Positions 1-64,000 of a stretch of 64,000 nt of DNA are shown here, in pieces. The position numbers and the translations under genes are program-made. The notes beneath the pieces were generated by a model. That model was not told where the DNA came from, made no database searches, and saw nothing but the letters and a program-made list of their open reading frames with translations. Each line of letters opens with the position of its first letter. Within the stretch, counting starts at the first letter, position 1. The stretch is from Halorubrum aethiopicum (lineage in GTDB: Archaea > Halobacteriota > Halobacteria > Halobacteriales > Haloferacaceae), in contig NZ_LOAJ01000001.1 of assembly GCF_001542905.1 (NCBI RefSeq), positions 434,001-498,000 on the forward strand. The letters run 5' to 3'.

Positions 1-158
1 TCGTCGCCGTAGCTCGGGTGTGAGGCCGCGCTCAGGTCCTGCTCGGGGGGATCGAGCACCGTGCCTTCGGGACCGGAGCTCCCCAGCACGCCGAGACAGC
101 CGGCGCTCCCGGCGACGGCGGGAACGGCGAGCGACCGCAGATAGTGGCGACGATCCAT
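1..158 (-). CDS. SCO1/SenC-like Tat lipoprotein, N-terminal part only
   Basis: Only the first 52 codons are in the window; the gene runs off the left edge. The start is the ATG read leftward from 158. The N-terminus MDRRHYLRSL has a twin arginine followed by a hydrophobic stretch, and AGSAGC is a lipobox, so a Tat-exported lipoprotein anchored outside the membrane is expected. After the Cys the text contains VLDPPEQ, which I recall from haloarchaeal SCO/redoxin-like proteins that help copper insertion into cytochrome oxidase. The catalytic CxxxC region lies outside the window, so the family call is an inference; the lipoprotein call is firm. Confidence 0.55.
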   Translation of the reverse strand, partial: MDRRHYLRSLAVPAVAGSAGCLGVLGSSGPEGTVLDPPEQDLSAASHPSYGD

Positions 159-229
159 ACCGGAAGGCGGGGCCTCGCGAATAAGTCCGTTTCGTCGAGT
201 CCCGACGACTGATGGATGGCGATGAGCGC

Positions 230-394
230 CTACGCGACCGTCAGCGAGAGGACCTGGACGAAGACGCCGAAGAGGATACAGAACGCGAGGACGGTCTTGG
301 GGTTGATCGCGATGGCGTTGCGGTCCTGCGAGTCGAAGTACCGGACGAGCCCCGCGCTGGACATCAGCCCGCCGGAGTTGCTGCCGCTGCTCAT
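230..394 (-). CDS. secG: Preprotein translocase subunit Sec61-beta (SecG-like)
   Basis: This 54-residue protein begins MSSGSNSGGLMSSAGLVRY, the flexible Ser/Gly-rich cytosolic head typical of archaeal Sec61-beta. It ends in one membrane segment (about residues 33-53, NPKTVLAFCILFGVFVQVL). It is the small non-essential-type subunit of the SecYE-beta protein-conducting channel. An in-frame extension of 41 codons upstream is possible, but it has biased Arg/Ala composition and is not part of the family, so I start at the ATG at 394. It sits between the SCO-like lipoprotein and thioredoxin and looks monocistronic. Confidence 0.93.
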   Translation of the reverse strand: MSSGSNSGGLMSSAGLVRYFDSQDRNAIAINPKTVLAFCILFGVFVQVLSLTVA

Positions 395-578
395 GCCCGC
401 ACCTTCCGCGGCGTCGGGCGTAAGCGTTTCGTCTCGGGAAGCGACCGCTCGGGAAGCGATCGTCCGGAAAGCGACCGTCGCGGATCGGACCCCCCGTCGC
501 CGCCCGTCGTCGGTCACCCCACCTCCCCGCCGCGTGAGAAACCCTTATCGGCGAGCCGACGCTACGTGTCGGCGAACC

Positions 579-848
579 ATGACCGTTCGAGTGCTGGATT
601 TCTACGCCGACTGGTGCGGCCCGTGTAAGACGCAGGACCCGATACTGGAGGAGGTCCAGGAGGAGCTCGGGGACGCCTTCGAGCTACAGAAGGTCGACGT
701 CGACCAGGAGCAGGACGTCGCCAACCAGTATCAGGTCCGATCGCTGCCGACGCTCATCGTCGAGAACGACGACGGCGTCGTCGACCGATTCGTCGGGGTC
801 ACCCAGAAGGAGGACATCACCGCCGCGATCTCGGAAGCCGGCGCGTGA
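579..848 (+). CDS. trxA: Thioredoxin
   Basis: An 89-residue thioredoxin with the active site WCGPC at residues 12-16 and the cis-proline segment RSLPTL (Pro57). It is shorter than the usual 105 residues because the fold begins directly at the strand before the active site, so the first beta-alpha unit is missing or reduced. It would act as a cytosolic dithiol reductant, presumably reduced by the thioredoxin reductase at 5998-7068. A longer in-frame reading upstream is unlikely because that segment is Arg/Ser-rich filler. A TATA-like CTTAT lies about 33 bases before this ATG. Confidence 0.9.
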   Translation: MTVRVLDFYADWCGPCKTQDPILEEVQEELGDAFELQKVDVDQEQDVANQYQVRSLPTLIVENDDGVVDRFVGVTQKEDITAAISEAGA

Positions 849-946
849 TCGGTACGCGTCCCTGAAACGGTCGCACTGGTCGACGAGCACGGGGCGACGG
901 AGCCCCGCGCCGACGCCGTATCCCGGGTGCCGACGCGTCTCGCAAC

Positions 947-954
947 CTTTTACA
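947..954 (+). promoter_or_regulatory. TATA box of the L40e gene
   Basis: CTTTTACA lies about 27 bases before the ATG at 978, the expected spacing for a leaderless haloarchaeal transcript. This supports the short start chosen for the L40e gene. Confidence 0.55.
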
Positions 955-977
955 GCGCCCGCGTGCTCACGTGGAGT

Positions 978-1127
978 ATGGCCAGTTTCGACGCCGCGGA
1001 ACGCCGCAACCTCGACCGACAGATCTGTATGCGCTGTAACGCCCGCAACGCGCCCGACGCCGGGCGCTGCCGCAAGTGCGGCTACACCAAGCTCCGCCCG
1101 AAGGCGAAGGAACGCCGCGCGGCCTGA
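978..1127 (+). CDS. rpl40e: Large-subunit ribosomal protein L40e (eL40)
   Basis: A 49-residue basic zinc-ribbon protein. Four cysteines at 17, 20, 31 and 34 (CMRC and CRKC) bind one zinc, and the C-terminus is Lys/Arg-rich ([13 protein letters not shown]). Sequence and length match archaeal eL40, a component of the 50S subunit. Seventeen additional codons are open upstream but lie across the TATA box, so the start is the ATG at 978. The gene stands alone and converges on the MATE exporter gene. Confidence 0.95.
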
Positions 1128-1223
1128 TCCGGTCCGACCCGTTCCGACCCGGTTCGATCGGAGGGACGGTACCTCCCGCCGTCCACACGCATCTTCCGGT
1201 ACCTTCCGCCCCGAGCCGCCGGC

Positions 1224-2630
1224 CTAGTCGCCGTCCCCAGCGGCCGCGTCCCCGCCGCTTCCGCGTTCGGCCATCATCGCCGCGGCCCGCGTCGCCCATC
1301 CCGAGCGTCGGAAGCCGACGGCGACGACGAGCGCCATCCAGCAGTACGCGAGGAACACGCCGACGTACGCGCCGGACGGGCCGAACCCGGCGGTCCGGCT
1401 CAACAGCCAGGACGCGCCGAGGAAGAGCCCGAACATCCCCGTGAGCCGCGCCGCGAAGGGGATCCGGGTCTCGCTCGCGCCCTGGAGCGCGCCGGACAGC
1501 GACGTGAAACAGGCGAGCGCGCCGCCCGCGAGACCGTACACCCGCGCGAAGTCGACCGCGTACTCGACGGTCGCCGGGTCGGCGGTGAAGAGCCGGACGA
1601 CGCGCGGCGCGAGCGCGACGAGCGCGAGCCCGGCGGCTCCGACCGAGAGGAGTCCGAGCGCCGCGACGGCCCAGCCGTCGAAGCGGGCCCGGTCGGGGTC
1701 GCCCGCGCCGAGCGCCTGCCCGACCAACACCGAGGCCGCGACGTTGTACCCGCGCGAGAGCGGACCGGTCACCTGTTGGTAGACCCGGCGACCGATCTGG
1801 AAGCCGGCGTTGACCGCCTCGCCGAAGCCGAGGAGCAGGGCGTTGAAGGGGAACTCCGCGGCCTCGGCGCTGAACCCCTCCGCAACCCGCGGCGCGCTCA
1901 CGCGGAGCAGCTGTCCCGCGATCGTCGGGTCCCGCGGACGGGCGAACTCGGCGTCGGTCCACGGCCCCCGTATCGCCGCACACAGCAGTCCCGCCGTGAG
2001 GACGTTCGCGGCCCCGGTCGCGAGCCCGACGCCGACGATCTCCAGGCGAGGGAGTCCGAGCAGCCCGAGCCCGAGGAGGACCGACCCGACGACGTTGAGG
2101 GAGTTCCCGAGGACGTTCACGTACATCGGCGTTCTGGTGTCGCCGGTGCCCTGAAGCGCCCGCGCGGCCACGAGCGCGACGTGTCTCGCCGGGGCCGTCG
2201 CGAAGACGATCGCGAGGTACGCCGAGCCGAGCGAGACGACCTCCGGCGGGGTCTCCCGGCCGATCAGCCGGCCGAAGACGTCGATCGCGGCCTCGCCGAG
2301 GAACAGCCCGAAGAGGACGAACGGGACCCCGGCGAGCGCGCCGAGCAGGATCGCCTGCGTGATCGCCTCGTCTCGGGTCGCCGTCTCCGCCGCGCCGGTG
2401 TCCTGTGAGGAGAGGGCGATCGCGCCGCCGCCGAGCCCCAACCCGATCCGGAGCGGGAACCGCGCGTACAGGTCCGCGAGGCCGATCGCGACCACGGCGG
2501 CCGGCGAGAAGAGCGCGCTGACGACGATGTCGGTCGTCCGCATCGCGGTCCGGAACGTCTGCTCGGCCATCACCGGCCACGCGAGCGCGAACACGCGCTT
2601 CCAGACGCGCCGGACGCGCGGGAGGTCCAT
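1224..2630 (-). CDS. MATE-family multidrug/Na+ antiporter
   Basis: A 468-residue integral membrane protein with about twelve hydrophobic segments in two similar halves. Family features include the N-terminal LAWPVMAEQ segment and GTGDTRTPMYVNVLGN in the first half. MATE proteins export cationic drugs or metabolites using the sodium or proton gradient; the substrate cannot be read from sequence. The C-terminus is hydrophilic and Gly/Asp-rich, as in other haloarchaeal membrane proteins. The ATG at 2630 is used. The histidine kinase gene ends 29 bases upstream on the same strand, so cotranscription is possible. Confidence 0.88.
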   Translation of the reverse strand: MDLPRVRRVWKRVFALAWPVMAEQTFRTAMRTTDIVVSALFSPAAVVAIGLADLYARFPLRIGLGLGGGAIALSSQDTGAAETATRDEAITQAILLGALAGVPFVLFGLFLGEAAIDVFGRLIGRETPPEVVSLGSAYLAIVFATAPARHVALVAARALQGTGDTRTPMYVNVLGNSLNVVGSVLLGLGLLGLPRLEIVGVGLATGAANVLTAGLLCAAIRGPWTDAEFARPRDPTIAGQLLRVSAPRVAEGFSAEAAEFPFNALLLGFGEAVNAGFQIGRRVYQQVTGPLSRGYNVAASVLVGQALGAGDPDRARFDGWAVAALGLLSVGAAGLALVALAPRVVRLFTADPATVEYAVDFARVYGLAGGALACFTSLSGALQGASETRIPFAARLTGMFGLFLGASWLLSRTAGFGPSGAYVGVFLAYCWMALVVAVGFRRSGWATRAAAMMAERGSGGDAAAGDGD

Positions 2631-2659
2631 GCGTCACCGTGGAGGGACCCCGTCGGGTT

Positions 2660-3856
2660 CTAGCTATCGGAGGCGGTCGAGTCCGCCGACTGCTCCGGCT
2701 CGGGTGCGGCGGACGGGGGGAAGTCGAAACGGTCGGCGTCGTTCGCCCGCGGGAACGTCACCTCGAACCGCGTCCCGCCGAGGTCCGCCTCCCCGACCGA
2801 GATCGTGCCGTCGTACTCCTCGACGAGGCTGTCGACGATGAACAACCCGCCGCCTCCGCCGTCGTCGGCGCCGTCGCCGTCGCCCGCGCCGTCATCGGCC
2901 GCGTCGCCGAACAGCGCGGCCCGCTGCTCGGGGGGAAGTCCCGGTCCGTCGTCGTCGATGGACAGCGTGACCGCCCGGTCGTCGTCACGGACGGTGACCC
3001 GGAGAGTGGCGTCGCCGCCCGCGTGCTCGACGGCGTTCTCGACGAGGTTGTCGACGACCGACCGGAGGCCGTCGTTCGCCGTGACCGGGGCCTCCTCCGT
3101 GAGGTCGGCCTCGACGGTCACGTCGGGCCGGTCCCTGAGCCCCTCGAGTATCTCCCGAGTGACCGACGCGAGGTCGACCCGATGGAGGTCGGCGTCGCCG
3201 ACGAGCGCGTCGGCGACGGCGCTCGTCGTCTCCAGACGATCGAGCCCCTCGTCGGCCTTGGTCGCGATCACCGCCGCGGCGTCGCGCCCGTCGGGACCGG
3301 CAGCGTCGCCGGCGGCGGAGCCGGAGTCGCCTCCGCCGTGGGCGGTCGCCTCGGCGAGGTCCGCGTACCCGCGGATCGTCGACAGGTCGTTCCGGAGGTC
3401 GTGACGGATCAGGTGGTTCACGAACGACACCGCCCGCGTGGCGTCGCGCGCACGGCGAGCCTCCGCCTCCTGGCGAACGGCGAGGTATCCCGCGATCGCG
3501 CCGCCGAGCGCACCCGAGCCGGCGGCGACCAACAGCGGGAAGACGGGTTCGACGAGGGGGCGACCCTCGACCGCCCGGACGAGCAGGGTCGCGCCGATCG
3601 CGCTCGCCGCGAGGAACGCGCCGGCCACGGTCCAGCGAGCGACGCGTCCCTCCTCGCTGCGGGTGAAGCCGGCGTCCCGGACCCGCACTCCCGCGTAGAC
3701 GACGCCGAGGGCGATCCCGCCGTCGAGCGCCAGCGCGAGCGCGGGACCGAGGATCTCCCCGACGGCTCCGATCTCGGTCCCGTGGTGGATCGTCGCGACG
3801 AGCAGCAGGCTACACCCGATCGCGGCGACGACGGCGTAGCCTCGTGGTTTCGACAC
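2660..3856 (-). CDS. Membrane-bound sensor histidine kinase
   Basis: About 398 residues. Four to five hydrophobic segments fill the first 130 residues without a large extracellular domain. A DHp region with the H-box RHDLRND follows (phospho-acceptor His near 152), then a HATPase domain with N-box (DNLVENAVEHA), G1 (DDDGPGLPP) and G2 (GGGGGLFIVDSL). A Gly/Asp-rich insertion in the ATP lid (DAADDGAGDGDGADDGG) is typical halophile filler. No response regulator is adjacent. The start is uncertain: I chose the GTG at 3856; a TTG at 3886 would add ten residues. The signal sensed is unknown. Confidence 0.85.
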   Translation of the reverse strand: MSKPRGYAVVAAIGCSLLLVATIHHGTEIGAVGEILGPALALALDGGIALGVVYAGVRVRDAGFTRSEEGRVARWTVAGAFLAASAIGATLLVRAVEGRPLVEPVFPLLVAAGSGALGGAIAGYLAVRQEAEARRARDATRAVSFVNHLIRHDLRNDLSTIRGYADLAEATAHGGGDSGSAAGDAAGPDGRDAAAVIATKADEGLDRLETTSAVADALVGDADLHRVDLASVTREILEGLRDRPDVTVEADLTEEAPVTANDGLRSVVDNLVENAVEHAGGDATLRVTVRDDDRAVTLSIDDDGPGLPPEQRAALFGDAADDGAGDGDGADDGGGGGLFIVDSLVEEYDGTISVGEADLGGTRFEVTFPRANDADRFDFPPSAAPEPEQSADSTASDS

Positions 3857-4065
3857 GACGTGACGACGTTTCGCGTCTCCGGACAAAAACCGTTGTGTGT
3901 CCCGGGGCGGTCGAGACGGGATCGGTCGGCGGCGGGATCGATCGGCGGCGGCGGTACCGGTCGGGACGGAACCTATCGACGAGCGGCGGGAGACGCCGGC
4001 GATCGGCGGACCGTCGGCGTCCGTCTTCCCCGAACGTTCAAACGCCCGAGCGACGCAGACGCCCC

Positions 4066-4473
4066 ATGGACGTCTTCGTCTACGGGACCCTCACGGAGCC
4101 GGAGCGCGTCGGATCGCTGCTCGACTCGTTCGTCTTCGTCGGACCGGCGACGCTCTCCGGGCTCCGGCCCGTCGAGGGGCGCTACCCGACGCTCGCGCCC
4201 GGCGGGGAGACGGCGGGGCGGCTCCTCCGCACCGACGAGATCGACGCGCTCGACGCGTACGAGGGCGTCGACGACGGGTTCTACGTCCGGGTCGCCGTAC
4301 CGCTCGACGCGCCCGACGGCCACCCCGACGAGGCGACCCTCTACGTCGGCGACCCCGACCGGCTCGACGCGGACGCGACGTGGCCGGGCGACGGCTCGTT
4401 CCGTGAGCGGGTGGAGCGGCACATCGATCGGGCCGACATCGCCGTCCGTCTCGACCGGGGGCCGACCGTCTGA
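4066..4473 (+). CDS. Gamma-glutamylcyclotransferase-like (AIG2/GGCT fold) protein
   Basis: A 135-residue protein starting MDVFVYGTL, where YGTL is the substrate-binding loop of the GGCT/AIG2 fold. Glu66 in LDAYEGV corresponds to the catalytic acid of gamma-glutamylcyclotransferases. The family cyclises gamma-glutamyl peptides or amines to 5-oxoproline; halophilic archaea use gamma-glutamylcysteine as a thiol, so turnover of such a compound is plausible but inferred. An upstream in-frame extension of 74 codons is Arg-rich filler and is rejected. The gene precedes ilvA on the same strand with a 289-base gap. Confidence 0.82.
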   Translation: MDVFVYGTLTEPERVGSLLDSFVFVGPATLSGLRPVEGRYPTLAPGGETAGRLLRTDEIDALDAYEGVDDGFYVRVAVPLDAPDGHPDEATLYVGDPDRLDADATWPGDGSFRERVERHIDRADIAVRLDRGPTV

Positions 4474-4762
4474 CACGGGTCTGACGGCGGATCGAAGTCG
4501 ACGCCGTCCCACAGTTTCACTTTCACCCCGCCTGCCGGACCTTTTTGTGTCGCCGCCGGGTGTCTTCAGTCGCACGTCACACGCGTGCATTCCCCCACTT
4601 CCCTTTCACACGCTCCGTCGCCCGCGAGCGGCGCGCCGGCGATCGCGGACGTGCGTCGACTGCGAGCGCGGACGGAAACGATCGTGAATCGACGACCGCG
4701 CTACCGGTCGTGAACCGACGACGACCGGAACCGATTAGCCCGCGGCGTCGCCACGGGGGCGT

Positions 4763-5974
4763 ATGATCTCGTTGGCCGACATCGAGGCCGCCCGCGAGCG
4801 GGTCGACGGCGTCGCCCGCCACACGCCGCTCGAGCGCTCGCGGACGTTCTCGGAGATGACCGGCGCGGACGTCCACCTCAAACTCGAGAACTTCCAGCGC
4901 ACCGGCGCGTTCAAGATCCGCGGGGCGACGAACCGGATCGCGACCCTCCCGCCCGAGGCGCGCGAGGCCGGCGTCGTCACCGCCAGCGCCGGCAACCACG
5001 CGCAGGGCGTCGCGCTGGCGGCCGAGCGCGCAGGGGTCAAGGCCACCGTCGTGATGCCGAAGTTCGCGCCCGTCTCGAAGGTGAAAGCCACCCGCGGGTA
5101 CGGCGCGACGGTCCGGCTGGAGGGCGTCGACTACGACGAGGCGCAGGCGGTCGCCCACGACCTCGAGCGCGAGCAGGGGTTGACGTACGTCCACGCCTTC
5201 GACGACCCGGCCGTGATGGCCGGGCAGGGCACCCTCGGGTTGGAGATCGCCGACGACCGGCCCGACCTCGACACCGTCGTCGTCCCGATCGGCGGCGGCG
5301 GGCTGATCTCGGGGGTCGCGGTCGCGGTCAAGGAGCGGCTGGACGACGTCCGCGTCGTCGGGGTCCAAGCGGAGGGCGCGGCCTCGGCGGCCGCGTCGCT
5401 GTCGGCGGGCGAGATCCGCGAGATCGAGGGCGTCGACACGATCGCCGACGGGATCGCCACCCGGTCGATCGGCGAGGAGCCGTTCGCGGTCATGCGCGAG
5501 TACGTCGACGAGGTGGTGACCGTCGACGACCGGGAGATCGCCTTAGCGCTCACGCTACTGCTCGAACGCTCGAAGACGCTCGTCGAGGGGGCGGGGGCGG
5601 TCGCGCTGGCGGCGACGCTCTCGGAGGCGTTCGACTACGACGCCGACGAGACGATCGTCGCCGCGTTATGCGGCGGCAACATCGACCTCAACCGGCTCGG
5701 GACGGTGATCCGCCGCGGGCTCGTCCAGATGGGCCGGTACCTCAAGATCACCGTCGACCTGAAGGACCGGCCGGGCGAGCTCGAGCGCGTCTCGAGCATC
5801 GTCGCGCGCGCCGGCGCGAACGTGTACGCGGTCCACCACGACCGGACCTCGCGGGACGTCGCGGTCAACGCCGCGGAGCTCGAGCTCGAACTCGAGACCG
5901 ACGACGCCGAACACGCCGCGAGCATCGTCGAGGAGCTGGAGGCCGACGGCTACGAGGTCGAGGTGCTGTCGTAG
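4763..5974 (+). CDS. ilvA: Threonine ammonia-lyase with C-terminal ACT domain
   Basis: A 403-residue fold-type II PLP enzyme that deaminates threonine to 2-oxobutanoate, the first step from threonine toward isoleucine. The PLP lysine is Lys51 in TGAFKIRGA, the phosphate-binding loop is GGGGL at 177-181, and SAGNHAQG is the conserved Asn-His loop. Residues from about 325 to the end form one ACT domain (LKITVDLKDRPGELERV), the usual site for allosteric amino acids. The length matches the short single-ACT form rather than the long biosynthetic enzyme with two ACT-like repeats. It ends 23 bases from the convergent trxB. Confidence 0.93.
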   Translation: MISLADIEAARERVDGVARHTPLERSRTFSEMTGADVHLKLENFQRTGAFKIRGATNRIATLPPEAREAGVVTASAGNHAQGVALAAERAGVKATVVMPKFAPVSKVKATRGYGATVRLEGVDYDEAQAVAHDLEREQGLTYVHAFDDPAVMAGQGTLGLEIADDRPDLDTVVVPIGGGGLISGVAVAVKERLDDVRVVGVQAEGAASAAASLSAGEIREIEGVDTIADGIATRSIGEEPFAVMREYVDEVVTVDDREIALALTLLLERSKTLVEGAGAVALAATLSEAFDYDADETIVAALCGGNIDLNRLGTVIRRGLVQMGRYLKITVDLKDRPGELERVSSIVARAGANVYAVHHDRTSRDVAVNAAELELELETDDAEHAASIVEELEADGYEVEVLS

Positions 5975-5997
5975 AAGGCGGAGAACGGACGCCCCGC

Positions 5998-7068
5998 TCA
6001 GTCGTCCGCGGCCGCGGCGTCGACCTCGGCTTCGTGGAGCTCGCCGGCGCGCTCGCGCTCCGAGAGGTAGTCGTCGGCGTCGAGCGCGGCCTTCACGCCC
6101 ATCCCGCCGGCGGTCACCGCCTGCTGGTAGTGGTGGTCGACCACGTCGCCCGCGCCGAAGATCCCCTCGACCGCGGTCGCGGTCTGTCCCCCGTCGCGAC
6201 CCCCCTGCGTCAGGAGGTAGCCCGCGTCGTCGAGCTCGACGCCGGTGTCCTCCAGGTACTCGGTGTTCGGGGTGTGGCCGATGGCGTAGAACACCGCCCC
6301 GACGTCGAACTCGTACTCGTCGACCTCGTCGGCGGTCGCCGGGTCCTCGAGCTTCTCCTTGGGGTGGCCGTCGGGGTGCTCGACGAGCGTGACGCCCGTG
6401 ATCCCCTCCTCGGCCGTGCCGTGGATCTCCGTCAGCTCCGTGTTCTTCAGGATCTCGACCTCGCCGTCGTCGACCTTGTCCATCACGCGCTCGATCCAGA
6501 CGTCCTCCGCGCGGAACTCCTCGCGGCGGTGCGCGATGTAGACGGTGTCCGCGAACTTGGTGAGGAAGTTGGCCTCCTCCATGGCGGCGTCGCCGCCGCC
6601 GACGACGAGCATGTCCTCGCCGCGGAAGAACGCGCCGTCGCAGGTCGCACACGTCGAGAGCCCGTACCCCATCAGGTCGTCCTCGCCGGGGACGCCGAGC
6701 GTCCGCGCCGAGGCCCCGGAGGCGGCGATCACGGCGTCGGCGGTGTAGACGTCGCCGTTCGTGAGCTCGACCCGGAAGTGCCCCGCGGGCTCCTTCCGTA
6801 CGTCGTCGACGATCCCGCTCCGGAACTCGGCCCCGAACTTCTCCGCCTGCGCGCGCATCTCGTTGATGAGCTCCGGCCCGGAGATCCCGTCGGGGAAGCC
6901 CGGATAGTTCTCCACGTCGGTCGTGAGCGTGAGCTGGCCGCCGGGCTCGTCGCCCTCGATCAACAGCGGATCGTTGTTCGACCGGGCCGCGTAGATCGCC
7001 GCGCTCAACGCGGCGATCCCGCTTCCGGCGACGAGGAGCCGTCGGTGCTCGAGTATTTCATCGCTCAT
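5998..7068 (-). CDS. trxB: Thioredoxin reductase (FAD/NAD(P)H)
   Basis: A 356-residue flavoprotein of the low-molecular-weight thioredoxin reductase type. The FAD-binding motif GSGIAALSAA is near residue 15, the redox-active CATC at 140-143, the NAD(P)H-binding GGGDAAMEEA at 157-166, and HRREEFRA near 180. It passes electrons from NAD(P)H to thioredoxin such as that at 579-848. The C-terminal tail is about 25 residues longer than in bacterial enzymes and acidic. On the minus strand an ACATAT box lies about 27 bases before the ATG, consistent with a leaderless transcript. Confidence 0.93.
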   Translation of the reverse strand: MSDEILEHRRLLVAGSGIAALSAAIYAARSNNDPLLIEGDEPGGQLTLTTDVENYPGFPDGISGPELINEMRAQAEKFGAEFRSGIVDDVRKEPAGHFRVELTNGDVYTADAVIAASGASARTLGVPGEDDLMGYGLSTCATCDGAFFRGEDMLVVGGGDAAMEEANFLTKFADTVYIAHRREEFRAEDVWIERVMDKVDDGEVEILKNTELTEIHGTAEEGITGVTLVEHPDGHPKEKLEDPATADEVDEYEFDVGAVFYAIGHTPNTEYLEDTGVELDDAGYLLTQGGRDGGQTATAVEGIFGAGDVVDHHYQQAVTAGGMGVKAALDADDYLSERERAGELHEAEVDAAAADD

Positions 7069-7144
7069 ACTATACTGTTCGTGGCGGCGGGATATGTAGG
7101 TTGCGCCCGCGGTTCGCGGGCCGCGGCGAGGGAGGGCGCCACGG

Positions 7145-8656
7145 TCAGTCCGGATACTCCGCGTCGAGCGCCGACGGCGTGATCCCGGCCGGCGGCGTCG
7201 GCGGCGCGGAGAGCGCCTCGAAGAACCGTTCGGCGACGAACTCCTCGACGACGTCGGCGAGCGACTCCTCCTCGGCGACGGCCTCCAAGATGCCGAGCGG
7301 GACCTGCGCGCCGGCCATGTTGGCGTGTCCGCCCGCGGAGCCCGCCTGCGCGAGCGCGTCCCGGAGCAGTTCGCCCACGTCGAGGTCGGTCCCGCGGGTG
7401 CGCGCCGACCCGTAGATCACCCCGTCCATGTAGCCGTACACGAAGGTCACGGCGATCCCCTCCAGATCGAGCAGCCGGTCGGCCGCCTGCGCGAGCGCGT
7501 CGCGGTCCGTGATCTCGCCGACGCAGGACGCGACCGTCGAGCCGCGGACGTCGCGCCGGTCGATCGCGGTCGCGAGCACGCGGAGCGTCTCCGGACTCAC
7601 GCTCGGGCTCTCGACCCGGTCGAGCGTCGACTCGTCGACGTGCGGCGTCAGCGACGCGGCGGCCTCGAAGTCGGGGATCGACACCTCGCGGGTGAAATCC
7701 CGCGTGTCGATCCGGATCCCGTACAGCAGCGCGGTCGCGAGCGGGCGGTCCGGCTCGATCCCCAGCCGCGAGAGGTACTCCGCGATCAGCGTGCTCGTCG
7801 CGCCCGCGTCCGGCCGCACGTCGACGAACGCGCCCTCGACCGGCCCGCGTGGCGGGTGGTGGTCGATCACGACGTCGACCGGCGTCCCCTCCGGCAGCGA
7901 GTCGTTGATCCCCGCCCGCGAGTGGTCCACGAGCGCGATCCCGCCGTACGTCTCGAGGTCGACGCCGTCGACGGTCGAGAGCGAGAGGTCGAGGAGGTTC
8001 ACCATCGCGCGGTTCTCCTGGTGGGCGATCTCCCCGCCGTAGCAGGGCTCCGCGGGGACGCCGACCGCCTCGGCGATCCGCGCCAGCCCGACCGCGCTCG
8101 CGATGGCGTCGGGGTCGGGGTTGTCGTGGGCGACGACGAGGAGCGGCCCGTCGAGACCCCGTATCGTCCGGATCAGCCGCGGCGGGCGTTCGGTCGAGGC
8201 CGTGGTCTCCGTGGCTTCCGGCGGCCGGTCGGGCCCGCGATCGTCTTCGGGGTCGGGAGCGTCGAGGCCGACCGCCTCGCGGACCCGCGTCGTCACCGCC
8301 TCGACCGGGTCGACGACGCGGTCCGCGATCGCCTCCAGGGCGTCGACCTGCGCCGCGGTCGGCGCGGTGCCGACGTGCGCGACGATCATGGCGTCGGGGT
8401 AGCGCTCACGGGCGGCGGAGGCGGCGGCGACGTTCCGGGTCGGCTCGTCGTCCGCGACGAGGACGACCGCGGCGCGCTCGGGATACGCGGAGGGGTCGGT
8501 CGGGTCGGCCTCCACGGTCGTCACGTTGCGGTCGCGCAGCGTCGAGGCCCAGCCGGCGTCGTCGGTCACGGCGAGGAGGTCCGCGGAGCCATCGGCGACG
8601 CCCTCGACGAGGGCGCTTCCGACCGCGCTACAGCCGAGCAGCAGACGCCGAACCAT
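7145..8656 (-). CDS. DHH-family phosphoesterase fused to a TrkA-N/RCK-like domain
   Basis: A 503-residue two-domain protein. Residues 1-125 look like a Rossmann TrkA-N/RCK domain (MVRRLLLGCSAVGSALV). Residues 160-500 are a DHH/DHHA1 phosphoesterase with HDNPDPD at 177-183, VDHS at 243-246, DHH at 265-267 and a C-terminal GGHANMAG nucleotide-binding loop. Such enzymes use two Mn2+ ions to cleave nano-RNA, pAp or cyclic dinucleotides. The ATG at 8656 is preferred over an upstream in-frame TTG. The substrate is unknown; the RCK-DHH pairing suggests control by a nucleotide or by potassium status. Confidence 0.85.
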   Translation of the reverse strand: MVRRLLLGCSAVGSALVEGVADGSADLLAVTDDAGWASTLRDRNVTTVEADPTDPSAYPERAAVVLVADDEPTRNVAAASAARERYPDAMIVAHVGTAPTAAQVDALEAIADRVVDPVEAVTTRVREAVGLDAPDPEDDRGPDRPPEATETTASTERPPRLIRTIRGLDGPLLVVAHDNPDPDAIASAVGLARIAEAVGVPAEPCYGGEIAHQENRAMVNLLDLSLSTVDGVDLETYGGIALVDHSRAGINDSLPEGTPVDVVIDHHPPRGPVEGAFVDVRPDAGATSTLIAEYLSRLGIEPDRPLATALLYGIRIDTRDFTREVSIPDFEAAASLTPHVDESTLDRVESPSVSPETLRVLATAIDRRDVRGSTVASCVGEITDRDALAQAADRLLDLEGIAVTFVYGYMDGVIYGSARTRGTDLDVGELLRDALAQAGSAGGHANMAGAQVPLGILEAVAEEESLADVVEEFVAERFFEALSAPPTPPAGITPSALDAEYPD

Positions 8657-8710
8657 GTGCGTCGACAAAGCGGGCGGCGACGCAAAACGCTGCCGTCCGC
8701 GTCGCCGGCC

Positions 8711-11401
8711 TCACTCGGGCCGCTCCGGATCGGTCGCGGCGGCGACGACGTCGACCGCGGCGCGGTTCTCGGCGACGTCGTGGACGCGGACGAGGTCGGC
8801 CCCGCGCTCGGCCGCGAGCGCGGTCGCGGCGACGGTCGCGTGCTCGCGGTCGTCCGGGCCGAGGCCGACGGCGTCGTACAGCGACTTGTAGGAGTGGCCG
8901 ACCAGCACCGGGCAGCCGAGCGCCGCGAACTCGTCGACCCGGCCGAGCAGCTCGAAGTTCTCGGCGGCCGACTTGCCGAACCCGAGTCCGGGGTCGACGA
9001 TCACGCGGTCCCGGTCGATCCCCGCCACGTCGGCCAGCGCGAGCCGCTCGCGGAGGTCGGCGATCACGTCCGCGACCACGTCGTCGTACTCCGGGTCGTT
9101 GTCGGGGTCGACGGGGGCGTCGACGCTGTGCATCACGACGACGGGACACCCGGCGTCGGCGACGACCTCGCGCATCCGGGGGTCCTCCAACCCGGTCACG
9201 TCGTTTATCACGTCCGCGCCCGCCTCGAGGGCCGCCTCCGCGACCGCCGGCTTCCGGGTGTCGACGGAGACGAGCACGTCGCCGTCGGCGACCGCGGGGA
9301 CCTCCCGGACCGCGTCGATCGCCGGGACGACGCGGGCGATCTCCTCGGTGACGGGGACCGCCTCCGCGCCCGGCCGGGTGGACTCGCCGCCGACGTCGAT
9401 CACGTCGACGCCGGCCTCGACCATGCGCTCCGCCCCCGCGACCGCGTCCGCGAGCCCCTCGTGGCGGCCGCCGTCGTGGAAGGAGTCGGGCGTCACGTTG
9501 AGCACGCCCATCACCGCGGTGCCGTCGGACCAGGGGTAGTCGTCGGCCCCGGCGGCCCCGGCAACCCCGGCGGCGGGATCCCCGGCCGATCCCCGGCCGA
9601 TCCCGAGTCGCTCCCGGAGGTCGGCCGCGACGCCCGCGAGGCCGCCGCCCGCGCCCTCGAGCCGGTCGCACAGCTCCCGGAACTCGGCGACCGAGCCGGC
9701 GAGCGTGACCGGCGAGAGCTCGCCGCCCGCGGAGCCGCCGCCGTCGACATCGCCGCCGTCGCCCGTCGCGCCGACCCCGCCGACGGCCGCCTCGCCGCCG
9801 ACCGTCCGGAGCGTCGCCGCGACCCGGTTCGCGCGGTCGCCCCGGAGCCGGAGCGAGCAGGTCCGGTGATCGACCCCGCCTCGCGCGCGCGCCGCGTCCG
9901 CCGGCGGGACCCCGCCCCGCTCGAGGGCGCGGGCGGCGTCCGCCGGGCCGTCGACCGACTTCGGAGTCACGGTTCGGTACAGCGCCGCGCGCGCCTCCGC
10001 GACCGCGAACAGCGAGCCGACGACGAGCACGCAGTCGTCCTCCTCGGCGCGGTCGGTCGCCGCCGCGACCGCGTCGGCGACGTCATCGCCCTCCGTCACG
10101 TCGTCGACGCCGCCCGACCGGAGCGCCGCCGCGAGCACGGCCGGGTCCTCCGCGCGGTCGAGCGCGGGCCGGCAGGCGATCGCGGTCTCCGCGGCCGGGA
10201 GCGCGCCGACCGCGCCGGCGTGGTCCTTGTCGTGCATCGCGGCGTACACGAGGTGGAGGTCCGCGTAGTCGTACTCCGCGAGCGTCTCCGCGAGGGTCGC
10301 GCAGGCCGCGGGGTTGTGCGCGCCGTCGAGGACGGTCAGCGGCCCCGTGTCGACGACCTCGAACCGGCCGGGCCACGTCGCCCGCGCGAGCCCGTCCGCG
10401 AGCGCCCGGTCGAAGGACCCGACGGCCTCCCCGTCGCCTGCGTCGCCCTCGTCGAGCGCGTCGAGCGTTCTGCGCGCCAGTGCCGCCGCGACCGCGGCGT
10501 TGGTCGCCTGATGTCTCCCGACGAGCGGGATCCGGTAGGTTCCGGCCGACTCGCCGGCGAAGGTCACCTCGGCGTCCGTCGCGCTCACGCGCCCCCCGTA
10601 GCTCGCGTCGATCGCGGGGTCGAGGTCCCCGTCCGGGGAGTCCGCGTCGTCGACCTCGTCGCCCGTGTCGTCGCCCTCGGCGGCGCCACCGTCCGCGTCG
10701 TCCTCACCGCCCGCGTCGTCACCGCCCGCGCCGCCGGGACCCGTGACCCGCGTCACGGGCGCGCCCGCCTCCCCGGCGACCTCGCGGACGACCCGCAGGG
10801 CCTCGCCCGAGCAGGCCGTGACCATCGGGGCGTCGGCGCGGGCGATCCGCGACTTGGTGCGGGCGATCTCGCCGATCGTGTCGCCGAGGACCGCGGTGTG
10901 CTCGAGCGAGACGTTCGTCACCGCGGTCGCGACGGGGTCGACGGCGCTGGTCGCGTCGTACTCGCCGCCGAGGCCGACCTCGAGGACGACCACGTCGACG
11001 TCGCGGCGCGCGAAGTCGTGGAGCGCCATCGCCGTGATCACCTCGAAGAACGTGAGCGGCTCGCCGGCCGCGGCCCGCTCTACGAGCCACGGCTTCGCCT
11101 CCTCGACGAAGTCGGCGACCGCCGCGTCGGTCATGGGCCGGCCGTCGACGCGGATCCGCTCCGTGAGCGCGGCGAGGTGCGGCGAAGTGTAGAGCCCGAC
11201 GGAGAGCCCGGACTCCCGCAGGACCGACTCGACCATCCGGGCCGTGCTCCCCTTGCCGTTCGAGCCCGCGATCTGGACGCACGGGAGGTCGGCTTCGGGG
11301 TTCCCCAGCCGGTCGAGCAGCGCCTCGATCCGCTCGGTGCCGGGCTTGACCGAGAAGCGACGGAGGTCGAACAGGAAGTTCGCCGCCTCGTGGTAGTACA
11401 T
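8711..11401 (-). CDS. folCP: Bifunctional folylpolyglutamate synthase/dihydropteroate synthase (FolC-FolP)
   Basis: An 896-residue fusion. The FolC part (about 1-480) has the P-loop GSNGKGST at 46-53 and DGAHNPAA, and ligates glutamate to dihydropteroate or folate. The FolP part (631-896) has MGVLNVTPDSFHDGG, DVGGESTRPGA and the C-terminal VRVHDV, and condenses the pterin diphosphate with 4-aminobenzoate. The roughly 150 residues between include a small domain and Gly/Ala linkers, and an Asp/Gly-rich insertion sits near 221-260 inside FolC. The same fusion is known in Haloferax volcanii. A longer upstream reading frame overlaps the divergent glmU-like gene and is rejected. Confidence 0.94.
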   Translation of the reverse strand: MYYHEAANFLFDLRRFSVKPGTERIEALLDRLGNPEADLPCVQIAGSNGKGSTARMVESVLRESGLSVGLYTSPHLAALTERIRVDGRPMTDAAVADFVEEAKPWLVERAAAGEPLTFFEVITAMALHDFARRDVDVVVLEVGLGGEYDATSAVDPVATAVTNVSLEHTAVLGDTIGEIARTKSRIARADAPMVTACSGEALRVVREVAGEAGAPVTRVTGPGGAGGDDAGGEDDADGGAAEGDDTGDEVDDADSPDGDLDPAIDASYGGRVSATDAEVTFAGESAGTYRIPLVGRHQATNAAVAAALARRTLDALDEGDAGDGEAVGSFDRALADGLARATWPGRFEVVDTGPLTVLDGAHNPAACATLAETLAEYDYADLHLVYAAMHDKDHAGAVGALPAAETAIACRPALDRAEDPAVLAAALRSGGVDDVTEGDDVADAVAAATDRAEEDDCVLVVGSLFAVAEARAALYRTVTPKSVDGPADAARALERGGVPPADAARARGGVDHRTCSLRLRGDRANRVAATLRTVGGEAAVGGVGATGDGGDVDGGGSAGGELSPVTLAGSVAEFRELCDRLEGAGGGLAGVAADLRERLGIGRGSAGDPAAGVAGAAGADDYPWSDGTAVMGVLNVTPDSFHDGGRHEGLADAVAGAERMVEAGVDVIDVGGESTRPGAEAVPVTEEIARVVPAIDAVREVPAVADGDVLVSVDTRKPAVAEAALEAGADVINDVTGLEDPRMREVVADAGCPVVVMHSVDAPVDPDNDPEYDDVVADVIADLRERLALADVAGIDRDRVIVDPGLGFGKSAAENFELLGRVDEFAALGCPVLVGHSYKSLYDAVGLGPDDREHATVAATALAAERGADLVRVHDVAENRAAVDVVAAATDPERPE

Positions 11402-11507
11402 ACGCCGTGGGTCGTCTCCGGGTCGTTTAGGCGTACCGGACCCGACCGAGCCCGCGAGCGCGCGGCGACCACCACCCTTCAAGTCGGTCGGACGTTTCGA
11501 ATCCGAC

Positions 11508-12686
11508 ATGTCCGACCGACCGACGACGGCCGTCGTCCTCGCCGCCGGCGCGGGGCGGCGGCTGAGTCCGCTGACGAACCGGCGGCCGAAGCCGATGGTC
11601 CCGGTCGCCAACAAGCCCCTCCTCGAGTACGTGATCGAGGCCGCGAGCGCGGCCGGCGTCGACGAGTTCGTCCTCGTCGTGGGGTACGAGCGCGAGCGGA
11701 TCCAGACCCACTTCGGCGACGGCGACGACTGGGGCGTCTCGATCCGGTACGTCGTCCAGGAGAAGCGGCTCGGCACCGCGCACGCGGTCTCGCAGGCCGA
11801 ACCCCACGTGGACGGGCCGTTCCTCGTGTTGAACGGCGACCGGATCGTCGAGCCCGCCGCGGTCGCGGACGTCCGCGACGCCCTCGCCGACGGCGACGCC
11901 GCGGCCGCGATGGCGGTGACGAGAAGCGACCGGCCGCGGTCCTACGGGGTCGTCACCGTCCGCGACGACCGCGTGGAGACCATCGTCGAGAAGCCCCGGC
12001 GGGGGGCGGAGTCCGAGGTGATCAACGCGGGCGTGTACGCGTTCACGCCCGCCGTCTTCGACGCCGTCCGCGACACCGAACCCTCCGACGAGGGGGAGTA
12101 CGAGCTGCCCGACACCGTCGCGCGGCTCATCGGCGACGGCGGCGTCCGCGCCGTCAGGTACGACGGCGGCTGGCACGACGTCTCGTACCTCTGGGACCTG
12201 CTCGCGGTCACCGACGACGTGCTCGACCGCGACGGCGGCTCCGTCGAGGGAACGCTCGCGCCCGGCGCGGGCGTCGACGACCGCTGCGTGGTCGCGCCGA
12301 CCGCCTCCGTCGGCCGCGGCGCGGTCGTCGCCGCGGGGACGACCGTGGGCGCGAACGCCCGGATCGAACCCAACGCGACCGTCGAGCGCTCCGTCGTCTT
12401 CCCGGACGCGACCGTCGAGGCCGGCGCGGTGCTCCGCGACTGCGTCGTCGGCGCGGGCGCGACCGTGGGCGCGAACGCCACCGCTCGGGGCGGGACCGCC
12501 ACCGTCGCCGTCGCCGGCGAGCTGTACGAGGGGGTGCGCCTCGGCGCGGTCGTCGGCGACGACGCGAGCGTCGGCGGCGCGGCGGCGCTCGCGCCGGGGA
12601 CCGTCCTCGGCAACGACGCCGTCGTCGGCGACGGCGCGTCGGTGAGCGGGCGCGTCGAGGACGGCGTGACGGTACGGAGGGGGTAA
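11508..12686 (+). CDS. glmU: GlmU-type sugar-phosphate nucleotidylyltransferase/acetyltransferase
   Basis: A 392-residue protein. The N-terminal half has the nucleotidyltransferase signature LAAGAGRRLSPLT followed by RPKPM, and VLNGDRI carries the metal-binding Asp. From about residue 240 a left-handed beta-helix of hexapeptide repeats follows (for example GANARIEPNATVERSVVF). It is immediately followed by glmS with a one-base gap, so a role in making UDP-GlcNAc from glucosamine-1-phosphate is likely; other NDP-sugars cannot be excluded. It diverges from folCP across a 106-base promoter region. Confidence 0.86.
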   Translation: MSDRPTTAVVLAAGAGRRLSPLTNRRPKPMVPVANKPLLEYVIEAASAAGVDEFVLVVGYERERIQTHFGDGDDWGVSIRYVVQEKRLGTAHAVSQAEPHVDGPFLVLNGDRIVEPAAVADVRDALADGDAAAAMAVTRSDRPRSYGVVTVRDDRVETIVEKPRRGAESEVINAGVYAFTPAVFDAVRDTEPSDEGEYELPDTVARLIGDGGVRAVRYDGGWHDVSYLWDLLAVTDDVLDRDGGSVEGTLAPGAGVDDRCVVAPTASVGRGAVVAAGTTVGANARIEPNATVERSVVFPDATVEAGAVLRDCVVGAGATVGANATARGGTATVAVAGELYEGVRLGAVVGDDASVGGAAALAPGTVLGNDAVVGDGASVSGRVEDGVTVRRG

Positions 12687-12687
12687 C

Positions 12688-14508
12688 ATGTGTGGAATCA
12701 TCGGCTACGTCGGCGAGCGTCCCGCCCTCCCGATCCTCTCTTCGGGCCTCTCGAACCTGGAGTACCGCGGGTACGACTCCGCGGGCGTCGCGCTCACCGA
12801 CGACGCGCTCTCCGTGTACAAGAAGTCCGGCGAGGTGAGCGAGCTCCAGGGGATCCTCCCCGAGTCGACCGACCACACGCGGGGGATCGGCCACACCCGG
12901 TGGAGCACCCACGGCCCGCCGACGGACGAGAACGCGCACCCGCACACGGACTGTACCGGCCGGGTCGCGGTCGTCCACAACGGGATCATCGAGAACTACG
13001 ACGCGCTCCGCGAGGAGCTCGCCGACCACAAGTTCACGAGCGACACCGACACCGAGGTCGTCCCGCACCTGATCGAGGAGGCGCTCGACGCGGGCGCGGA
13101 GCCGCGGGCGGCGGTCGAGGCCGCCGTCGACCGCCTTGAGGGCACCTACGCGGTGGTCGTGACGATCGCCGGCGTCGACGAGGTGTACGCGACCCGCCGC
13201 GACAGCCCGCTCGTCGTCGGCCACGCCGAGGACGGGACCTTCCTCGCGAGCGACGTGACCGCCTTCCTCGAGCACACCCGCGAGGTGACCTACGTCGAGG
13301 ACGGCGACTTCGCCGTGGTCGGCGAGGACGGCCTGTCGCTGTACCGCGACGGGGAGGCGATCGAGCCGCCGGTCGAGACGCTCGAGTACGAGGCCGACGC
13401 GGCCGAGAAGAGCGGCTACGACCACTACATGTTAAAGGAGATCCACGAGCAGCCGCGGGCGCTCCGCCAGACGATCTCCGGGCGGATCGACGCGGACGAC
13501 GGGACCGTCGACGTCGACGTCGACCTCCCGAGCGAGTACGTCGACTCGATCGAGGAGATCCAGATCGTCGCCTGCGGGACCTCCAACTACGCGGGACGGT
13601 ACGCCGCCGAACTGCTCGAGTCGGTCGTCGACGTCCGGACGACGGTGGAGGTCGCGAGCGAGTACGAGTTCGACGGCGGCCGCGACCCCTGGCGCACGCT
13701 CGTGGTCGCGGTGACACAGAGCGGCGAGACCGCCGACACGCTCTCCGCGATCCGGCGGGCGAAACGCGCCGGCGCGCGGACGCTCGCGGTCACCAACACG
13801 CTGGGAAGCACGATCGTCCGCGAGACCGACGACAGCGTGTTCATCCGCGCCGGTCCGGAGATCGGCGTGGCGGCGACGAAGACGTTCGCCTCGCAGGTGG
13901 CGACGCTGACGCTGCTCGCGGTCCACATCGGCCGGACTCGCGGGTCGCTGTCGTACGGGCGAGCGCGCGAGCTGCTCGAGTCCGTCCGGAAGCTCCCGAA
14001 CGCGGTCCAGGGCGTCCTCGACCGCGAGGACCGCGTTCGGGAGGTCGCCCGCGAGTACGCCGACAGCGACGCGTTCTTCTTCGTCGGCCGGAAGCTCGGC
14101 CACCCGGTGGCGCTGGAGGGCGCGTTGAAGCTGAAGGAGATCTCCTACGACCACGCCGAGGGCTTCCCCGCCGGCGAGCTCAAACACGGGCCGCTCGCGC
14201 TCGTCACCGAGGAGACGCCCGTGCTGGCGCTCCTGACCGACGGCTCCAGGCCGGACGAGACGCTGAACAACGTCAAGGAGGTCGAGGCGCGCGGCGCGCC
14301 GGTGATCGGCGCGACGACCGCCGACGGCGACGGGCGGGCGACCGACTCGGCGTACCTCGACGTCGAGTTGCCCGTCCCCGCTACCGGCGCGCTGGAGCCG
14401 CTCGTCGCGAACGTCTACTGGCAGCTGTTCGCCTACCACGTCGCCGACGAGAAGGGGCGACCGATCGACCGCCCGCGCAACCTCGCGAAGAGCGTGACGG
14501 TCGAGTAG
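12688..14508 (+). CDS. glmS: Glutamine--fructose-6-phosphate aminotransferase
   Basis: A 606-residue enzyme starting MCGIIGYVG, so Cys2 becomes the N-terminal nucleophile of the class II glutaminase domain (about 1-225, with HTRWSTHG). Two SIS sugar-isomerase domains follow (from about 290 and 460, with ACGTSNYAGRYAAE and SQSGE-like TQSGETADT). It makes glucosamine-6-phosphate from fructose-6-phosphate and glutamine. It begins one base after the GlmU-like gene, forming an operon that feeds UDP-GlcNAc synthesis for N-glycans or the polysaccharide module just downstream. Confidence 0.96.
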   Translation: MCGIIGYVGERPALPILSSGLSNLEYRGYDSAGVALTDDALSVYKKSGEVSELQGILPESTDHTRGIGHTRWSTHGPPTDENAHPHTDCTGRVAVVHNGIIENYDALREELADHKFTSDTDTEVVPHLIEEALDAGAEPRAAVEAAVDRLEGTYAVVVTIAGVDEVYATRRDSPLVVGHAEDGTFLASDVTAFLEHTREVTYVEDGDFAVVGEDGLSLYRDGEAIEPPVETLEYEADAAEKSGYDHYMLKEIHEQPRALRQTISGRIDADDGTVDVDVDLPSEYVDSIEEIQIVACGTSNYAGRYAAELLESVVDVRTTVEVASEYEFDGGRDPWRTLVVAVTQSGETADTLSAIRRAKRAGARTLAVTNTLGSTIVRETDDSVFIRAGPEIGVAATKTFASQVATLTLLAVHIGRTRGSLSYGRARELLESVRKLPNAVQGVLDREDRVREVAREYADSDAFFFVGRKLGHPVALEGALKLKEISYDHAEGFPAGELKHGPLALVTEETPVLALLTDGSRPDETLNNVKEVEARGAPVIGATTADGDGRATDSAYLDVELPVPATGALEPLVANVYWQLFAYHVADEKGRPIDRPRNLAKSVTVE

Positions 14509-14540
14509 CGCGGAAGTGACACTCGCCCGCGCTCCCCGCC

Positions 14541-16922
14541 TCAGCCGTACCGGCCGAAGGTCTCTCGGAGGTACTCCGCCGACTCCTTGAGCCGCTCCGT
14601 GTACGCCGGCTCGTCCCACGTCGGCGGGACGTACTCGACCGTGCGGAGCCGGCCGTCCTCGATCCCGGGGACCGCGTGCGCGAGGTTCGTCGACCGCGAG
14701 TCGATCGGCTCGGCGGCGGCTTCGGTCCCTCCGCCGTCGTCGTCCCCGGCCGGCACGTAGGAGGCGGCGGCGACGTCGATCGCCTCGAACGGCTCGTACT
14801 CGTCGACCCCGTCGGTCCAGAGGTCGCCGAGCTGACGGCGTCGGCTCGGGTCCGCGACGTTGAGGAGCAGCCACGGGAGCCGGACCTCGATCGCGTCCGT
14901 CGACGGCGAGACGTGGACATCGGCGAGCGAGTCGTACTCGGCGGCGTCGGGGTTGCCGTTCCCGTAGCGGAGCGTCCCCGTCTCGACCGACTGGAACGGG
15001 ACCCGCTCGCCGGTCGGAGGGACCGTGTAGCCGCGACCGATCGTCATCCGGATCGGCGCGAACGCGCCGGGGTCGGGGTTTCGGTACGCCGAGAGGTCGA
15101 GCCCCGCCTCCGCGCCGTACAGGTACGCGAACGCGTCGTATCGCGGGTGGACCGTCACGCGCGAGTCGCCCGGACCGCCGAGCCGGACGACGAAGTCCGT
15201 GGACGCCGAGGTCGCGTCGACGCCGTGGGGGAGCCGTACCCCGCTCCGGCCGGTCAGGCCGAGCGTGAGGAGGTAGTTGATGCGGTCCCAGTCGGGGGCG
15301 TCGTCGACGCCCGCACCGTCGCCGAGATCGGCGACCTCGAGGCGGATCGAGAGGTACGCGGCGTCGCTCGTGACTCGGAGCGCGGTCAGTTCGCGGGCGT
15401 CGTCCGCGACGCTTCCGGCGGGGTCGTCCGCGGCGCTCCCGTCGCCCCCGTCGCCGAGCCGGACGGGCGGGTCCGCCGGCGTCGCCGCGGTCGCGTCGGC
15501 CCACGCGTCCGCGGAGCCGTCGAGCGGGACCGCGTCCGCCGGGTCGAACGTGAGCAGGCCGAACCCCTGTTCGGGCGTCTGAACGTTCGACCACTCCGGC
15601 CGGCGGTTCGGGTCCGAGAGCGCGGCGAGGTTCCACGTCCGCTTGAACCACTCGTCGTGCCAGCTGAAGACGAGGCCGCCGGCCGCGCCGACCTCGCGGA
15701 CGTCCTCGTACATCGCCGAGAGGATCTCCCCCTGCTCGGTCTCGGTGTGGCGGCCCTGGTCGCGACCGTGGACGTGTCGCTGGGCGATCCCCCGCGAGGA
15801 GGGGACGCCGAACTCGGCGACCACGAGCGGGTGGTCCGTGGCACCGACCAGGTCGTTCAGGTAGCCGGCGTAGCTGTTCCGTTCCCCCCGGTGGTCGACG
15901 TAGTTCACGTACTCCGGCGTCTCGTTGAGCAGCGGCGGGTAGTACGGGTAGACGTGGTAGGCCGCGAACGTCCCCGCGTCGTAGGCGTCGGTCGCGACGA
16001 CGGCGTCGGGGTCGACGGTGACCGCGTCCTCCATCCGGAACGGCTCGTAGGGGTGGGAAAGCGGGTCGGTCGTCACCCAGTTCGTGAACGCCGCGGGGCG
16101 TTGGGTCCCGTACTCGTCGACCTCGTGGGCCACCGCCCGGTCGAGCCGCTCGGCGAGCCAGCGTTCGAAGGGCCGGTCGGCCGTCGACGAGAGGTACTCG
16201 CCGTCGTACGGGCCGGGGTCGTTCGCGCGGTTCGTCTCGGCGACGACGGTCGGCGGCCACTCTATCCCGGCGATATAGCCGAGGACGGCGTCGCTCACGT
16301 CGGCGTCGTAGGTCCCGCTGGCGTGGCCGGGTTCGGGGTCGATCGTCGTCGCGCCGTGGACGACGTCGACGACCTGCCGGAGCGACCGGTCGAACTCCGC
16401 GGAGAGCGCGAACGCGTCGCCGGCGTCGACCAGGTGTTCCTCGCCGATCCAGTTGCCGTGGAGGAGGTAGATCGGATCCGCGTGCTCCCGGTTGTACGCG
16501 GCGAGCGCGCGGTAGAACGCCGGCGGGTGGACCGTGTACACCCGGACGACGTTCACGTTCAACTCGCCCATCCACGCGAGCCAGCGGTCGTACTCGGCGC
16601 GGGTGATGGCCGCCTCGCCGGGGAAGCGGCCGGGCTTGGCCATCCCCAGGTTCACCCCGCGGGGGACGACCGCCTCGAAGGAGCCGCCGTCGACGGAGAC
16701 CGCGAAGCCGTCGTCGCCGACGCGGAAGCGCCGGTCGGGGCCCGGAGAGCGGGCGGCGTCGTCGGTTCCCCCGCCGTCGTCTCCCTCCCCGTCGCCGGCA
16801 CCGCCCTCACCGCCCGCGTCGGTTCCGCTCCCGTCGCCGGCGGTCCCGTCGCGGAACCCGCAGCCGGCGGTCCCGACCGCGCCGGCCGCCCCCACCTTTC
16901 CGAGGAACGCGCGTCTGTTCAC
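14541..16922 (-). CDS. Secreted glycosidase-like Tat lipoprotein
   Basis: About 793 residues from a GTG at 16922. MNRRAFLGKVGAAGAVGTAGC is a Tat signal with lipobox, followed by a Gly/Asp/Glu-rich linker to about residue 60. Residues about 65-400 resemble a TIM-barrel glycoside hydrolase (RGVNLGMAKPGRFPG, NVNVVRVYTVHPPAFY, VVAEFGVPSS, FSWHDEWFK). The Glu in VVAEFG sits where many clan A enzymes carry the nucleophile. The remaining 350 residues look like beta-sandwich, possibly carbohydrate-binding. It is divergent from the GAF kinase and close to a GT2 operon, so it may trim or modify the product. I cannot assign a GH family. Confidence 0.7.
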   Translation of the reverse strand: MNRRAFLGKVGAAGAVGTAGCGFRDGTAGDGSGTDAGGEGGAGDGEGDDGGGTDDAARSPGPDRRFRVGDDGFAVSVDGGSFEAVVPRGVNLGMAKPGRFPGEAAITRAEYDRWLAWMGELNVNVVRVYTVHPPAFYRALAAYNREHADPIYLLHGNWIGEEHLVDAGDAFALSAEFDRSLRQVVDVVHGATTIDPEPGHASGTYDADVSDAVLGYIAGIEWPPTVVAETNRANDPGPYDGEYLSSTADRPFERWLAERLDRAVAHEVDEYGTQRPAAFTNWVTTDPLSHPYEPFRMEDAVTVDPDAVVATDAYDAGTFAAYHVYPYYPPLLNETPEYVNYVDHRGERNSYAGYLNDLVGATDHPLVVAEFGVPSSRGIAQRHVHGRDQGRHTETEQGEILSAMYEDVREVGAAGGLVFSWHDEWFKRTWNLAALSDPNRRPEWSNVQTPEQGFGLLTFDPADAVPLDGSADAWADATAATPADPPVRLGDGGDGSAADDPAGSVADDARELTALRVTSDAAYLSIRLEVADLGDGAGVDDAPDWDRINYLLTLGLTGRSGVRLPHGVDATSASTDFVVRLGGPGDSRVTVHPRYDAFAYLYGAEAGLDLSAYRNPDPGAFAPIRMTIGRGYTVPPTGERVPFQSVETGTLRYGNGNPDAAEYDSLADVHVSPSTDAIEVRLPWLLLNVADPSRRRQLGDLWTDGVDEYEPFEAIDVAAASYVPAGDDDGGGTEAAAEPIDSRSTNLAHAVPGIEDGRLRTVEYVPPTWDEPAYTERLKESAEYLRETFGRYG

Positions 16923-17046
16923 GACGTTCCCTGTCGCCGTCGAGATAAAGTCTTGACCCCGGGAGGGCCGGTCGCGCGACCGGACGAGAGCGGGGACGAC
17001 TTCCGGTTTTATGGGGGTCCCTCCGAAACCCGACGACGACCCACCG

Positions 17047-18213
17047 ATGACCTCCTCCGGCGATCCCGACCACTCCCGACCGTTCGAGCGCCTCGTCCGG
17101 TTGAGCGACGCGAACCTGACCCCCGAAGAGCGGATCCGGGAGGCGATCGACGTCGGCCGGAGGTACCTCGGCGTCGACAACGGCGTCCTCTCGTACACCG
17201 CCGAGGGGCGCTACGAGGTGATCGCCACGAACATCGAGTCCGGGCCGTACGCCGAGGGTGGCGTCGTCGACCTCGACGGGACGTGGTGTCGCCACGTCGT
17301 CGCGGACGGCGAGACGATCGGGTTCGCCGACGCCGCGGAGGGCCGGTACCGCGACGACCGGGCGCTCGAGACGACCGGGCTTCGCTGTTACGTCGGCGCG
17401 CCCGTCGAGATCGACGGCGAGACGTACGGGACGCTGTGTTTCTCCGATCCGGACCCGCGCGCGGACCCGATCTCCGACGAGGAGCGCGGCTTCGTCTCGG
17501 TGCTCGCCGACTGGGTCGGTCACGAGCTCGAGCGCGGCAAACACTACGCCGAGTTGCGCGAACAGAACGACCGGCTCGACGAGTTCACCGGGATCGTCGC
17601 CCACGACCTCCGGAACCCGCTCGCGGCCGCGATCGGGTTCACGGAGCTGGCACAGGAGGAGGCGACGGGCGAGACCGCGGCGTTCCTCTCGCGGGTCCGG
17701 AGCGCGCTCGGCCGCATGGAGACGATGATCGCGGAGTGTCTGATACTGGCGAAGGAGGGCACGGACGTGGGCGAACGCGACGAGATCGACCTCGAGGCGC
17801 TCGTCCGCGACGCCTGGGAGACGGTCCGGACCCGGAACGCGACGCTGTCGGTCGAGATCGAGCCGGGGACGACCGTCCTCGCCGATGCGGGGCGACTCCA
17901 GCGACTCTTCGAGAACCTGTTCCGAAACGCGGTCGAGCACGGCGGCCCGGACGTCTCGGTGACCGTCTCGGGCGACGACCACGGGTTCGTCGTCGCCGAC
18001 GACGGCCCCGGACTGCCCCCGGCGGTCGAGGCCGCGCTCGCCGACGCCGACGCGGAGAACGTCAAGTCGTTCGGGCTCGGGCTGTTGGTCGTCCTCCGGG
18101 TCGTCTCGGGACACGGCTGGGACCTCGGGGTCGACACCTCCGCCGAGGGGACCGCCTTCCGCGTGAGCGACCTCAACGCCGCGGAGCCGGTCCACGAGGA
18201 GTTGGACGACTAG
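17047..18213 (+). CDS. GAF-domain sensor histidine kinase
   Basis: About 388 residues, soluble. A GAF domain fills about residues 15-165 (LDGTWCRHVVADGETIGFAD, LRCYVGAPVEIDG, YGTLCFSD). The DHp region has the H-box AHDLRNPL, followed by a HATPase domain with FENLFRNAVEHG and ADDGPGLPP. It would phosphorylate a receiver in response to a small ligand or redox signal. I start at the ATG at 17047 because TTTTAT at 17007-17012 looks like its TATA box; an ATG at 17011 inside that box would add 12 residues. The orphan receiver at 22055-22435 is a candidate partner. Confidence 0.87.
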   Translation: MTSSGDPDHSRPFERLVRLSDANLTPEERIREAIDVGRRYLGVDNGVLSYTAEGRYEVIATNIESGPYAEGGVVDLDGTWCRHVVADGETIGFADAAEGRYRDDRALETTGLRCYVGAPVEIDGETYGTLCFSDPDPRADPISDEERGFVSVLADWVGHELERGKHYAELREQNDRLDEFTGIVAHDLRNPLAAAIGFTELAQEEATGETAAFLSRVRSALGRMETMIAECLILAKEGTDVGERDEIDLEALVRDAWETVRTRNATLSVEIEPGTTVLADAGRLQRLFENLFRNAVEHGGPDVSVTVSGDDHGFVVADDGPGLPPAVEAALADADAENVKSFGLGLLVVLRVVSGHGWDLGVDTSAEGTAFRVSDLNAAEPVHEELDD

Positions 18214-18276
18214 GTCGTCCGAACGCATGAGATCAGTCGAGAGATCGGGAGACCGAGTACTAGGTACGTGAGAGGC

Positions 18277-18601
18277 ATCGTTGCGGTGGCGCGCCTGCGA
18301 GCGTCCCGGAGGGGCGCGAGCAGAACGCGAGGGACGCGGTGAGCGCTCGGAGAGCGCTCACCGCGAGGCTGGGGAGGCGTGAGGTGCGGTTGCGGGACGG
18401 TTGGGCGAGACTCAAAGGGGCAGTCGCCGGCGGCGGAGCCGCCGGCTGCCAGAGGCGCGGAGCGCCTCGCTGTCGCGAGGACGAAGACGCGCGACGCAAG
18501 GCACCACAGGGAGCGAGTGAAACGAGCGACCGAGGAGCACAGCGAGCGCATCGAGTCCTCGCGACTGGGGCTTTGGCGGTGTTCACCGCGTCGGCAACGA
18601 T
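18277..18601 (+). repeat. Dispersed structured element, copy A (long form)
   Basis: This occupies most of the 427-base gap between two convergent genes. It is bounded by an 8-base inverted repeat (ATCGTTGC at 18277-18284, GCAACGAT at 18594-18601). Hairpin 1 is 18301-18307 with 18311-18317. Hairpin 2 is a perfect 12-base stem, 18336-18347 with 18353-18364. The conserved box starts at 18365 (GAGGCTGGGGAGGCGTGAGG). Two further hairpins lie near 18426-18446 and 18453-18470. A long-range stem joins 18472-18482 to 18555-18565, and the end carries GGCGGTGTTCACCGC. No credible reading frame exists. Homologous copies lie at 40917, 52588 and 62120. It may be a mobile non-autonomous element or a structured RNA. 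Confidence 0.8.
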
Positions 18602-18640
18602 CCCGTATCGATCGATCCGATCACGCGAAAGAGAGTCGTC

Positions 18641-20800
18641 TCATCCGTCGTTTCCGTCATCGATCCCGGCACCCCACGGTCCGATCCCGTCGCCGAGCGA
18701 CTCCATCCCGTCGACCACCCAGACGTAGCCGTCGCGACCCGCCCCGTCGGCGAACTCGCGCGTCCAGACGAACCCGCCGTCGCCCATCCCGTCGCTCGGA
18801 TCCGTGGTCCAGACGAATCCGCCGTCCCCCACGCCGAGCGAGAAGTCCGTCGTCGCGACGAGCCGACCGGCGGCGGGGTCGCCGTCGGCCCCGAGCACCC
18901 AGACGAAGCCGCCGTCACCCACGCCCTCGGAGGGGTCCGTGGTCCAGACGAACCCCCCGTCGCCGACGCCCTCGGAGAAATCGGTGGTCCAGACGAACCC
19001 GCCGTCGCCCAGCCCGTCTCGCGGGTCCGGGGTCCGGAGGAAACCGCCGACTGCTCCCCCGAGGATCGCTTCGGGCGACTCCTCCGCCCTGGACGACTCC
19101 CCCGCCGTGGACGAGTCCACGCCCGCGATCCCGGCGATCCAGCGGAGCCCGTCGGCACCGGGCTCCGCGACGAGGTCGTCGATCCACGCGAAGCCGTCCG
19201 CGACGGCCGGGGCGGTCGCGTCCGGGTCGGGGAGGTCGTCGGCGAAGCGGTCGACCCACACGAAGCCGCCGTCGGCGTCCCCGAGATCCGCGTCCGCGTC
19301 GGTCGTCACGTCCGGGGGATCGGCGGAAGCCGCGGCGGCGGTTCCGGCGGCCGCGACAGCGCCGTCCGCCGGGCCGCCCGCTCCTCCGCCGAACCCGCGT
19401 CGCTCCATCACGCCCCAGGAGGTCTCGCCGCGGAGGAACTCGACGAGCCCGTGCCAGGCGACCGCCGTCTTCCACTGGCGGTAGCCGAAGTTCTCGAGGA
19501 CGCCGTACCACAGCAGCCGGACCACGTCCCTGGGGTCCTCGTAGCGGTTGAAGCTCCACACCTCGCTGAACACGCCGAACCACGAGAGGAAGATCCCGAC
19601 GCCGACGGTGAGGAGCAGGAAGGCGAGGAAGAACTCGACGTTCAGGATCCCGAAGTACCACGCCAGAGGGAGGAGGACATAGCCGAACCCCTCGATGAGC
19701 GGCCCCAGCGCCTCCGCGGCGGTGAAGAAGGGGAGGATGGCGGTCCCGACGCGGCCGTAGCGCCGCCTGAAGAACACCCCGCGGTTGGCGACGACCGTCT
19801 CGAGCATCCCGCGGTACCAGCGGCGTCGCTGGCGACCGAGCGTCCGGAGATCCTCCGGGACCTCCGTCCACGCGACCGGCTCCGGGAGGAAATCGACCGT
19901 GTACTCCACGTCCTCGTCGGAGAGGTAGCGGTGGAGCCGGACGACCACGTCGAAGTCCTCGGTGACCGTGTCGTGGCGGTAGCCGCCGATCTCGCGGACG
20001 CGGTCGGTTCGGAAGACGCCGAAGGCCCCGGAGATGAGCACGAGCCCCTTGAGGCGGCTCAACCCGAGCCGGCCGGAGTAGAACGCGCGGAGGTACTCCA
20101 TCACCTGGAGCCCGGGGAGCCCGGTCCGCGGGAGGTTGATCTCCTGGACCTCGCCGTCCTCGACGACGCAGTCGTTGGCGACGCGGATCGTCCCCCCGCT
20201 GGCGACCGCCTTCTCGGGCTCCTCGAGGAAGGGGCGGACGATCTGCAACAGCGCGTCCCGGTCGATGACCGTGTCTGAGTCGACCGCGCAGAACAGTTCC
20301 TGGTCGGTGAGCCACAGTCCCGCGTTGAGCGCGTCGCTTTTCCCGCCGTTCTCCTTGTCGACGACGACGAGGTCCTCGTGACGCGTCGAGCGGTACACCC
20401 CGCGGATCGGCTCGGCGGGCACGTCGTAGGGAACCGCCGCGTCGACCCGCTCCAACTCGAACGCCTCGCGGAGCCGGTCCATCGTGGCGTCCGTCGAGCC
20501 GTCGTTGACCACGACGACCTCCTGGTCCGGGTAGTTCAGCGTCAGCATCGATCGGACGCTCTCGACGATGCTCGCCGCCTCGTTGTACGCCGGGACGACC
20601 ATCGCGACGCCGGGGTAGAAGGGGCTGTCGAACGCGCGGAACGGCGGGTTCCACCCCGACTCGCGCACGCTGTCGCGAAGCTCGAAGAGCGCGAGGACGT
20701 GGATGAGGAGGTAGCCCGCGTTGACCAGGACGTAGTAGCCGACGATGAACACGCCCGATCCGACGACCAACGCGACCGCGAGGTCCTCGACGGCCGTCAT
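18641..20800 (-). CDS. Membrane GT2 glycosyltransferase (processive type) with C-terminal repeats
   Basis: A 719-residue protein. One to two membrane segments lie at about 7-37, then a family 2 catalytic domain with Asp100 (NDGSTD), the metal-binding DSD at 174-176, TEDFD at 280-284 and QRRRW at 324-328. The last motif marks processive, cellulose- or hyaluronan-synthase-like enzymes. Further membrane segments lie at about 345-440. After residue 500 the protein becomes acidic linker plus seven 15-residue units containing GDGGFVW (about 583-694). It would polymerise and export a polysaccharide. The ATG at 20800 overlaps the HEAT-protein stop by four bases, so the two are cotranslated. Confidence 0.88.
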   Translation of the reverse strand: MTAVEDLAVALVVGSGVFIVGYYVLVNAGYLLIHVLALFELRDSVRESGWNPPFRAFDSPFYPGVAMVVPAYNEAASIVESVRSMLTLNYPDQEVVVVNDGSTDATMDRLREAFELERVDAAVPYDVPAEPIRGVYRSTRHEDLVVVDKENGGKSDALNAGLWLTDQELFCAVDSDTVIDRDALLQIVRPFLEEPEKAVASGGTIRVANDCVVEDGEVQEINLPRTGLPGLQVMEYLRAFYSGRLGLSRLKGLVLISGAFGVFRTDRVREIGGYRHDTVTEDFDVVVRLHRYLSDEDVEYTVDFLPEPVAWTEVPEDLRTLGRQRRRWYRGMLETVVANRGVFFRRRYGRVGTAILPFFTAAEALGPLIEGFGYVLLPLAWYFGILNVEFFLAFLLLTVGVGIFLSWFGVFSEVWSFNRYEDPRDVVRLLWYGVLENFGYRQWKTAVAWHGLVEFLRGETSWGVMERRGFGGGAGGPADGAVAAAGTAAAASADPPDVTTDADADLGDADGGFVWVDRFADDLPDPDATAPAVADGFAWIDDLVAEPGADGLRWIAGIAGVDSSTAGESSRAEESPEAILGGAVGGFLRTPDPRDGLGDGGFVWTTDFSEGVGDGGFVWTTDPSEGVGDGGFVWVLGADGDPAAGRLVATTDFSLGVGDGGFVWTTDPSDGMGDGGFVWTREFADGAGRDGYVWVVDGMESLGDGIGPWGAGIDDGNDG
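18719..19054 (-). repeat. 45-bp tandem coding repeats (15-residue GGFVW units)
   Basis: Seven consecutive 15-codon units in the 3' end of the glycosyltransferase gene, with consensus TTDxSxGVGDGGFVW. The fourth unit is degenerate (ends RLVA instead of GFVW) and the last reads GRDGYVW. Looser matches occur upstream (ADGGFVWVDRF, ADGFAWIDDL). The exact 45-base period in DNA shows recent duplication, while the variation between units shows selection for the aromatic GFVW core. Confidence 0.85.
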
Positions 20801-22053
20801 CGGGACGCCCCCTCCCGACCGCGCGGGGCAGTTCCGCGCGCAACGGCTCCCCGTCGGGGGACGTCGCGCGCCAGGTCGTCGAACCGGGCGTGTTCGACGG
20901 CCCACGCCCACGCCTCCTCGAATCCGCCGGAAGGATCGCTCCCGAGACCGTCGGGGAGCTCGAGCGACCGCCCGCCCGCGCGGCCGCGGTGTGACAGCAC
21001 GGCCTCGGCCGCCGCGACGCGGGTCCGCCCGTCGGGCTCCGTGGCCGCGACCGTCCGGAGCGCGGACAGCGCCTCCGGGTCGCCCCACGCGCCGAGCAGC
21101 CGGTAGGCGCTCGCCCGGACGACCGGGGAGGGGTCCTCGGTCACCGCGGTCGGGTCGATCCGGGCCCGCAGCGGGCCGTTCCAGCCGTACGCGGCGAGCG
21201 CGCGCCAGGCGGCGACTCTGACCCGCTCCTCCGGGCTCGAGACCGCCCCGACGACCCACGAGAGGTCGGCGTCGCCGACGACCGTGTGGAGGTGGCCCGT
21301 CACGGACAACACCTGCTGTTGGACCGCGGGGTCCCACCCGTCGAACTCGGCCGCGGCCCGGTCGAAGAGCGGTCCGGGATCGGTCTCGCCGACCCGATGC
21401 AGCGTGTCGATCCCGAACACGGAGAAGGCGGAGGGGTCGTCGCCGAGGAGGAGGTCGACGCCCGTCGTCGCGAGGTCGGGCGCGTCGCTCGCGTACAGGA
21501 CGCGCACGGCCGCCGCGCGCTCGCGCGGCGTGCCGGTACAGTGCGCCTCGAGCAGGGCGCGGTCGGGCGGGTCCCGGAGGAGCGCGAGCCAGGTCAACGC
21601 GCCGAGCCGGTCCCAGTAGTCGCCCTCGCGGATCTCGCGACGGGAGCGCTCGGGGATCCCGAGCGCGGTGCCGAGCCCCGCCAATCGCTCCGCGTCGCGG
21701 CCCTCGATCTGGCGGAGGTAGACGTCGAGGAGGGACTCGAGCTCGTCGCGGCGAACCGCCGACAGCGACGCGACCCACCCCTCCCAGCCGGGGTCCTCGC
21801 GGCCGTACAGCCGCTCGAGGAGTTCCGACCGGAGGTCCGCCCGGATCGGCTCGCGTCGCCGGCGACGCCGCGCCGCGAGGATCGAGTACCCGACCGTGAC
21901 GAGGACGGCCGAGAGGAGGAGCGACCCGAGGACGACGACGCCGACCGAGATCGCGAGCGACGGGAGATCGGCCTGCGCCGCGGTCGGCGCGGTGCCGACC
22001 GGCAGCTCCGGACGCGGCGGAACGACGGCCCTCCGCGACACGGTGGCGTACAC
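20797..22053 (-). CDS. HEAT-repeat membrane protein of the GT2 operon
   Basis: A 418-residue protein with one hydrophobic segment at about 33-60 followed by RRRRRR (positive-inside, so the C-terminal part is cytosolic). The rest is alpha-helical with HEAT-like repeats (for example VRVAAWRALAAYG, VVRASAYRLLGAWGD, TRVAAAEAVLSHRG). HEAT repeats bind proteins, so it probably scaffolds the adjacent glycosyltransferase or couples it to the receiver. The start is a GTG at 22053, one base after the receiver-gene stop, and the 3' end overlaps the glycosyltransferase start as ATGA. No enzymatic motif is visible. Confidence 0.78.
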   Translation of the reverse strand: MYATVSRRAVVPPRPELPVGTAPTAAQADLPSLAISVGVVVLGSLLLSAVLVTVGYSILAARRRRRREPIRADLRSELLERLYGREDPGWEGWVASLSAVRRDELESLLDVYLRQIEGRDAERLAGLGTALGIPERSRREIREGDYWDRLGALTWLALLRDPPDRALLEAHCTGTPRERAAAVRVLYASDAPDLATTGVDLLLGDDPSAFSVFGIDTLHRVGETDPGPLFDRAAAEFDGWDPAVQQQVLSVTGHLHTVVGDADLSWVVGAVSSPEERVRVAAWRALAAYGWNGPLRARIDPTAVTEDPSPVVRASAYRLLGAWGDPEALSALRTVAATEPDGRTRVAAAEAVLSHRGRAGGRSLELPDGLGSDPSGGFEEAWAWAVEHARFDDLARDVPRRGAVARGTAPRGREGASR

Positions 22054-22054
22054 G

Positions 22055-22435
22055 TCACCCCTCCAGCAGCTTCTCGATGCGGGCCAGCAGTTCGTTCGGG
22101 CTGAACGGCTTGGTGAGGTACTCGTCGGCCCCCGCCTCGAGCCCGGTCAACACGTCCTCCTCGCGGCCGCGCGAGGTGAGCATGACCACCGGAACGTCGG
22201 GATCGACGGCGAGTTCCCCGCGGCGGATCGCACGGAGGAGGTCGGTCCCCTTCAGCCGCGGCATCATCACGTCGAGGACGACCACGTCGGGATCCGCGCC
22301 GGGCGCGTCGAGCGCCTCGCGCGCCTCGTGGCCGTCGTGACAGACGTCGAGGTCGAATCCGGCCATCGACAGTTTGTACTGGAGGATCGACCGGATGGCC
22401 TCGTCGTCGTCGGCTATCACCGCCGATCTGGACAC
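22055..22435 (-). CDS. Single-domain response regulator
   Basis: About 126 residues forming only a CheY-like receiver domain. The acidic pocket is ADDD near residue 8, the phospho-acceptor is Asp55 in VVLDVMMP, and the conserved Lys109 is in LTKPFS. There is no output domain. It is first in the operon with the HEAT protein and GT2, so phosphorylation may control polysaccharide synthesis through protein contact. The GTG at 22435 places the domain start at its normal distance; GTG codons at 22444 and 22450 are alternatives. The nearest kinase is the GAF kinase at 17047. Confidence 0.9.
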   Translation of the reverse strand: MSRSAVIADDDEAIRSILQYKLSMAGFDLDVCHDGHEAREALDAPGADPDVVVLDVMMPRLKGTDLLRAIRRGELAVDPDVPVVMLTSRGREEDVLTGLEAGADEYLTKPFSPNELLARIEKLLEG

Positions 22436-22598
22436 GTCACACACCAGCACGGTCGGCGACTTGAGAGTATCGGGAACGCACCGACGACCGGCGACGCTCG
22501 ACGCGCCGCCGCCGACCGACGGCGACCGGCGACAACCGACGACGACCGGCGACGCCCGAACCCAGAACGGCTATCCGTCGGCCGCCCGCAGACCGGGT

Positions 22599-23249
22599 AT
22601 GTTCACCGGCATCGTCGAGGGGACGGGAACCGTCCGGGCGCGCACCGAGACGGCGGACGGCCTCCGGCTGCGGATCGACGCCGACGGGGTCGACGGCTTC
22701 GACGACCTCGCGCACGGCCAGTCGATAAGCGTGAGCGGCGTCTGTCTGACCGTCGAGGAGTTCGGGACGGTCGAGACCGAGACCGGCGGCGACTCGACGG
22801 CGGAAGCGGAGGGGACCGAACCCTGGTTCGAGGTCTTCCTCGCGGCGGAGACGGTCGCGAAGACGTACCTCGGCGACCTCCGCGCCGGCGACGCGGTCAA
22901 CCTCGAGCGCGCGATGCCCGCGGACGGCCGGTTCGACGGCCACGTCGTCCAGGGCCACGTCGACACGGTGGCGGAGGTTCGGGGGATCGAGCGGGTCGGC
23001 GAGGACTGGCGGTTCACCTTCTCGATCCCGGAGGGTCACGGGCGCTACCTCGTCGACAAGGGGTCGGTGACGCTCGACGGGATCTCGCTCACGGTCGCCG
23101 AGAAGCGCGACGGGGAGTTCGACGTGGCGATCATCCCGACGACCTACGATCTGACGACGCTCTCGGGGAAGTCCGCGGGGGACCCGGTCCACCTGGAGGT
23201 CGACGTGATCGCGAAGTACGTCGAGAACATGCTGCACGGGTACGCCTAG
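22599..23249 (+). CDS. ribE: Riboflavin synthase, alpha-chain type
   Basis: A 216-residue protein starting MFTGIVEGTGTV, the hallmark of bacterial-type riboflavin synthase, with two lumazine-binding barrels (SVSGVCLTV in the first, DGISLTVAEK in the second) and the GHVVQGHVD motif between. It dismutates two 6,7-dimethyl-8-ribityllumazine molecules to riboflavin. Many archaea use an unrelated RibC-type enzyme; haloarchaea use this bacterial form, implying ancient transfer. A 20-residue acidic insertion (TETGGDSTAEAEGTEP) lies in the first barrel. Its promoter region is shared divergently with the receiver operon. Confidence 0.95.
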   Translation: MFTGIVEGTGTVRARTETADGLRLRIDADGVDGFDDLAHGQSISVSGVCLTVEEFGTVETETGGDSTAEAEGTEPWFEVFLAAETVAKTYLGDLRAGDAVNLERAMPADGRFDGHVVQGHVDTVAEVRGIERVGEDWRFTFSIPEGHGRYLVDKGSVTLDGISLTVAEKRDGEFDVAIIPTTYDLTTLSGKSAGDPVHLEVDVIAKYVENMLHGYA

Positions 23250-23276
23250 GTCGATATATCGGCCGTTTCGGACGTT

Positions 23277-23975
23277 TCAGGCGTCCTTCGCGCCCCGGAC
23301 CGTCTCCCGGACCGCGTCGACGCCCTCGTCGTGGAGGAGGTCGCCGACGACGATCACGTCGCTGTGTGCCGCCATCTCGTTCGCCGACTCGTAGTCGTGG
23401 ATCCCGCCGCCGTAAAACAGCGTGGCGTCGTCGAGCGCGTCGCCGGCGGCGGCGACCTTCTCCGTGTCGCCGAAGGTGCCCGAGTACTCCAGGTAGACGA
23501 TCTCCTGGCCGAACATCCGTTCCGCCACCTTGGCGTACGCCGCCACGTCGTCGGCGTCGAGGTCGCAGTTCGCGTCCGTCAGCTCCGCGACGGAGGCGTC
23601 GGGGTTCATCACGATGTATGCCTCGGTGTGGGTCCGGTCCCAGTCGAGGTCGTCGATGCGGACCCACTCCTTGTGTGCGCCCGTGATCCAGAAGGGGCCG
23701 CCGGCGTTGAACACCGTCGGGATCAGGTAGCCGTCGAGCGCCGGCGAGTCGATGACGACGCCGGGGTTCGACGGCTCCTGGTAGAGCGGGACGTCGTACT
23801 CGGCGGTGGCGTCGATGACCCGCGTCATCTTCTCGGCGGTGACGTCGAGGGTCCCGCCGATCTCGATCGCGTCGGTCCCGGTCCGGCACACGTCCTCGAA
23901 GGTCTCCCCGTCACAGAGGTCCTTGTCGGGGTCGACCTTCAGCACGTGGTCCCAATCGTCCCACGGATTGCTCAT
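23277..23975 (-). CDS. Geranylgeranylglyceryl phosphate synthase
   Basis: A 232-residue PcrB/GGGPS-family TIM barrel. Motifs include [11 protein letters not shown] at the N-terminus, [30 protein letters not shown] and [10 protein letters not shown], which form the phosphate and prenyl binding sites. It joins geranylgeranyl diphosphate to sn-glycerol-1-phosphate, the first committed step of archaeal ether lipid synthesis. Size and motifs fit the haloarchaeal group I enzyme. It converges with ribE (27-base gap, which contains ATATAT). Confidence 0.93.
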
Positions 23976-24074
23976 CGCTCGGGTGTCCTCCGGGCGGAAC
24001 CAAAAAGGTGCGGAAGCGTCGCGGCGCGCGGCGATCCGTGTCGGGGCGCTCCGCGTGGAGCGCCCCCGATCGCC

Positions 24075-25154
24075 TCACATCAGGTCGTCGATCTCGTCGT
24101 TGTGGAACGCGGACGCGGGGTCCGGCTTCGCCTCCGGCTCGTCGCGGACGGCCTGTCTGGCGCGCTCGAGGAACTCCTCGACGCGCCTCGAGCGCTCGAC
24201 GCCCGCGAGCAGCACCACGGCCGCGATCCGGTCGGAGTTCATCGGGAAGTCGCCGCCGCGGACCTGCATCGACCCCGTCTCCTCTTGAAGCCACTTGCGG
24301 GCCTTCTCCGCGCCCTTCCGGGAGATCCGGTCCGGGTCGCCGGCGACCGCGACGAGGCCGGCGTCGGCGTCGGTGGCGTTCGGCAGCGAGAGCCCGGTCA
24401 TCACCGCGCTGCGGACCGTGCTCGTCACGGTGTTGACGTTCTCGCCCGCGTCCTCGGCGGCGGGTGAGGAGGCGTACCCGACCGCGGCCATCCCGCCGGC
24501 CCGGAGGGTGTTTATCACCTCGCTGGTGTCGACGACTGACTCGCCGACTCCCTGCGTGGCCTCGCCGGCCGCGAGCAGCAGCCCGACGCGTTTCGCCATC
24601 GACTCGTTGATCGCGGCGTAGCCGCCCTCGACGCTCTCGCCCGCCGAGCGCCAGGCGTCGTTGTCGAGGAGGATCGTCGCGTCAGCCTCCCTAACGAGCG
24701 TCTTCAGCGACCGGCCGGCGTTCACCTGATACAGCGCGCCCTCGTCGCGGCCGGGGAGCACGCCGAGCGCGTAGATCGGCACGTCGTACACCCGCGAGAG
24801 TTCGCGGACGAGCACCGGCGCGCCGCCGGAGCCGGTGCCGCCGCCGAGGCCGGCGACGACGACGACCGCCTCGATCTCCGCGGTCATCCGGGGGGCGAGC
24901 GCGTCCAGCACCTCGACCGCGTCCTCGTCCATCACCTCCGCGCCGAGTTCGTTGTCGCCGCCGACGCCGTGGCCGTTCACGCGGGACTGCCCGACGAGCA
25001 CCGTGTCGAGCGGGAGGGGTTCGAGGTCGGCCGCGGCGGTGTTGACGGCGAGGGCGTCGCGGACCGCACCGAACCCCATCTCCGCGTCGAACTCGGAGAG
25101 GGCGGTCGCGAGCTTGCCGCCCGCCTGTCCGACGCCGACGAGGAGGGCCTTCAT
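24075..25154 (-). CDS. cetZ: CetZ-family tubulin-like GTPase
   Basis: A 359-residue tubulin/FtsZ-superfamily protein. MKALLVGVGQAGGKLA is the N-terminal nucleotide-binding strand and GGGTGSG at 104-110 is the tubulin signature loop. The acidic C-terminus (FHNDEIDDLM) is a likely partner-binding tail. CetZ proteins polymerise near the haloarchaeal envelope and control cell shape and motility rather than division. Which of the several CetZ paralogues this is cannot be told without a tree. The start is the ATG at 25154; nine extra upstream codons are open but not conserved in the family. Confidence 0.9.
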   Translation of the reverse strand: MKALLVGVGQAGGKLATALSEFDAEMGFGAVRDALAVNTAAADLEPLPLDTVLVGQSRVNGHGVGGDNELGAEVMDEDAVEVLDALAPRMTAEIEAVVVVAGLGGGTGSGGAPVLVRELSRVYDVPIYALGVLPGRDEGALYQVNAGRSLKTLVREADATILLDNDAWRSAGESVEGGYAAINESMAKRVGLLLAAGEATQGVGESVVDTSEVINTLRAGGMAAVGYASSPAAEDAGENVNTVTSTVRSAVMTGLSLPNATDADAGLVAVAGDPDRISRKGAEKARKWLQEETGSMQVRGGDFPMNSDRIAAVVLLAGVERSRRVEEFLERARQAVRDEPEAKPDPASAFHNDEIDDLM

Positions 25155-25228
25155 GGATTCACGATACGCGTCTGACACCAATACTCTTTCCCCGACCGCT
25201 TAAGTGCGAAACCGCGGCCAGCCGGGGC

Positions 25229-25750
25229 ATGGCAAACGAGACGAACGCGAGCGGATCGGCGACCGACCGTGCCCGCCTCGAGGAGCGGCTCGACGCGGTC
25301 GAGCGCACGCTCACCGGGACGGACCGGTCGGTCGCGGGAGTCGTCGACGGCGCGGCTGCCGACGCCGAACGCGAGGCGATCGCGGAACGACTCGACGCGA
25401 TCGAGACGCGGATCGAGGAGCTCGAGGCGGCGACGCAGGCCGTCCGCGGGTACGCGGGCGCGATCCGCGCGGTCAACCGGGAGGTCGAGCGGCGCGCCGA
25501 CCTGGCGCTCGCGCGGGCCACGGCCGCCCGAGGAGGGGCCTCTCCCGTCGCCGACGCTTCGACGGACGGCGGGAGCGTCGGAGACGGAGGCGAACGCTCC
25601 GGGGGCGGAAGCCCCGAGAGCGGAGAGATCCCCGACGACGACGCGCTCGACGCCGCGGTCCCCGGCGACACCGGGACGACGCGGGACGGAGCGAGCGGAG
25701 GCACCGACGAGAAATCGAATCCCCTCGAACGGCTTCGTGAGGCCCTGTAG
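25229..25750 (+). CDS. Coiled-coil protein at the head of the pilus-like cluster
   Basis: A 173-residue soluble protein. Residues about 10-95 have heptad-rich charged helix (RLEERLDAVERTL, LDAIETRIEELEAA), predicting a coiled coil, followed by a low-complexity Ser/Gly/Asp-rich tail. It begins the gene series that continues with a secreted protein, PilB-type ATPase and TadC-type membrane protein. I recall this arrangement in other haloarchaea, where the protein is annotated only as a coiled-coil DUF. A cytosolic scaffold or adaptor for the secretion ATPase is a reasonable guess. Confidence 0.75.
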   Translation: MANETNASGSATDRARLEERLDAVERTLTGTDRSVAGVVDGAAADAEREAIAERLDAIETRIEELEAATQAVRGYAGAIRAVNREVERRADLALARATAARGGASPVADASTDGGSVGDGGERSGGGSPESGEIPDDDALDAAVPGDTGTTRDGASGGTDEKSNPLERLREAL

Positions 25751-25801
25751 ACGGCGTCACCGTAGATCCGGGCACGCGACCGGCGACGAGGGGGGAAGGC
25801 C

Positions 25802-26290
25802 GTGATCCGCGTCGTCCTGACGGCCCTCCTCGCTGTCGCGCTCCTGGCCGTCTCGACGCCAGCGCTCGAGGACGCCCGAACGGACACGACCGTCGAGCGA
25901 CTCGAAACGGAGACGGACCGCCTCGAGCGCGCCGCGGGCGGGATAACCGCCGACTCGGTCGCCGTCGCGGACCCGAGCCTCGCGGCGCGAACGTCCCTCG
26001 TCGTGTCCGCGCCGACCGGCCTCCTCGCAGCCCCGATCGATCGCCTCGCGCTTGCGGAGCCAGCGCGAACGGACGCGGCGACGGAGACCCGCGTCGCCGA
26101 GGGAGTCGTCCTCGTGTATCGGCTCCGACACGGGTCGATCCGGCGAGTTTCGGTCGCGCCGCCGACGGACGCGATCGGGATCGACCTCCGTGAGGGACCG
26201 ATCGAACTCGATCCGGACGGCGAGACGGCCCTCGAACTGCGGCTGGTCGACGACGGCGGGCCGACGGTCCGGATCGCCCGGGTCGGCTGA
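25802..26290 (+). CDS. Conserved secreted protein of the pilus-like cluster
   Basis: A 162-residue protein starting at a GTG (MIRVVLTALLAVALLAVSTPAL), an N-terminal hydrophobic segment that acts as signal or anchor. The remainder is a small alpha/beta domain with many charged residues (TVERLETETDRLERAAGGIT and later beta-strand-like text). It has no recognised catalytic motif. It lies 51 bases after the coiled-coil gene and 60 bases before the ATPase gene, which has its own TATA box. Position suggests an extracytoplasmic part of the pilus-like machine. Confidence 0.72.
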   Translation: MIRVVLTALLAVALLAVSTPALEDARTDTTVERLETETDRLERAAGGITADSVAVADPSLAARTSLVVSAPTGLLAAPIDRLALAEPARTDAATETRVAEGVVLVYRLRHGSIRRVSVAPPTDAIGIDLREGPIELDPDGETALELRLVDDGGPTVRIARVG

Positions 26291-26320
26291 GCGGGAGAAC
26301 CGAACCGCCCCGGCCGACTC

Positions 26321-26327
26321 CTTATAT
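26321..26327 (+). promoter_or_regulatory. TATA box before the secretion ATPase
   Basis: CTTATAT is centred about 27 bases before the ATG at 26351. It indicates an internal promoter giving a leaderless transcript of the ATPase-TadC pair. Confidence 0.6.
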
Positions 26328-26350
26328 GCGATGTCGCGGCCACGGCCGGC

Positions 26351-28219
26351 ATGAACCTGGCTCTCTCCTCGCTCCCGCGGTTCGGAACCGACGACGAGTG
26401 CGGCTGTGACGCGTCCTTCGAGCGGCCGGTCGGAACGGGGGTGGACGACCGCGTCGTGCTCGCGGTCGACGCGAACGGCTGTCCGGGGCACGGCGACCTC
26501 GCCGAGAGTCCGGCGTGTCTCGCCGTCGTGATCGAGGCGCTCGCCGACCGCGACGCCGACGTCGTTCGGACCGAACACGCGGGCCGCGAACGCGCGTACG
26601 CCGGACGGGCGGCCGCGTCCCTGCTCGCCGCGGGACGCTTTCGCGAGCGCGTCGAGTTCCACGATACGCGGCTCGCGGAGCGCGTGACCCGGGACCCGGT
26701 CGGAGCCGCCCGAGAGGCGACCGGACGCGCGGGGCCGGTCGGACGGATCGCCGCCGAGACGGGGCTCAAGGAGGCGGTCGCCGGGATCGACCGAACGGCG
26801 GAGGCGGTCCGGGCGCACGTCGGACCGAGCGTGGCGGCGACGCGGGTCGCGGCCGACCCGCCGCCGGGAGCGACGCTCGTCGACCGGTGGGAGCTCGAGA
26901 CGGGCGCGACGGTCAGGCTCTACGAGGGGACGGGCGCACTCCGGACGTACCACCTCACGCCGCCGACGGCGGCGTTCGACGCGGACGCGTTCGAGACGCT
27001 CGACGCCGCGAAGGAGCGGCTGCTCGCGGATCCGAGAGGGGGAGACAGAGCCCCGGGTCGAGCGGTGAGAGCGGTCGCGAACCCCGGCGATCCCGTCGAC
27101 GCGCTCTCCGCCACGCTCCGTCGACACACCCACGGGTACGGCGCGTTCGAACACGTCTTCGCCGACGACCGCGTCAGCGACGCGACCCTCTCCGCGCCGG
27201 TCGCCGAGAACCCCCTTCGCGTCGTCCTCGACGGGGAGCGCTGTCACACGAACGTCAGGCTCCCGCCGGAGGGGGCCGCGACGCTCGCGTCCCGGCTCCG
27301 TCGAACGAGCGGTCGGGCGTTCTCCCGAGCGGCACCGACGCTCGACGCGACCGTCGACGCCGAGTCGGGGACGGTCCGGGTGGCGGCGACGACCGCGCCC
27401 GCGAGCGACGGGCTCTCGTTCACCTTCCGCCGCGGCGACCCGGAGGCCTGGACGCTCGCCCGTCTCGTCGCCGTCGGGACGCTCTCGCCCGCGGCGGCCG
27501 GGCTCCTCTCGGTCGCCGTCGAGCGGGGCGTCACGGGACTCGTCGCCGGCGGCCGCGGGGCCGGAAAGACCACCGCGCTCGGCTCCCTGCTGTGGGAGCT
27601 TCCGCCCGACGCGCGGTCGATCCTGATCGAGGACACGCCGGAACTCCCCGCCGACGCGCTCGCGGACGCCGACCGGGACGTTCAGCGGCTCCGCGTCGGC
27701 GACGGGGCCGAGCCGACGCCGACCGAGGCGGTGCGGACCGCGCTCCGACTCGGGGGCGGGGCCCTCGTCGTCGGCGAGGTGCGCGGCGGGGAGGCGGCGG
27801 CGCTGTACGAGGCGATGCGCGTCGGGGCCACCGGCGAGACCGTCCTCGGAACGATCCACGGCGAGGACCCGGCGGCGGTCCGCGAGCGGGTCGTCACGGA
27901 CCTCGGCGTGACGCTCTCGTCGTTCGCGTCCACGGACCTGCTCGTCGTGTTGGACGACCACCGCGTGGAAACGATCGTCGAGGTTACCGACCACGGCGAC
28001 GAGGTGAGCTTCGACGCGCTGTTCGACCGGACGGCCGACGGACTCGCGCCCGCCGGCCGGATCGAGAGGGGCGAGAGCCGCCTCGTCGACGACCTCGCCG
28101 AGACCGGGGAGTCGTACGCGGCCGTCCGGGAGGCGATCGGTCGACGCGAGGAGCGGATCCGCACGGCGGCGGTGACCGGCCGGACGACGTCCGACCGCTA
28201 CGCGGGGTGGCGACGGTGA
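26351..28219 (+). CDS. PilB/TadA-type secretion ATPase
   Basis: A 622-residue type II/IV secretion ATPase. The N-terminal 370 residues are variable, with a possible metal site (CGC at 17-19 and CPGH at 44-47). The ATPase core has Walker A GGRGAGKTT at 400-408, the Asp box (LIEDTPELP), Walker B-like ALVVGEVRGGE and the His box (LGTIHGED). It would power assembly of pilus-like fibres from the cytosol together with the TadC-type protein, whose GTG start overlaps its stop by three bases. It is one of several PilB paralogues expected in a haloarchaeon; the specific pilus is unknown. Confidence 0.9.
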   Translation: MNLALSSLPRFGTDDECGCDASFERPVGTGVDDRVVLAVDANGCPGHGDLAESPACLAVVIEALADRDADVVRTEHAGRERAYAGRAAASLLAAGRFRERVEFHDTRLAERVTRDPVGAAREATGRAGPVGRIAAETGLKEAVAGIDRTAEAVRAHVGPSVAATRVAADPPPGATLVDRWELETGATVRLYEGTGALRTYHLTPPTAAFDADAFETLDAAKERLLADPRGGDRAPGRAVRAVANPGDPVDALSATLRRHTHGYGAFEHVFADDRVSDATLSAPVAENPLRVVLDGERCHTNVRLPPEGAATLASRLRRTSGRAFSRAAPTLDATVDAESGTVRVAATTAPASDGLSFTFRRGDPEAWTLARLVAVGTLSPAAAGLLSVAVERGVTGLVAGGRGAGKTTALGSLLWELPPDARSILIEDTPELPADALADADRDVQRLRVGDGAEPTPTEAVRTALRLGGGALVVGEVRGGEAAALYEAMRVGATGETVLGTIHGEDPAAVRERVVTDLGVTLSSFASTDLLVVLDDHRVETIVEVTDHGDEVSFDALFDRTADGLAPAGRIERGESRLVDDLAETGESYAAVREAIGRREERIRTAAVTGRTTSDRYAGWRR

Positions 28220-30243
28220 CGGAACCGCGTTCGACTCGACGCGTCGAGGGACTCACGTCCGACGAAAAGAGCGGCTCGAGACGGATCCGGAACGCGGCCA
28301 GTCGGAGGGACGAGGATCCGGGCGATCGGAGGGGCGAGGATCCGACCGATGCGGATGTCGATGGGCCGACCGATCCGAACGTCGATGATCCCGCCGACCG
28401 AGACGGCGGCGACGCGGTCGACGAACGATCGACGGTGGCGTCCGCGCTCGCGACGGTCGTCGCGCTCGTGAGCGACCGCGGCGGTGCCGACGGCGGCGGA
28501 TCGACCGAACCGGGATCGGACGAACTCCGACGCGCGGTCGCGTTCCTCGAGTGGGAGTCGTCGGCCGGGCGGGCGATCGAGACCGGATATCGCGTCGGGA
28601 TCGGCGTGGGACTCTGCTTCGCCGTCGCCGGCGTGCTCCTCGTCGGGACCGTCCCCGGGCTGCTGGCGGGCGTTGCGGGCGGGCTCGCGGCGACGCACGC
28701 GGTACACCGAGGACCGGTGTGGCTCGCGGCGCTCCGGCGAACTCGCGCGCTCGGAGCGACTCCCGGACTCGTCGGACGGCTCGTCCTCCGGATGCGTCTC
28801 GATCCGTCGACGGAGCGCGCGGTGCGGTTCGCCGCGCGGACCGGTCGCGGACCGCTCGCCGAGAACCTGTCGCGGCACGAACGACGGTGCGTCAACGGCC
28901 CGACAAGCGGGCTCCGCGAGTTCGCCCGCGAGTGGAGCGCGTGGTTTCCGGCGATCGAACGGGCGTCGACGCTCGTTCGGACGGCGGCGGCCGCGCCGCC
29001 GGAGCGCCGCGGCCGGTGTCTCGACCGGGCGCTCGAGACGACGCTCTCGGGGACGACGGAGCGGCTGGCCGAGTTCGTCGGGAACGTCCAGGGACCGGTG
29101 TCGGCGCTGTACGCCTTCGGCGTGCTCCTGCCGCTGGCGCTCGTGGCGCTGCTCCCGGCCGCGGCCGCCTCGGGCGTGCCGATCCCGCCGGCGGCCGTCG
29201 CCGGGATATACCTGTTTGCTCTGCCCGTCTGCCTCCTCGTCGCGGCCGCGTGGCTCCTCTCGAAGCGTCCCGTCGCGTTCCCGCCGCCGACGATCGGGAG
29301 CGACCACCCAGATGTCCCGGAGCGGCGGGTCCACGCGGTCGCCCTCGGCGCCGGATCCGGCGTCGCCGCCGGGATCGTCTCCGGCTCGCTCGTCGCGTCG
29401 TGGGCAGCGCCGATCGGCGCGGTCGGCGTTGGGGTCGGGACGACGCTCGTCGTCCTCGTCCGGCCGCGACGGGCGGTGCTCTCGACGGTCACGGCGATCG
29501 AGAGCGGGCTTCCCGACGCGATGACGATCGTCGGTGGCGACGTCGCCGAGGGCGTCTCGGTCGAGCGGGCAGTGGCGAACGCCGGCGACAAGCTCGACGG
29601 CGCGACCGGCGAGGTCTTCGAACTCGCCGCACGACGCAGCGACACCCTTCGCGTCGACGTCCGCGAGGCGTTTCTGGGTGACGGCGGACCGGCGGCGACG
29701 GTTCCCTCGCCGAGGGTTCAGGGGACCGTCGCCCTGCTGGCGGTCGCGGCGCGGGAGGGGCGACCGGCCGGGGACGTGTTGTTGGAGCTCGCGGACCAGC
29801 TCGAGCGGCTTCGAGAGCTGGAGCGCGACGCGCGGAGACAGCTCGCGACGGTGACGGGCACGCTGGCGAACACCGCGGCGGTGTTCGCTCCGCTGGTCGG
29901 CGGCGCGACCGTCGCGCTCGCGACCGGAGTCGAGTCGGTCGGGACGGGAGGGCTCGAGACGACCGCCGCGATGGCGAGCGACCCGCTCGCGGCCGACGCC
30001 GCCGGGCCGGTTCCGCCGACCGAAAGCGAGAGCGAGGAGGTCGCGAGTGCGCTGTCGGTGCCGGTCCTCGGCCGGATCGTCGGCGTCTACGTGGTCCTCC
30101 TCGCCGGGATCCTCACGGCGCTCGGAACGGGGCTCGAGCGGGGCTTCGACGGGACGCTCGTCGCGTACCGGATCGGGATCGCGCTGCCGACGGCGACGAC
30201 GACGTACCTCCTCGCGTTCGCCGCGGCAGGGATGCTGTTATAG
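28216..30243 (+). CDS. TadC/PilC-type pilus assembly membrane protein
   Basis: About 675 residues from a GTG overlapping the ATPase stop (GTGA). The first 100 residues are a disordered, repetitive charged tail (DPTDADVDGPTDPNVDDPADRD). Two GspF-like modules follow with about nine membrane segments (for example GIGVGLCFAVAGVLLVGTV, YLFALPVCLLVAAAWLL, IAGILTALGTGLERG-like C-terminus). GspF/TadC proteins form the inner-membrane platform that the ATPase turns. The extra-long upstream reading frame in the same phase is only a shadow of the ATPase gene. Confidence 0.88.
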   Translation: MTEPRSTRRVEGLTSDEKSGSRRIRNAASRRDEDPGDRRGEDPTDADVDGPTDPNVDDPADRDGGDAVDERSTVASALATVVALVSDRGGADGGGSTEPGSDELRRAVAFLEWESSAGRAIETGYRVGIGVGLCFAVAGVLLVGTVPGLLAGVAGGLAATHAVHRGPVWLAALRRTRALGATPGLVGRLVLRMRLDPSTERAVRFAARTGRGPLAENLSRHERRCVNGPTSGLREFAREWSAWFPAIERASTLVRTAAAAPPERRGRCLDRALETTLSGTTERLAEFVGNVQGPVSALYAFGVLLPLALVALLPAAAASGVPIPPAAVAGIYLFALPVCLLVAAAWLLSKRPVAFPPPTIGSDHPDVPERRVHAVALGAGSGVAAGIVSGSLVASWAAPIGAVGVGVGTTLVVLVRPRRAVLSTVTAIESGLPDAMTIVGGDVAEGVSVERAVANAGDKLDGATGEVFELAARRSDTLRVDVREAFLGDGGPAATVPSPRVQGTVALLAVAAREGRPAGDVLLELADQLERLRELERDARRQLATVTGTLANTAAVFAPLVGGATVALATGVESVGTGGLETTAAMASDPLAADAAGPVPPTESESEEVASALSVPVLGRIVGVYVVLLAGILTALGTGLERGFDGTLVAYRIGIALPTATTTYLLAFAAAGMLL

Positions 30244-30257
30244 TCCGTTCACGACGT

Positions 30258-30333
30258 GGAAACGCGCTCGCGACGCGGAGACGCGGAAACGCGTTCACGA
30301 CGCGGAGACGCGGAAACGCGTTCGCGACGCGGG
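30258..30333 (+). repeat. 27-bp tandem repeat upstream of the second pilus gene block
   Basis: Two full units and one partial unit with 27-base period: 30258-30284, 30285-30311, 30312-30333. Each begins GGAAACGCG and continues TTCRCGACGCGGAGACGC. It lies in the only non-coding gap of the cluster, 20 bases before the TATA box of the next gene, so it may hold repeated regulator sites. Confidence 0.8.
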
Positions 30334-30350
30334 TGTCTCCCTCGGACGAC

Positions 30351-30362
30351 GGTTTATATACC
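30351..30362 (+). promoter_or_regulatory. TATA box of the second pilus gene block
   Basis: GGTTTATATACC, nearly palindromic, is centred about 27 bases before the ATG at 30383. It is the strongest TATA match in the cluster and suggests separate regulation of the pilin-like genes. Confidence 0.65.
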
Positions 30363-30382
30363 AAGCCGGGGCCATCCGGCCC

Positions 30383-30865
30383 ATGTTCGAGACACACCTC
30401 GACGCCACTTACGCGTGGCTCGGCCTCGCGCTGGTGAGCGTCGCGACCGTCGGCGTGGTGGCCGCGCTCCCCGCGGCCCCGCCGCCGGACGCGGACGGAG
30501 TCGCACACACGCTCGGCTCGGTCGCCGACGGCGAGTACGTCGCGACCGCCGAACACGGACTGGCGGCCGACCGGATGCGGCTCACGCCGCACGCGATCGA
30601 ACTCGAGAGCGACGGCGGCTCCGCCCGTTCGACCGTCCGCGGACCACCGATAACGCCCGTCTCTCCCGGCGGGTCCGCCGTCGACCCGCAACTTCGTCGG
30701 GTGTTGGACGGCGTTCCGCCGCGAGCCGCGTTCGAGGACCCCGAGGCGTTCGCCGACGCGGCGGCCCGGGCGCGAGCGGAGGATCACCGGTGGCGGACCG
30801 CCCCGCGGCGGCTGACCGTTCGGCAGGTGCGGTACGGAGGAACCCGTGTCACGCTCGTCGGGTGA
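30383..30865 (+). CDS. Pilin-like N-anchored protein 1 of the pilus cluster
   Basis: A 160-residue protein with one hydrophobic segment at about residues 11-30 (YAWLGLALVSVATVGVVAAL) after a short charged head, then a soluble outside domain. The arrangement resembles archaeal pseudopilins or TadE-like proteins, though no textbook class III prepilin cleavage site is visible. Similar small proteins of unknown function follow the ATPase/TadC pair in other haloarchaea. The ATG at 30383 is fixed by the TATA box at 30351. Its 3' end overlaps the next gene by 20 bases. Confidence 0.75.
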   Translation: MFETHLDATYAWLGLALVSVATVGVVAALPAAPPPDADGVAHTLGSVADGEYVATAEHGLAADRMRLTPHAIELESDGGSARSTVRGPPITPVSPGGSAVDPQLRRVLDGVPPRAAFEDPEAFADAAARARAEDHRWRTAPRRLTVRQVRYGGTRVTLVG

Positions 30866-31271
30866 GCGTCTCGGCGAGGCCGACCGCGCCGCAGTCGAAC
30901 CGCTCACCGCGCTGGTCGCCGTACTCGCGGTCGGCGCGGCCCTCGGGCTGTACGCGACCGCCCTCGAGGACGCGACGCCGGAGCCGGCAGATCCGACCGC
31001 CGACGCGGTCCTCGACCGGATCGAACGCGACGCGACGGTCGGCGGGATCGTCCGTCCGGAACGGCTGTATCACCTCGAGTCCGAAACGCCGACGGTCGTC
31101 GAACTGGAGACTGAGCGGCGGCGGTGGCGGGTCGGCGTCGGATCGGCTTCCCCGTCCGCCGGCGGACGGATCGATCCCCGATCGCCCGCGGTCGCGCAGC
31201 GATCGGTGACCGTGGCCGTCGCTCCCGGCGAGAACGTTCGCGGCAGACTTCGTGTGGCGATCGGACGATGA
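30846..31271 (+). CDS. Pilin-like N-anchored protein 2 of the pilus cluster
   Basis: A 141-residue protein from a GTG inside the preceding gene. After a 12-residue charged head comes ADRAAVEPLTALVAVLAVGA, which resembles the processing and hydrophobic region of archaeal pilins (charged residue, then EPL and a long hydrophobic helix). The outside domain is about 100 residues with beta-strand-like text. It overlaps the upstream gene by 20 bases and the downstream gene by four (ATGA), so tight translational coupling is expected. Confidence 0.76.
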   Translation: MSRSSGERLGEADRAAVEPLTALVAVLAVGAALGLYATALEDATPEPADPTADAVLDRIERDATVGGIVRPERLYHLESETPTVVELETERRRWRVGVGSASPSAGGRIDPRSPAVAQRSVTVAVAPGENVRGRLRVAIGR

Positions 31272-31816
31272 CGAGCACCGTCCTCGACGTGACGGTCATG
31301 CTGCTCTGCGTCTCCGCGAGCGTCGTCGCGCTCGGAGCGGTCGAAAGCGACTCCGAGACGGAACGGGACGCCGCCGCGGACGTCGCCGATCGGCTCGCGA
31401 CGGAGACCGCGACGGTGAGCTACGAGGTGAACGACGGGGATCACGACTCGCGAACGGTTCACGCGACCCTCGCGGAGCTGCTCGCGACGGCCGTTGGGAG
31501 ACCGCCAGGAACCGACGGCGAGATCCGGGATCGGTTCCGGTCCCGCGTCATCGAACGGGTGACGGACGCGCTCGGCGGACGAACTCGCGTCGACGTGCGG
31601 TACGAGTCGGACGGTTCGCCGCCGGCCGAACTCCCCGCTCGGGACGGTGAGTTCCACCCGCGACCCGGCGGCGAGACGGCCGCGTGGACGCTCACGGTCG
31701 GGAGCGAACCGCCCGCGAGCACCGACGTAACCGCGGCCGTCCTCACGCATCCCGGCTCGAAGCGGACCGACGGGAGCGGTCAGGGACGGGTTCGGATCGT
31801 CGTGAGGGCGTGGTAG
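31268..31816 (+). CDS. Pilin-like N-anchored protein 3 of the pilus cluster
   Basis: A 182-residue protein starting MTSTVLDVTVMLLCVSASVV, a hydrophobic helix right at the N-terminus as in TadE/TadG-like minor pilins. The soluble part is acidic and includes a conserved-looking RTVHATLAELLATAVG segment. The ATG overlaps the previous stop by four bases, and its stop directly abuts the next ATG. An additional 48 codons upstream are open but overlap the preceding gene and are not used. Function unknown beyond its place in the cluster. Confidence 0.77.
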   Translation: MTSTVLDVTVMLLCVSASVVALGAVESDSETERDAAADVADRLATETATVSYEVNDGDHDSRTVHATLAELLATAVGRPPGTDGEIRDRFRSRVIERVTDALGGRTRVDVRYESDGSPPAELPARDGEFHPRPGGETAAWTLTVGSEPPASTDVTAAVLTHPGSKRTDGSGQGRVRIVVRAW

Positions 31817-34800
31817 ATGGCGGGTTCCCGACGCGCTCGGTCGCTGTCGCTCGCCGACGACGAGCGGGCCCGCGTTCCGTTCGCGCTCGTCGGCGTGTTG
31901 CTCCTCGTGACCAGTTCGGCGTACGCCGCCGGCGTCGTCGATCAGGGGCTCGTGAGCGAGGACCGTAGCGTCGAGCGCGCCGTCGAGCGCGTCGACGCGG
32001 ACGCGACGGCGGCACTGAGACACGCCGCTCGCGAGGCCGCTCACGACGCCGCCGCGCGGCCGGTCACCCGGGCGACGACGATCGGTGGCGGTGCGGACCC
32101 CGCGTGGCGGGCCGCCGGCGGGACGCCGACGGACGCGGTACGTTCCGGCTCCGCCTTCGAGGACGCGTTCCGGATCCGCCTGGCGCTCGCCGGCGCGGAG
32201 GCGCTGGACGCGGTGACCGCCGATGTCGGCGACGTCTCGGCCACGGTCGGGCTCGAGCGGGTCGACGGTCCGCTCGCGCCGGACGATCTGGAGACGCTCC
32301 GCGAGACGGTCCGCGTGAGCGCCGCCGCGGACGGAACGGCAACCCGCGTGGTCTTCGAGGACGTGACGGTGACCGCGACGCGAGGCGGGCGCACCGTCGC
32401 CGAACGGACGGAGAACCGAACCGTCGTCGTCGCCGTGCCGACGCTGGCCGCCCACGAACGGACCGAACGGTTCGAGAGACGGCTGAACCGCGGTCCCGTC
32501 GAAGGCCCGGGCCTCGGCCGACAGCTGACCGCCAGCCTCTATCCGATGGCGTGGGCGCGCGGGTACGGCCAGTACGCGCGTGCGCCGATCCGGAACGTGA
32601 TCGCGAACCGGCACGTCGAGCTGTCGACGAACGCCGGCATCGTCAGGACCCAGCGGGACGTGTTCGGCACGAGCGATCCGGACGCCCGCGGCGGCGTCGC
32701 CGAGGCGACGGCGAGGACCGGGTTGACGGACCTCCTCACGCCGACGGATCTGGACGAGTCGGCGTGGAGCGATCGCGTCCTCGACACGCCGACGCCGGAC
32801 GCGAAGGCCGGATCGGACGGGTTCGGACCGGCGCGGAACCACTCCGACGAGACGACGTCGGTCTCGGTCGGCCACGCGGCCGACGTGGCCGCCGTGTCGC
32901 TTCACGACGACCTCGAGGCCGAGATCCGGGGGAGCTACCGCGTGGAGGCGTCGCTCGACGTCTCGGCGGACCGGATCGTCTACGGCGGGCGGCCGCGACC
33001 GCCGCGGCCGAGCGGCGGTCCGGGCAGGTGGCGGCGCGTCGGCGTGAGCGTCGACGAGACGACTCGTGTCGTCTCCGACGACGAGGTCCCGACGGGCGTC
33101 CCGTCCGGCGTCGTCGAGTCGGGCGAGAGCGTCGAGTTCGGCTCGACGAGTCGCGAGGTCCGGATCGAACGGGTCGCGACCGGGCGATGGAAGCGAGTCG
33201 TGAGACGGAAGGTCGTCGTCGAACCGGCGGTGGTGGACGAGAACGGAACCGTCCTGGAGCCGGCGAGGTACGGGATGCGTGACGTGGTGGTCGACCGGGA
33301 GACGACGCGGGCGACCGCGACCGACCGGTACCGCGTCTCGGTCGACGTAACCGGGAGGTATGAGCCGCGGGACCGCGCCCCCGACCGGCCAACCGCGACG
33401 TTCGGTTCGGGGCGCGGAGTCGCGGGGATCGACCTCGCCGGAACGCCCGACGCCGCCCGATCGGATCTCGGCGTCGACGACGCTCGCGACGTCGACGAAC
33501 TGGCTCGCGACGCGGTCGACCACGGCGACGTCGAGCGGTCGACCGTCGTGTTCGGGGAGCGGTCGGATCGGGCGGTCGATCGGATCAGGTCCGACCTCGA
33601 CGACCGCCGGGAGGAGGTCCGGGGGATCGAATCCGAACTGTCCATGGAGGAGATGGCGGTCGGCGAGGCGGACCCGTACGCTGGGCTCGCCGACGAGCTT
33701 CGCGACCGCCGCCGCGACCTCGTGGACGCGCCGGAAACCTACGAGGGGGCGGTCGATCGGGCCCGAATCGCCGTACGGGTCGCCTATCTCGAGGCGGTCG
33801 TCGACGAGCTGGAATCGGCGAGCGGGGACGAGGAGGTAGCCACCGACGCGTTCCTCGAACGGGTGGAGGACGCGTTCGGCGGGCCCTCGATCGGGGAGAT
33901 CATCGCCAGCCGCGAGGTCGCCCGCGACACGGAGGCGTATCGAGTCGGCGAGGACGGCCCCGGCGGCGCCGTCGAGTTGACCCCGAACGCCTCCCCCGGA
34001 TACCTCCCGCGGACCGCCGTCGACGGGGCGACCGTCGAGGCGGTCGACGGGACGACGACCCGGCCGCTCGCCGTTCGGAACCTCAACTACGTGACGGTTC
34101 CGTACGGCGACGTGGCCGGCGGCGTCGTCGAGCGCGTCCTCGGAGACGGCGACAGCGTGCGGATCGGCGATGCCGGACGCGTCCTCCTCGCGGCCGACCG
34201 GTCGCTCGTCGGTCGCGACGATCCCGATCTCCGTGCCGACCGTGACGAACTGGCCGAGCGAGTCGGATCCGCGAGGGCGACCGTCGACCGCGAACTGGTC
34301 GACGCGCTCGGGGAGCGGACCGCGCTGACGCGCGCCGAGCGGCGGTCGGTCGTCGAGTCGGTGGCCGCCGGGTACGGTTCCGAGGGGTCGCGGGCGGTCG
34401 CCATCGCCGACGGTGAGTACGCGGACCGCGTCGCCGCCGAGGCCGCGAGGGTCGGGTCGCTCTCGGACGGGAGGGAGGGAGCGCTCGCCGCGCGGCTCCG
34501 CGTCGCGCTCCTGGACGCGGCCGGCCGGGACGCCGTTCGAGTCCCGGCGAGATTCGTCGACGGCCCCACGAGAGCGGTTCGCGAACGGGTTCGGGGCAAC
34601 CTCGAGGGCGCGGTCGAGGACGAACTGCGGCGCGGCGGCGAGGCGGCCGTCGAGCGCTGGGCGTCGGACTCGGATCGGGCCGTCGCGCGCTGGGTGAGGG
34701 AGCCGAATCGGAGCGTCGGTGCGGGGCTTCCGGTCGCTCCCGTCCCGGGGTACTGGGTGGCGACGGTCAACGCGTGGCGCGTGGAGGCGCGCGGCGAGTA

Positions 34801-35029
34801 TCCGCGGTTCACCCTGTCCGGCGACGTTGGGACGCCGGACCGGCCCTTCGAGTACGTCCGCGAGGAGTCGACGGTGACCGTCGACGTCGGCGGCGAGCGG
34901 GTCCAACTGGGCCGAACGGAGCCGGTTCGGTTCGAGACCGAGACGATCGTCGTCGTCGCGGTTCCCGCGGGGCCGCCGGGCGTCGGCGACGTGAACGGGG
35001 TTCGGGACGAGACCTCCCCCGGCTGGTGA
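31817..35029 (+). CDS. Giant N-anchored surface protein (1070 aa) of the pilus cluster
   Basis: A 1070-residue protein with a basic head (MAGSRRARSLSLADDERARV), one hydrophobic helix at about 22-42 (PFALVGVLLLVTSSAYAAGV) and more than 1000 extracellular residues. The outside part alternates beta-rich stretches and charged helical segments with several VERVxxRxxxRR-like runs. Few cysteines and an acidic surface suit an external protein. It is last in the operon, abutting the preceding stop with no gap. It could be the adhesin or tip protein assembled by this machine; no known binding domain is recognised. Confidence 0.78.
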   Translation: MAGSRRARSLSLADDERARVPFALVGVLLLVTSSAYAAGVVDQGLVSEDRSVERAVERVDADATAALRHAAREAAHDAAARPVTRATTIGGGADPAWRAAGGTPTDAVRSGSAFEDAFRIRLALAGAEALDAVTADVGDVSATVGLERVDGPLAPDDLETLRETVRVSAAADGTATRVVFEDVTVTATRGGRTVAERTENRTVVVAVPTLAAHERTERFERRLNRGPVEGPGLGRQLTASLYPMAWARGYGQYARAPIRNVIANRHVELSTNAGIVRTQRDVFGTSDPDARGGVAEATARTGLTDLLTPTDLDESAWSDRVLDTPTPDAKAGSDGFGPARNHSDETTSVSVGHAADVAAVSLHDDLEAEIRGSYRVEASLDVSADRIVYGGRPRPPRPSGGPGRWRRVGVSVDETTRVVSDDEVPTGVPSGVVESGESVEFGSTSREVRIERVATGRWKRVVRRKVVVEPAVVDENGTVLEPARYGMRDVVVDRETTRATATDRYRVSVDVTGRYEPRDRAPDRPTATFGSGRGVAGIDLAGTPDAARSDLGVDDARDVDELARDAVDHGDVERSTVVFGERSDRAVDRIRSDLDDRREEVRGIESELSMEEMAVGEADPYAGLADELRDRRRDLVDAPETYEGAVDRARIAVRVAYLEAVVDELESASGDEEVATDAFLERVEDAFGGPSIGEIIASREVARDTEAYRVGEDGPGGAVELTPNASPGYLPRTAVDGATVEAVDGTTTRPLAVRNLNYVTVPYGDVAGGVVERVLGDGDSVRIGDAGRVLLAADRSLVGRDDPDLRADRDELAERVGSARATVDRELVDALGERTALTRAERRSVVESVAAGYGSEGSRAVAIADGEYADRVAAEAARVGSLSDGREGALAARLRVALLDAAGRDAVRVPARFVDGPTRAVRERVRGNLEGAVEDELRRGGEAAVERWASDSDRAVARWVREPNRSVGAGLPVAPVPGYWVATVNAWRVEARGEYPRFTLSGDVGTPDRPFEYVREESTVTVDVGGERVQLGRTEPVRFETETIVVVAVPAGPPGVGDVNGVRDETSPGW

Positions 35030-35095
35030 GCGGGGATCGAGACGGGGCGTGCCCCCGATCGGAGGCGTTTTGGGACGCGACCGCCGATCGCGGGT

Positions 35096-35584
35096 ATGTT
35101 CCACGAGGTCGTCGACGGGCGGGGCGGATCCGCTCCGATCGACGGCGGGGCCGAAGGACGCGAAGGGGAGGACGGCGAGGAGGTCGAGGCGGCCGCGCTG
35201 CTGGCGGCCTTCGAGACGATGTTGGCCGACGCGATCGACGAGGTCGAGGCGGCCGATCGCGACGGCGTCGGCGACGGCGCACCCCTCGATCCGGCGACGG
35301 TCAAGGCGGTCGGCGACGGCGACGCCGCGAGCCTGACCGCCGAGGAGGCCGCCGCAGTCCTCGCGGTCGCCGCCGACCGCGACGCCGACGCGATGGTCGC
35401 CGAGCTCCGGGATCACCTCCTGATGGGGATGGCGACGGCGGTGCTCGACGTCGACACGATCGCGGCCTCGATCGACGCCGACCTCACCGGCCAGGAGGTC
35501 CAGCAGGTCCTCGAGGGGCGCGCGGCGATGACGCTCGACCAGCTCGCGGAGGTCATGGCGGTCGTCGAGACGCGAAAGCCATGA
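35096..35584 (+). CDS. Conserved haloarchaeal acidic protein (DUF5791-like)
   Basis: A 162-residue soluble, strongly acidic protein starting MFHEVVDGRGGSAP. The C-terminal 90 residues form a predicted helical bundle (LTAEEAAAVLAVAADRDADA, EVQQVLEGRAAMTLDQLAEV). I recall this as DUF5791 in haloarchaea; no function is known. GTTTTGG at about 35067 lies near -28 of the ATG. The stop overlaps the start of the SDR gene by four bases (ATGA), so the two are expressed together. Confidence 0.75.
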   Translation: MFHEVVDGRGGSAPIDGGAEGREGEDGEEVEAAALLAAFETMLADAIDEVEAADRDGVGDGAPLDPATVKAVGDGDAASLTAEEAAAVLAVAADRDADAMVAELRDHLLMGMATAVLDVDTIAASIDADLTGQEVQQVLEGRAAMTLDQLAEVMAVVETRKP

Positions 35585-36483
35585 GGGTCGTCGTCGTCGG
35601 CTGCGGCTACGTCGGCTTGGAGCTCGCGCGGGGGCTCGCCGACCGTGGCCACGACGTGACCGGCGTTCGACGATCGGACGCGGGGATCGAGGCGATCGAG
35701 GCGATCGCCGGGGGCGTCGAGGCGGTTCGCGCGGACGCGACCGACCCGGAGTCGCTCGCCGCGCTTCCCGACGCGGACGCGGTCGTGTTCGCGGCCAGCT
35801 CGGGCGGCCGGGGCGCGGAGGCGGCCCGCGAGGTCTACGTCGACGGGCTCCGGAACGTCGTCGAGGAGTACGGCGACCGAACCCGAGCGCCCGACCGACT
35901 GGTGTACACGTCGTCGACCGGCGTGTACGGCGACCACGGCGGCGCGTGGGTCGACGAGTCGACGCCGATCGAGCCGACCACCGAGAAGACGCGAGTGCTC
36001 GCCGAGGCCGAACGCGTCGCGCTCGAGGACGCGGGCGCGGCCGGGATCGAGGGCACGGTCGCGCGGTTCGCGGGACTGTACGGACCCGATCGCTACCGAC
36101 TCGATCGGTACCTCGAGGGGCCGGTGACCGCCGGCTACCTCAACATGGTCCACCGCGACGACGCCGCGGGCGCGATACGGTTCCTCCTCGAGGGCGACGC
36201 CGCCCGCGGCGAGCCCGTGGTCGTCGTCGACGACGAGCCGGTCGAGAAGCACGCGTTCGCCGACTGGCTCGCCGACGAGTGCGGGGTCCCCCGGCCCGAG
36301 AAGCGCTCGAAGGAGGCGCGGATCGCCGCGGGCGACCTCTCCGCGGCGGCGGAACGTCGGATCCGAACGAGCAAGCGCTGTTCGAACGACCGGCTTCGAG
36401 AGCTCGGTTACGAGTTCGTGTACCCGACGTTTCGGGAGGGCTACCGCGACGCGGTCGACGAGTTCCGACGCGCGCGGGAGTGA
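35581..36483 (+). CDS. SDR-family NAD(P)-dependent epimerase/dehydratase
   Basis: A 300-residue extended short-chain dehydrogenase. The Rossmann motif is GCGYVGLELA at residues 7-16, a family-typical YTSSTGVYGDHGG follows, and the C-terminal part has RIRTSKRCSNDRLRELGY, seen in the YeeZ-like subgroup of NAD-dependent epimerases. The canonical YxxxK is not obvious at the usual place, which is common in this atypical subgroup. It probably acts on a sugar nucleotide or similar cofactor-bound substrate. The ATG is shared with the preceding stop. Confidence 0.83.
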   Translation: MRVVVVGCGYVGLELARGLADRGHDVTGVRRSDAGIEAIEAIAGGVEAVRADATDPESLAALPDADAVVFAASSGGRGAEAAREVYVDGLRNVVEEYGDRTRAPDRLVYTSSTGVYGDHGGAWVDESTPIEPTTEKTRVLAEAERVALEDAGAAGIEGTVARFAGLYGPDRYRLDRYLEGPVTAGYLNMVHRDDAAGAIRFLLEGDAARGEPVVVVDDEPVEKHAFADWLADECGVPRPEKRSKEARIAAGDLSAAAERRIRTSKRCSNDRLRELGYEFVYPTFREGYRDAVDEFRRARE

Positions 36484-36599
36484 GGCGATGGGCGGTCGCG
36501 CGGCGGCCTCCGTGACCGTCGACGGCCGGGATCCGGTCGGATCCGCGAGGTCGGAACCGCCACGAACCTTCTTGTGGGACCGGTGACTCGGGGGGACGT

Positions 36600-37775
36600 A
36601 TGTGGGCCCCAGCAACGGTCAGCGGGTGGCTCTCGGAGGCGGAGGCGTTCATCCGAGAGAACCCCGAACTGGCCGCCACCGCGGTCCTCGGGGCGGTCGT
36701 CGTACTTCTCAGCGCGTACGTGTTCGTTCGGGCGCGCCGGCCGGCCGGCGAGGAGTTCCGGCGGCTGCTGGCGGAGCAGTCGGAGATCGCGGTGCTGATG
36801 CACCCCAACCCGGATCCGGACGCGATGGCGGCCGCGATCGGCGTCTCGTCGCTGGCGGACCAGCTCGACGTCGAGGCGACGATCCAGTATCCGGGACAGA
36901 TCCGTCACCAGGAGAACCGCGCGTTCCGGACGGTGTTGGACCTCGAACTCGACCGGATCGACCACGTCAGCGACCTCGCGGCGGAGACGGTCGTCCTCGT
37001 CGACCACAACGAGGCGCGCGGGTTCGCCGGGGCCGACGGGGTGTTGCCGACCGCCGTCGTCGACCACCATCCGGGTGACGGCCGGGGCGACGAGTTCACC
37101 GACGTCCGGACCGACTACGGGGCGACCGCCTCCGTCGTCGCCGAGTACTTCGACGACGTCGGCGCGGTGCCGGTGCCGCCGGACAAACACGCGAGCGAGA
37201 CCGACGCGGACCTCGTGTTGTCGACGCGGGCGGCGACGGGACTCCTCTACGGGATCCTGACGGACACCAAACACCTCACCGTGGGCGCGAGCGAGCCGGA
37301 CTTCGCGTCCGCGGCGTACGTCTACCCCGGCGTCGACCAGGACCGGCTGGACCGGATCGCCAACCCGGCCGTCGACGCGGAGGTCCTGGAGGTGAAGGCC
37401 CGCGCGATCGCGGGACGACAGGTCGAGGGGTCGTTCGCGGTCGCCGACGTCGGCGGCGTGAACAACGTCGACGCGATCCCGCAGGCGGCCGACGAGCTGA
37501 TCCAGCTCGAGGGCGTCAGCGCGGTCGTCGTCATCGGCGAGCGGGACGGGACGGTCCACCTCTCGGGGCGCTCGCGCGACGACCGGGTCCACATGGGCAA
37601 CGCCATCGACTCGGTGCTCTCGGAGGTCACGAACGGGAACGGCGGCGGCCACTCGCGAATGGGCGGCGGCACGATCACGCCGGAGGTGGATCCCACGGGG
37701 GAGTCCGAGCCGGAGACGGTCGACCGCGACGGACTGACGGACGCCCTGTTCAGGGCGATGGCCGGCGACGTGTGA
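36600..37775 (+). CDS. Membrane-anchored DHH-family phosphoesterase
   Basis: A 391-residue protein. An N-terminal membrane helix lies at 24-44 (AATAVLGAVVVLLSAYVFV), then a DHH phosphoesterase with HPNPDPD at 68-74, DHN at 135-137 and DHH at 155-157, and a C-terminal GGGHSRMGGG DHHA1 loop. It shares the RHQENRAF segment with the RCK-DHH protein at 7145-8656, so the two are paralogues. Likely substrates are short oligonucleotides, pAp or cyclic dinucleotides, cleaved with Mn2+ at the inner face of the membrane. It appears to be monocistronic. Confidence 0.86.
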   Translation: MWAPATVSGWLSEAEAFIRENPELAATAVLGAVVVLLSAYVFVRARRPAGEEFRRLLAEQSEIAVLMHPNPDPDAMAAAIGVSSLADQLDVEATIQYPGQIRHQENRAFRTVLDLELDRIDHVSDLAAETVVLVDHNEARGFAGADGVLPTAVVDHHPGDGRGDEFTDVRTDYGATASVVAEYFDDVGAVPVPPDKHASETDADLVLSTRAATGLLYGILTDTKHLTVGASEPDFASAAYVYPGVDQDRLDRIANPAVDAEVLEVKARAIAGRQVEGSFAVADVGGVNNVDAIPQAADELIQLEGVSAVVVIGERDGTVHLSGRSRDDRVHMGNAIDSVLSEVTNGNGGGHSRMGGGTITPEVDPTGESEPETVDRDGLTDALFRAMAGDV

Positions 37776-37828
37776 CCGGTCGACCGCGACGACGGAACGG
37801 TTAAGCCACCGCGGTCGCACCGGGGCGT

Positions 37829-37957
37829 ATGGAGATCGAGCGGGTCGACGGCAGATGGCTGACGCTCGCGGGAGTCGGCGCGGGCTACGCGGTCGCGACG
37901 GGGCTGATATTTCTCGCGGTCTTCCTCGTTCCCTACCTCGTCGTGAGCGCGCTCTAG
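37829..37957 (+). CDS. 42-residue single-pass membrane protein
   Basis: A 42-codon frame, ATG to TAG, encoding a charged head (MEIERVDGRWLTLAG) and one hydrophobic helix (about residues 19-41, ending VPYLVVSAL). A TATA-like GGTTAAG at about 37799 lies near -28, the typical leaderless layout, and codon usage matches neighbouring genes. It resembles the many tiny membrane proteins of haloarchaea; no function is known. It lies between the DHH gene and the convergent ABC exporter. Confidence 0.7.
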   Translation: MEIERVDGRWLTLAGVGAGYAVATGLIFLAVFLVPYLVVSAL

Positions 37958-37985
37958 GCCCGGGCCGAACCGGGTCGGTGCCCGA

Positions 37986-38741
37986 TCAGTCGGTTCGCGG
38001 CACCGCGTACGCGCCGAGCGCGAGGAACCCCGCCGCGAGCGCCGCGAGCACGGCCAGGTCGCCGACCCACGCGCCCGGTTCGTGGACGATCGCTCGCGTC
38101 CCGCGGGCGAAGTAGGTGAGCGGCGAGGCGGCGACGGCCGGCAGGAACCAGCCGGGCAACAGTGCGGGCGGGACGAACGTCTCCGAGAGGAAGAGAAGCG
38201 GGAGCGCGACCGTGTTGCTCGCGGCGATCACCCCGTCCTGTGAGTCCGCGAGCGCGCCGAGGACCGCGCCGAGCCCGCAGAAGAGCGCGACCGCGACGGC
38301 GACGAAGAGGGGCAGGGCGGCGAGCGCCGGGGAGACGACGAGCGTCGCGTCGGTCACGGCGAGCACGAGCCCCAGTATCAGGAGGCTCGCGGCACCGATG
38401 ATCGCGACGTTGACGAGCGTGTGCGCGAGCAGCCACTCGGCGCGGGAGAGCGGCGTGGTCGCGAGTTTCTCGAAGCGGCCGCCGTCGCGGTGGCGGGCGA
38501 TCTCCGAGCCGACCCGCGACAGCGGCGTGAAGAGCACGACCACCGCGAGGTAGCCGGGGATGTAGTAGCCGGCCGGCTCGGCGAAGAGACCGCCGCCGGT
38601 CGGCTGGGTCCGGACCAGCGCACCGAAGATGACGACGAGGATCACGGGGAAGAAGAACGTGAAGAAGACGGCGGTACGCCGCCGGAGGAACGACCGCGCG
38701 GCCGCGGTCGCCTCCGTGAGCACTCGCGAGATCCGGCTCAT
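37986..38741 (-). CDS. ABC-2 type exporter permease
   Basis: A 251-residue membrane protein with six hydrophobic segments, starting MSRISRVLTEATAAARSFLR. The ABC-2 family pattern is visible: a first helix with FFFPVILVVIFGAL, and the conserved late region ALPLLFLSETFVPPALLPGW. It would form the export channel, as a dimer, for the ATPase encoded immediately upstream, whose stop overlaps this ATG by four bases. The substrate (drug, lipid or polysaccharide) cannot be deduced. Confidence 0.88.
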   Translation of the reverse strand: MSRISRVLTEATAAARSFLRRRTAVFFTFFFPVILVVIFGALVRTQPTGGGLFAEPAGYYIPGYLAVVVLFTPLSRVGSEIARHRDGGRFEKLATTPLSRAEWLLAHTLVNVAIIGAASLLILGLVLAVTDATLVVSPALAALPLFVAVAVALFCGLGAVLGALADSQDGVIAASNTVALPLLFLSETFVPPALLPGWFLPAVAASPLTYFARGTRAIVHEPGAWVGDLAVLAALAAGFLALGAYAVPRTD

Positions 38742-39814
38742 CGGTCTCCCCCGTCCCCGGAGGGGTTGCCGGGAACGCTCCCGTCGGACCGCGGCGAGTA
38801 CGTCTCGCCGGTCAACCGGAGGTACACGTCCTCTAAGGACGGCTCCGCCCACGTCAGCGACTCGAACTCGACGCCCGCGTCCCCGAGCGCGTCGACGACC
38901 GCGCCGATCCCCTCCGGGCGCACGCCGAGCACCCGGAGACCGTCCCGGGTCGATTCCACCGCCGGTCCGTCGGCCGTCGACTCGACCGTCGGTCCGTCGG
39001 CCGTCGCCTCCGCTTCGACCCCGTCGAGCGCGCTCCGGACGGCCTCGAGATCGTCGCCGGCCGGCTTCGACCCGTCCAGTGCGACCTCCAGCCGCGGCTC
39101 CCCGCCGTGTTCGGCGATCAGGTCGGCGGGCGCGCCGACGGCGACGACGGCGCCGTCGCGCAACAGCGCCACGCGGTCTGCGAGCCGCTCGACCTCGTCC
39201 ATCGCGTGGCTCGTGAGGAACACCGTGGTCCCGTCGGCCGCGAGCCGCTCGATCAGCCGGTGGATCGACCGCCGGCCGGCGGGGTCGATCCCGGTCGTCG
39301 GCTCGTCCAAGAAGAGCAGGTCGGGGTCGTTGACGATGGCGGTCGCGACGCAGGTCCGGCGCTTCTGGCCGCCCGAGAGCGTCTCGTACCAGGCGTCGGC
39401 GTCGGCGGCCATCCCCACGTCGGTCAGGACGGCCTCGGGGTCGCGGGCGTCCTCGTAGAGCCCGCCGTAGTAGCCGACGAGCTCGCGGGCGGTGAGCCGC
39501 TCCGGCGGGTCGAACGACTGCGGGAGGAGGCCGATCCGCTGGGGATCGACCGAGTCGGGTGCCGAGCCGAAGACGCGGATCGTCCCCTCGGCGTCCGTCG
39601 TCCCGGTGAGCGCGCGCACGAGCGTCGTCTTGCCCGCGCCGTTGGGGCCGATCAGCCCGAACACCTCGCCCGGCTCGACGGCCACGTCGACGCCGTCGAG
39701 CGCGACGACGTCGCCGTACGACCGGCGGATCCCCTCGCCGACGACGACGGAGGCGGCCTCCCCCGCCGCGTCGTCCGCGGACGCCGAGGCCGATGCGGCT
39801 GCCGTCTCGTTCAT
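38738..39814 (-). CDS. ABC exporter ATP-binding protein
   Basis: A 358-residue ABC ATPase of the drug/Nod-factor exporter type. Walker A is GPNGAGKTT, the signature LSGGQKRR, Walker B LLFLDEPTTGID, with the switch His in TSHAMDE. The C-terminal 120 residues carry a regulatory domain interrupted by tandem text (EATADGPTVESTADGPAVES). It pairs with the ABC-2 permease whose ATG overlaps its stop. Upstream is a 321-base gap with AT-rich promoter sequence serving the opposite strand. Confidence 0.92.
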   Translation of the reverse strand: MNETAAASASASADDAAGEAASVVVGEGIRRSYGDVVALDGVDVAVEPGEVFGLIGPNGAGKTTLVRALTGTTDAEGTIRVFGSAPDSVDPQRIGLLPQSFDPPERLTARELVGYYGGLYEDARDPEAVLTDVGMAADADAWYETLSGGQKRRTCVATAIVNDPDLLFLDEPTTGIDPAGRRSIHRLIERLAADGTTVFLTSHAMDEVERLADRVALLRDGAVVAVGAPADLIAEHGGEPRLEVALDGSKPAGDDLEAVRSALDGVEAEATADGPTVESTADGPAVESTRDGLRVLGVRPEGIGAVVDALGDAGVEFESLTWAEPSLEDVYLRLTGETYSPRSDGSVPGNPSGDGGDR

Positions 39815-40135
39815 ACGCTCGGATCCGAGGGCCGCGCGCGTAAGGGTTGCTTTTCCGGCGTCGGGTGGGAGGCGGACCGGCGCACGGGTGACGTTCCGTC
39901 CGCCCTCCGTCGTCCTCGGTCGCCGTCCGCGCTCGACGCCCTCGACCGACGCCTGCCGAACATGATCGATCAGTATAGTTCTGATTTCTTATGAATATAT
40001 ACTCGATACCATGGTATCTCTTACATGGCTCTTTTCCGCATTTCAGGCCGTCTATCCACATGAGTAGTGCTACCATGTATCAAAACATATTCGAAATATG
40101 AAAGGTTTATCCGCACGCGGAACCAAGGGGGAGAC
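39815..40135. other. 321-base intergenic region with an AT-rich island
   Basis: The first 140 bases are ordinary GC-rich leader of the divergent ABC exporter operon. From about 39958 to 40115 the composition falls to mostly A and T, very unlike the rest of the window. It holds a perfect 14-base palindrome GATACCATGGTATC (40005-40018) and the inverted repeat CATATT-CGA-AATATG (40086-40100). There is no credible reading frame. It is likely regulatory sequence, possibly of foreign origin. Confidence 0.7.
40086..40110 (+). promoter_or_regulatory. Inverted repeat abutting a TATA box
   Basis: CATATT-CGA-AATATG (40086-40100) ends five bases before the TATA-like GTTTAT at 40105-40110, which lies at -28 of the ATG at 40136. 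A dimeric regulator bound here would overlap the BRE/TATA region and could repress or activate. Confidence 0.55.
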
Positions 40136-40414
40136 ATGTCACAGACTGACCGACCATCGACTCGACACTCCGGCCTCCTGATCGACCCGCCGTCGGTCGC
40201 CAGCTCGCTCGGCGCGATCCTCGCGCTCCTCCTGCTCGTGACCGGCGCGCTCGCGGCCGTGGAGTACCCCGCGATCATGCTCGGCCTCCTCGCCGGCGCG
40301 ATCGTCGTCCTCGCGGCCGTCCGCTTCGTCACGGACTTCTCCGCGCCCGCGAGCGCCTCGCGACCGTTCGGCCGGATCATCCGGTTCGGCCCGCGCCGCC
40401 GCTACCGCCTGTAG
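40136..40414 (+). CDS. Small two-pass membrane protein of unknown function
   Basis: A 92-residue protein (MSQTDRPSTRHSGLLIDPPS at the start) with two hydrophobic helices at about 23-45 and 47-66 and a basic C-terminal tail (FGRIIRFGPRRRYRL). The TATA box and inverted repeat just upstream fix the ATG at 40136. It resembles short conserved haloarchaeal membrane proteins with no assigned role. Its unusually AT-rich, palindrome-bearing promoter suggests specific regulation. Confidence 0.72.
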   Translation: MSQTDRPSTRHSGLLIDPPSVASSLGAILALLLLVTGALAAVEYPAIMLGLLAGAIVVLAAVRFVTDFSAPASASRPFGRIIRFGPRRRYRL

Positions 40415-40528
40415 ACCGTTTCCGACCGCGCTTTCACGTTTTTCCGTCCGTTCCGCTCGCCGCGGAGCCGACGGTATCCATCCAGCCCCTCGAGCGTCCG
40501 GCTTCCGTGACGCCGGACGGTCCCGATC

Positions 40529-40570
40529 GTGACGCCGATCAGCCTCAGCGGTGACGCCGATCAGCCCCAG
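40529..40570 (+). repeat. 20-bp direct repeat spanning a stop codon
   Basis: GTGACGCCGATCAGCCTCAG (40529-40548) recurs as the same 20-mer with one change at 40551-40570, period 22. The second copy contains the stop codon and last codons of the minus-strand zinc-finger gene, so the 3' end of that gene has been tandemly duplicated. Confidence 0.8.
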
Positions 40571-40818
40571 TGCCAGAAGGAGTGACCGTCCTCCTCGACC
40601 GGGTCGGTCCGTTCGCGGAGGTCGGCGACGTCCTCGGCGGTCGGCTCGACGTCCTCGGGCAGCGACTCCATACAGTCGAAACAGAGGAAGAACTCGGATC
40701 CGTCCGCGAGCTCCAGGGTCATCCCCTGGGTCGACTCGAACGCGAAGTTCCAGAGGTCGCCGATCCCGCCGGCGATCCTGACGGACCGCTCACAGACGTC
40801 GCACGGCTCCGAGGCCAT
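40561..40818 (-). CDS. Small zinc-finger-like haloarchaeal protein
   Basis: An 85-residue protein with CDVC near the N-terminus (residues 6-9) and CFDC in the middle (LCFDCMESLP), a likely four-cysteine zinc site. The rest is acidic (EPTAEDVADLRERTDPVEED) and ends FWHWG. Such small zinc proteins are abundant in Halobacteria and mostly uncharacterised. The 3' end is duplicated (see 40529-40570). It precedes the repeat element copy at 40917 and is separate from the thiamine-type ABC operon. Confidence 0.8.
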   Translation of the reverse strand: MASEPCDVCERSVRIAGGIGDLWNFAFESTQGMTLELADGSEFFLCFDCMESLPEDVEPTAEDVADLRERTDPVEEDGHSFWHWG

Positions 40819-40916
40819 ACCCCGGTTTGGGGGCCGGGGCGTTAAGACGTATCGGCCGCCGGAGCGGGGAAGGAGTGGTCGATCGTCGCGGACGGCCGAG
40901 TCGTTCGGGCGCGCGT

Positions 40917-41080
40917 CGTTGTCGGCGCGGTGACCGCCGGCACGGTGACCGTCGCCGACGCGCCGGGCGACCGCAACCGCACCTCACGCCTCCCCAGCCT
41001 CGTCAGTCGCCTCCGGCGACTGACTCCCTCGCGTTTCGGAAGCGGGCCGGATGGCCCGCTTCCGAGCGCGCCGACCGCGC
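40917..41080 (-). repeat. Dispersed structured element, copy C (short form)
   Basis: Read on the minus strand it matches the family order. Hairpin 1 is the longest of the four copies, a perfect 12-base stem (41037-41048 with 41053-41064). Hairpin 2 is a perfect 10-base stem with three-base loop (41002-41011 with 41015-41024). The conserved box is the complement of 40971-41001. The end is TCACCGCGCCGACAACG in minus-strand reading. It lacks the long 3' arm of copies A and B. It fills most of the 284-base gap before the ABC ATPase gene's 3' end. Confidence 0.75.
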
Positions 41081-41102
41081 AGTTCGGCGCGATTCGGCAC
41101 CT

Positions 41103-42269
41103 TCACTCGCCGCGCTCCGCCTCGATCACGTGTGCGTCCGCGGGGTCGAACCCCACGACGACCGTTCCCTCGAGGGGGTCCTCGGCCCGCACGACGAGGT
41201 CGCGGCCGTCACAGTCGAGGTGGACCCGCGTCGTCTCCCCGAGGAACTCCGCGCTCTCCACGTCGGCTCGGAGCCCGTTCTCGGCTCGTCCCACCCGGAG
41301 GTGTTGCGGGCGGACGCAGAACGTCACCCGGTCGCCGGGGGTCGGGGTCGCGGCCGCGGCGGCTTCGGGCTCGGACTCGCCGACCCCGACGCGGAGCGTC
41401 TCGCCGCCGATGTCGACGGGGACGGTTCGGTCGGGCGAATCCGTCCCGACAGCCGCGTCAGCGCCCTCGTCGCCCGGTCCCGCGACGACTCCCTCGAACA
41501 CGTTGTTGTCGCCGACGAACTCGGCGACGAACCGCGAGGCGGGCCGGCGGTACACGGACCGGGGCGACGCGACCTGCTCGGGCGTGCCACCCCGCATCAC
41601 CGCGACGCGGTCGGAGACGGAGAGCGCCTCCTCCTGGTCGTGGGTGACGTAGACGGTGGTGATCCCCAGCTCGCGCTGGATCTCGCGCACCTGAAGCCGG
41701 AGGCGCTCGCGTAAGCGCGCGTCGAGCGCGCTCATCGGCTCGTCCAAGAGCAGGAGGTCGGGGCCGGGCGCGAGCGCCCGCGCCATCGCGACCCGCTGTT
41801 GTTGCCCGCCGGAGAGGCTCTCCGGGTCGCGGTCGGCGGCCCCCGGAAGGTCGACGAGCTCGAGCAGGTCGCGGACGCGCTCGGCGCGGCTCGCGCCGCC
41901 CGGCGGCTCCGAGAAGCGCAGCCCGTAGCCCACGTTCTCGCCGACGGTCATGTGTGGGAACAGCGCGTAGTTCTGGAACACCACGCCCACGTTCCGCTCC
42001 TCCGGCGGGACGCCCGAGACGTCGCGGCCGCCGAACCGGATCCGTCCCTCGGTCGGCTCCTCGAACCCCGCGATCAGCCGCAGCGTCGTCGTCTTCCCGC
42101 AGCCGGAGGGGCCCACGAGCGTGAAGAACTCCCCCTCCCGGATCCGGAGGTCCACGCCCTCGACGGCGACCGTCCCGTCGTAGCGCTTGCTCACGCCCGC
42201 GAGCTCGACCGCCGGGGCGTCCGCGTCGGCGTCGCGGGGCGCGGCCGGAGGGTCACCCTCAGATCCCAT
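41103..42269 (-). CDS. ABC importer ATP-binding protein (thiamine/iron/polyamine type)
   Basis: About 388 residues. The ATPase domain has Walker A GPSGCGKTT, the signature LSGGQQQR, Walker B LLLLDEPMSALD and the Q-loop VVFQNYALFPHMTV. From about residue 240 a TOBE-type regulatory domain follows, with a large Gly/Ala/Asp insertion. It is third in the operon with the binding protein (44105) and permease (42259), so it energises that importer. The ATG at 42269 overlaps the permease stop by 11 bases; a GTG at 42278 is an alternative start. Confidence 0.9.
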   Translation of the reverse strand: MGSEGDPPAAPRDADADAPAVELAGVSKRYDGTVAVEGVDLRIREGEFFTLVGPSGCGKTTTLRLIAGFEEPTEGRIRFGGRDVSGVPPEERNVGVVFQNYALFPHMTVGENVGYGLRFSEPPGGASRAERVRDLLELVDLPGAADRDPESLSGGQQQRVAMARALAPGPDLLLLDEPMSALDARLRERLRLQVREIQRELGITTVYVTHDQEEALSVSDRVAVMRGGTPEQVASPRSVYRRPASRFVAEFVGDNNVFEGVVAGPGDEGADAAVGTDSPDRTVPVDIGGETLRVGVGESEPEAAAAATPTPGDRVTFCVRPQHLRVGRAENGLRADVESAEFLGETTRVHLDCDGRDLVVRAEDPLEGTVVVGFDPADAHVIEAERGE

Positions 42270-44094
42270 CGTACTCACCCCCGAGCCGCTCTATCACGAC
42301 GAAGCTCAGCCCGGTCACGACGAGGAGGACGACGCCCATCGCGGTCGCGGGTCCGAGCCGCCGGCCGATGAAGCGTTCGATCGCGACCGGCATCGTGTAG
42401 GCGTCCGCGCCGGTCGCGAGGACGACCGTCGCCGTGAACTCGCCCATCGAGATGGCGACCGCGAACGCCGCGCCCGCGACGACGCCCGGCCAGACCAGGG
42501 GGAGCTCGACGTCCCGGAGCACCCGCGCCCGCGACGCGCCGAGCGCGCGGGCGGACTCCACGAGCGACCGGTCGAGCGACTCCAGCCCGGGCGCGACCGT
42601 CCGGACGACGAACGGGTAACCCGCCACGGCGTGGGCGGCGACGATGGCGGCCGAGCCGGCCACCGCGATCCGCCAGCCGGCGACCTCTATCCCGAACACC
42701 AGCCCGCGGAGCAGCCCGAGCCCCACGAGGATCCCCGAGACGGCGAAGGGGGCCATCGCGACCGCGTCGAGGAGCTTCCGGCCGCGGTACTCGCGGGTGG
42801 TGATCACGGCGACGACGACGCCCATCGGCAGCGCGACGAGCGCCGACGCGGCCGCGAAGACGAGCGAGTTGCGGACGGCGGGCCACGGCCGCACCTGGAA
42901 CGCCGCGCCCGTGCGCTGGCGCTCCGCCAGGAACCGGTAGTGCTCGAGCGTGAGCGCCCCGTCGCCCCCGGTGACGCTCGCGAGGACCATGGAGGCGATC
43001 GGCGCGAGGAAAACCAGCGCCGCGACGACCGCGTAGACGCCGAGCCCGAGGCGGGGGAGGAGCTCCCGCGGAGTCGGCGCGGAGGGGAGGAGGGGTCGCC
43101 GCGGGAGCGGTCTGACGCCGCGCGAGGTCACCGTGTGTCGCGCCTCGTACCGGAGATACGCGCCGAGCACCGACAGCGAGATGGCGAGCTCGACGACCGC
43201 GAGCGCCGCCGCCTCCGCGTAGTTCAAATCGCGCGCGAGCCGGTAGACGAACACCTCGACGGTCGCCAGCTCGAACCCGCCGAGCGCGAGCACGATGGGG
43301 AACGTCCCGAAGGTGAAGACGAACGTGAGCGCCGCGCCCATCAGGACGGCCGGATACACCTGCGGCGCGACGACGTGGAGGAACGCCCGGAGCGGGCCCG
43401 CGCCGAGGCTCCGGGCGGTCTCGACCGCGCTCGCGTCGACGGACTCCCAGGCGGCCGTCGTCACCCGCGCGACGAGCGGCGCGTTGTAGAAGGCGTGGGC
43501 GATCACGATCGCCTCGAGCGTGAACAGGAGCTCGACGGGGCCGAGCCCGACCGCGCCGAGGAGGGCGTTGAGCGTCCCGTTCCGGCCGAAGGTGGCGACG
43601 TACCCCACCGCGACCATGATCGACGGGAGCACGAACGGGACGATGGTGAGGGAGCGCAGCGTCCGCCGGCCGGGGAACTCGAAGCGCGCGAGCAGGTAGG
43701 CGGCGGGGAGACCGAGCGCGACGCTCGCCAGCGTCGAGAGAGCGGCCTGGTAGGCGGTGAACCCGACGATCCCGAGCCGCCGATCCGGCGAGAGAAGCGC
43801 CCTCCCGACCGCGAGCGGGCTCTCGCCCGCGAACAGCCGCGCCAGCTCGCCGAAGTAGAAGGGGTCCCGCAGCAGGTCGGCGAAGACGGCGAGCGTGACC
43901 GCGCCGTCGACGACGACGGACTCGACGAGGACGGTCCCCACCGGGTAGTAGAAGACGACGGCCAACACCGCGACCGTCGCGGTCGCGAGCGCGGCCAGCG
44001 CGTGTCGCTCGAGGCGGTCGCGGAGCCGAGCCGGACGGTTCCGCCGGTGGCCGGGGCCCGCGGATCCGTCTCGATCGGGCGATCCGTCGCTCAC
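42259..44094 (-). CDS. ABC importer permease, thiamine/iron type (fused two-domain)
   Basis: A 611-residue protein from a GTG with about twelve membrane helices in two homologous halves, each carrying an EAA-type loop (for example ETARSLGAGPLRAFLHVVAP and ESARALGASRARVLRDVELP). This fused layout is that of ThiP/FbpB transporters. It forms the channel for the solute delivered by the binding protein encoded ten bases upstream. Strong similarity in layout to thiamine transporters supports thiamine, but iron(III) transporters share the architecture. Confidence 0.88.
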   Translation of the reverse strand: MSDGSPDRDGSAGPGHRRNRPARLRDRLERHALAALATATVAVLAVVFYYPVGTVLVESVVVDGAVTLAVFADLLRDPFYFGELARLFAGESPLAVGRALLSPDRRLGIVGFTAYQAALSTLASVALGLPAAYLLARFEFPGRRTLRSLTIVPFVLPSIMVAVGYVATFGRNGTLNALLGAVGLGPVELLFTLEAIVIAHAFYNAPLVARVTTAAWESVDASAVETARSLGAGPLRAFLHVVAPQVYPAVLMGAALTFVFTFGTFPIVLALGGFELATVEVFVYRLARDLNYAEAAALAVVELAISLSVLGAYLRYEARHTVTSRGVRPLPRRPLLPSAPTPRELLPRLGLGVYAVVAALVFLAPIASMVLASVTGGDGALTLEHYRFLAERQRTGAAFQVRPWPAVRNSLVFAAASALVALPMGVVVAVITTREYRGRKLLDAVAMAPFAVSGILVGLGLLRGLVFGIEVAGWRIAVAGSAAIVAAHAVAGYPFVVRTVAPGLESLDRSLVESARALGASRARVLRDVELPLVWPGVVAGAAFAVAISMGEFTATVVLATGADAYTMPVAIERFIGRRLGPATAMGVVLLVVTGLSFVVIERLGGEYDGI

Positions 44095-44104
44095 GGACCC
44101 GAGG

Positions 44105-45364
44105 TCAGTTGCTCGCGTACTGGCGTTCCCACGCGGTGATCCATCCGTCGAGCGACCCTTGGAGCTGGTCGTACGTGAACGTGACCGGCTCGGCGGGCTC
44201 CTGGGCCAGCTCGGCGTAGTCGTCGGGCAGCTCCGCGGTGTCGGTCGCGGGGAACGCCACGTTGCGCTGGGCTATCTCCCCCTGGACCGCGGGTTCGAGC
44301 ATGAAGGACATGAACTCGCGGGCGAGGTCGGGCTCGTCGGCGTCGGCGAACACCGCCATCCCCTCGGGGGTCGCGTACGCCTGGTCGTTCAGGAAGCGGA
44401 TCTGATGTTCCTCGAGGTTCGCCCCCTCCATGTCCGCGAACACCTGGTCGGTGGAGTACGACACCACCATCGGGGCCTCCCCCTCCGCGTTCCAGGCGTT
44501 GTACGCGTCCTCCCACGAGCCCAACACGCGGACGTCGTTCTCCTGGAGCTCCGCCCAGAAGTCGAGGTAGTCGTAGTCCGGGTCGCCGTCGCCGCCCTCG
44601 ACGCTCCCGTCCTCGCCGTCGCCGAACCGGGCGACCGTGTGCAACATGAACGCGCGGCCCGTCGAGGAGCCGCCCGGGTTCTGCGCGATGAGATCTCCGC
44701 GGTGTTCCTCCGCGAGCAGCCCCTCGAACGTCTCGGGAGCCTCCGTCTCGGTGCCGTCGTACACGAGGCTGACGTAGCCGGTGTCGAACGGGACCGCGCG
44801 CTCGAACGGGTCGAACCGGAGTCCGTCACGGATCGCGTCGCTTCCCTCGATCTCGCCGGCGGGGGAGAAGAGGTCGCCGTCGACCTCCTCGTCGACCCGG
44901 ACCAGGTCCTCCGCGGTGAGCCCGACGTAGAGGTCGGCGTCGATCGACGCGCCGGAGGCCGCGCGCTCGACGTAGTAGTTCACCTCGTTGTCGGGCGTCG
45001 CCCACTCCAACTCGGCGTCGACGCGCGACTCGAACTCCTCTTTGAGCCACTCGCCGGGACTCACGGAGGGCGCGTCGATGAACGCGCCGTAGGTCGCGAC
45101 CGTCAGCGTCGGCGTCTCGTCCTCGCCGTCCTCGCTGCCGTCGTCGCCGCTTCCGTCGCCGTTGCCTCCGTCGTCCCCGTTCCCGCCGTCGCTTTCCTCC
45201 CCGTTTCCGTCGGCGCTCCCCGAGCCATCGGAGCCGCCGTCGCCCGTTCGCTCCGCGCTACAGCCGGCGAGCCCCGCCACGCCCGCCGCGCCGCCGAGCG
45301 CGAGGAACCGCCGCCGCGTGTGTCTCCGGTCGATCGCGTCCGTCTCCGTCGTCTCGTCGGTCAT
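44105..45364 (-). CDS. Thiamine-type ABC substrate-binding lipoprotein
   Basis: A 419-residue protein. HTRRRFLALGGAAGVAGLAGC is a Tat signal with lipobox, followed by a 60-residue Gly/Ser/Asp/Glu linker. The mature domain is a type 2 periplasmic-binding fold with LTVATYGAFIDA, EVNYYVERAASG, FDTGYVSLVYDG and QNPGGSSTGRAFML, which match the ThiB family (thiamine or its phosphates). It is first in an importer operon with permease and ATPase. Twenty-eight extra upstream codons are open but would cross the TATA box, so the ATG at 45364 is used. Confidence 0.87.
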   Translation of the reverse strand: MTDETTETDAIDRRHTRRRFLALGGAAGVAGLAGCSAERTGDGGSDGSGSADGNGEESDGGNGDDGGNGDGSGDDGSEDGEDETPTLTVATYGAFIDAPSVSPGEWLKEEFESRVDAELEWATPDNEVNYYVERAASGASIDADLYVGLTAEDLVRVDEEVDGDLFSPAGEIEGSDAIRDGLRFDPFERAVPFDTGYVSLVYDGTETEAPETFEGLLAEEHRGDLIAQNPGGSSTGRAFMLHTVARFGDGEDGSVEGGDGDPDYDYLDFWAELQENDVRVLGSWEDAYNAWNAEGEAPMVVSYSTDQVFADMEGANLEEHQIRFLNDQAYATPEGMAVFADADEPDLAREFMSFMLEPAVQGEIAQRNVAFPATDTAELPDDYAELAQEPAEPVTFTYDQLQGSLDGWITAWERQYASN

Positions 45365-45387
45365 TACTTGGTTGTTGTACTGGGTGG

Positions 45388-45396
45388 TTACATAAG
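45388..45396 (-). promoter_or_regulatory. Promoter of the thiamine-type importer operon
   Basis: Read on the minus strand this is CTTATGTAA, centred about 28 bases before the ATG at 45364. The short distance leaves no room for a TPP riboswitch, so any thiamine control should act at the promoter. Confidence 0.5.
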
Positions 45397-45485
45397 GGAT
45401 CCGTGTCGCCGTCGGCCGCGGCGAGCGCGTCGTCGAGCACGGTCGCAACCGACCCGTTTAATCGACGCCGCGACCGTGATCCGGT

Positions 45486-46226
45486 ATGAGCGGCTTCCCC
45501 GAGTTCGAGGTGATCCCCGCGGTCGACGTCCAGGACGGCTCCGTCGTCCAGCTGGTCGGCGGCGAGCGCGGCACGGGCAAACGCTACGGCGACCCGGTCG
45601 AGGCGGCGTCGCGCTGGATCGACGAGGGGGCCGAGACCCTCCACCTCGTCGACCTCGACGGGGCGTTCGAGGGCGAGCGCGAGAACGCCGCCGCGATCGA
45701 GGCGGTCGTCGACACCGTCGACGAGGGGGTCGGGCTCCAGCTCGGCGGGGGGATCCGGACCGCCGCGGACGCCCGCGGCCTGCTGGACGCCGGCATCGAC
45801 CGCGTCATCGTGGGCACCGCCGCGGTCGAGACCCCGGAGATCGTCGCCGAGATCGACGAGACGCACCCGGGGAGCGTCGTCGTCAGTCTCGACGCGAAGG
45901 AGGGCGAGGTCGTCGTCTCCGGGTGGACGGAGGGGACCGGGCTCGACCCCGCCGAGGCCGCCGCGCGCTACGAGGAGCTCGGCGCGGGCGCGATCCTCTT
46001 CACGAACGTCGACGTGGAGGGGCGGCTGGAGGGGATCGACCGCGAGGCGGTCGAGAGCGTTGTCGAGGCGGTCGAGATCCCCGTGATCGCCTCCGGCGGC
46101 GTCGCGACCGTCGACGACGTGGTCGCGCTGAAGCGGGCCGGCGCGGCCGCCGTCGTGGTCGGCACCGCCCTCTACGAGGGTCGGTTCACGCTCCGGGAGG
46201 CGCAGGCCGCGGCCGACGAGGCCTGA
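45486..46226 (+). CDS. hisA: Phosphoribosyl-formimino-AICAR ribotide isomerase
   Basis: A 246-residue beta-alpha barrel. The N-terminal VIPAVDVQDGSVVQL carries the catalytic Asp, with LVDLDGAFEG, QLGGGIRT, VVSLDAKEG and the C-terminal IASGGVATVDDV phosphate loop. It isomerises ProFAR to PRFAR in histidine synthesis (an Amadori rearrangement). It is followed 66 bases downstream by hisB, but no further his genes are adjacent, as usual for dispersed his genes in haloarchaea. Confidence 0.95.
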   Translation: MSGFPEFEVIPAVDVQDGSVVQLVGGERGTGKRYGDPVEAASRWIDEGAETLHLVDLDGAFEGERENAAAIEAVVDTVDEGVGLQLGGGIRTAADARGLLDAGIDRVIVGTAAVETPEIVAEIDETHPGSVVVSLDAKEGEVVVSGWTEGTGLDPAEAAARYEELGAGAILFTNVDVEGRLEGIDREAVESVVEAVEIPVIASGGVATVDDVVALKRAGAAAVVVGTALYEGRFTLREAQAAADEA

Positions 46227-46292
46227 GTTCGGCGGTCGGCGGAACGGCGACCCACCCGCAACCTCCTTACGAGCCCCCGCCGACGGTCCGGT

Positions 46293-46889
46293 ATGAGCGA
46301 GCACGACCGGACCGCGGCGGTCTCCCGCGAGACGGCCGAGACGGCGATCGACCTGACCCTCGCGGTCGACGGCGACGGGGAGAGCGAGGTGGACACCGGG
46401 ATCGGCTTTTACGACCACATGCTCGAATCGTTCGCGAAACACGGCCTCTTCGATCTCACCGTCCGCTGTGACGGCGACACCCACATCGACGACCACCACA
46501 CCGTCGAGGACGTGGCGATCTGTCTCGGCGAGGCGTTCGACGAGGCGCTCGGCGACAAGCGTGGAATCCGGCGGTACGCCGACCGCCGAGTGCCCCTCGA
46601 CGAGGCGGTCGCGAGCGTCGTCGTCGACGTGGCGGGACGGCCGTACTACGACTTCTCCGGCGAGTTCTCCCAGGAGCGGGTCGGGGAGTTCACGAGCGTC
46701 ATGGCCGACCACTTCGCGCTCTCTCTGGCACAGAACGCCGGACTCACGCTCCACGCCGCGGTCGAGACGGGCGAGAACGCCCACCACGAGGTCGAGGCGC
46801 TGTTCAAGGCGCTCGCTCGCGCGCTCGACGACGCGACGCGGATCGACGGCCGCCGGAGCGACACGCCGAGCACGAAGGGAGAACTGTAG
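46293..46889 (+). CDS. hisB: Imidazoleglycerol-phosphate dehydratase
   Basis: A 198-residue Mn-dependent dehydratase. The two metal-binding motifs [11 protein letters not shown] and [11 protein letters not shown] lie in the first half, and [17 protein letters not shown] with [16 protein letters not shown] in the second half repeat the pattern. It converts imidazole glycerol phosphate to imidazole acetol phosphate in histidine synthesis. The length matches the monofunctional archaeal enzyme. It probably shares a promoter region with hisA upstream. Confidence 0.96.
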
Positions 46890-46981
46890 CGTCTCGTCAC
46901 CCCGACCGCCTCCCGCGTTCGCGACGCGCCGGTCGCCGACGATCGGTCGCTCAAAGACGCGTTTCAGCCATCGGGGCCCTC

Positions 46982-47368
46982 ATGCTCCCGTCGACCGAAC
47001 CGACGCGTATGGGCCGACCGTCCCCGTCAGACCGCCTCCACGCACCGTCGACGACCGACGCCAGCACCCGCTGGCGGCTCGAGAGCGAGGACCTCCACGT
47101 CCGCAACCACGACCGCCGGACCGAACACGACGTTCGGATCGCGATCCGCCGCGACGACGAGGTGTGTCACCGCGCGGAGTACCACCTGCTCTCCGACCAG
47201 TCGGGGAGTTCGGTGAACCTGCTCGCGGCCGGCGAGTACGCCGTCACGGCCGCCGTCGACGACGGGGAGCCGAGGACCGCCACGGTTCGCGTCTCCGACG
47301 ACCCGAACGAGACGATCGTCGTCGAGATCATCAACGGCGCGGTACGCATCTCCGAAGGCGTCAACTGA
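46982..47368 (+). CDS. Conserved small haloarchaeal protein, beta-rich
   Basis: A protein of up to 128 residues. After a basic, low-complexity head, the C-terminal 95 residues look like a single beta-sandwich (RWRLESEDLHVRNHDRRTEH, VRIAIRRDDEVCHRAEYHL, YAVTAAVDDGEPRTATVRV). There is no signal peptide. The start is uncertain: ATG codons at 46982 and 47009 are both possible. I do not recognise a functional family; the pattern resembles a cytosolic Ig-like or Greek-key module of unknown partner. Confidence 0.65.
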   Translation: MLPSTEPTRMGRPSPSDRLHAPSTTDASTRWRLESEDLHVRNHDRRTEHDVRIAIRRDDEVCHRAEYHLLSDQSGSSVNLLAAGEYAVTAAVDDGEPRTATVRVSDDPNETIVVEIINGAVRISEGVN

Positions 47369-47458
47369 GCCGCGTTCCGGTCGCTGTCGCGGCTTCGACG
47401 CCGCCGAGTCGAACCCGCCCGATCCGTTTTAGGCGTGCGAGCCGTTCGCACGAACGAG

Positions 47459-48349
47459 ATGAAGCTCCGCTGTGAGGGGTGTGCCGGCTGCTGTGTCGAC
47501 TGGCGGCCGCTCGCGCCCGAGGCCGCCGGCTCCGACCGCGCGGGTCGCCGCCCGCCGCTCGACGACGTCTACGACCTCGCGCCGCTCACCCGCGACGAAG
47601 TGGTCGAATTCCTCGACCGCGGGCTCGGCGACGTGATGACGCCCCGCCTCTTCGAACCCGCGGAGGGCGACGACCGCGTCCGGATCGACGGGATCGACCT
47701 CGCCACGGTCGACGGCAGTCCGGCGTTCGTGATCGGGCTGCGGAAGCCGCCGAAGCCGGTCGCGCCGATCGGGACCGACGAGCCGAGATGGCTCGATTCC
47801 TGCGTCTTCCTCGACCCGCTCACCCTCCAGTGCCGGATCCACGACGACGACGCGTACCCCCGGACCTGTTCGGCGTACCCCGGTCACAACCTCGCGCTCG
47901 ACGCCGAGACCGAGTGCGAGCGCGTCGAGGCGGCCGGCGGCGGCGAGCGCCTCCTCGACGACGACCCGCCGGTGGACCTCCCCGCGCCGGCGTTCGGCCC
48001 ACAGGCGCTGGGCTCGACCGTCTTCGCGTACCCCGACCCGGACGACCTCGCGGGCGCGGTCGCGCGGATCCGCGACGGCGGGACGACCGCCGCCGACCGG
48101 GCCCGGTTCGTCGGGGCCGCCGCCGGCTCCCGACCGGGATCGCTCTCCGTCGACCGCGACCGCATGGCCGAGGCGCGGGATCGGGCCAGGGAGGCCGACT
48201 CCTGGGCGGGGCGGGCGATTCGCGAGTGGTCGGGGCGAGCCGGAGACGACGGCGTCGTCGCCGACCTCGACGCGGACGACCGCGAAGCGCTGGTCCGCGA
48301 CCTGGAGGACGACGCCGGTGCGCCGGCGACGCCGGGGTGGGAGACGTAG
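47459..48349 (+). CDS. YkgJ-family cysteine-cluster protein
   Basis: A 296-residue protein starting MKLRCEGCAGCCVDWRPL. The CxxCxxCC cluster and later CVFLDPLTLQCRIHDD and PRTCSAYPGH are the YkgJ/Fe-S cluster signature, usually binding a metal or 4Fe-4S centre. The second half (after residue 160) is a helical extension rich in Asp/Ala. GTTTTAG at 47426 lies at about -28 of this ATG, supporting it over an upstream in-frame start. Function is unknown; relatives are proposed to bind zinc or iron-sulfur. Confidence 0.83.
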   Translation: MKLRCEGCAGCCVDWRPLAPEAAGSDRAGRRPPLDDVYDLAPLTRDEVVEFLDRGLGDVMTPRLFEPAEGDDRVRIDGIDLATVDGSPAFVIGLRKPPKPVAPIGTDEPRWLDSCVFLDPLTLQCRIHDDDAYPRTCSAYPGHNLALDAETECERVEAAGGGERLLDDDPPVDLPAPAFGPQALGSTVFAYPDPDDLAGAVARIRDGGTTAADRARFVGAAAGSRPGSLSVDRDRMAEARDRAREADSWAGRAIREWSGRAGDDGVVADLDADDREALVRDLEDDAGAPATPGWET

Positions 48350-48409
48350 GCTTCGGCGGTCGATCCGGCCTCCGCCGGCTTTTGAAGGCCTCCCATCGAA
48401 CGGCGACGC

Positions 48410-48847
48410 ATGAAGCGGAGGGATGCCGTTCGGCTCGCCGGAACGGCGGCCGCGACCGGACTCGCGGGCTGTACGACCCCGTTCGGGTCGTCTCCGGATC
48501 TGAGCCTGATCGTCGAGAACTACCGGAGCGAGCCCGTCGAGCTGCTGATCGAGATCGTGCGCTCGGACGCCACGGATCGGAGCGAGGGGCTCCTCCACCG
48601 GGAGACCGCCGAGATCCCGGCGGACGCGGTCGGGGACGACCGGTGGCGTTCGGACGGGGTCGCGCCGGCACGGCCGTGTCGGATCGAGGTCGGCGTCGGG
48701 ATCGAGGAGGCGACGTACCACTACCACTACGTGCCGGACTGTACGGGCACGGAGGCGGCCTACGAGCCCCGCGTCACCCTCGTGCTCGACGCCGATCCGG
48801 GCGTCGCGTTCGGGCAGAGCACGTGTCCCGACGGGGGGATCCCGTAG
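48410..48847 (+). CDS. Small Tat lipoprotein of unknown function
   Basis: A 145-residue protein starting MKRRDAVRLAGTAAATGLAG followed by Cys, a twin-arginine signal with lipobox, so an external lipoprotein. The mature part has a beta-rich pattern (LSLIVENYRSEPVELLIEIV) and two cysteines (VPDCTGTE and STCPDGG) that could form a disulfide outside the cell. A TATA-like CTTTTGA lies about 28 bases before the ATG. It converges with the blh gene 31 bases away. Confidence 0.75.
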   Translation: MKRRDAVRLAGTAAATGLAGCTTPFGSSPDLSLIVENYRSEPVELLIEIVRSDATDRSEGLLHRETAEIPADAVGDDRWRSDGVAPARPCRIEVGVGIEEATYHYHYVPDCTGTEAAYEPRVTLVLDADPGVAFGQSTCPDGGIP

Positions 48848-48878
48848 CCGGGAGGGGACCGAACGGGACGGGACCGGT

Positions 48879-50000
48879 TCACGACCCCGGCCGCCACACC
48901 CCCTCCCGCGCGTCGAGCCACGCGACGACGACGACGTGGGGGAGCGTCAGCGCCGCGATGGCGACGAGCGAGACCGCGAGGACGTCGCCGGCCCCGGCGA
49001 CGCCCGAGGGGACCGCGAGTCCCACGCCGCCGACCACCAGAAATCCGCCGAGCGTGAGCGGCGCGGCGTCGCGAGCGAACCCGAAGAGCGCGCGCCGGAC
49101 GCCCCTCGCGTCGTCCGCGAGAGCCGAGACGGCGTCCGGGTCGATCAACAGCAGCCGCCCGACGTGGCGCAGCGAGTGCCAGGCGGCGAAGTAGACGCCG
49201 ATCGCGAAGACCGGGGCGGCGAGCAGGAACCACGCCCACAGGACCGCCGTCTCGCCGGCGTCCCGGAACCAGCCCTGCCGCCGCGCGCCGGCCCGTACGC
49301 GGCGGTAGCCGAGCCCCAGCGACAGCAACGTCGCGCCCACCATGACCGCGCCGACCGTGAGCCGCGTCGGCGGCGCGAAGAGCGGGTCGACGGCGGCGGA
49401 CGCGGCGGTCGAGTCGGCGACGAACAGTCCGACGACCCACTCGGCGACTAGCCGGTACTCCCCGGGATGACTCACCAACGGAACCGCCATCGGGAGCCCG
49501 CCGCGGACGACGAGCGTCAGCGCCCGTTCGGCCGAGGTCGGGAGGTGGTCGACGCCGGCGACCGCGAGCGCGGCCACGTCGCCCTGTCCCCAGTGGAGCC
49601 ACGTGAGCCCGACGAACCCGACGAACGCGGCGACGGGCGCGAGAAAGAACGCGACGACGACCGCGCCGCCGAGGACCGCGTAGACGACCGAGACGGCCGC
49701 CACCGACCGCCGGAGCGACACGCCGCCCGCCGCTCCTTCCCCGACGGCCGCCCGCAGCGGCACGAGGTGGTCGACCGCGCCGTGGGCCATCCCGACGACA
49801 AGCGTGCCGAGCGCGAAGGCGGCGACGCCGACCTCGACCGGAAACAGGGGGGTGACGGCCCCGAGCGGGAGCAGCACCGCCAGCGCGACCGCTGGGTATC
49901 GCGCGAACCAGCGGTCGACGAGGGATCGAGCGGTGCGGCCGTCGCTTCGGGAGTCGGTTGGGGCGTCGGCCACGGAGTCGGTCGTGTCGAGACCGGTCAT
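48879..50000 (-). CDS. blh: Beta-carotene 15,15'-dioxygenase, Brp/Blh family
   Basis: A 373-residue integral membrane protein with about nine helices. Iron-ligand histidines are in MAHGAVDHL (His73, His78), WLHWGQGD (His136) and FAAWHSLRH. The family cleaves beta-carotene to two retinals. The ATG overlaps the lycopene cyclase stop by four bases, so both enzymes are made together: cyclase forms beta-carotene, Blh cleaves it to retinal for rhodopsins encoded elsewhere. The N-terminal 30 residues are acidic and cytosolic. Confidence 0.93.
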   Translation of the reverse strand: MTGLDTTDSVADAPTDSRSDGRTARSLVDRWFARYPAVALAVLLPLGAVTPLFPVEVGVAAFALGTLVVGMAHGAVDHLVPLRAAVGEGAAGGVSLRRSVAAVSVVYAVLGGAVVVAFFLAPVAAFVGFVGLTWLHWGQGDVAALAVAGVDHLPTSAERALTLVVRGGLPMAVPLVSHPGEYRLVAEWVVGLFVADSTAASAAVDPLFAPPTRLTVGAVMVGATLLSLGLGYRRVRAGARRQGWFRDAGETAVLWAWFLLAAPVFAIGVYFAAWHSLRHVGRLLLIDPDAVSALADDARGVRRALFGFARDAAPLTLGGFLVVGGVGLAVPSGVAGAGDVLAVSLVAIAALTLPHVVVVAWLDAREGVWRPGS

Positions 50001-50905
50001 CGACCGGAGTCGAGATCGGCGGGATCGACGCCCGTATCGGTCGGTTCAAGCGGTTCGAGCGGGTCGAGCGGTTCGGCGGGTTCGAGCGGGTCGATCGATT
50101 CGGTCGGTTCGAGCGGGTCGATCGCTCCAAGGGTGCGATCGATCGCGTCGCCGTGGCGCTCTCGCGCGGCCGCGATCCGGCGGTCGTTCCGGTCGAGCAC
50201 CCACTCGAACAGGACGAGCCCGTTCGCGGCCATCAGCCCGGCGGCGACGAAGAAGCACGCCTCCTCGATCGGGAGCCCGAGGACGGCCACGCCGGTGGTG
50301 AACTCCGGGGCGATCCGCCACGTTCCCAATCCGATCGCGACCCGGTCGGCGACCCAGAGGTACGCCGCCGGGAGGAACGTCGCCGCGAGCCACGGCCGGG
50401 GCGCGCGGGCGAGGCGGCCGCCGCCGACCGCCCACTGGAGCGCGATCACGGGCCCGACCCACGCGAGGAGCCCGCCGAGATAGAGGAACGACGCGTCGAG
50501 CGAGACGAGCCACAGGCCGACGACGAGCGCGGCGACCCCGACGAGGACGCCCGCGACCCGCGGACGACGGTCGAGGTCGCCCTCGCGATAGGTCGGATCG
50601 AAGCCGATCCGGTGGAGCGCGAACGCGACGAGAAGCGTCTGGATCGTAAAGAAGAGGTACTCCCCGAGCGGGATCGACAGCGCCCGGACGAGCACCGCGC
50701 CGTCGGCGTACGACCACGCCCCGCGGCGGATCATGTAGGCGATCCACGGCGTCGTGTACGCGTACGCGATGCCGACGAGCACCGCGATCCCCGCTGCCGC
50801 ACGGCGGCGACTCCCCGAGTACCGCGGCGCGAGCGCCCACAGCGCCGCGAGCGCGGGGAGACTGAAGACGAGGTGGAACTGCAGATACGTCGGCGTGGGG
50901 ATCAC
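49997..50905 (-). CDS. crtY: Lycopene beta-cyclase (heterodimer-type domains fused)
   Basis: A 302-residue membrane protein of the archaeal CrtY type, two homologous halves of three to four helices. The two PxE-like motifs are IPLGEYLFF and LPIEEACFF. It cyclises lycopene to beta-carotene. After residue 250 a disordered tail repeats DPLEP units (DPLEPTESIDPLEPAEPLDP), encoded by repeated GGTTCGAGCGGGTC blocks. The GTG at 50905 begins the protein within the TYLQFHLVF first helix. It leads an operon with blh, which overlaps by ATGA. Confidence 0.92.
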   Translation of the reverse strand: MIPTPTYLQFHLVFSLPALAALWALAPRYSGSRRRAAAGIAVLVGIAYAYTTPWIAYMIRRGAWSYADGAVLVRALSIPLGEYLFFTIQTLLVAFALHRIGFDPTYREGDLDRRPRVAGVLVGVAALVVGLWLVSLDASFLYLGGLLAWVGPVIALQWAVGGGRLARAPRPWLAATFLPAAYLWVADRVAIGLGTWRIAPEFTTGVAVLGLPIEEACFFVAAGLMAANGLVLFEWVLDRNDRRIAAARERHGDAIDRTLGAIDPLEPTESIDPLEPAEPLDPLEPLEPTDTGVDPADLDSGR

Positions 50906-50989
50906 GGGACCACCCGACCGGAAACGAGCATGGAGGATCCTCCGGGGCGATCCTAATCAAGCATGGGTCCCGATTATCGAAACGACGAG

Positions 50990-51023
50990 ACTCACTCCGA
51001 TTCCGGCACTCACTCCGATTCCG
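50990..51023 (+). repeat. 16-bp direct repeat spanning the serB stop codon
   Basis: ACTCACTCCGATTCCG occurs at 50990-51005 and again at 51008-51023, period 18. The second copy contains the serB stop and its last codons (LSESE), so the gene's 3' end has been tandemly duplicated into the downstream gap. Confidence 0.8.
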
Positions 51024-51657
51024 ACAACACGCCGTGTCCCTCCAGTACCTTCCCGAGCCGGTACATCGAGGCGACCACCGCGTCACACGCCGGCCTGACC
51101 GCCGGCTTCGGAACGAACCCGACCGAGAGCCCCGCGACCTCGAGCATCGGGAGGTCGTTCGCGCCGTCGCCGACCGCGACCGTGGACGCCATCGGAACGC
51201 CGAGATCCGCGGCCAGATCCTCCAGCGCGTCGTCCTTCGTCCCCTCGATGAGGGGGCCCTCGGCCTCGCCGGTGAGTTTCCCGTCCGCCATCGGCAGCCG
51301 GTTGGCGAGTATCGTGTCCACCTCGACGCCCTCGCGCTCGAGCGCGCGCTCGACGCCGCGCTCGAAGCCGCCGGTGAGCACCGCGACGTGGTGGCCGTCG
51401 GCCCGCAGGCGGGCGATCAGCCGCGCCGCGCCCGGCCGGATCCGGACCGCGTCGAACGCCTCGCTCGCGGCGGCCTCGTCGAGCCCGCCGAGCAGCTCCG
51501 CCCGGCTGTAGAGGCTCTCCGCGTAGCTGATCTCGTCGTTCATCGCCCGCTCCGTGATCTCGGCGACCTCGTCGGCGACGCCCGCCCGTTCGGCGAGCAG
51601 CACCGTCATCTCTGAGTCGGAGAGCGTGCCGTCGAAGTCGAACGCGACCAGGCTCAT
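51010..51657 (-). CDS. serB: Phosphoserine phosphatase
   Basis: A 215-residue HAD-superfamily phosphatase. The nucleophile motif is VAFDFDGTLSDSE (Asp6), with the Ser/Thr motif LTGGFERG, the Lys region and GDGANDLPML for Mg2+. The cap domain between has a helical bundle (ISYAESLYSRAELLGGL). It dephosphorylates phosphoserine in serine synthesis. A much longer reading frame extends upstream but is unsupported; the ATG at 51657 starts directly at the first strand. The 3' end is duplicated at 50990-51023. Confidence 0.93.
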   Translation of the reverse strand: MSLVAFDFDGTLSDSEMTVLLAERAGVADEVAEITERAMNDEISYAESLYSRAELLGGLDEAAASEAFDAVRIRPGAARLIARLRADGHHVAVLTGGFERGVERALEREGVEVDTILANRLPMADGKLTGEAEGPLIEGTKDDALEDLAADLGVPMASTVAVGDGANDLPMLEVAGLSVGFVPKPAVRPACDAVVASMYRLGKVLEGHGVLSESE

Positions 51658-51772
51658 GTCCACCGTTGGTCCGGCAGGGGTCTTTAAGCGCCTGATCGGC
51701 GGCCGAAGCGGAATCCGATCGACGCCGCTCGCCTCCGGTGGGCTTTTGGCCGGCCCGGACGTTCCCGTCCAC

Positions 51773-51961
51773 ATGACCCGCGCCGAGATCGACGTCGACG
51801 ACCTCCTGAAGATCGTTCTCGGACTCGCCGTCGTGTGGCTTCTCCTGGAGATCCTCGGAACGGTGCTGGACCTGACGTTCGCGCTGCTCGACGCCCTCCC
51901 GACGCTGATCGTCGTCGTCATCGTCGTCCTGATCGCCTTACGGCTCGCCGACCGCATCTGA
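51773..51961 (+). CDS. 62-residue two-helix membrane protein
   Basis: A short protein with an acidic head (MTRAEIDVDDLLKI) and two hydrophobic helices (VLGLAVVWLLLEILGTVL and LIVVVIVVLIALRL) ending LADRI. Its ATG lies 28 bases after a TATA-like GCTTTTGG, and codon usage matches real genes. Similar DUF-only proteins are widespread in Halobacteria. It is followed 13 bases later by the 2'-5' RNA ligase-like gene, with which it may be cotranscribed. Confidence 0.75.
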   Translation: MTRAEIDVDDLLKIVLGLAVVWLLLEILGTVLDLTFALLDALPTLIVVVIVVLIALRLADRI

Positions 51962-51974
51962 CCGGTCCGAGCCA

Positions 51975-52520
51975 GTGTTCAGCCTCAACGTCCCGCTCCC
52001 GCCCGCAGTGGGGCGTCTCGCCGACGATCTCCAGCCGAAACTGTCGGGGTTCGATCGGGTCCGCAACCGGCACACCCTGGTGTGTAAGCGGTTCGGCGTC
52101 GACGACGTGTCGGTGGGGATCGACGGTGACGATCCCCCGCCGCGGCCGGCGGCGCTCGAGACCCTCCGCGACCGGCTCCGACGACCCCTCGCCGGAACGC
52201 CCCCGTTCGCGGTCGAGGTGGGCGGGATCGACGCGTTCGATTCGCCCGCGGCCGGGTCCGGCCCGGTCGTCTACCTCGCCGTCGAGAGCGAGGCGCTCGT
52301 CCGGCTCCATCGACGGCTGTGTGCGGTCTTCGGCGCGGTCGACGGGATCGAGGGCGACGCGTACGTCTCGCACGTCACGCTCGCGCGGGGCGGAGGGGTG
52401 GCCGACGTGAAACGAATGGTCGACGCCGTCGGCGAGTTCGACCCGATCCGGTGGCGGGTCCACGCGCTCGACCTCTACGACCCCGAGTTCCGCGAGGTCG
52501 CCGCGACGATCGAGTTGTAG
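51975..52520 (+). CDS. 2'-5' RNA ligase / cyclic phosphodiesterase-like (2H) protein
   Basis: A 181-residue 2H-superfamily protein from a GTG, with the two HxTx motifs NRHTLVCK (His33) and SHVTLARG (His133), which carry the catalytic histidines. The family ligates or hydrolyses 2'-5' linked tRNA half molecules or cyclic phosphates; the physiological role in archaea is unsettled. A repeat element (copy B) fills the following gap up to the convergent P450 gene. Confidence 0.88.
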   Translation: MFSLNVPLPPAVGRLADDLQPKLSGFDRVRNRHTLVCKRFGVDDVSVGIDGDDPPPRPAALETLRDRLRRPLAGTPPFAVEVGGIDAFDSPAAGSGPVVYLAVESEALVRLHRRLCAVFGAVDGIEGDAYVSHVTLARGGGVADVKRMVDAVGEFDPIRWRVHALDLYDPEFREVAATIEL

Positions 52521-52587
52521 GGAGTGAGATGGAGCGGAAGGAGAGGTCGTTGAGAAATGTTATCTACTCGGCAAGTATCATTTCCGG

Positions 52588-52835
52588 CGCGGTGAACACC
52601 GCCAAAGCCCCAGTCGCGAGGCGGGCGCACGCTCGCTGTGCTCCTCAGTCACTCACTCCGTTCGCTCCTTCCGGTGCTTGCGTCGCCTGCGCCCGCCTCG
52701 CGACTGCCCCTTTGAATCCCACCCGACCGCGACCGTCCCGCACCTCACACCTCCCCAACCTCGCTGCTCACTTCGTTCGCAGCGTCCCTCGCGATCGGGT
52801 TCGCGCCCTTCGGGCGCTCACCGGCGCGCCACCGC
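52588..52835 (-). repeat. Dispersed structured element, copy B (long form, reverse)
   Basis: Read on the minus strand it follows the same plan as copy A: GCGGTGGCGCGCC at the start, hairpin 1 (52803-52808 with 52812-52817), a weaker hairpin 2 (52762-52767 with 52779-52784), the conserved box (complement of 52737-52762), CAAAGGGGCAGTCGCGAG, and the end GGGGCTTTGGCGGTGTTCAC. A perfect 18-base long-range stem pairs 52612-52629 with 52688-52705. It lies in the 341-base gap between two convergent genes. Confidence 0.8.
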
Positions 52836-52861
52836 GTCGTGTCCCTACTACACGATCTCGC

Positions 52862-54256
52862 TCACCGCTCGCGGATCCGCATCGGCACCGGGTGGTCCGG
52901 ATGCATCGTCAGCGACCCCCGAAGCGAGAGGTCGGGCCCCTCGTACTCGAGTTCGTAGCGCGAACAGACGCACGCGAGGATGAGTTTCGCCTCGAGCAGC
53001 GAGAACGCCTTCCCGATACAGTGGCGCGGCCCGCCGCCGAACGGGAAGTACGCGAACCGCGGGCGTGCGCTCCGGCGCTCGGGCATCCATCGGCTCGGGT
53101 CGAACGCGTCCGGGTCGTCGTACCACCGCGGCGAGCGGTGAACCACCCACTGTGAACACATCAGCGCGGAGCCCTCGGGGATCCGGTAGCCGTCGATCTT
53201 CACGTCGAGTTTCGGCTCGCGAAACAGCGTGTAGACCGGCGGGTACAGCCGCATCGACTCCGAGAGCACCCGGTCCGTGAACGTCATCTCCCTGGCGTCC
53301 CCGGCGTCCGGCAGGCCCGACTCGGTCGCGGCCGCCGCCTCCCGTTCCACGCGGGCTCTCGCCTCGGGGTGTTTCGAGAGGAGGTAGAACGTGTACGTCA
53401 ACGCGAGCGCGGTCGTGTCGTGGCCGGCCAGAAGCATCGTCACCAGCTCGTCGCGCAGGTTCTCGTCGGTCTGCTCGCCGCGGTCTCGCGCGCGGAGGAG
53501 GACCGACAGGAGGTCCATCGGCAGGTCGCCCTCCGAGTCGCCCGACGGACCCGCCACGGCGACGCCCTCGGGGCCGGCCGGGTCGACGGCGGGGTCGCGC
53601 TCGGTGCCCCGTCGGCGCTCGACGATCCCGTCGATCACCGACTCGAGGGTGGCGACGGCGTCGTCGAACTCGCGGTTCTCGCGGGTCGGCACCCAGTTCG
53701 GGATCAGGAAGCGGCGCGGGTCCGGCTCGAACCGCGCGCCGAGCGGCTCCAGGCTCTCCTGGACCGTTCGAACCTCCTCGTCGGTGACGTCCGCGCCGAA
53801 CATCGCGGAGACGATGATACGGACGGTGAGCCGCGCGATCTCGAGCTGGACGTCGACGACCTCGCCGTCCTCCCACTCCGCGATCTGTGACTCCGTGTGA
53901 TCGACCATCGTCCCCGCGAGCGCGCCGATCCGCCGGCTGTGAAACGAGGGATTCGCGAGGGTCCGCTGGCGTCGCCACGTGTCGCCCTCGCTCATGAGCA
54001 GTCCCTGGCCGAGCAGCCGGTCCATCGCGTCGTCGCCGAACTGGGGCTTCCGGTAGCGGTCGGCCTCGGAGACGAGTACGCGCTCGATGTCGGCGGGGTT
54101 CGTGAGCAGGTACGTCTCGCGCGGCCCGAGGTCGAAGCGCACGACGTCGCCGTAGCTGTCGGCGCAGGCGCGCATGAACGAGAAGGGGTCGTCGGCGAAC
54201 TGGCGGCCGTTGCCGAAGAGGGGGTCCCCGATCGGTCCGGGCGGCGTGACGGACAT
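52862..54256 (-). CDS. Cytochrome P450
   Basis: A 464-residue P450. The heme-binding loop is FGGGPRHCIGKAF with Cys413 as axial ligand; the I-helix has LLAGHDTTALAL; the K-helix ExxR is LSESMRLYPP. A Gly/Ser/Asp-rich insertion lies between helices F and G (about 230-255). There is no signal or membrane anchor, so it is soluble. The substrate cannot be predicted; carotenoid or fatty-acid oxidation is plausible. No dedicated ferredoxin or reductase gene is adjacent. Confidence 0.92.
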   Translation of the reverse strand: MSVTPPGPIGDPLFGNGRQFADDPFSFMRACADSYGDVVRFDLGPRETYLLTNPADIERVLVSEADRYRKPQFGDDAMDRLLGQGLLMSEGDTWRRQRTLANPSFHSRRIGALAGTMVDHTESQIAEWEDGEVVDVQLEIARLTVRIIVSAMFGADVTDEEVRTVQESLEPLGARFEPDPRRFLIPNWVPTRENREFDDAVATLESVIDGIVERRRGTERDPAVDPAGPEGVAVAGPSGDSEGDLPMDLLSVLLRARDRGEQTDENLRDELVTMLLAGHDTTALALTYTFYLLSKHPEARARVEREAAAATESGLPDAGDAREMTFTDRVLSESMRLYPPVYTLFREPKLDVKIDGYRIPEGSALMCSQWVVHRSPRWYDDPDAFDPSRWMPERRSARPRFAYFPFGGGPRHCIGKAFSLLEAKLILACVCSRYELEYEGPDLSLRGSLTMHPDHPVPMRIRER

Positions 54257-54358
54257 ACGAGATCTGGGGGCTGGGCGGGGTTAAACGTTCGGCGGGGCGC
54301 GTTTCGACGGCTCCGAGATCGGAACTCAATCGGCCGTTCGGCGAGGCGCGTCCCGCGA

Positions 54359-55981
54359 TCAGCGGGCGGCGTCGAGCCGCTCGACGCGGTCGATCAGCTC
54401 CGCCACCGCGTCCTCCTGGTCGTCCGTCGCGTCGACGATCCGGTCCGTCGCCGAGGCCGTCCGATCGGAGCGGTCGCGGACGCTCTCGAGCGTCGCGGTG
54501 AGCTCCTCGACCGTCGCCGCCTGGTCGTCCGTCGTCCGCGCCACCTCGGCGACCCCGTCCGCCGCCTCGTCGACCGCGTCGGCGATCTCCGAAAGCGAGT
54601 CGAGGACCGTCTCGATCTCCGCGCCCGCGTCCTCGATGCGCTCGTGTGAGCGCTCGACGGCCGCCGACGTCTCCGCCGACTGCGCCTGGAGTTCGGCGAG
54701 GCTCTCCGTGATCGCCTCGGTGTGCCCGCGGGTCTCGTCGGCCAGTTTCTTCACCTCTTCTGCGACCACCGCGAAGCCGTTGCCGTCCTCGCCGGCGCGC
54801 GCGGCCTCGATGTTGGCGTTGAGCGCCAGCAGGTTGGTCTGTTCTGCGACCTCCGAGATCACCTCGATCACCTCCTCGATGTCGTCCATGCGGTCCGAGA
54901 GCGCGCCGACGCTGTCGACCAGCTCGTCGCCGATCTCCACCACGTCCTCCGTGGCCTCGCGGGCGTCGCTGCTGGCGTCGAGTCCCTCCTCCGCGGCCGC
55001 CCTGGCGTTCGAGGCCGCCGCGTCGACCTGGTCGGCAGTGGCGGCGACCTCCTCCATGCCCGCCGAGAAGGACTGCATCTCCGCGACGCCCTCCTCCAAC
55101 AGCTCGGTCTGTTCGTCGACGTTCGTCGCGATCTCGTCGGCCGCCTCGCTCGCCTCCTCGACGGTGTCGTCGATCTCGCGGGCCTGCTCGTGGACGCTCT
55201 CGGAGAGGGTCTCGAGGTTCGCGGCCATCCCGTTGACCGCGTCCACGACCCGGAGCAGGTCGTCGTCGAGCCGCTCGAAGGATGCCTGCCGAGTGATTCG
55301 AGCGTCCAGATCCCCCTCGCCGATCGCCTCGGCCGTCTCCCTGATCTCGGAGACCAGCGCCGCGGTCGCCGCGCGCCCCTCGACGTTCTCCGTCCGGTCG
55401 ATGACGACCTCCGTGACCCCCACGAGCTCGCCGTCGTCGCCGTACAGCGGCGTCGCCGTGAACTCGATGTGGCGCTCGTCGCCGTGGCGATCCACCATCG
55501 TGCTGGCGTCGCGGTAGCGGTTCCGGGTCGACTCACAGCGCTCGACGTCGTACGCCTCGTCCGCGTCGGCCGGCGCGTCGAGCACCTTGTCGGCGAGCGT
55601 GTCGGCGCGGCGGCCGTCCGGGTAGAACAGCTCGGAGACGTGGCCGTGACCGATCGCGTCCTCGCGGTCCACGCCGGTGAGCGCGGCGATCGACTCGTTC
55701 CACTCGGCGACGGCGCCCTCACAGTCGAGGACGAACGTCGGGACGCCAGTCGCGTTGAACACCTGCTCGAAGCCGGCGCTCGCGAGCGTACTCGCGCGGT
55801 CGACGCCGTCCTCGTCGGCGACGGCGCGTCGATCGTCCGCTCGTTTCCCGGACCCGCCCCCGTCCTCTTCCGGGAGTCCTCCGCCCGACGACCCGTCGGC
55901 GACGACGCCGCCGTCGGGGACCGACCGCGTGTCGCGCCCCCGTCCGAACGCGCGCCGGATGAGCCCTCGAAAGCCCGTCAT
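54359..55981 (-). CDS. Soluble methyl-accepting transducer with PAS domain
   Basis: A 540-residue chemotaxis transducer without membrane helices. A PAS/PAC sensor spans about residues 66-195 ([40 protein letters not shown]). A long coiled coil with a HAMP-like break ([16 protein letters not shown]) follows, then the hairpin tip [21 protein letters not shown] conserved in all MCP. The C-terminus ends in heptads. It should feed CheA with a cytosolic signal, such as redox or a small ligand. No che gene is nearby; such orphans are common in Halobacteria. Confidence 0.9.
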
Positions 55982-56109
55982 GTTCGTCCGGACCTCTCCG
56001 AACGTCCCTTATAAGATCGATCCCCGGAGAACCAGATCTGATACTCACCGTCGTCGAACGCGGATCCCGCCCGCAGCGTTCAAGCGCGTCCGTCGGCTAC
56101 GTGTCATCG

Positions 56110-57927
56110 ATGGACGCCGACGCCGTGAGGGCCCGCGCGGACGACCTCCCGACGGAACCCGGCGTGTACCAGTTCCGGTCCGGCGAGACGACCCTGTACG
56201 TCGGCAAGGCGGTCGACCTCCGTGACCGCGTCCGGTCGTACGCCGACCCGCGGTCCGCCCGGATCCGCGGCATGGTCGAGCGGGCCGACCGGGTCGAGTT
56301 CGCCGTCACCGACACGGAGACCCAGGCCCTGCTGCTCGAGGCCAATCTGATAAAACGGCTCCGACCGCGGTACAACGTCCGGCTGAAGGACGACAAGTCC
56401 TATCCGCTGGTCGCGTTCTCCGACCACGAGGTCCCGCGGATCGAGGTGACCCGCGATCCCGAGGAGGGCGCGGTCGCGTACGGCCCGTTCACCGACGTGG
56501 GCCGCGTCGAGACGATACTCAAGGCGATCCGCGACGAGTACCGGCTCCGCGGCTGTTCGGACCACAAGTACGCGAACCGCGACCGCCCCTGTCTCGACTA
56601 CGAGATGGGGATCTGCTCGGCCCCCTGTACCGGCGAGATCGATCCCGAGAGCTACGCCGAGGACGTCGCCGCCGCCCGGCGCTTCTTCGAGGGGGAGACC
56701 GGCGCGCTCGCCGACCCGCTCCGCCGCCGAATGGAGGCGGCCGCCGAGAGCGCCGAGTTCGAGCGCGCCGCGAACCTGCGCGACCGGTTGGAGGCCGTCG
56801 AGGCGTTCCACGGCGAGGGTGGCGAGGCGGTGAGCGACCGCTCGGACGACCGCACCGTCGACGTGCTCGCCGCCGCGATCGAGGGCGATACCGCCCGCGT
56901 CGCGCGCCTCCACAGCGAGCGCGGTCAGCTCGTCGACCGGAGCCGCCACCGGCTCGACACGCCGACGGTGGCGGCGGCGGTCGGCGGCGACGCGGAGGGT
57001 GGAGGGATCGACGGCGACGTCGACAGCGACGGCGACGGAGCCGTCACCGCCGACGCGCACACGCCGGCGGCGGTGCTCTCAGCGTTTCTCACCCAGTACT
57101 ACGCCGAGCGCGAGTTCCCGGACGCGGTCCTCCTGGCGGAGCGGCCGACCGACCCCGACGTGACCGAGTGGCTCGAACGCGAGGGCGTCTCGGTCCGGGT
57201 CCCCGGTGCCGGCCGGGAGGCGAAGCTCGTCGAACTCGCGTTGAAGAACGCCCGGAAACGCGGCGGCCGCGACGACCCGGTCGGCGCGCTCGCCGACCGG
57301 CTCGGGATCGACCGCCCGGCGCGGATCGAGGGGTTCGACGTGAGCCACGCGTCCGGGACCGCCGTCGTCGGCTCGAACGTCTGTTTCGTCGACGGGAGCG
57401 CGCGGACGGGCGAGTACCGCCGAAAGAAGCTCACCGACCGCAACGACGACTACGCCAACATGCGGGAGCTGGTCCGCTGGCGCGCGACCCGAGCGATCGA
57501 GGACCGCGACGGCCGTCCGGACCCCGACCTGCTGCTGATCGACGGCGGCGAGGGGCAGCTCGGCGCGGCTCGCGACGCGCTCGCCGAGGTCGGCTGGGAC
57601 GTGCCGGCGATCGCCTTAGCGAAGGCCGAGGAGCTGGTGGTGACGCCGGACGGCCCGTTGCGGTGGCCCGACGACGCCCCGGAGCTCCACCTCCTCCAGC
57701 GCGTCCGCGACGAGGCGCACCGCTTCGCCGTCCAGTACCACCAGACCGTCCGCGACGAGGTGAAGACGGTGCTCGACGACGTCCCCGGCGTCGGTCCGGA
57801 GACGCGAAAGGGGCTGCTCCGGCGGTTCGGATCCGTCGAGAACGTCCGCGAGGCCTCCCTCGAGGACCTCACCGACGTCGACGGCGTCGGCGACACGACC
57901 GCCCGGCGGCTCCGCGAGCGACTGTAG
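56110..57927 (+). CDS. uvrC: UvrABC excinuclease subunit C
   Basis: About 605 residues. The GIY-YIG nuclease begins with [17 protein letters not shown] and makes the 3' incision. A Cys-rich segment ([20 protein letters not shown] with CSAPC) follows, then a UVR domain that binds UvrB, an acidic insertion (about 295-320), the RNase H-like 5' nuclease ([23 protein letters not shown]) and two helix-hairpin-helix motifs ([17 protein letters not shown]). The ATG at 56110 fits the family; a GTG at 56101 adds three residues. Haloarchaea carry bacterial-type nucleotide excision repair. Confidence 0.94.
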
Positions 57928-58076
57928 CGAACCGGTCGCTCGGCGGTTCCGATGGCGGGCAGGCGGCGCCTCTCCTCCCCCGGAACGACCGCCGCGCACC
58001 CGTCCCCCGTTCCGGGCCTCGTTCAGACCACGGAGGTGGTGGCCGCGGCTTCGGGGATAACCTCTCGTGTCGCGGG

Positions 58077-59141
58077 TCAGTCCGTACTCTCGTCCGCGAC
58101 GAGTTCGTCGTAGCGCGCGCCGGTCTGTTTCAGCGTCTCCGTCGAGTAGAGGCGTTCGTGCTCGAACGGGAGGTACTCCGCCGCGAGCTCGTCGATCTTC
58201 GCGTCGACCGCCTCGGCCTCGCGGCCGTGGATCATCGTGAACAGGTCGTACTCCCACCCCTGCTCGGGTCGGCGAGGTCGGTGGTAACAGAGCGTGACGT
58301 ACGGGAGGCTTCCGACGGCCTCGCCGCGGGCGTCGAGTTCGTCCTCGGGAACGTCCCAGACGACCATACAGTTGTTCGTGAATCCGGTGACGACGTGGTT
58401 GACGACGCAGCCGATCCGCTTGATACAGCCGTCGGCGAGCAGGCGCTCGACCGCCGCGAGCACGTCGTCGAGGTCGGCGCCGATCTCGCTCGCCACGTCG
58501 GCGTAGGGAGTCGCCGACAGCGGGAAGCCGTCCTGGATCGCGACGAGGAGGTCGGCCTCGAGTCGGGTGAGATCGCCGCGAGCGTCCTCGGAGATACGAG
58601 TCGCCGACACGTCCGTCCGTTCCAGCGACTCTCTGGCGAACCGGTCGCCGTTCACCACGGGGAACTCCAGATCGATGTAGTAGTCCGTGAGCATCGGGAG
58701 GTTCAACACCGCACAGCCGGTGCGCTCCTCGATCTCCGCGAGGATCGCGTCGCGCTTCTCGCGGGAGCCGGCGGTGACGACGAACCACTGGTTCCACTCG
58801 TGGTCCCGGCGGTAGTTGTGGTTCACCTGCCGGTAGCCGTTTATCACCTCGGCTATCTCGTCGAACCGCTCTTCGGGGGCCCGGACCGCCGCCAGCGTCG
58901 AGGAGCCGATGACGGGCGGGTTGAGCACCGCGCCGAACCGCCGGAACACGCCGCGCTCGTGGAGGTCGCGGACGCGCTCGAGGACCTCGTCGCCGTCGAC
59001 GTCGACGCCCGTCTCGGCCGCGATCTCCTCCGCAACGCGCTCGAACGGGCGCGCCTCGACGGGGAAGCCGCTCTGGTAGTCGTCGATGAGGACGGCGTCG
59101 ACCGCGTCGAGGTCGGCCCGCCAGCCGGCGTCCAGACTCAT
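58077..59141 (-). CDS. Siroheme decarboxylase-like protein, fused AhbA-AhbB halves
   Basis: A 354-residue protein made of two Lrp/AsnC-like modules, each an HTH followed by a RAM-like domain. In the first, GYRQVNHNYRR (His108, Tyr110) and the LNLPMLTDYYI strand match AhbB-type siroheme decarboxylases; in the second, VTLCYHRPRR (His287) is the matching position. The pathway removes the acetate side-chain carboxyls of siroheme on the way to heme or heme d1. A transcription regulator is the alternative, but the HxYxR signature argues for the enzyme. Confidence 0.8.
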   Translation of the reverse strand: MSLDAGWRADLDAVDAVLIDDYQSGFPVEARPFERVAEEIAAETGVDVDGDEVLERVRDLHERGVFRRFGAVLNPPVIGSSTLAAVRAPEERFDEIAEVINGYRQVNHNYRRDHEWNQWFVVTAGSREKRDAILAEIEERTGCAVLNLPMLTDYYIDLEFPVVNGDRFARESLERTDVSATRISEDARGDLTRLEADLLVAIQDGFPLSATPYADVASEIGADLDDVLAAVERLLADGCIKRIGCVVNHVVTGFTNNCMVVWDVPEDELDARGEAVGSLPYVTLCYHRPRRPEQGWEYDLFTMIHGREAEAVDAKIDELAAEYLPFEHERLYSTETLKQTGARYDELVADESTD

Positions 59142-59218
59142 TGGCGGTTACCAGGGGCCGCGCGTATCTACGGGTTTCGGAGCGCGGCCGTCGCTTCGAT
59201 CGTGGGAACCGGAGCGCG

Positions 59219-59377
59219 TCAGTCGTCGGCGGGGGTCTCGGCGGAGGCCGGCGCGAACGCCCGCGCGCTCTCCTCGAGCTGTGCCGTCGAGCAGCCGCCG
59301 ACGGTGGCGGCCTGCTCGAGCGTCAGCGTGCGGGAGCGATACAGCGTGAGTGCGGTCGCCACGGATTTGGACGTCAT
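59219..59377 (-). CDS. 52-residue small protein with HTH-like pattern
   Basis: A very small protein (MTSKSVATALTLYRSRTLTL at the start). The LTLEQAATVGGCSTAQLEESA segment resembles a short helix-turn-helix or UPF-like antitoxin pattern. Its promoter lies in the AT-rich stretch upstream (59395-59515). No toxin partner is adjacent. The role is unknown; a DNA-binding regulator is the simplest reading. Confidence 0.65.
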   Translation of the reverse strand: MTSKSVATALTLYRSRTLTLEQAATVGGCSTAQLEESARAFAPASAETPADD

Positions 59378-59690
59378 CGGGTACGATCGCCTACTGTCTG
59401 GACGCACATATAGTTCTAACGCATTTTTCGCCCTGGTGTAGTATCTCTAAACACATATTCTGTCGAAATACCACATAAATACTCTCAAAAGAGCCCATTC
59501 GATCCGTTCTGGTATGTGATCGGGTGTCATGGAGTCGCCGAGACCCGCTCCGGCGAGCGTCGGGTCGGCTCGGGCGCGCCGGGAGTCGGGAGCCGCTTCC
59601 CCGCTCGCATCGGGCTCCCGCTCCGCCCGCCGTTCCCGTCGCGTGGGAGTCGAGCGGGAGGCTTTTCGTTCGAGAACCCGAACGGCGCGT
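59378..59690. other. 313-base intergenic region between divergent genes
   Basis: From 59400 to about 59515 the sequence is AT-rich (for example TAGTATCTCTAAACACATAT and CCACATAAATACTCTCAAAA) and would serve as the promoter of the small minus-strand gene. The second half is GC-rich and contains the TATA-like GCTTTTCG (59661-59668) at about -28 of the trpD2-like ATG. An in-frame extension of the trpD2-like gene across this region is Arg/Ser-rich and not supported. Confidence 0.6.
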
Positions 59691-60779
59691 ATGGCTCAGG
59701 CGACCCAGGAGTTCGGCGAGTGGCCCCTCAAACGGCTGATGACCGAGGTCTGCGGCTCCGGGCACAAGTCGGCGGACGACCTGACGCGTGCGCAGGCGAC
59801 GGAGGCGTTCGAGCGCATCCTCGCGGGCGAGCCCGACCCGACGACGCTCGGGGCGTTCTGGCTCGCGAACCGCTGGAAGCGGAACACCCCGGAGGAGCTC
59901 GGCGCGTACGTCGACGTCATGTGCGAGCGCGTCGAGTACGCGGAGCCCGACTGTGACCCGGTCGACTGCGGCGCGAACTACGACGGAAAGGGCCGGACCG
60001 CGATCTTAGGCGTCGCGGCCGGGGCGGTCGCGGCCGCGGCGGGCACGCCCGTCGTCGTCCACTCCGGCGACCGCGTCCCCACCCAGAAGCAGGACGCGTA
60101 CAAACACGTCCTCGACGAGCTGGGCGTCCACACCGAGTTGACGCCCTCGGATTCGGCCGACATGGTCGACGAGACCGGATTCGGCTTCTACTACCAGCCC
60201 GCGTTCAACCCCGCGATCGACGAGCTGTTCGAGCGCCGCGACATGATGGGCGTCCGGACGTTCGTCAACACTATCGAGACGCTCGCGAACCCCGCCGGCG
60301 CGTCGGTCCACCTCGGCTCCTTCTACCACCTCGCGTTCGCGAAGAAGGTGGTCGACACGTTCGTCGCGAGCGAGTTCCACGACCTCGACCGCGTCCTGAT
60401 GTTCCAGGGAATGGAGGGGTACGACGACGTGCGGCCGGGGTACACCAAGGTCGCCGAGTGGGACGCGGAGGGCGACGACGCCGGCAGCGACGGCGCGTCC
60501 TTCGACGACTTCGAGATCGAGACCGCCGAGTACGGGATGGACCTCGAAGAGGCGGACCTCGCCGTCGACGACGTCGCCGCCGAGTCGGCCGCCGTCACCG
60601 AGGAAGTCCTGGCGGGCGAGCGCGACGGGGCGTTCGCCGACGCGGTCGCGGTCAACGCGGCGCTGCGGATCTACGCCCGCGAGGACGCGGACTCGATCGA
60701 GGAGGGCCTCGAGGCGGCGCGCGCGGCCATCGACGATGGCTCCGCGTACGAGGTCCTCGAGGCGCTCCGCGACTTCTGA
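59691..60779 (+). CDS. TrpD2-like anthranilate phosphoribosyltransferase homologue
   Basis: A 362-residue protein of the TrpD fold. The N-terminal helical part (PLKRLMTEVCGSGHKSADDL) resembles the TrpD helical domain; the phosphoribosyl-pyrophosphate-binding region CGANYDGKGRTAILGVAAGA and VVVHSGDRVPTQK replaces the usual GTGGD/GNR motifs. A Ser/Asp-rich insertion lies near residue 265. The family includes TrpD2/YbiB, which binds nucleic acid rather than anthranilate. The changed motifs suggest it is not the pathway enzyme. Its TATA box (59661) fixes the ATG. Confidence 0.77.
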   Translation: MAQATQEFGEWPLKRLMTEVCGSGHKSADDLTRAQATEAFERILAGEPDPTTLGAFWLANRWKRNTPEELGAYVDVMCERVEYAEPDCDPVDCGANYDGKGRTAILGVAAGAVAAAAGTPVVVHSGDRVPTQKQDAYKHVLDELGVHTELTPSDSADMVDETGFGFYYQPAFNPAIDELFERRDMMGVRTFVNTIETLANPAGASVHLGSFYHLAFAKKVVDTFVASEFHDLDRVLMFQGMEGYDDVRPGYTKVAEWDAEGDDAGSDGASFDDFEIETAEYGMDLEEADLAVDDVAAESAAVTEEVLAGERDGAFADAVAVNAALRIYAREDADSIEEGLEAARAAIDDGSAYEVLEALRDF

Positions 60780-60925
60780 GCGCGCGTCCGGGGCCGTCTT
60801 CGACCACTCGCGCGACCGCGCCGACCGATCCGGGTCGAATTTGGGACGGAATTCGGAAAGCCGTCTTGAGTCTCCGGACCCAAGGGAACGTGTACCGAAC
60901 ATGACCCACGATACCTCGCCACACC

Positions 60926-61075
60926 ATGCCGACGTGTGAGCACTGTCAGGCGCACGTCTCCGAACGGTTCGTCCGGGTGTTCGCGGACGCTCGCGGCCGG
61001 ATACACGCGTGTCCGAACTGCTCGGCGAACGCCGGGATCGCGGAGGTCGCGAAGGAACGGGCCCACGACGCCTGA
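60926..61075 (+). CDS. 49-residue zinc-finger protein
   Basis: A tiny protein starting MPTCEHCQAHVSERFVRVFA with CEHC and later HACPNCSANAG, a four-Cys zinc site, and a basic-acidic C-terminal helix (IAEVAKERAHDA). The same plan is common in haloarchaea (I recall it as DUF7563) and the length fits exactly. It lies between the trpD2-like gene and convergent nadE. The function is unknown; nucleic-acid or protein binding through the zinc ribbon is likely. Confidence 0.82.
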   Translation: MPTCEHCQAHVSERFVRVFADARGRIHACPNCSANAGIAEVAKERAHDA

Positions 61076-61161
61076 CCGTCGGAGAGGCGTACCCGTCCGC
61101 CGAGAGGCGTATCCGTCGCCGGATCGACCGCCGACCGACCCGCGAACCGTCCGCCGACCCG

Positions 61162-61995
61162 TTACCGCTCCGGTGCGGGCGGCATCGACCGCTTGTGCGC
61201 GCTTCGCTCGTACAGCTCGACGACCCGATCGACGGCCTCCTCGGGGAGATCCAGTTCTCGAACCGTCGCCGCCCGCGAGAGCCCGCCGTCGACGTGGACC
61301 GCGAGGATCGCGTCGACCGCGTCGTAGTCGAGGCCCATCTCCTCGGCGTCGGTCTGTCCCTCCCACATCCCGGCGGTCGGCTCCTGCATCACGAGGTCGC
61401 GGGGGACGCCGACGTGGGCGGCGAGCTGGCGCACCTGCTGTTTGTAGAGGTTGCCGATCGGGTTACAGTCGACGGCCTGGTCGCCGTACTTCGTGAAGTA
61501 GCCCGTCATCGCCTCCGCGCGGTTGCCCGTCCCGAGCACCACCCGGTCCTCCGCGTTGGCGACGAGGTAGTTCAGGACCGCGCGGGTCCGGACGTACACG
61601 TTTCCCGCCGCCGTCCGGTCCTCGGCGGCCTCGGGGAACGCCGCGAAGAAGGACTCCGCGATGGGCTGGATCTCCACCACGTCGTACTCGATGCCGAGGT
61701 CGTGAGCCACCCGCTCGGCGTCGCTCATCACGTCCGGGTCGTTCACCTCGGAGGGCATCGTGATCCCGTGGAGCCCGTCCTCGCCGAGCGCCTCGACCGC
61801 GAGGTGGGCGGTAAGCGTGGAGTCGATGCCGCCCGAGAGCCCGAGAACGGCCCCCTCAGCGCCCGCGTCGTCGACGAGGTCGGCGATGAACGAGACGATC
61901 CGCTCGCGCGCCTCCTCCAGTTCCGCCTCCGAGAGCCGCAGGTCGATCGGGGGATCCTCCGACAGCAACACTGACTGCTCCGGCGTCTGGCTCAT
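61162..61995 (-). CDS. nadE: NAD+ synthetase
   Basis: A 277-residue ammonia-type NAD synthetase. The PP-loop is SGGIDST at 54-60, with the family segments VVLGTGNRAEAMTGYFTKYG and MQEPTAGMWEGQTDAEEMGL. It adenylates deamido-NAD and replaces the carboxylate with an amide, the last step of NAD synthesis. No glutaminase domain is present, so it uses free ammonia. The minus-strand TATA is CTATTAG near 62022, about 28 bases before the ATG at 61995. Confidence 0.95.
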   Translation of the reverse strand: MSQTPEQSVLLSEDPPIDLRLSEAELEEARERIVSFIADLVDDAGAEGAVLGLSGGIDSTLTAHLAVEALGEDGLHGITMPSEVNDPDVMSDAERVAHDLGIEYDVVEIQPIAESFFAAFPEAAEDRTAAGNVYVRTRAVLNYLVANAEDRVVLGTGNRAEAMTGYFTKYGDQAVDCNPIGNLYKQQVRQLAAHVGVPRDLVMQEPTAGMWEGQTDAEEMGLDYDAVDAILAVHVDGGLSRAATVRELDLPEEAVDRVVELYERSAHKRSMPPAPER

Positions 61996-62061
61996 GGAGG
62001 AAGGGTGGGGCCGAGACGACTAATAGCTCCCCGTTCCCGCATCGAACTGGACGTTCGTCGA

Positions 62062-62070
62062 CTTTATATC
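62062..62070 (+). promoter_or_regulatory. Strong TATA-like box upstream of element copy D
   Basis: CTTTATATC on the plus strand is one of the best TATA matches in the window. nadE on the other strand already has a closer box, so this one could drive plus-strand transcription starting near 62095 and entering the structured element at 62120. Confidence 0.4.
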
Positions 62071-62119
62071 TATCAGTGTGGCAGATTGATGACCGACACC
62101 CGATCGAAGCGATCGTATC

Positions 62120-62343
62120 GCGGTCGGCGCGCGCCTCCGAGCGCCCGACGGGCGCGAGGAGCCCGCGCGAGGTCGCCGGCGCGACGCGCCGGCTGCCGGA
62201 GAATCTCCGATTCTCGCTGGAGGCGGCGGCCCGGAGCGGCGTGCCCGCGACGGTCCGCCCGCCGAGGCTGGGGAGGCGTGAGGTGCGGTCGTAGAGCCGT
62301 CCGCGGTCGGGACCTCGGCGGCCGTCACCGCGTCGGCAACGAC
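62120..62343 (+). repeat. Dispersed structured element, copy D (short form)
   Basis: It fills most of the 384-base gap between nadE and the Nudix gene. Plus-strand reading gives GCGGTCGGCGCGCGCCTC, hairpin 1 (62141-62146 with 62150-62155), a GC-rich central part with less clear pairing (about 62220-62262), the conserved box 62264-62289, and the end GTCACCGCGTCGGCAACGAC shared with copy A. It lacks the long arm of copies A and B. It is the most diverged copy but shares box, hairpin 1 and both ends. Confidence 0.72.
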
Positions 62344-62379
62344 GCCCGACCCGCTCGCCCGACCCACGACGACGATCCG

Positions 62380-63006
62380 CTACTCCAACATCCCGTCGTG
62401 TTCGGCCAACAGCAACCCCTCCAGCGTCGCGTCGTTCGTCGGCGTCTCGCGCGCGATCGCGAGCGCCTCGTCGATCGGCACGGTCCGCGGGACGAGGAAT
62501 TCATTGCTGTCGTGGTCGACGTCGACCGGCTCCAGTCCCTCCGCGAACACGTACCCCCGCCGGTGTCGCAACACGCCGGTCGAACACCACACCTCCTGGA
62601 GCAGCGTCGTCGACGAGGGGGAAAAGCCCGTCTCCTCGGCGAGCTCGCGGGCCCCCGCGGCGGTGTAGGACTCGCCGGGCTCGACGATCCCGGCCGGCAG
62701 CTCCAGCTGGGTGTTCCGCACCGTCGGGCGGTACTGCTCGACGAACAGGACCGCGTCGTCGGCGACCGCGACCACGACCGTCGCGGGCGGGAGCTCCGCC
62801 CAGTAGTAGTTCTTCTCCGTCCCGTCGGGCTGTTCGACCCGGTCGTATCCCCCGACGAACCAGCCGGGGTCGTACTCGACGGCGACCTCCCGGACCGGCC
62901 ACTCCGGCTCGCCCGGCAGCGAGTGGAGCCGCCCGTCGGAAAAGGCCGCCAGGTCGCGGAGGTCGCTCGCGGGGCGCTCGTCGTCCGCGGGAGCGTCGTC
63001 GCTCAT
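62380..63006 (-). CDS. Nudix hydrolase, ADP-ribose pyrophosphatase type
   Basis: A 208-residue protein. The Nudix box is GIVEPGESYTAAGARELAEE with TGF following, matching the GX5EX7REUXEEXGU pattern; PAGIVEPGE and the preceding VRNTQLELP are typical of ADP-ribose pyrophosphatases, which clear ADP-ribose or related nucleotide sugars. The N-terminal 30 residues are acidic and probably disordered. The ATG at 63006 overlaps the stop of the gene upstream by four bases. A longer in-frame extension is Arg-rich and is rejected. Confidence 0.88.
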   Translation of the reverse strand: MSDDAPADDERPASDLRDLAAFSDGRLHSLPGEPEWPVREVAVEYDPGWFVGGYDRVEQPDGTEKNYYWAELPPATVVVAVADDAVLFVEQYRPTVRNTQLELPAGIVEPGESYTAAGARELAEETGFSPSSTTLLQEVWCSTGVLRHRRGYVFAEGLEPVDVDHDSNEFLVPRTVPIDEALAIARETPTNDATLEGLLLAEHDGMLE

Positions 63007-63392
63007 GTCGGAGACTGCGTCACCTCGACGTAATACGTTTCGCCGTCGCGCTCGACGCGAACGCCGCCGTCGGTGCTCGCCGCCGGCGCGCGCCGAACGA
63101 GCGCGTCCACCTCGTCGAACGGGGTGTGGGTGAACCACTCCTTCATGCCGTACGGGCCCGTCAGGTACGGCTCCGAGCGGCCGTCGTCGCTCGCGATCGC
63201 ACCGGTCAAGAACGGGTAGCGCCGCTCGGAGAGGCCGGTGGCGTTCGCGGTCGGCTCGTCGGTCTCGATCGGCTCGGCGGTGAGGTAGTAGGGGTCGCCG
63301 CTCCCGAGGTAGCTCGGCAGCGCGCCCAGCGCCAGCAGCGCGAGCGCGACCACCGCGAGCGCGACGAGGAGGTTCCGCGTGACCGGGCGCAT
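63003..63392 (-). CDS. N-anchored membrane protein of unknown function
   Basis: A 129-residue protein with one hydrophobic helix at about 8-24 (LLVALAVVALALLALGAL) after the basic head MRPVTRN, so most of it lies outside. The outside domain has conserved-looking LSERRYPFLTGAIASDDGRS and GPYGMKEWFTHTPFDEVDAL patches. It overlaps the Nudix ATG (ATGA), so the two are translationally coupled. No recognised domain. Confidence 0.7.
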   Translation of the reverse strand: MRPVTRNLLVALAVVALALLALGALPSYLGSGDPYYLTAEPIETDEPTANATGLSERRYPFLTGAIASDDGRSEPYLTGPYGMKEWFTHTPFDEVDALVRRAPAASTDGGVRVERDGETYYVEVTQSPT

Positions 63393-63498
63393 ACGCGAGC
63401 TAGGAGGCGGCGTCGAATACGGGTTTCGGCCGCGGACGGGCGTGGTCGAACCCGCCACCGGCCGACGCGCTTTAGCGCTCGGCGACCCTCCCCCAGAC

Positions 63499-64000
63499 AT
63501 GGAGTTCCGGTTCGAGCTGGCCCTCTGTGCGGCCCTCGAGTCGTCCGACCGCGTGGTCGCCCGACAGCTCGGCGCGGGCGTGACGCGACCGGGCGCGCGG
63601 ATCGTCGACGTCTGCGTGCTGACGCCGGGGCCGGGTTTCGACGCGCGGACCGGCCTGACGCCCGACCGGATCCCGGACGCGGCGATCGAGGCGCGCGTCG
63701 GCCCCGGCGAGGCGGTCCCGATCGCCGACGCGTTCGACCTCCCGCCGGAGCGGGCGAACGCGGTCGCCGACGCCGCCGTCGAGGCCGGCTACCTCGAGCG
63801 CGAGCGCCGCGGCGGGCGGCCGGTCGTGCGCGCGACCGCCCGCTACCCCGACGACTGGGTCGGGTCGCTGACCGCGATCGAGAACAAGCCCGACCTCGGG
63901 ACGCCCGGCGACCTGGCGGCCCAGCTCCGGTACGACGCCGCGCTCGGGCTCTTCGATCGGGTCGTGCTCGCGACCGCCTCCTACGTCACCCGCGCGCACC
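63499..64000 (+). CDS. Conserved haloarchaeal protein (DUF5787-like), partial
   Basis: At least 167 residues, open at the right edge. The start is the ATG at 63499 (MEFRFELALCAALESSDRVV). The text has a winged-helix-like stretch (FDLPPERANAVADAAVEAGY then LERERRGGRP) and the restriction-fold-like VGSLTAIENKPDLGTPGDLA, where Glu and Lys could be PD-(D/E)xK nuclease residues. I recall it as DUF5787 in haloarchaea. A DNA-active enzyme is a possible but unproven reading. Confidence 0.65.
   Translation, partial: MEFRFELALCAALESSDRVVARQLGAGVTRPGARIVDVCVLTPGPGFDARTGLTPDRIPDAAIEARVGPGEAVPIADAFDLPPERANAVADAAVEAGYLERERRGGRPVVRATARYPDDWVGSLTAIENKPDLGTPGDLAAQLRYDAALGLFDRVVLATASYVTRAH

Follow-up and report, generated by a model that had tools for sequence, protein, structure and literature searches.

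An intergenic stretch of the Halorubrum aethiopicum genome (positions 40917-41080 of the window, that is, of the whole 64,000 nucleotides of DNA that were analyzed) carries hairpins with stems unlike those found at the same places in related copies, which raises the question whether hairpins are exchanged as modules between copies of a repeat or have changed by ordinary divergence. A sequence-only reading of this DNA had proposed modular exchange at fixed positions. The stretch is located between two minus-strand genes, one for a CxxC protein and one for a putative ABC-transporter ATPase, and represents a shortened copy of a repeat family that Halorubrum carries on its chromosome (Table 1). 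In a typical copy, conserved linkers alternate with quasi-palindromic stems in the order: a long stem (P1), the core, the core-adjacent hairpin, TCCCTCG, the distal hairpin and GGCGCGCCACCGC. Side-by-side reading of the copies gives, for the 5' part of the full element on the plus strand, the left end GCTGGCGCGGTGAAC, followed by CAAAG-CCC-CAGCC, P1, GGCTG-CCC-CTTTGAGTCCCACCC and then the core; the end motifs can pair into a closing stem. Both kinds of hairpin have the same canonical form: an outer stem of 4 bp is followed by a 2x2 TC/TC mismatch and then by an inner stem, which is closed by a loop of 3 or 4 nt. The element spans 186 to 539 nt including margins (83 of 134 copies measured).

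The core occurs four times in the window, at 18.3, 41.0, 52.7 and 62.2 kb, and these occurrences probably correspond to the copies denoted A, C, B and D, respectively, in the sequence-only reading. The 41.0 kb copy is atypical in that it lacks P1 and, unlike most copies, has lost the TC/TC mismatch from both hairpins. Its perfect 10-bp core-adjacent stem was confirmed, and its distal stem is indeed perfect and in the place assigned to it, but with a length of 13 bp instead of 12. The core-adjacent hairpin of the 18.3 kb copy is perfect as well, although we count 14 bp where 12 bp had been claimed; the one at 52.7 kb is weak, as described, and the 6-bp stems reported for the distal position of copies B and D are the 6-bp inner stems at 52.7 and 62.2 kb. 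The window contains 8 perfect hairpins with a stem of 10 bp or more and a loop of 3-5 nt, compared to 0 to 5 in each of 20 order-1 Markov windows; together with the recurrence of the core against a reversed control of 0, this rules out chance hairpins from GC-rich DNA. Further perfect hairpins of 10-11 bp are located away from the window cores (3193-3218, 6994-7018, 24043-24066, 29866-29888 and 57277-57300). Two-hairpin modules of about 50 nt with variable stems were observed at 62163-62221 and in the loci L068, L072, L012, L031 and L086; these modules are inserted in linkers, next to hairpins or inside P1, in either orientation.

Table 1. Parts of the repeat copies and flanking genes in the window
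Feature	Position	Strand	Remarks
Left-end motif GGCGCGGTGA (5' side of closing stem), 41.0 kb copy	40924..40933	+	Upstream of P1 in fuller copies
Conserved 21-nt core CCTCACGCCTCCCCAGCCTCG, 41.0 kb copy	40982..41002	+	Up to 2 mismatches allowed: 130 copies in this genome, none with the reversed pattern
Core-adjacent hairpin, perfect 10 bp, fully paired TC/GA variant, 41.0 kb copy	41002..41024	+	Arms 41002-41011/41015-41024; loop TCC (minus strand GGA)
Conserved linker TCCCTCG, 41.0 kb copy	41025..41031	+	
Distal hairpin, perfect 13 bp, 41.0 kb copy	41036..41065	+	Arms 41036-41048/41053-41065; loop GGAT; AA/TT at the TC/TC mismatch position of most copies
GCGCGCCGACCGC, variant of right-end motif, 41.0 kb copy	41066..41078	+	Common form GCGCGCCACCGC
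18.3 kb copy, near full-length	18288..18591	-	Left end 18583-18591; right end 18288-18295
18.3 kb copy, parts		-	P1 arms 18567-18575 and 18412-18420; core 18364-18384; linker 18328-18334
18.3 kb copy, perfect 14-bp core-adjacent hairpin	18335-18365	-	
52.7 kb copy, near full-length	52586..52830	+	Left end 52586-52595; right end 52823-52830
52.7 kb copy, parts		+	P1 arms 52603-52611 and 52707-52715; core 52743-52763 (2 mismatches); linker 52785-52791
62.2 kb copy, without P1	62163..62333	-	Left end 62325-62333; core 62263-62283
62.2 kb copy, two-hairpin insert	between 62221 and 62163	-	Splits the linker; distal hairpin beyond the insert
Gene for 85-aa CxxC protein	40561..40818	-	Anchor for orthologous sites
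Gene for putative ABC-transporter ATPase	41103..42278	-	Presumed function, named from motifs

The genomic setting of the family is that of REP/BIME repeats, with a high copy number in both orientations and an intergenic location. The 130 cores of this genome (61 on the plus and 69 on the minus strand) all map to contig C1 (3,045,622 bases), with none on C2 (165,936 bases) or C3 (114,212 bases), and 126 of the 129 placed copies lie outside predicted genes (the gene caller, like the parsers and random-pair controls used below, was home-made). Among these 126 copies, 51 are located between convergent and 23 between divergent genes, and the orientation relative to neighboring same-strand genes is mixed (31 versus 21), without a clear transcription rule. 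No leading/lagging strand bias in replication was detected (69 runs versus 65.7 +/- 5.6). In 89 of the 130 copies, CGTCCCTCG, looked at as a possible counterpart of the GTAG/CGTC-type REP tag, is found within 130 nt after the core. A collection of viral contigs contained no exact core match, which speaks against a virus-borne element, and with two copies as queries, a plasmid collection that holds at least 9 Halorubrum plasmid records yielded partial matches only, including one to a Halorubrum plasmid (26% covered, 72% identity). The confinement of the core to the large contig, its lack in the viral collection and the partial nature of the plasmid matches make lively transposition less plausible and favor in-place reshuffling.

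The stems co-vary such that pairing stays intact. In the 133 of 247 copies with a canonical core-adjacent hairpin, the four outer pairs are Watson-Crick in 0.95-0.99 of the cases, compared to shuffled maxima of 0.81, 0.46, 0.79 and 0.80, and in the 187 of 247 copies with a canonical distal hairpin, outer pairs 2 to 4 reach 0.86-0.97 (shuffled maxima 0.55-0.60); distal outer pair 1, at 0.74, does not exceed the shuffled maximum of 0.77, to which a frequent allele with one additional G (25 of 187) contributes. The first version of the parser omitted 39 of 134 copies. Of the 260 hairpins whose arms are perfect, 234 retain the TC/TC mismatch (119 of 138 core-adjacent, 115 of 122 distal); TC/GA and GA/TC replace it in 5 and 1 core-adjacent hairpins, respectively, one or the other does so in 3 distal hairpins, and AA/TT is found once, in the 41.0 kb copy. 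On the opposite strand, TC/TC becomes GA facing GA, which we take to be the classic tandem sheared G-A pair. The loops, assigned a size of 3 or 4 by parity, are also strand-specific: minus-strand GNA accounts for 121 of 125 core-adjacent triloops (0 if read on the plus strand) and for 72 of 138 distal triloops (4 on the plus strand). Among tetraloops, GNNA is found in 34 of 49 distal cases, 7 of them GNRA, and in 4 of 8 core-adjacent cases, all 4 of them GNRA, as RNA would also prefer; no UNCG tetraloop was found in either hairpin. The mismatch and the one-strand GNA loops together hint at hairpins of single-stranded DNA. GNA triloops in DNA are called 'extraordinarily stable' in a title cited in PMC11101458, itself employing an ultra-stable GAA triloop, but loop closing in d(GNA) is likened to that of RNA GNRA loops in a passage of PMC5815330, so the loop signature is no proof of DNA. 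In a DNA energy model, the advantage of the minus strand was as small as 0.4-0.8 kcal/mol for eight canonical alleles, and the two perfect 41.0 kb stems showed no preference; the model does not decide between the strands.

The sequence-only reading had called for hairpins to be compared with their backbone. Since the backbone varies too little for tree building, incongruence was assessed via linkage and orthology instead of two trees. Linkage was analyzed in the 79 of 130 copies of this genome in which both hairpins are canonical, and assortment of the two within a copy proved to be nearly independent: there is no linkage between the two inner stems (P 0.13) or between the core-adjacent outer and the distal inner stem (P 0.16), and only weak linkage between the two outer stems (P 0.018). 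Within one hairpin, by contrast, the outer and inner stems are strongly linked, with mutual information of 2.05 versus 1.33 +/- 0.07 for shuffled pairs (n=83) and, in the second such comparison, 2.40 versus 1.89 +/- 0.05 (n=107). The core-adjacent allele recurs elsewhere in the genome for 49 of 125 copies. Furthermore, core-adjacent outer stems resemble each other more if they come from one genome than if they come from different genomes (0.191 versus 0.100, P < 0.001), as in concerted evolution. The distal outer stem (P 0.36) and the two inner stems (P 0.10 and 0.14) show no significant signal of this kind.

Where sites are orthologous, the element has retained its place and its core, but its interior has been replaced. 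We collected 64 pairs with both flanks matching in comparison with two sister genomes that are about 8-9% apart and were partly sampled (73 of 100 reported copies in G011, 18 of 74 in G014); parsing succeeded for 51 cores, 20 P1 stems, 59 core-adjacent hairpins and 54 distal hairpins. Flank identity averages 0.91 and 0.92, core identity 0.977 (51 pairs), and the DNA just outside the element is clearly orthologous (0.816 versus 0.627 for random pairs, P 9e-23, n=54; this and the following P values are rough because random pairs reuse copies). P1 (0.654 versus 0.647, P 0.87, n=20), the P1-core spacer (0.72 in both cases) and the distal hairpin (0.707 versus 0.683, P 0.34, n=54) are at the level of random pairs, and the core-adjacent hairpin is slightly above it (0.604 versus 0.547, P 0.04, n=59). 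Of 54 pairs, 45 differ in both hairpins and 3 have kept both, compared to 0.15% of random pairs matching in both. Exactly one hairpin was kept in 6 pairs against about 3.4 expected (6.35% of random pairs), which is no clear excess, so that single-hairpin exchange between orthologs has to be argued from the assortment test and from individual cases. In one such case, L180 and L086 share the core-adjacent hairpin, the distal hairpin of L180 is a half-and-half chimera of alleles, and a two-hairpin module of L086 is absent from L180. P1 is precisely absent in L299 at its place in L088, and L298 and L016 have an identical inner stem with a changed outer stem. The stem and loop of 41002-41024 recur in L254, which probably belongs to H. 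rubrum, at the ortholog of the site of the 52.7 kb copy. Thus, in accord with the initial proposal, the surroundings are kept and the stems are replaced, and modular exchange at fixed positions is supported by the assortment and orthology comparisons. No donor and recipient pair within one strain and no event within a species was caught, and among the named orthologs no species pair exceeded 93% identity (pairs with over 2 kb aligned).

The 41.0 kb site itself is variably occupied. The element is absent from it in the two sister genomes, and of 50 named loci, 20 have a core upstream of the anchor gene at a distance of at most 1.2 kb, with none in the other 30; the core-bearing loci, 19 titled Halorubrum and one Halobellus captivus, contain 17 different core-adjacent stretches. 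In the orthologous intergenic regions L140, L141, L152 and L158, we observed units of the type CAAAGCCCCAGCCGCTTACTTATAAATAGCTG with a TATA-like stretch; some of the units are tandemly arranged at a spacing of about 60 nt, and some species have them in the same intergenic region.

The core was detected in all 35 Halorubrum genomes searched (out of 52 genomes of the genus considered), with 14-181 copies each, and in 2 of 24 other genomes. One genome assigned to another family, G041, contains 27 copies of the Halorubrum core, by horizontal spread or contamination. The 19-nt P1 motif GGGTGGGACTSAAAGGGGC is far more widespread: with at most 1 mismatch, 273 of the 391 haloarchaeal genomes contain it, which represent 65 of 86 genera, against one match overall for the reversed control. 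In 30 loci from four other genera of two families, this motif opens a stem. If G-U pairs are allowed and the best of three registers is taken, all 10 positions of the arms pair in 23 of the 32 units listed (two units lacked the far arm and one locus was missed by the pattern), and the arm sequences differ among most of these loci. The loci L303-L332, each from one haloarchaeal genome of these four genera, contain a P1-like unit GGGTGGGACTGAAAGGGGC...GGGGCTTTC, the interior of which is of two kinds, one with GACGCAAGCAC...GGAGCGCAGCGAG and the other with TCAGCGACCCCTATC...GATATGTCGCTGAGCGACC. In L316 (G319) and at places in G398 and G362, the P1 motif occurs in head-to-head pairs with a spacing of about 40 nt, which recall REPIN/BIME pairs.

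The 41.0 kb element is, in our opinion, probably a shortened member of a REP/BIME-like mosaic family in Halorubrum whose copies appear to be reshuffled through ectopic gene conversion together with template switching. Conversion among the approximately 130 chromosomal copies would replace hairpins, with the linkers providing homology, and hairpin-templated copying would mend chimeric or mismatched stems, sometimes to perfection; the relevant structure may be a minus-strand single-stranded DNA hairpin in which G-A mismatches occur in tandem and the loop is GNA or GNNA. Such a combination of exchange and mending would yield shared alleles, independent assortment, chimeras and occasional perfect stems. 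Efficient gene conversion is reported for the polyploid haloarchaeon Haloferax volcanii (PMC8223754 and PMC11276520). Weighing against conversion, the linkers offer short homology for the exchange of a single hairpin (roughly 7-21 nt), and the residual core-adjacent likeness of orthologs as well as the outer-outer linkage weigh against full replacement and independence. Ordinary divergence, in which point mutations accumulate faster in hairpins than in linkers with no exchange at all, could account for the 3 pairs with both hairpins nearly identical but does not explain near-random hairpins next to orthologous flanks and a core that is 0.977 identical, the recurrence of alleles between sites or the presence of the 41002-41024 hairpin at the ortholog of a different copy; we consider it highly improbable.

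A structured non-coding RNA or mRNA-end structure, in which only the pairing in the transcript is selected and the differences are compensatory substitutions, would fit the strong covariation of the stems, the multi-branched folds that are alike in 14 copies and the full pairing of the P1 arms in most of the units listed from other genera. The recurrence of core-adjacent alleles within the genome, however, points to copying; the mostly GNA/GNNA loops with few GNRA and no UNCG suggest a DNA-like preference, and the orientation relative to same-strand neighbors is mixed. A known RNA family was also rejected as a candidate: no Rfam match reached the gathering score in the window, and the 6 hits with E of at most 1 from 6 loci are all far below it. 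On balance, an RNA-level explanation seems fairly unlikely. We also deem unlikely, somewhat more firmly, a miniature mobile element that repeatedly inserts at preferred intergenic sites with a transposase acting in trans, each sister species having its own insertion. The end motifs with their potential closing stem, the anchor loci that lack a core, the presence or absence of two-hairpin modules between orthologs and the small mobile repeats and 'SwitchRepeats' described for Haloquadratum in parts of PMC3119063 are all compatible with this possibility, and the edge data fit repeated insertion at one site too. Against it stand the distribution of the core among contigs, viruses and plasmids, the pairs in which both hairpins are kept and the outcome of a search of this genome for candidate transposase genes, limited to Y1 and TnpB: the Y1 transposase profile PF01797 had 0 matches, compared to matches in 5 of 14 control genomes, and the 4 TnpB loci found (about 3.2 kb each) all lack the core, P1 and end motifs, which speaks against derivation from IS605/TnpB ends.

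If the conversion and template-switching reading is correct, the family is a natural record of the creation, copying and mending of hairpins, with up to 181 copies per genome and replacement at sites shared between sisters. It would then become testable whether compensatory stem changes come via template switching or inter-copy conversion as opposed to two rare mutations, a question that bears on RNA evolution as well. By analogy with the proposals made for REPs, a topological or transcript-end role in the cell might be guessed. A broader notion, that class-wide haloarchaeal modules forming single-stranded DNA hairpins (with tandem G-A pairs, GNA-type loops and conserved linkers) are actively shuffled by a dedicated exchange machinery, each site thus showing a constantly shifting set of hairpins that serve a chromosomal role, strikes us as quite doubtful. 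Six 14-mers from the conserved motifs had 0 occurrences in open-licence papers, and no description of the P1 motif was found in Rfam searches or in such papers (supplementary files excluded). The main text of a REP survey of bacteria and archaea (PMC12306157) contains no word beginning with Halo- or Natr-.

Among known systems, the closest likeness is to REP/BIME elements, which are likewise intergenic palindromic repeats of high copy number and mosaic structure, more common between convergent than between divergent genes. The Halorubrum element differs in being a longer composite, archaeal and without a Y1 transposase in this genome, and in combining highly variable stems with fixed linkers and a conserved TC/TC mismatch. 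The two-hairpin modules that are present or absent at orthologous sites presumably resemble the paired REPs of REPINs. Compared to the REPIN/RAYT system (PMC3116915), the present family lacks a Y1-type gene in its own genome and has stems that vary from copy to copy. Evolution of REPs by gene conversion was already posed as a question in the title of Higgins 1988, cited in PMC3733652. The PATEs, SMRs and 'SwitchRepeats' of Haloquadratum walsbyi, as characterized in parts of PMC3119063, are also haloarchaeal non-coding repeats with palindromes; small repeats are nested in palindromes there, and differing repeats occupy one identical position in two strains. By that account, PATE palindromes resemble IS605-type ends, a likeness not seen for the Halorubrum family at the 4 TnpB loci, and SwitchRepeats switch as whole repeats, whereas exchange in Halorubrum appears to be at the level of the hairpin. 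Finally, under template switching in quasi-palindromes (PMC7202029, PMC8794818), copying from arm to arm would give TC/GA or GA/TC, and such stems do occur here; the difference is that in Halorubrum the process would act on a dispersed repeat family, alongside exchange between copies.

Follow-up and report, generated by a model that had tools for sequence, protein, structure and literature searches.

What keeps a long-range stem paired while its sequence differs from copy to copy is the question raised by positions 52588-52835 of the window, the 64,000-nucleotide stretch of DNA analyzed here (C1:434001-498000 of a 3.33-Mb genome). The initial annotation compared this locus (copy B) with a second one (copy A) and read their different but self-complementary arms as a signature of selection on structure, in RNA or in single-stranded DNA. 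The observation was correct, and the interval proved to be nearly the whole of a larger repeat, of which the stem, here called P2, is one part. Four copies lie in the window: A, B, and two short forms without P2.

52587-52835, folded (G-rich) strand minus: copy B, whole element, from own-genome search and motif map
52589-52594: GCGGTG, outer closing arm P1, complementary to CACCGC at 52830-52835
52603-52607: CAAAG, helix outside the internal loop, pairing with CTTTG at 52710-52714
52608-52610, minus: GGG, one side of the 3x3 internal loop and fourth G tract (98-99% invariant, 128 arm pairs)
52611-52629: left arm of the P2 stem (19 bp), exact reverse complement of the right arm
52688-52706: right arm of the P2 stem
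52707-52709, minus: GGG, other side of the internal loop and third G tract
52710-52714: CTTTG, partner of CAAAG
52718-52724, minus: GGGTGGG, first and second G tracts (six G positions 94-100% conserved, 191 distinct spacers)
52743-52763, minus: T, the most conserved unpaired segment, of the CGAGGCTGGGGAGGCGTGAGG family; two bases differ in copy B
52762-52784, minus: P3 hairpin, CGCTGC-GA-AC-GAA-GT-GA-GCAGCG
52796-52824, minus: P4 hairpin, stem-GA-GCGCCC-GAA-GGGCGC-GA-stem, outer limits approximate
52823-52835, minus: GCGGTGGCGCGCC, 5' end of the G strand, including the outer P1 arm
18283-18590 (about), G-rich strand plus: copy A, whole element
18403-18409, plus: GGGCGAG in copy A, second G tract reading GAG
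18427-18471, plus: nested palindromic insert within the P2 left arm of copy A
18472-18482, plus: P2 arm 1 of copy A
18555-18565, plus: P2 arm 2 of copy A
40918-41078, G-rich strand minus: short-form copy without P2, T motif at 40982, limits approximate
62130-62340, G-rich strand plus: short-form copy without P2 and with a nested palindrome, T motif at 62263, limits approximate

In copy B, the arms described as perfectly paired over 18 bases (52612-52629 and 52688-52705) are exact reverse complements, and an extra pair, C52611-G52706, brings the helix to 19 bp. Beyond it lies a symmetric CCC/CCC internal loop (52608-52610 and 52707-52709), outside which the stem continues, as had been proposed, in the CAAAG/CTTTG helix; the outer GCGGTG is able to pair with CACCGC. 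Copy A, in the opposite orientation, does pair over 11 bp, its 5' arm being split from CAAAGGGGCAGTCG by the nested insert. Compared with dinucleotide shuffles, both copies fold unusually well (copy B, z = -6.7, with 0 of 200 shuffles as good; copy A, z = -5.2, 0 of 100). Although each arm pairs with its own partner, the differences between A and B prove little by themselves, because much of the change consists of whole hairpin cassettes having been swapped, as is also the case in the orthologue of copy B discussed below.

The insert in copy A belongs to a second, smaller palindromic repeat nested in stems of the main element, GCCGGCGGC-GGA-GCCGCCGGC TGCCAGA GGCGC-GGA-GCGCC TCGCTG, with variants such as GAGAATC/GATTCTC. 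It also lies within approximately 62170-62235 of the window, at loci L104 and L012, and at a set of 17 loci, and it too has GNA-type loops and matched arm changes.

The broader claim of selection on structure is supported by covariation, a check that the initial annotation had proposed for a larger set of copies. We compared 128 distinct P2 arm pairs against a conservative, R-scape-like null in which substitutions are redistributed over the tree. Among 861 column pairs, the six with the strongest covariation all correspond to base pairs of the predicted helix, although only two of them reach E < 0.05 (E = 0.027); four more fall at E = 0.08-0.37, and the remaining variable pairs are mostly not individually significant. 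P2 thereby meets the general membership test for a structured RNA, significant covariation supporting helices. On average, arms of the same copy pair at 13.2 of 16 positions versus 9.8 of 16 when exchanged between copies, and the corresponding values outside Halorubrum are 7.9 of 9 versus 4.8 of 9. The GGG/GGG internal loop is 98-99% invariant even though the helices on either side of it vary, and in other copies the CAAAG/CTTTG helix has a pair changed to G-C, as seen for 17 of the 128 arm pairs. Within P2, an interior of the form AAG[CG]ACCGCAG ... GAGGA[GC]CGCAGCGAG recurs across the class in distant genera, with matched C/G exchange between its halves.

Because arm lengths differ, RNAalifold run on an alignment made from sequence alone failed to recover the P3 hairpin or the outer stem of P4, and anchored parsing was used instead, with perfect hairpins sought without fixing the internal loop beforehand. 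Both hairpins follow a common plan, stem-GA/GA-stem-GNA loop, in which the arms change but remain matched. GA/GA stands on the G strand in 102 of 133 perfect P3 hairpins and 112 of 132 perfect P4 hairpins, GNA loops are dominant in each, the outer arms come in 34 kinds for P3 and 16 for P4, and inner stems are of many kinds. The arms of P4 were complementary to their own partners in 112 of 112 cases versus 27% when exchanged, a contrast that is partly built in, since perfect arms were required. In the Halorubrum form, P2, P3, and P4 are thus variable yet self-complementary hairpins with conserved joints.

Single-stranded RNA and DNA are known to form stable motifs of both kinds, tandem GA mismatches and GNA triloops. 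As both occur on the G-rich strand, and the opposite strand would carry TC/TC, the chemistry of the stem-loop motifs points to the G-rich strand as the one that folds, with RNA versus single-stranded DNA undecided. G.T also exceeds A.C on this strand of P3 and P4 (58 versus 12), but unpaired conserved columns, examined as a control, have the same bias (C>T, 4.1% per site, versus G>A, 0.9%). Wobble asymmetry was therefore rejected as independent proof, and the strand call rests on motif chemistry.

Just outside P2 is a GGG-N-GGG segment in which only N is free, its six G positions being 94-100% conserved among 191 distinct spacers. Along the G-rich strand the order is GGGNGGG-ACTCAAA-GGGG-[stem]-GGGG, and the core around P2 can be written GGGTGGGACTCAAAGGGG-P2-GGGGCTTTG. 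Together, GGGNGGG and GGG/GGG supply four ordered G tracts, enough for a quadruplex of three layers, so that the membership test for a G-quadruplex (four ordered, conserved runs of at least 3 G on one strand) is met, with one tract broken in copy A. From sequence we infer that a hairpin-capped G-quadruplex is possible, in which P2 would serve as a hairpin loop; copy A, with GAG in one tract, would not form it.

These features belong to a dispersed Halorubrum repeat. The left motif and copies A and B, used as queries, each led to members of this family, and mapping of its T segment gave at least 88 copies in this genome. Genes were called with a codon model (coding density, 84%), and none of the 88 copies falls within a called gene. 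Of 87 copies, 40 sit between convergent genes, whereas 10 of the window's 50 gene pairs are convergent (Fisher p = 0.003). Ahead of many elements (L123, L111, and L034, for example) lie tandem left-end units of 21-66 bases, CAAAGCCCCAG[TC]CGCTCGGCTGTACG...GCGGTGAACACC, perhaps remnants of deleted copies. About half of the copies in this genome (e.g., C1:244871 and 612197) have a conserved left flank of about 100 bases, GAAACGG...GTGCTTATAGAACGGGTGTTTCGTGA..., which resembles an extra repeat module or a promoter on the C-rich strand.

The family extends well beyond one species. A strong match was present in all 52 genomes of the genus that were searched, and one 25-mer from the T region recurs without mismatch in many named species of Halorubrum, as well as in Halobellus captivus and metagenome-assembled genomes of Halobacteriales. 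(The collection used assigns the Halobellus captivus genome, G150, to the genus of its Halorubrum genomes; it is reclassified or misnamed.) With a covariance model of the core, multiple divergent copies come to light in other genera and families. Of 292 Halobacteria genomes, 194 contain the motif GGGNGGGANTSAAAGGGG, with up to 155 copies in one; its reversed control gave 2 matches across all 292. In other families, a module consisting of GGGNGGGACTGAAAGGGG-hairpin-GGGGCTTTC is often solitary or forms inverted pairs about 24 bases apart. Since the P2 module is found alone elsewhere, the P2 stem is the class-wide part; in Halorubrum and some other genera it is joined by a core made up of P3, P4, and T. 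The linker of the inverted pairs in other families (L289-L293), about 24 bases long, is itself conserved, as AGCATNGNTTNNNCAACCGGCTAC. An origin in viruses or plasmids was considered and rejected, as the element is hardly present there: searches returned a single viral contig and four plasmid records, the latter matching more weakly, and no phage.

Orthologous sites reveal how copies change. In the close relative G014 (P450 97% identical), the orthologue of copy B occupies the corresponding position, flanked by the LigT and P450 genes. In its P2, one C-G pair has become G-C through a clean double change and the interior is new; the outer and inner stems of its P4 are both changed yet self-complementary, with GA/GA kept; part of these stem changes may reflect recombination between copies. 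The copy with T at 62263 is common to the four relatives examined. Two intergenic sites in G150 hold copies that are missing from the window and from G011, but the flanks are too diverged to place exact ends, and neither an exact insertion boundary nor a target duplication was seen at these two sites. Hairpin sequences thus turn over while pairing stays, and orthologous sites differ in whether they hold a copy. No Y1 transposase (PF01797) was found in the window's genome or in G002, G004, G005, and G016, and its presence is unrelated to copy number (G005, for example, has 82 motif matches and no Y1); a resident IS200/RAYT transposase was accordingly rejected as helper. Nor was there an autonomous version with a gene inside P2, the longest interval between P2 flanks being 264 bases. 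The picture is of a slow, chromosomal, REP-like family whose helper has not been identified.

By analogy, the element acts most like the REP/BIME repeats of bacteria. Like these and the RAYT-associated REPINs, it is chromosomal, intergenic, high copy, palindromic, and enriched between convergent genes; it sometimes forms inverted pairs with a short linker, and a strand-specific fold is likely. It passes the membership test for a high-copy, chromosomal, intergenic palindromic repeat, with at least 88 copies mapped, none of them inside a gene, and all 78 close left-motif matches on contig C1. We do not class it as REP/BIME, because two of the defining tests failed: the unit is about 250 bases with three hairpins, not a single hairpin of approximately 20-40 bases with a conserved tetranucleotide, and no cognate Y1/RAYT transposase in the genome or lineage was evident from PF01797 in the genomes checked. 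The GGG/GGG loop, the four G tracts, and the GA/GA-GNA hairpins also set it apart. With MITEs and other palindrome-associated nonautonomous elements it shares a short, noncoding, multicopy form with the ends GCGGTG...CACCGC, but it has no parent transposon and no clear target duplication at the two diverged sites compared, hardly occurs on plasmids or viruses, and conserves its interior structure, not only its ends. The omega-RNAs of IS200/IS605, also named sotRNAs (RF02656/RF02657; PMC12558985), are likewise structured, haloarchaeal, and multicopy, yet we saw no association with tnpB at the copies examined and no Rfam match to the element even at a permissive threshold. Integron attC sites similarly have conserved ends that pair around a variable hairpin interior and, as is inferred for this element, act as a folded single strand, whereas attC sites stand in cassette arrays and this element is dispersed as single copies. 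Quadruplex-duplex hybrid motifs share the ordered G tracts and a hairpin as one loop, with folding only predicted in our case.

Archaeal quadruplexes have been reported in DNA and RNA, and those passages of two such surveys that our search covered (PMC7565180 and PMC12873603) do not mention this repeat. Rfam returned 0 matches at gathering score in the window and 0 up to E = 2 over copy B. Motif strings were not found in this context in the open literature searched, occurring only in unrelated papers, and a known RNA family or a published string was set aside as an explanation. A published description cannot be excluded, because subscription journals and preprints were outside the scope of the search; the family is apparently undescribed as a structured repeat of Halobacteria.

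Several processes could account for such a repeat. Without any structural selection, inverted duplication, template switching, or gene conversion between copies might make and keep palindromes at the DNA level, and the swapping of whole hairpins between orthologous copies is what recombination or template switching could do; nested palindromes inserted into stems are also compatible. We consider this very improbable, since repair toward a perfect palindrome would erase the imperfect GA/GA and GGG/GGG loops that persist amid changing stems, as the internal loops surviving in the G014 orthologue illustrate for template switching. Simple inverted duplication within each copy, which the initial annotation named as a potential refutation, is likewise insufficient: across species, the same nested helix positions hold many alternative complementary pairs, wobble intermediates exist, and internal loops stay imperfect. 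A role in chromosome structure, with copies kept as binding or topological sites for, e.g., SMC-like, nucleoid, or topoisomerase proteins, is unlikely but has more in its favor. All 78 left-motif matches with at most 1 mismatch lie on C1, the main chromosome, with 0 on the two smaller contigs (280 kb together), and the element is intergenic and has long persisted in the genus. However, positions turn over between relatives, no protein partner is known, and strand polarity along the chromosome was ruled out by an orientation that is random (runs z = 0.65).

It is possible, though we lean away from it, that the element works as transcribed RNA, either as a multicopy noncoding RNA with a conserved structure or in cis at the 3' ends of mRNAs, as a terminator, stabilizer, or barrier to convergent readthrough. 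Conserved hairpins, internal loops, and joints are typical of structured RNA families, and enrichment between convergent genes would fit. In many copies from other Halorubrum, a TTATAAA box lies some 15 bases beyond the 5' end of the G strand (GCGGTG) and could be a promoter or simply an AT-rich end, but the window's genome has hardly any such TATA-like boxes (3 of 80); an independent RNA gene with its own promoter was rejected because the box is common only in other species. Absence of an Rfam match also weighs against RNA. The lack of strand preference in tandem-gene contexts (19 versus 13) speaks against a cis role in mRNA and fits an element independent of the neighboring mRNA.

The reading we favor, at a probability of roughly 0.5 and largely by analogy, is an ancient, high-copy, chromosomal intergenic repeat whose G-rich strand forms a fold recognized in trans, with copying or upkeep resembling that of REP/BIME. 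When single stranded, the G-rich strand would fold, with P3 and P4 shaped by sheared GA/GA pairs and GNA loops, and GGGNGGG-(ACTCAAA)-GGG[P2]GGG may become a three-layer G-quadruplex capped by P2 and flanked by CAAAG/CTTTG, which the molar potassium of the haloarchaeal cytoplasm would favor. An unidentified enzyme or protein could recognize this fold in trans and copy or maintain the element as a single strand, in the manner of REP/BIME. Selection at this recognition or copying step would preserve the fold, and copies would persist where they are least harmful, most often between convergent genes. Against such copying, no trans factor has been identified, and absence from the smaller contigs, together with near-absence from viruses and plasmids, is unlike most mobile elements. 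Only as a tentative suggestion do we extend this reading to a class-wide duplex-quadruplex-duplex device, stabilized by molar intracellular K+, with a freely evolving hairpin cap and up to more than 100 chromosomal copies, whose fold would be what an unknown copying or structural system of haloarchaea recognizes.

If the favored reading is right, about two-thirds of sampled Halobacteria genomes carry a structured repeat family that is an archaeal counterpart of REP, with a core capable of forming a G-quadruplex. The molar K+ of haloarchaea is a natural setting for a quadruplex-based function, and tens to more than 100 natural variants per genome make an unusually good system for testing folds inside cells. 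Such a family would account for much of the conserved palindromic DNA that lies between Halorubrum genes, and it would provide a covariance model for its annotation.
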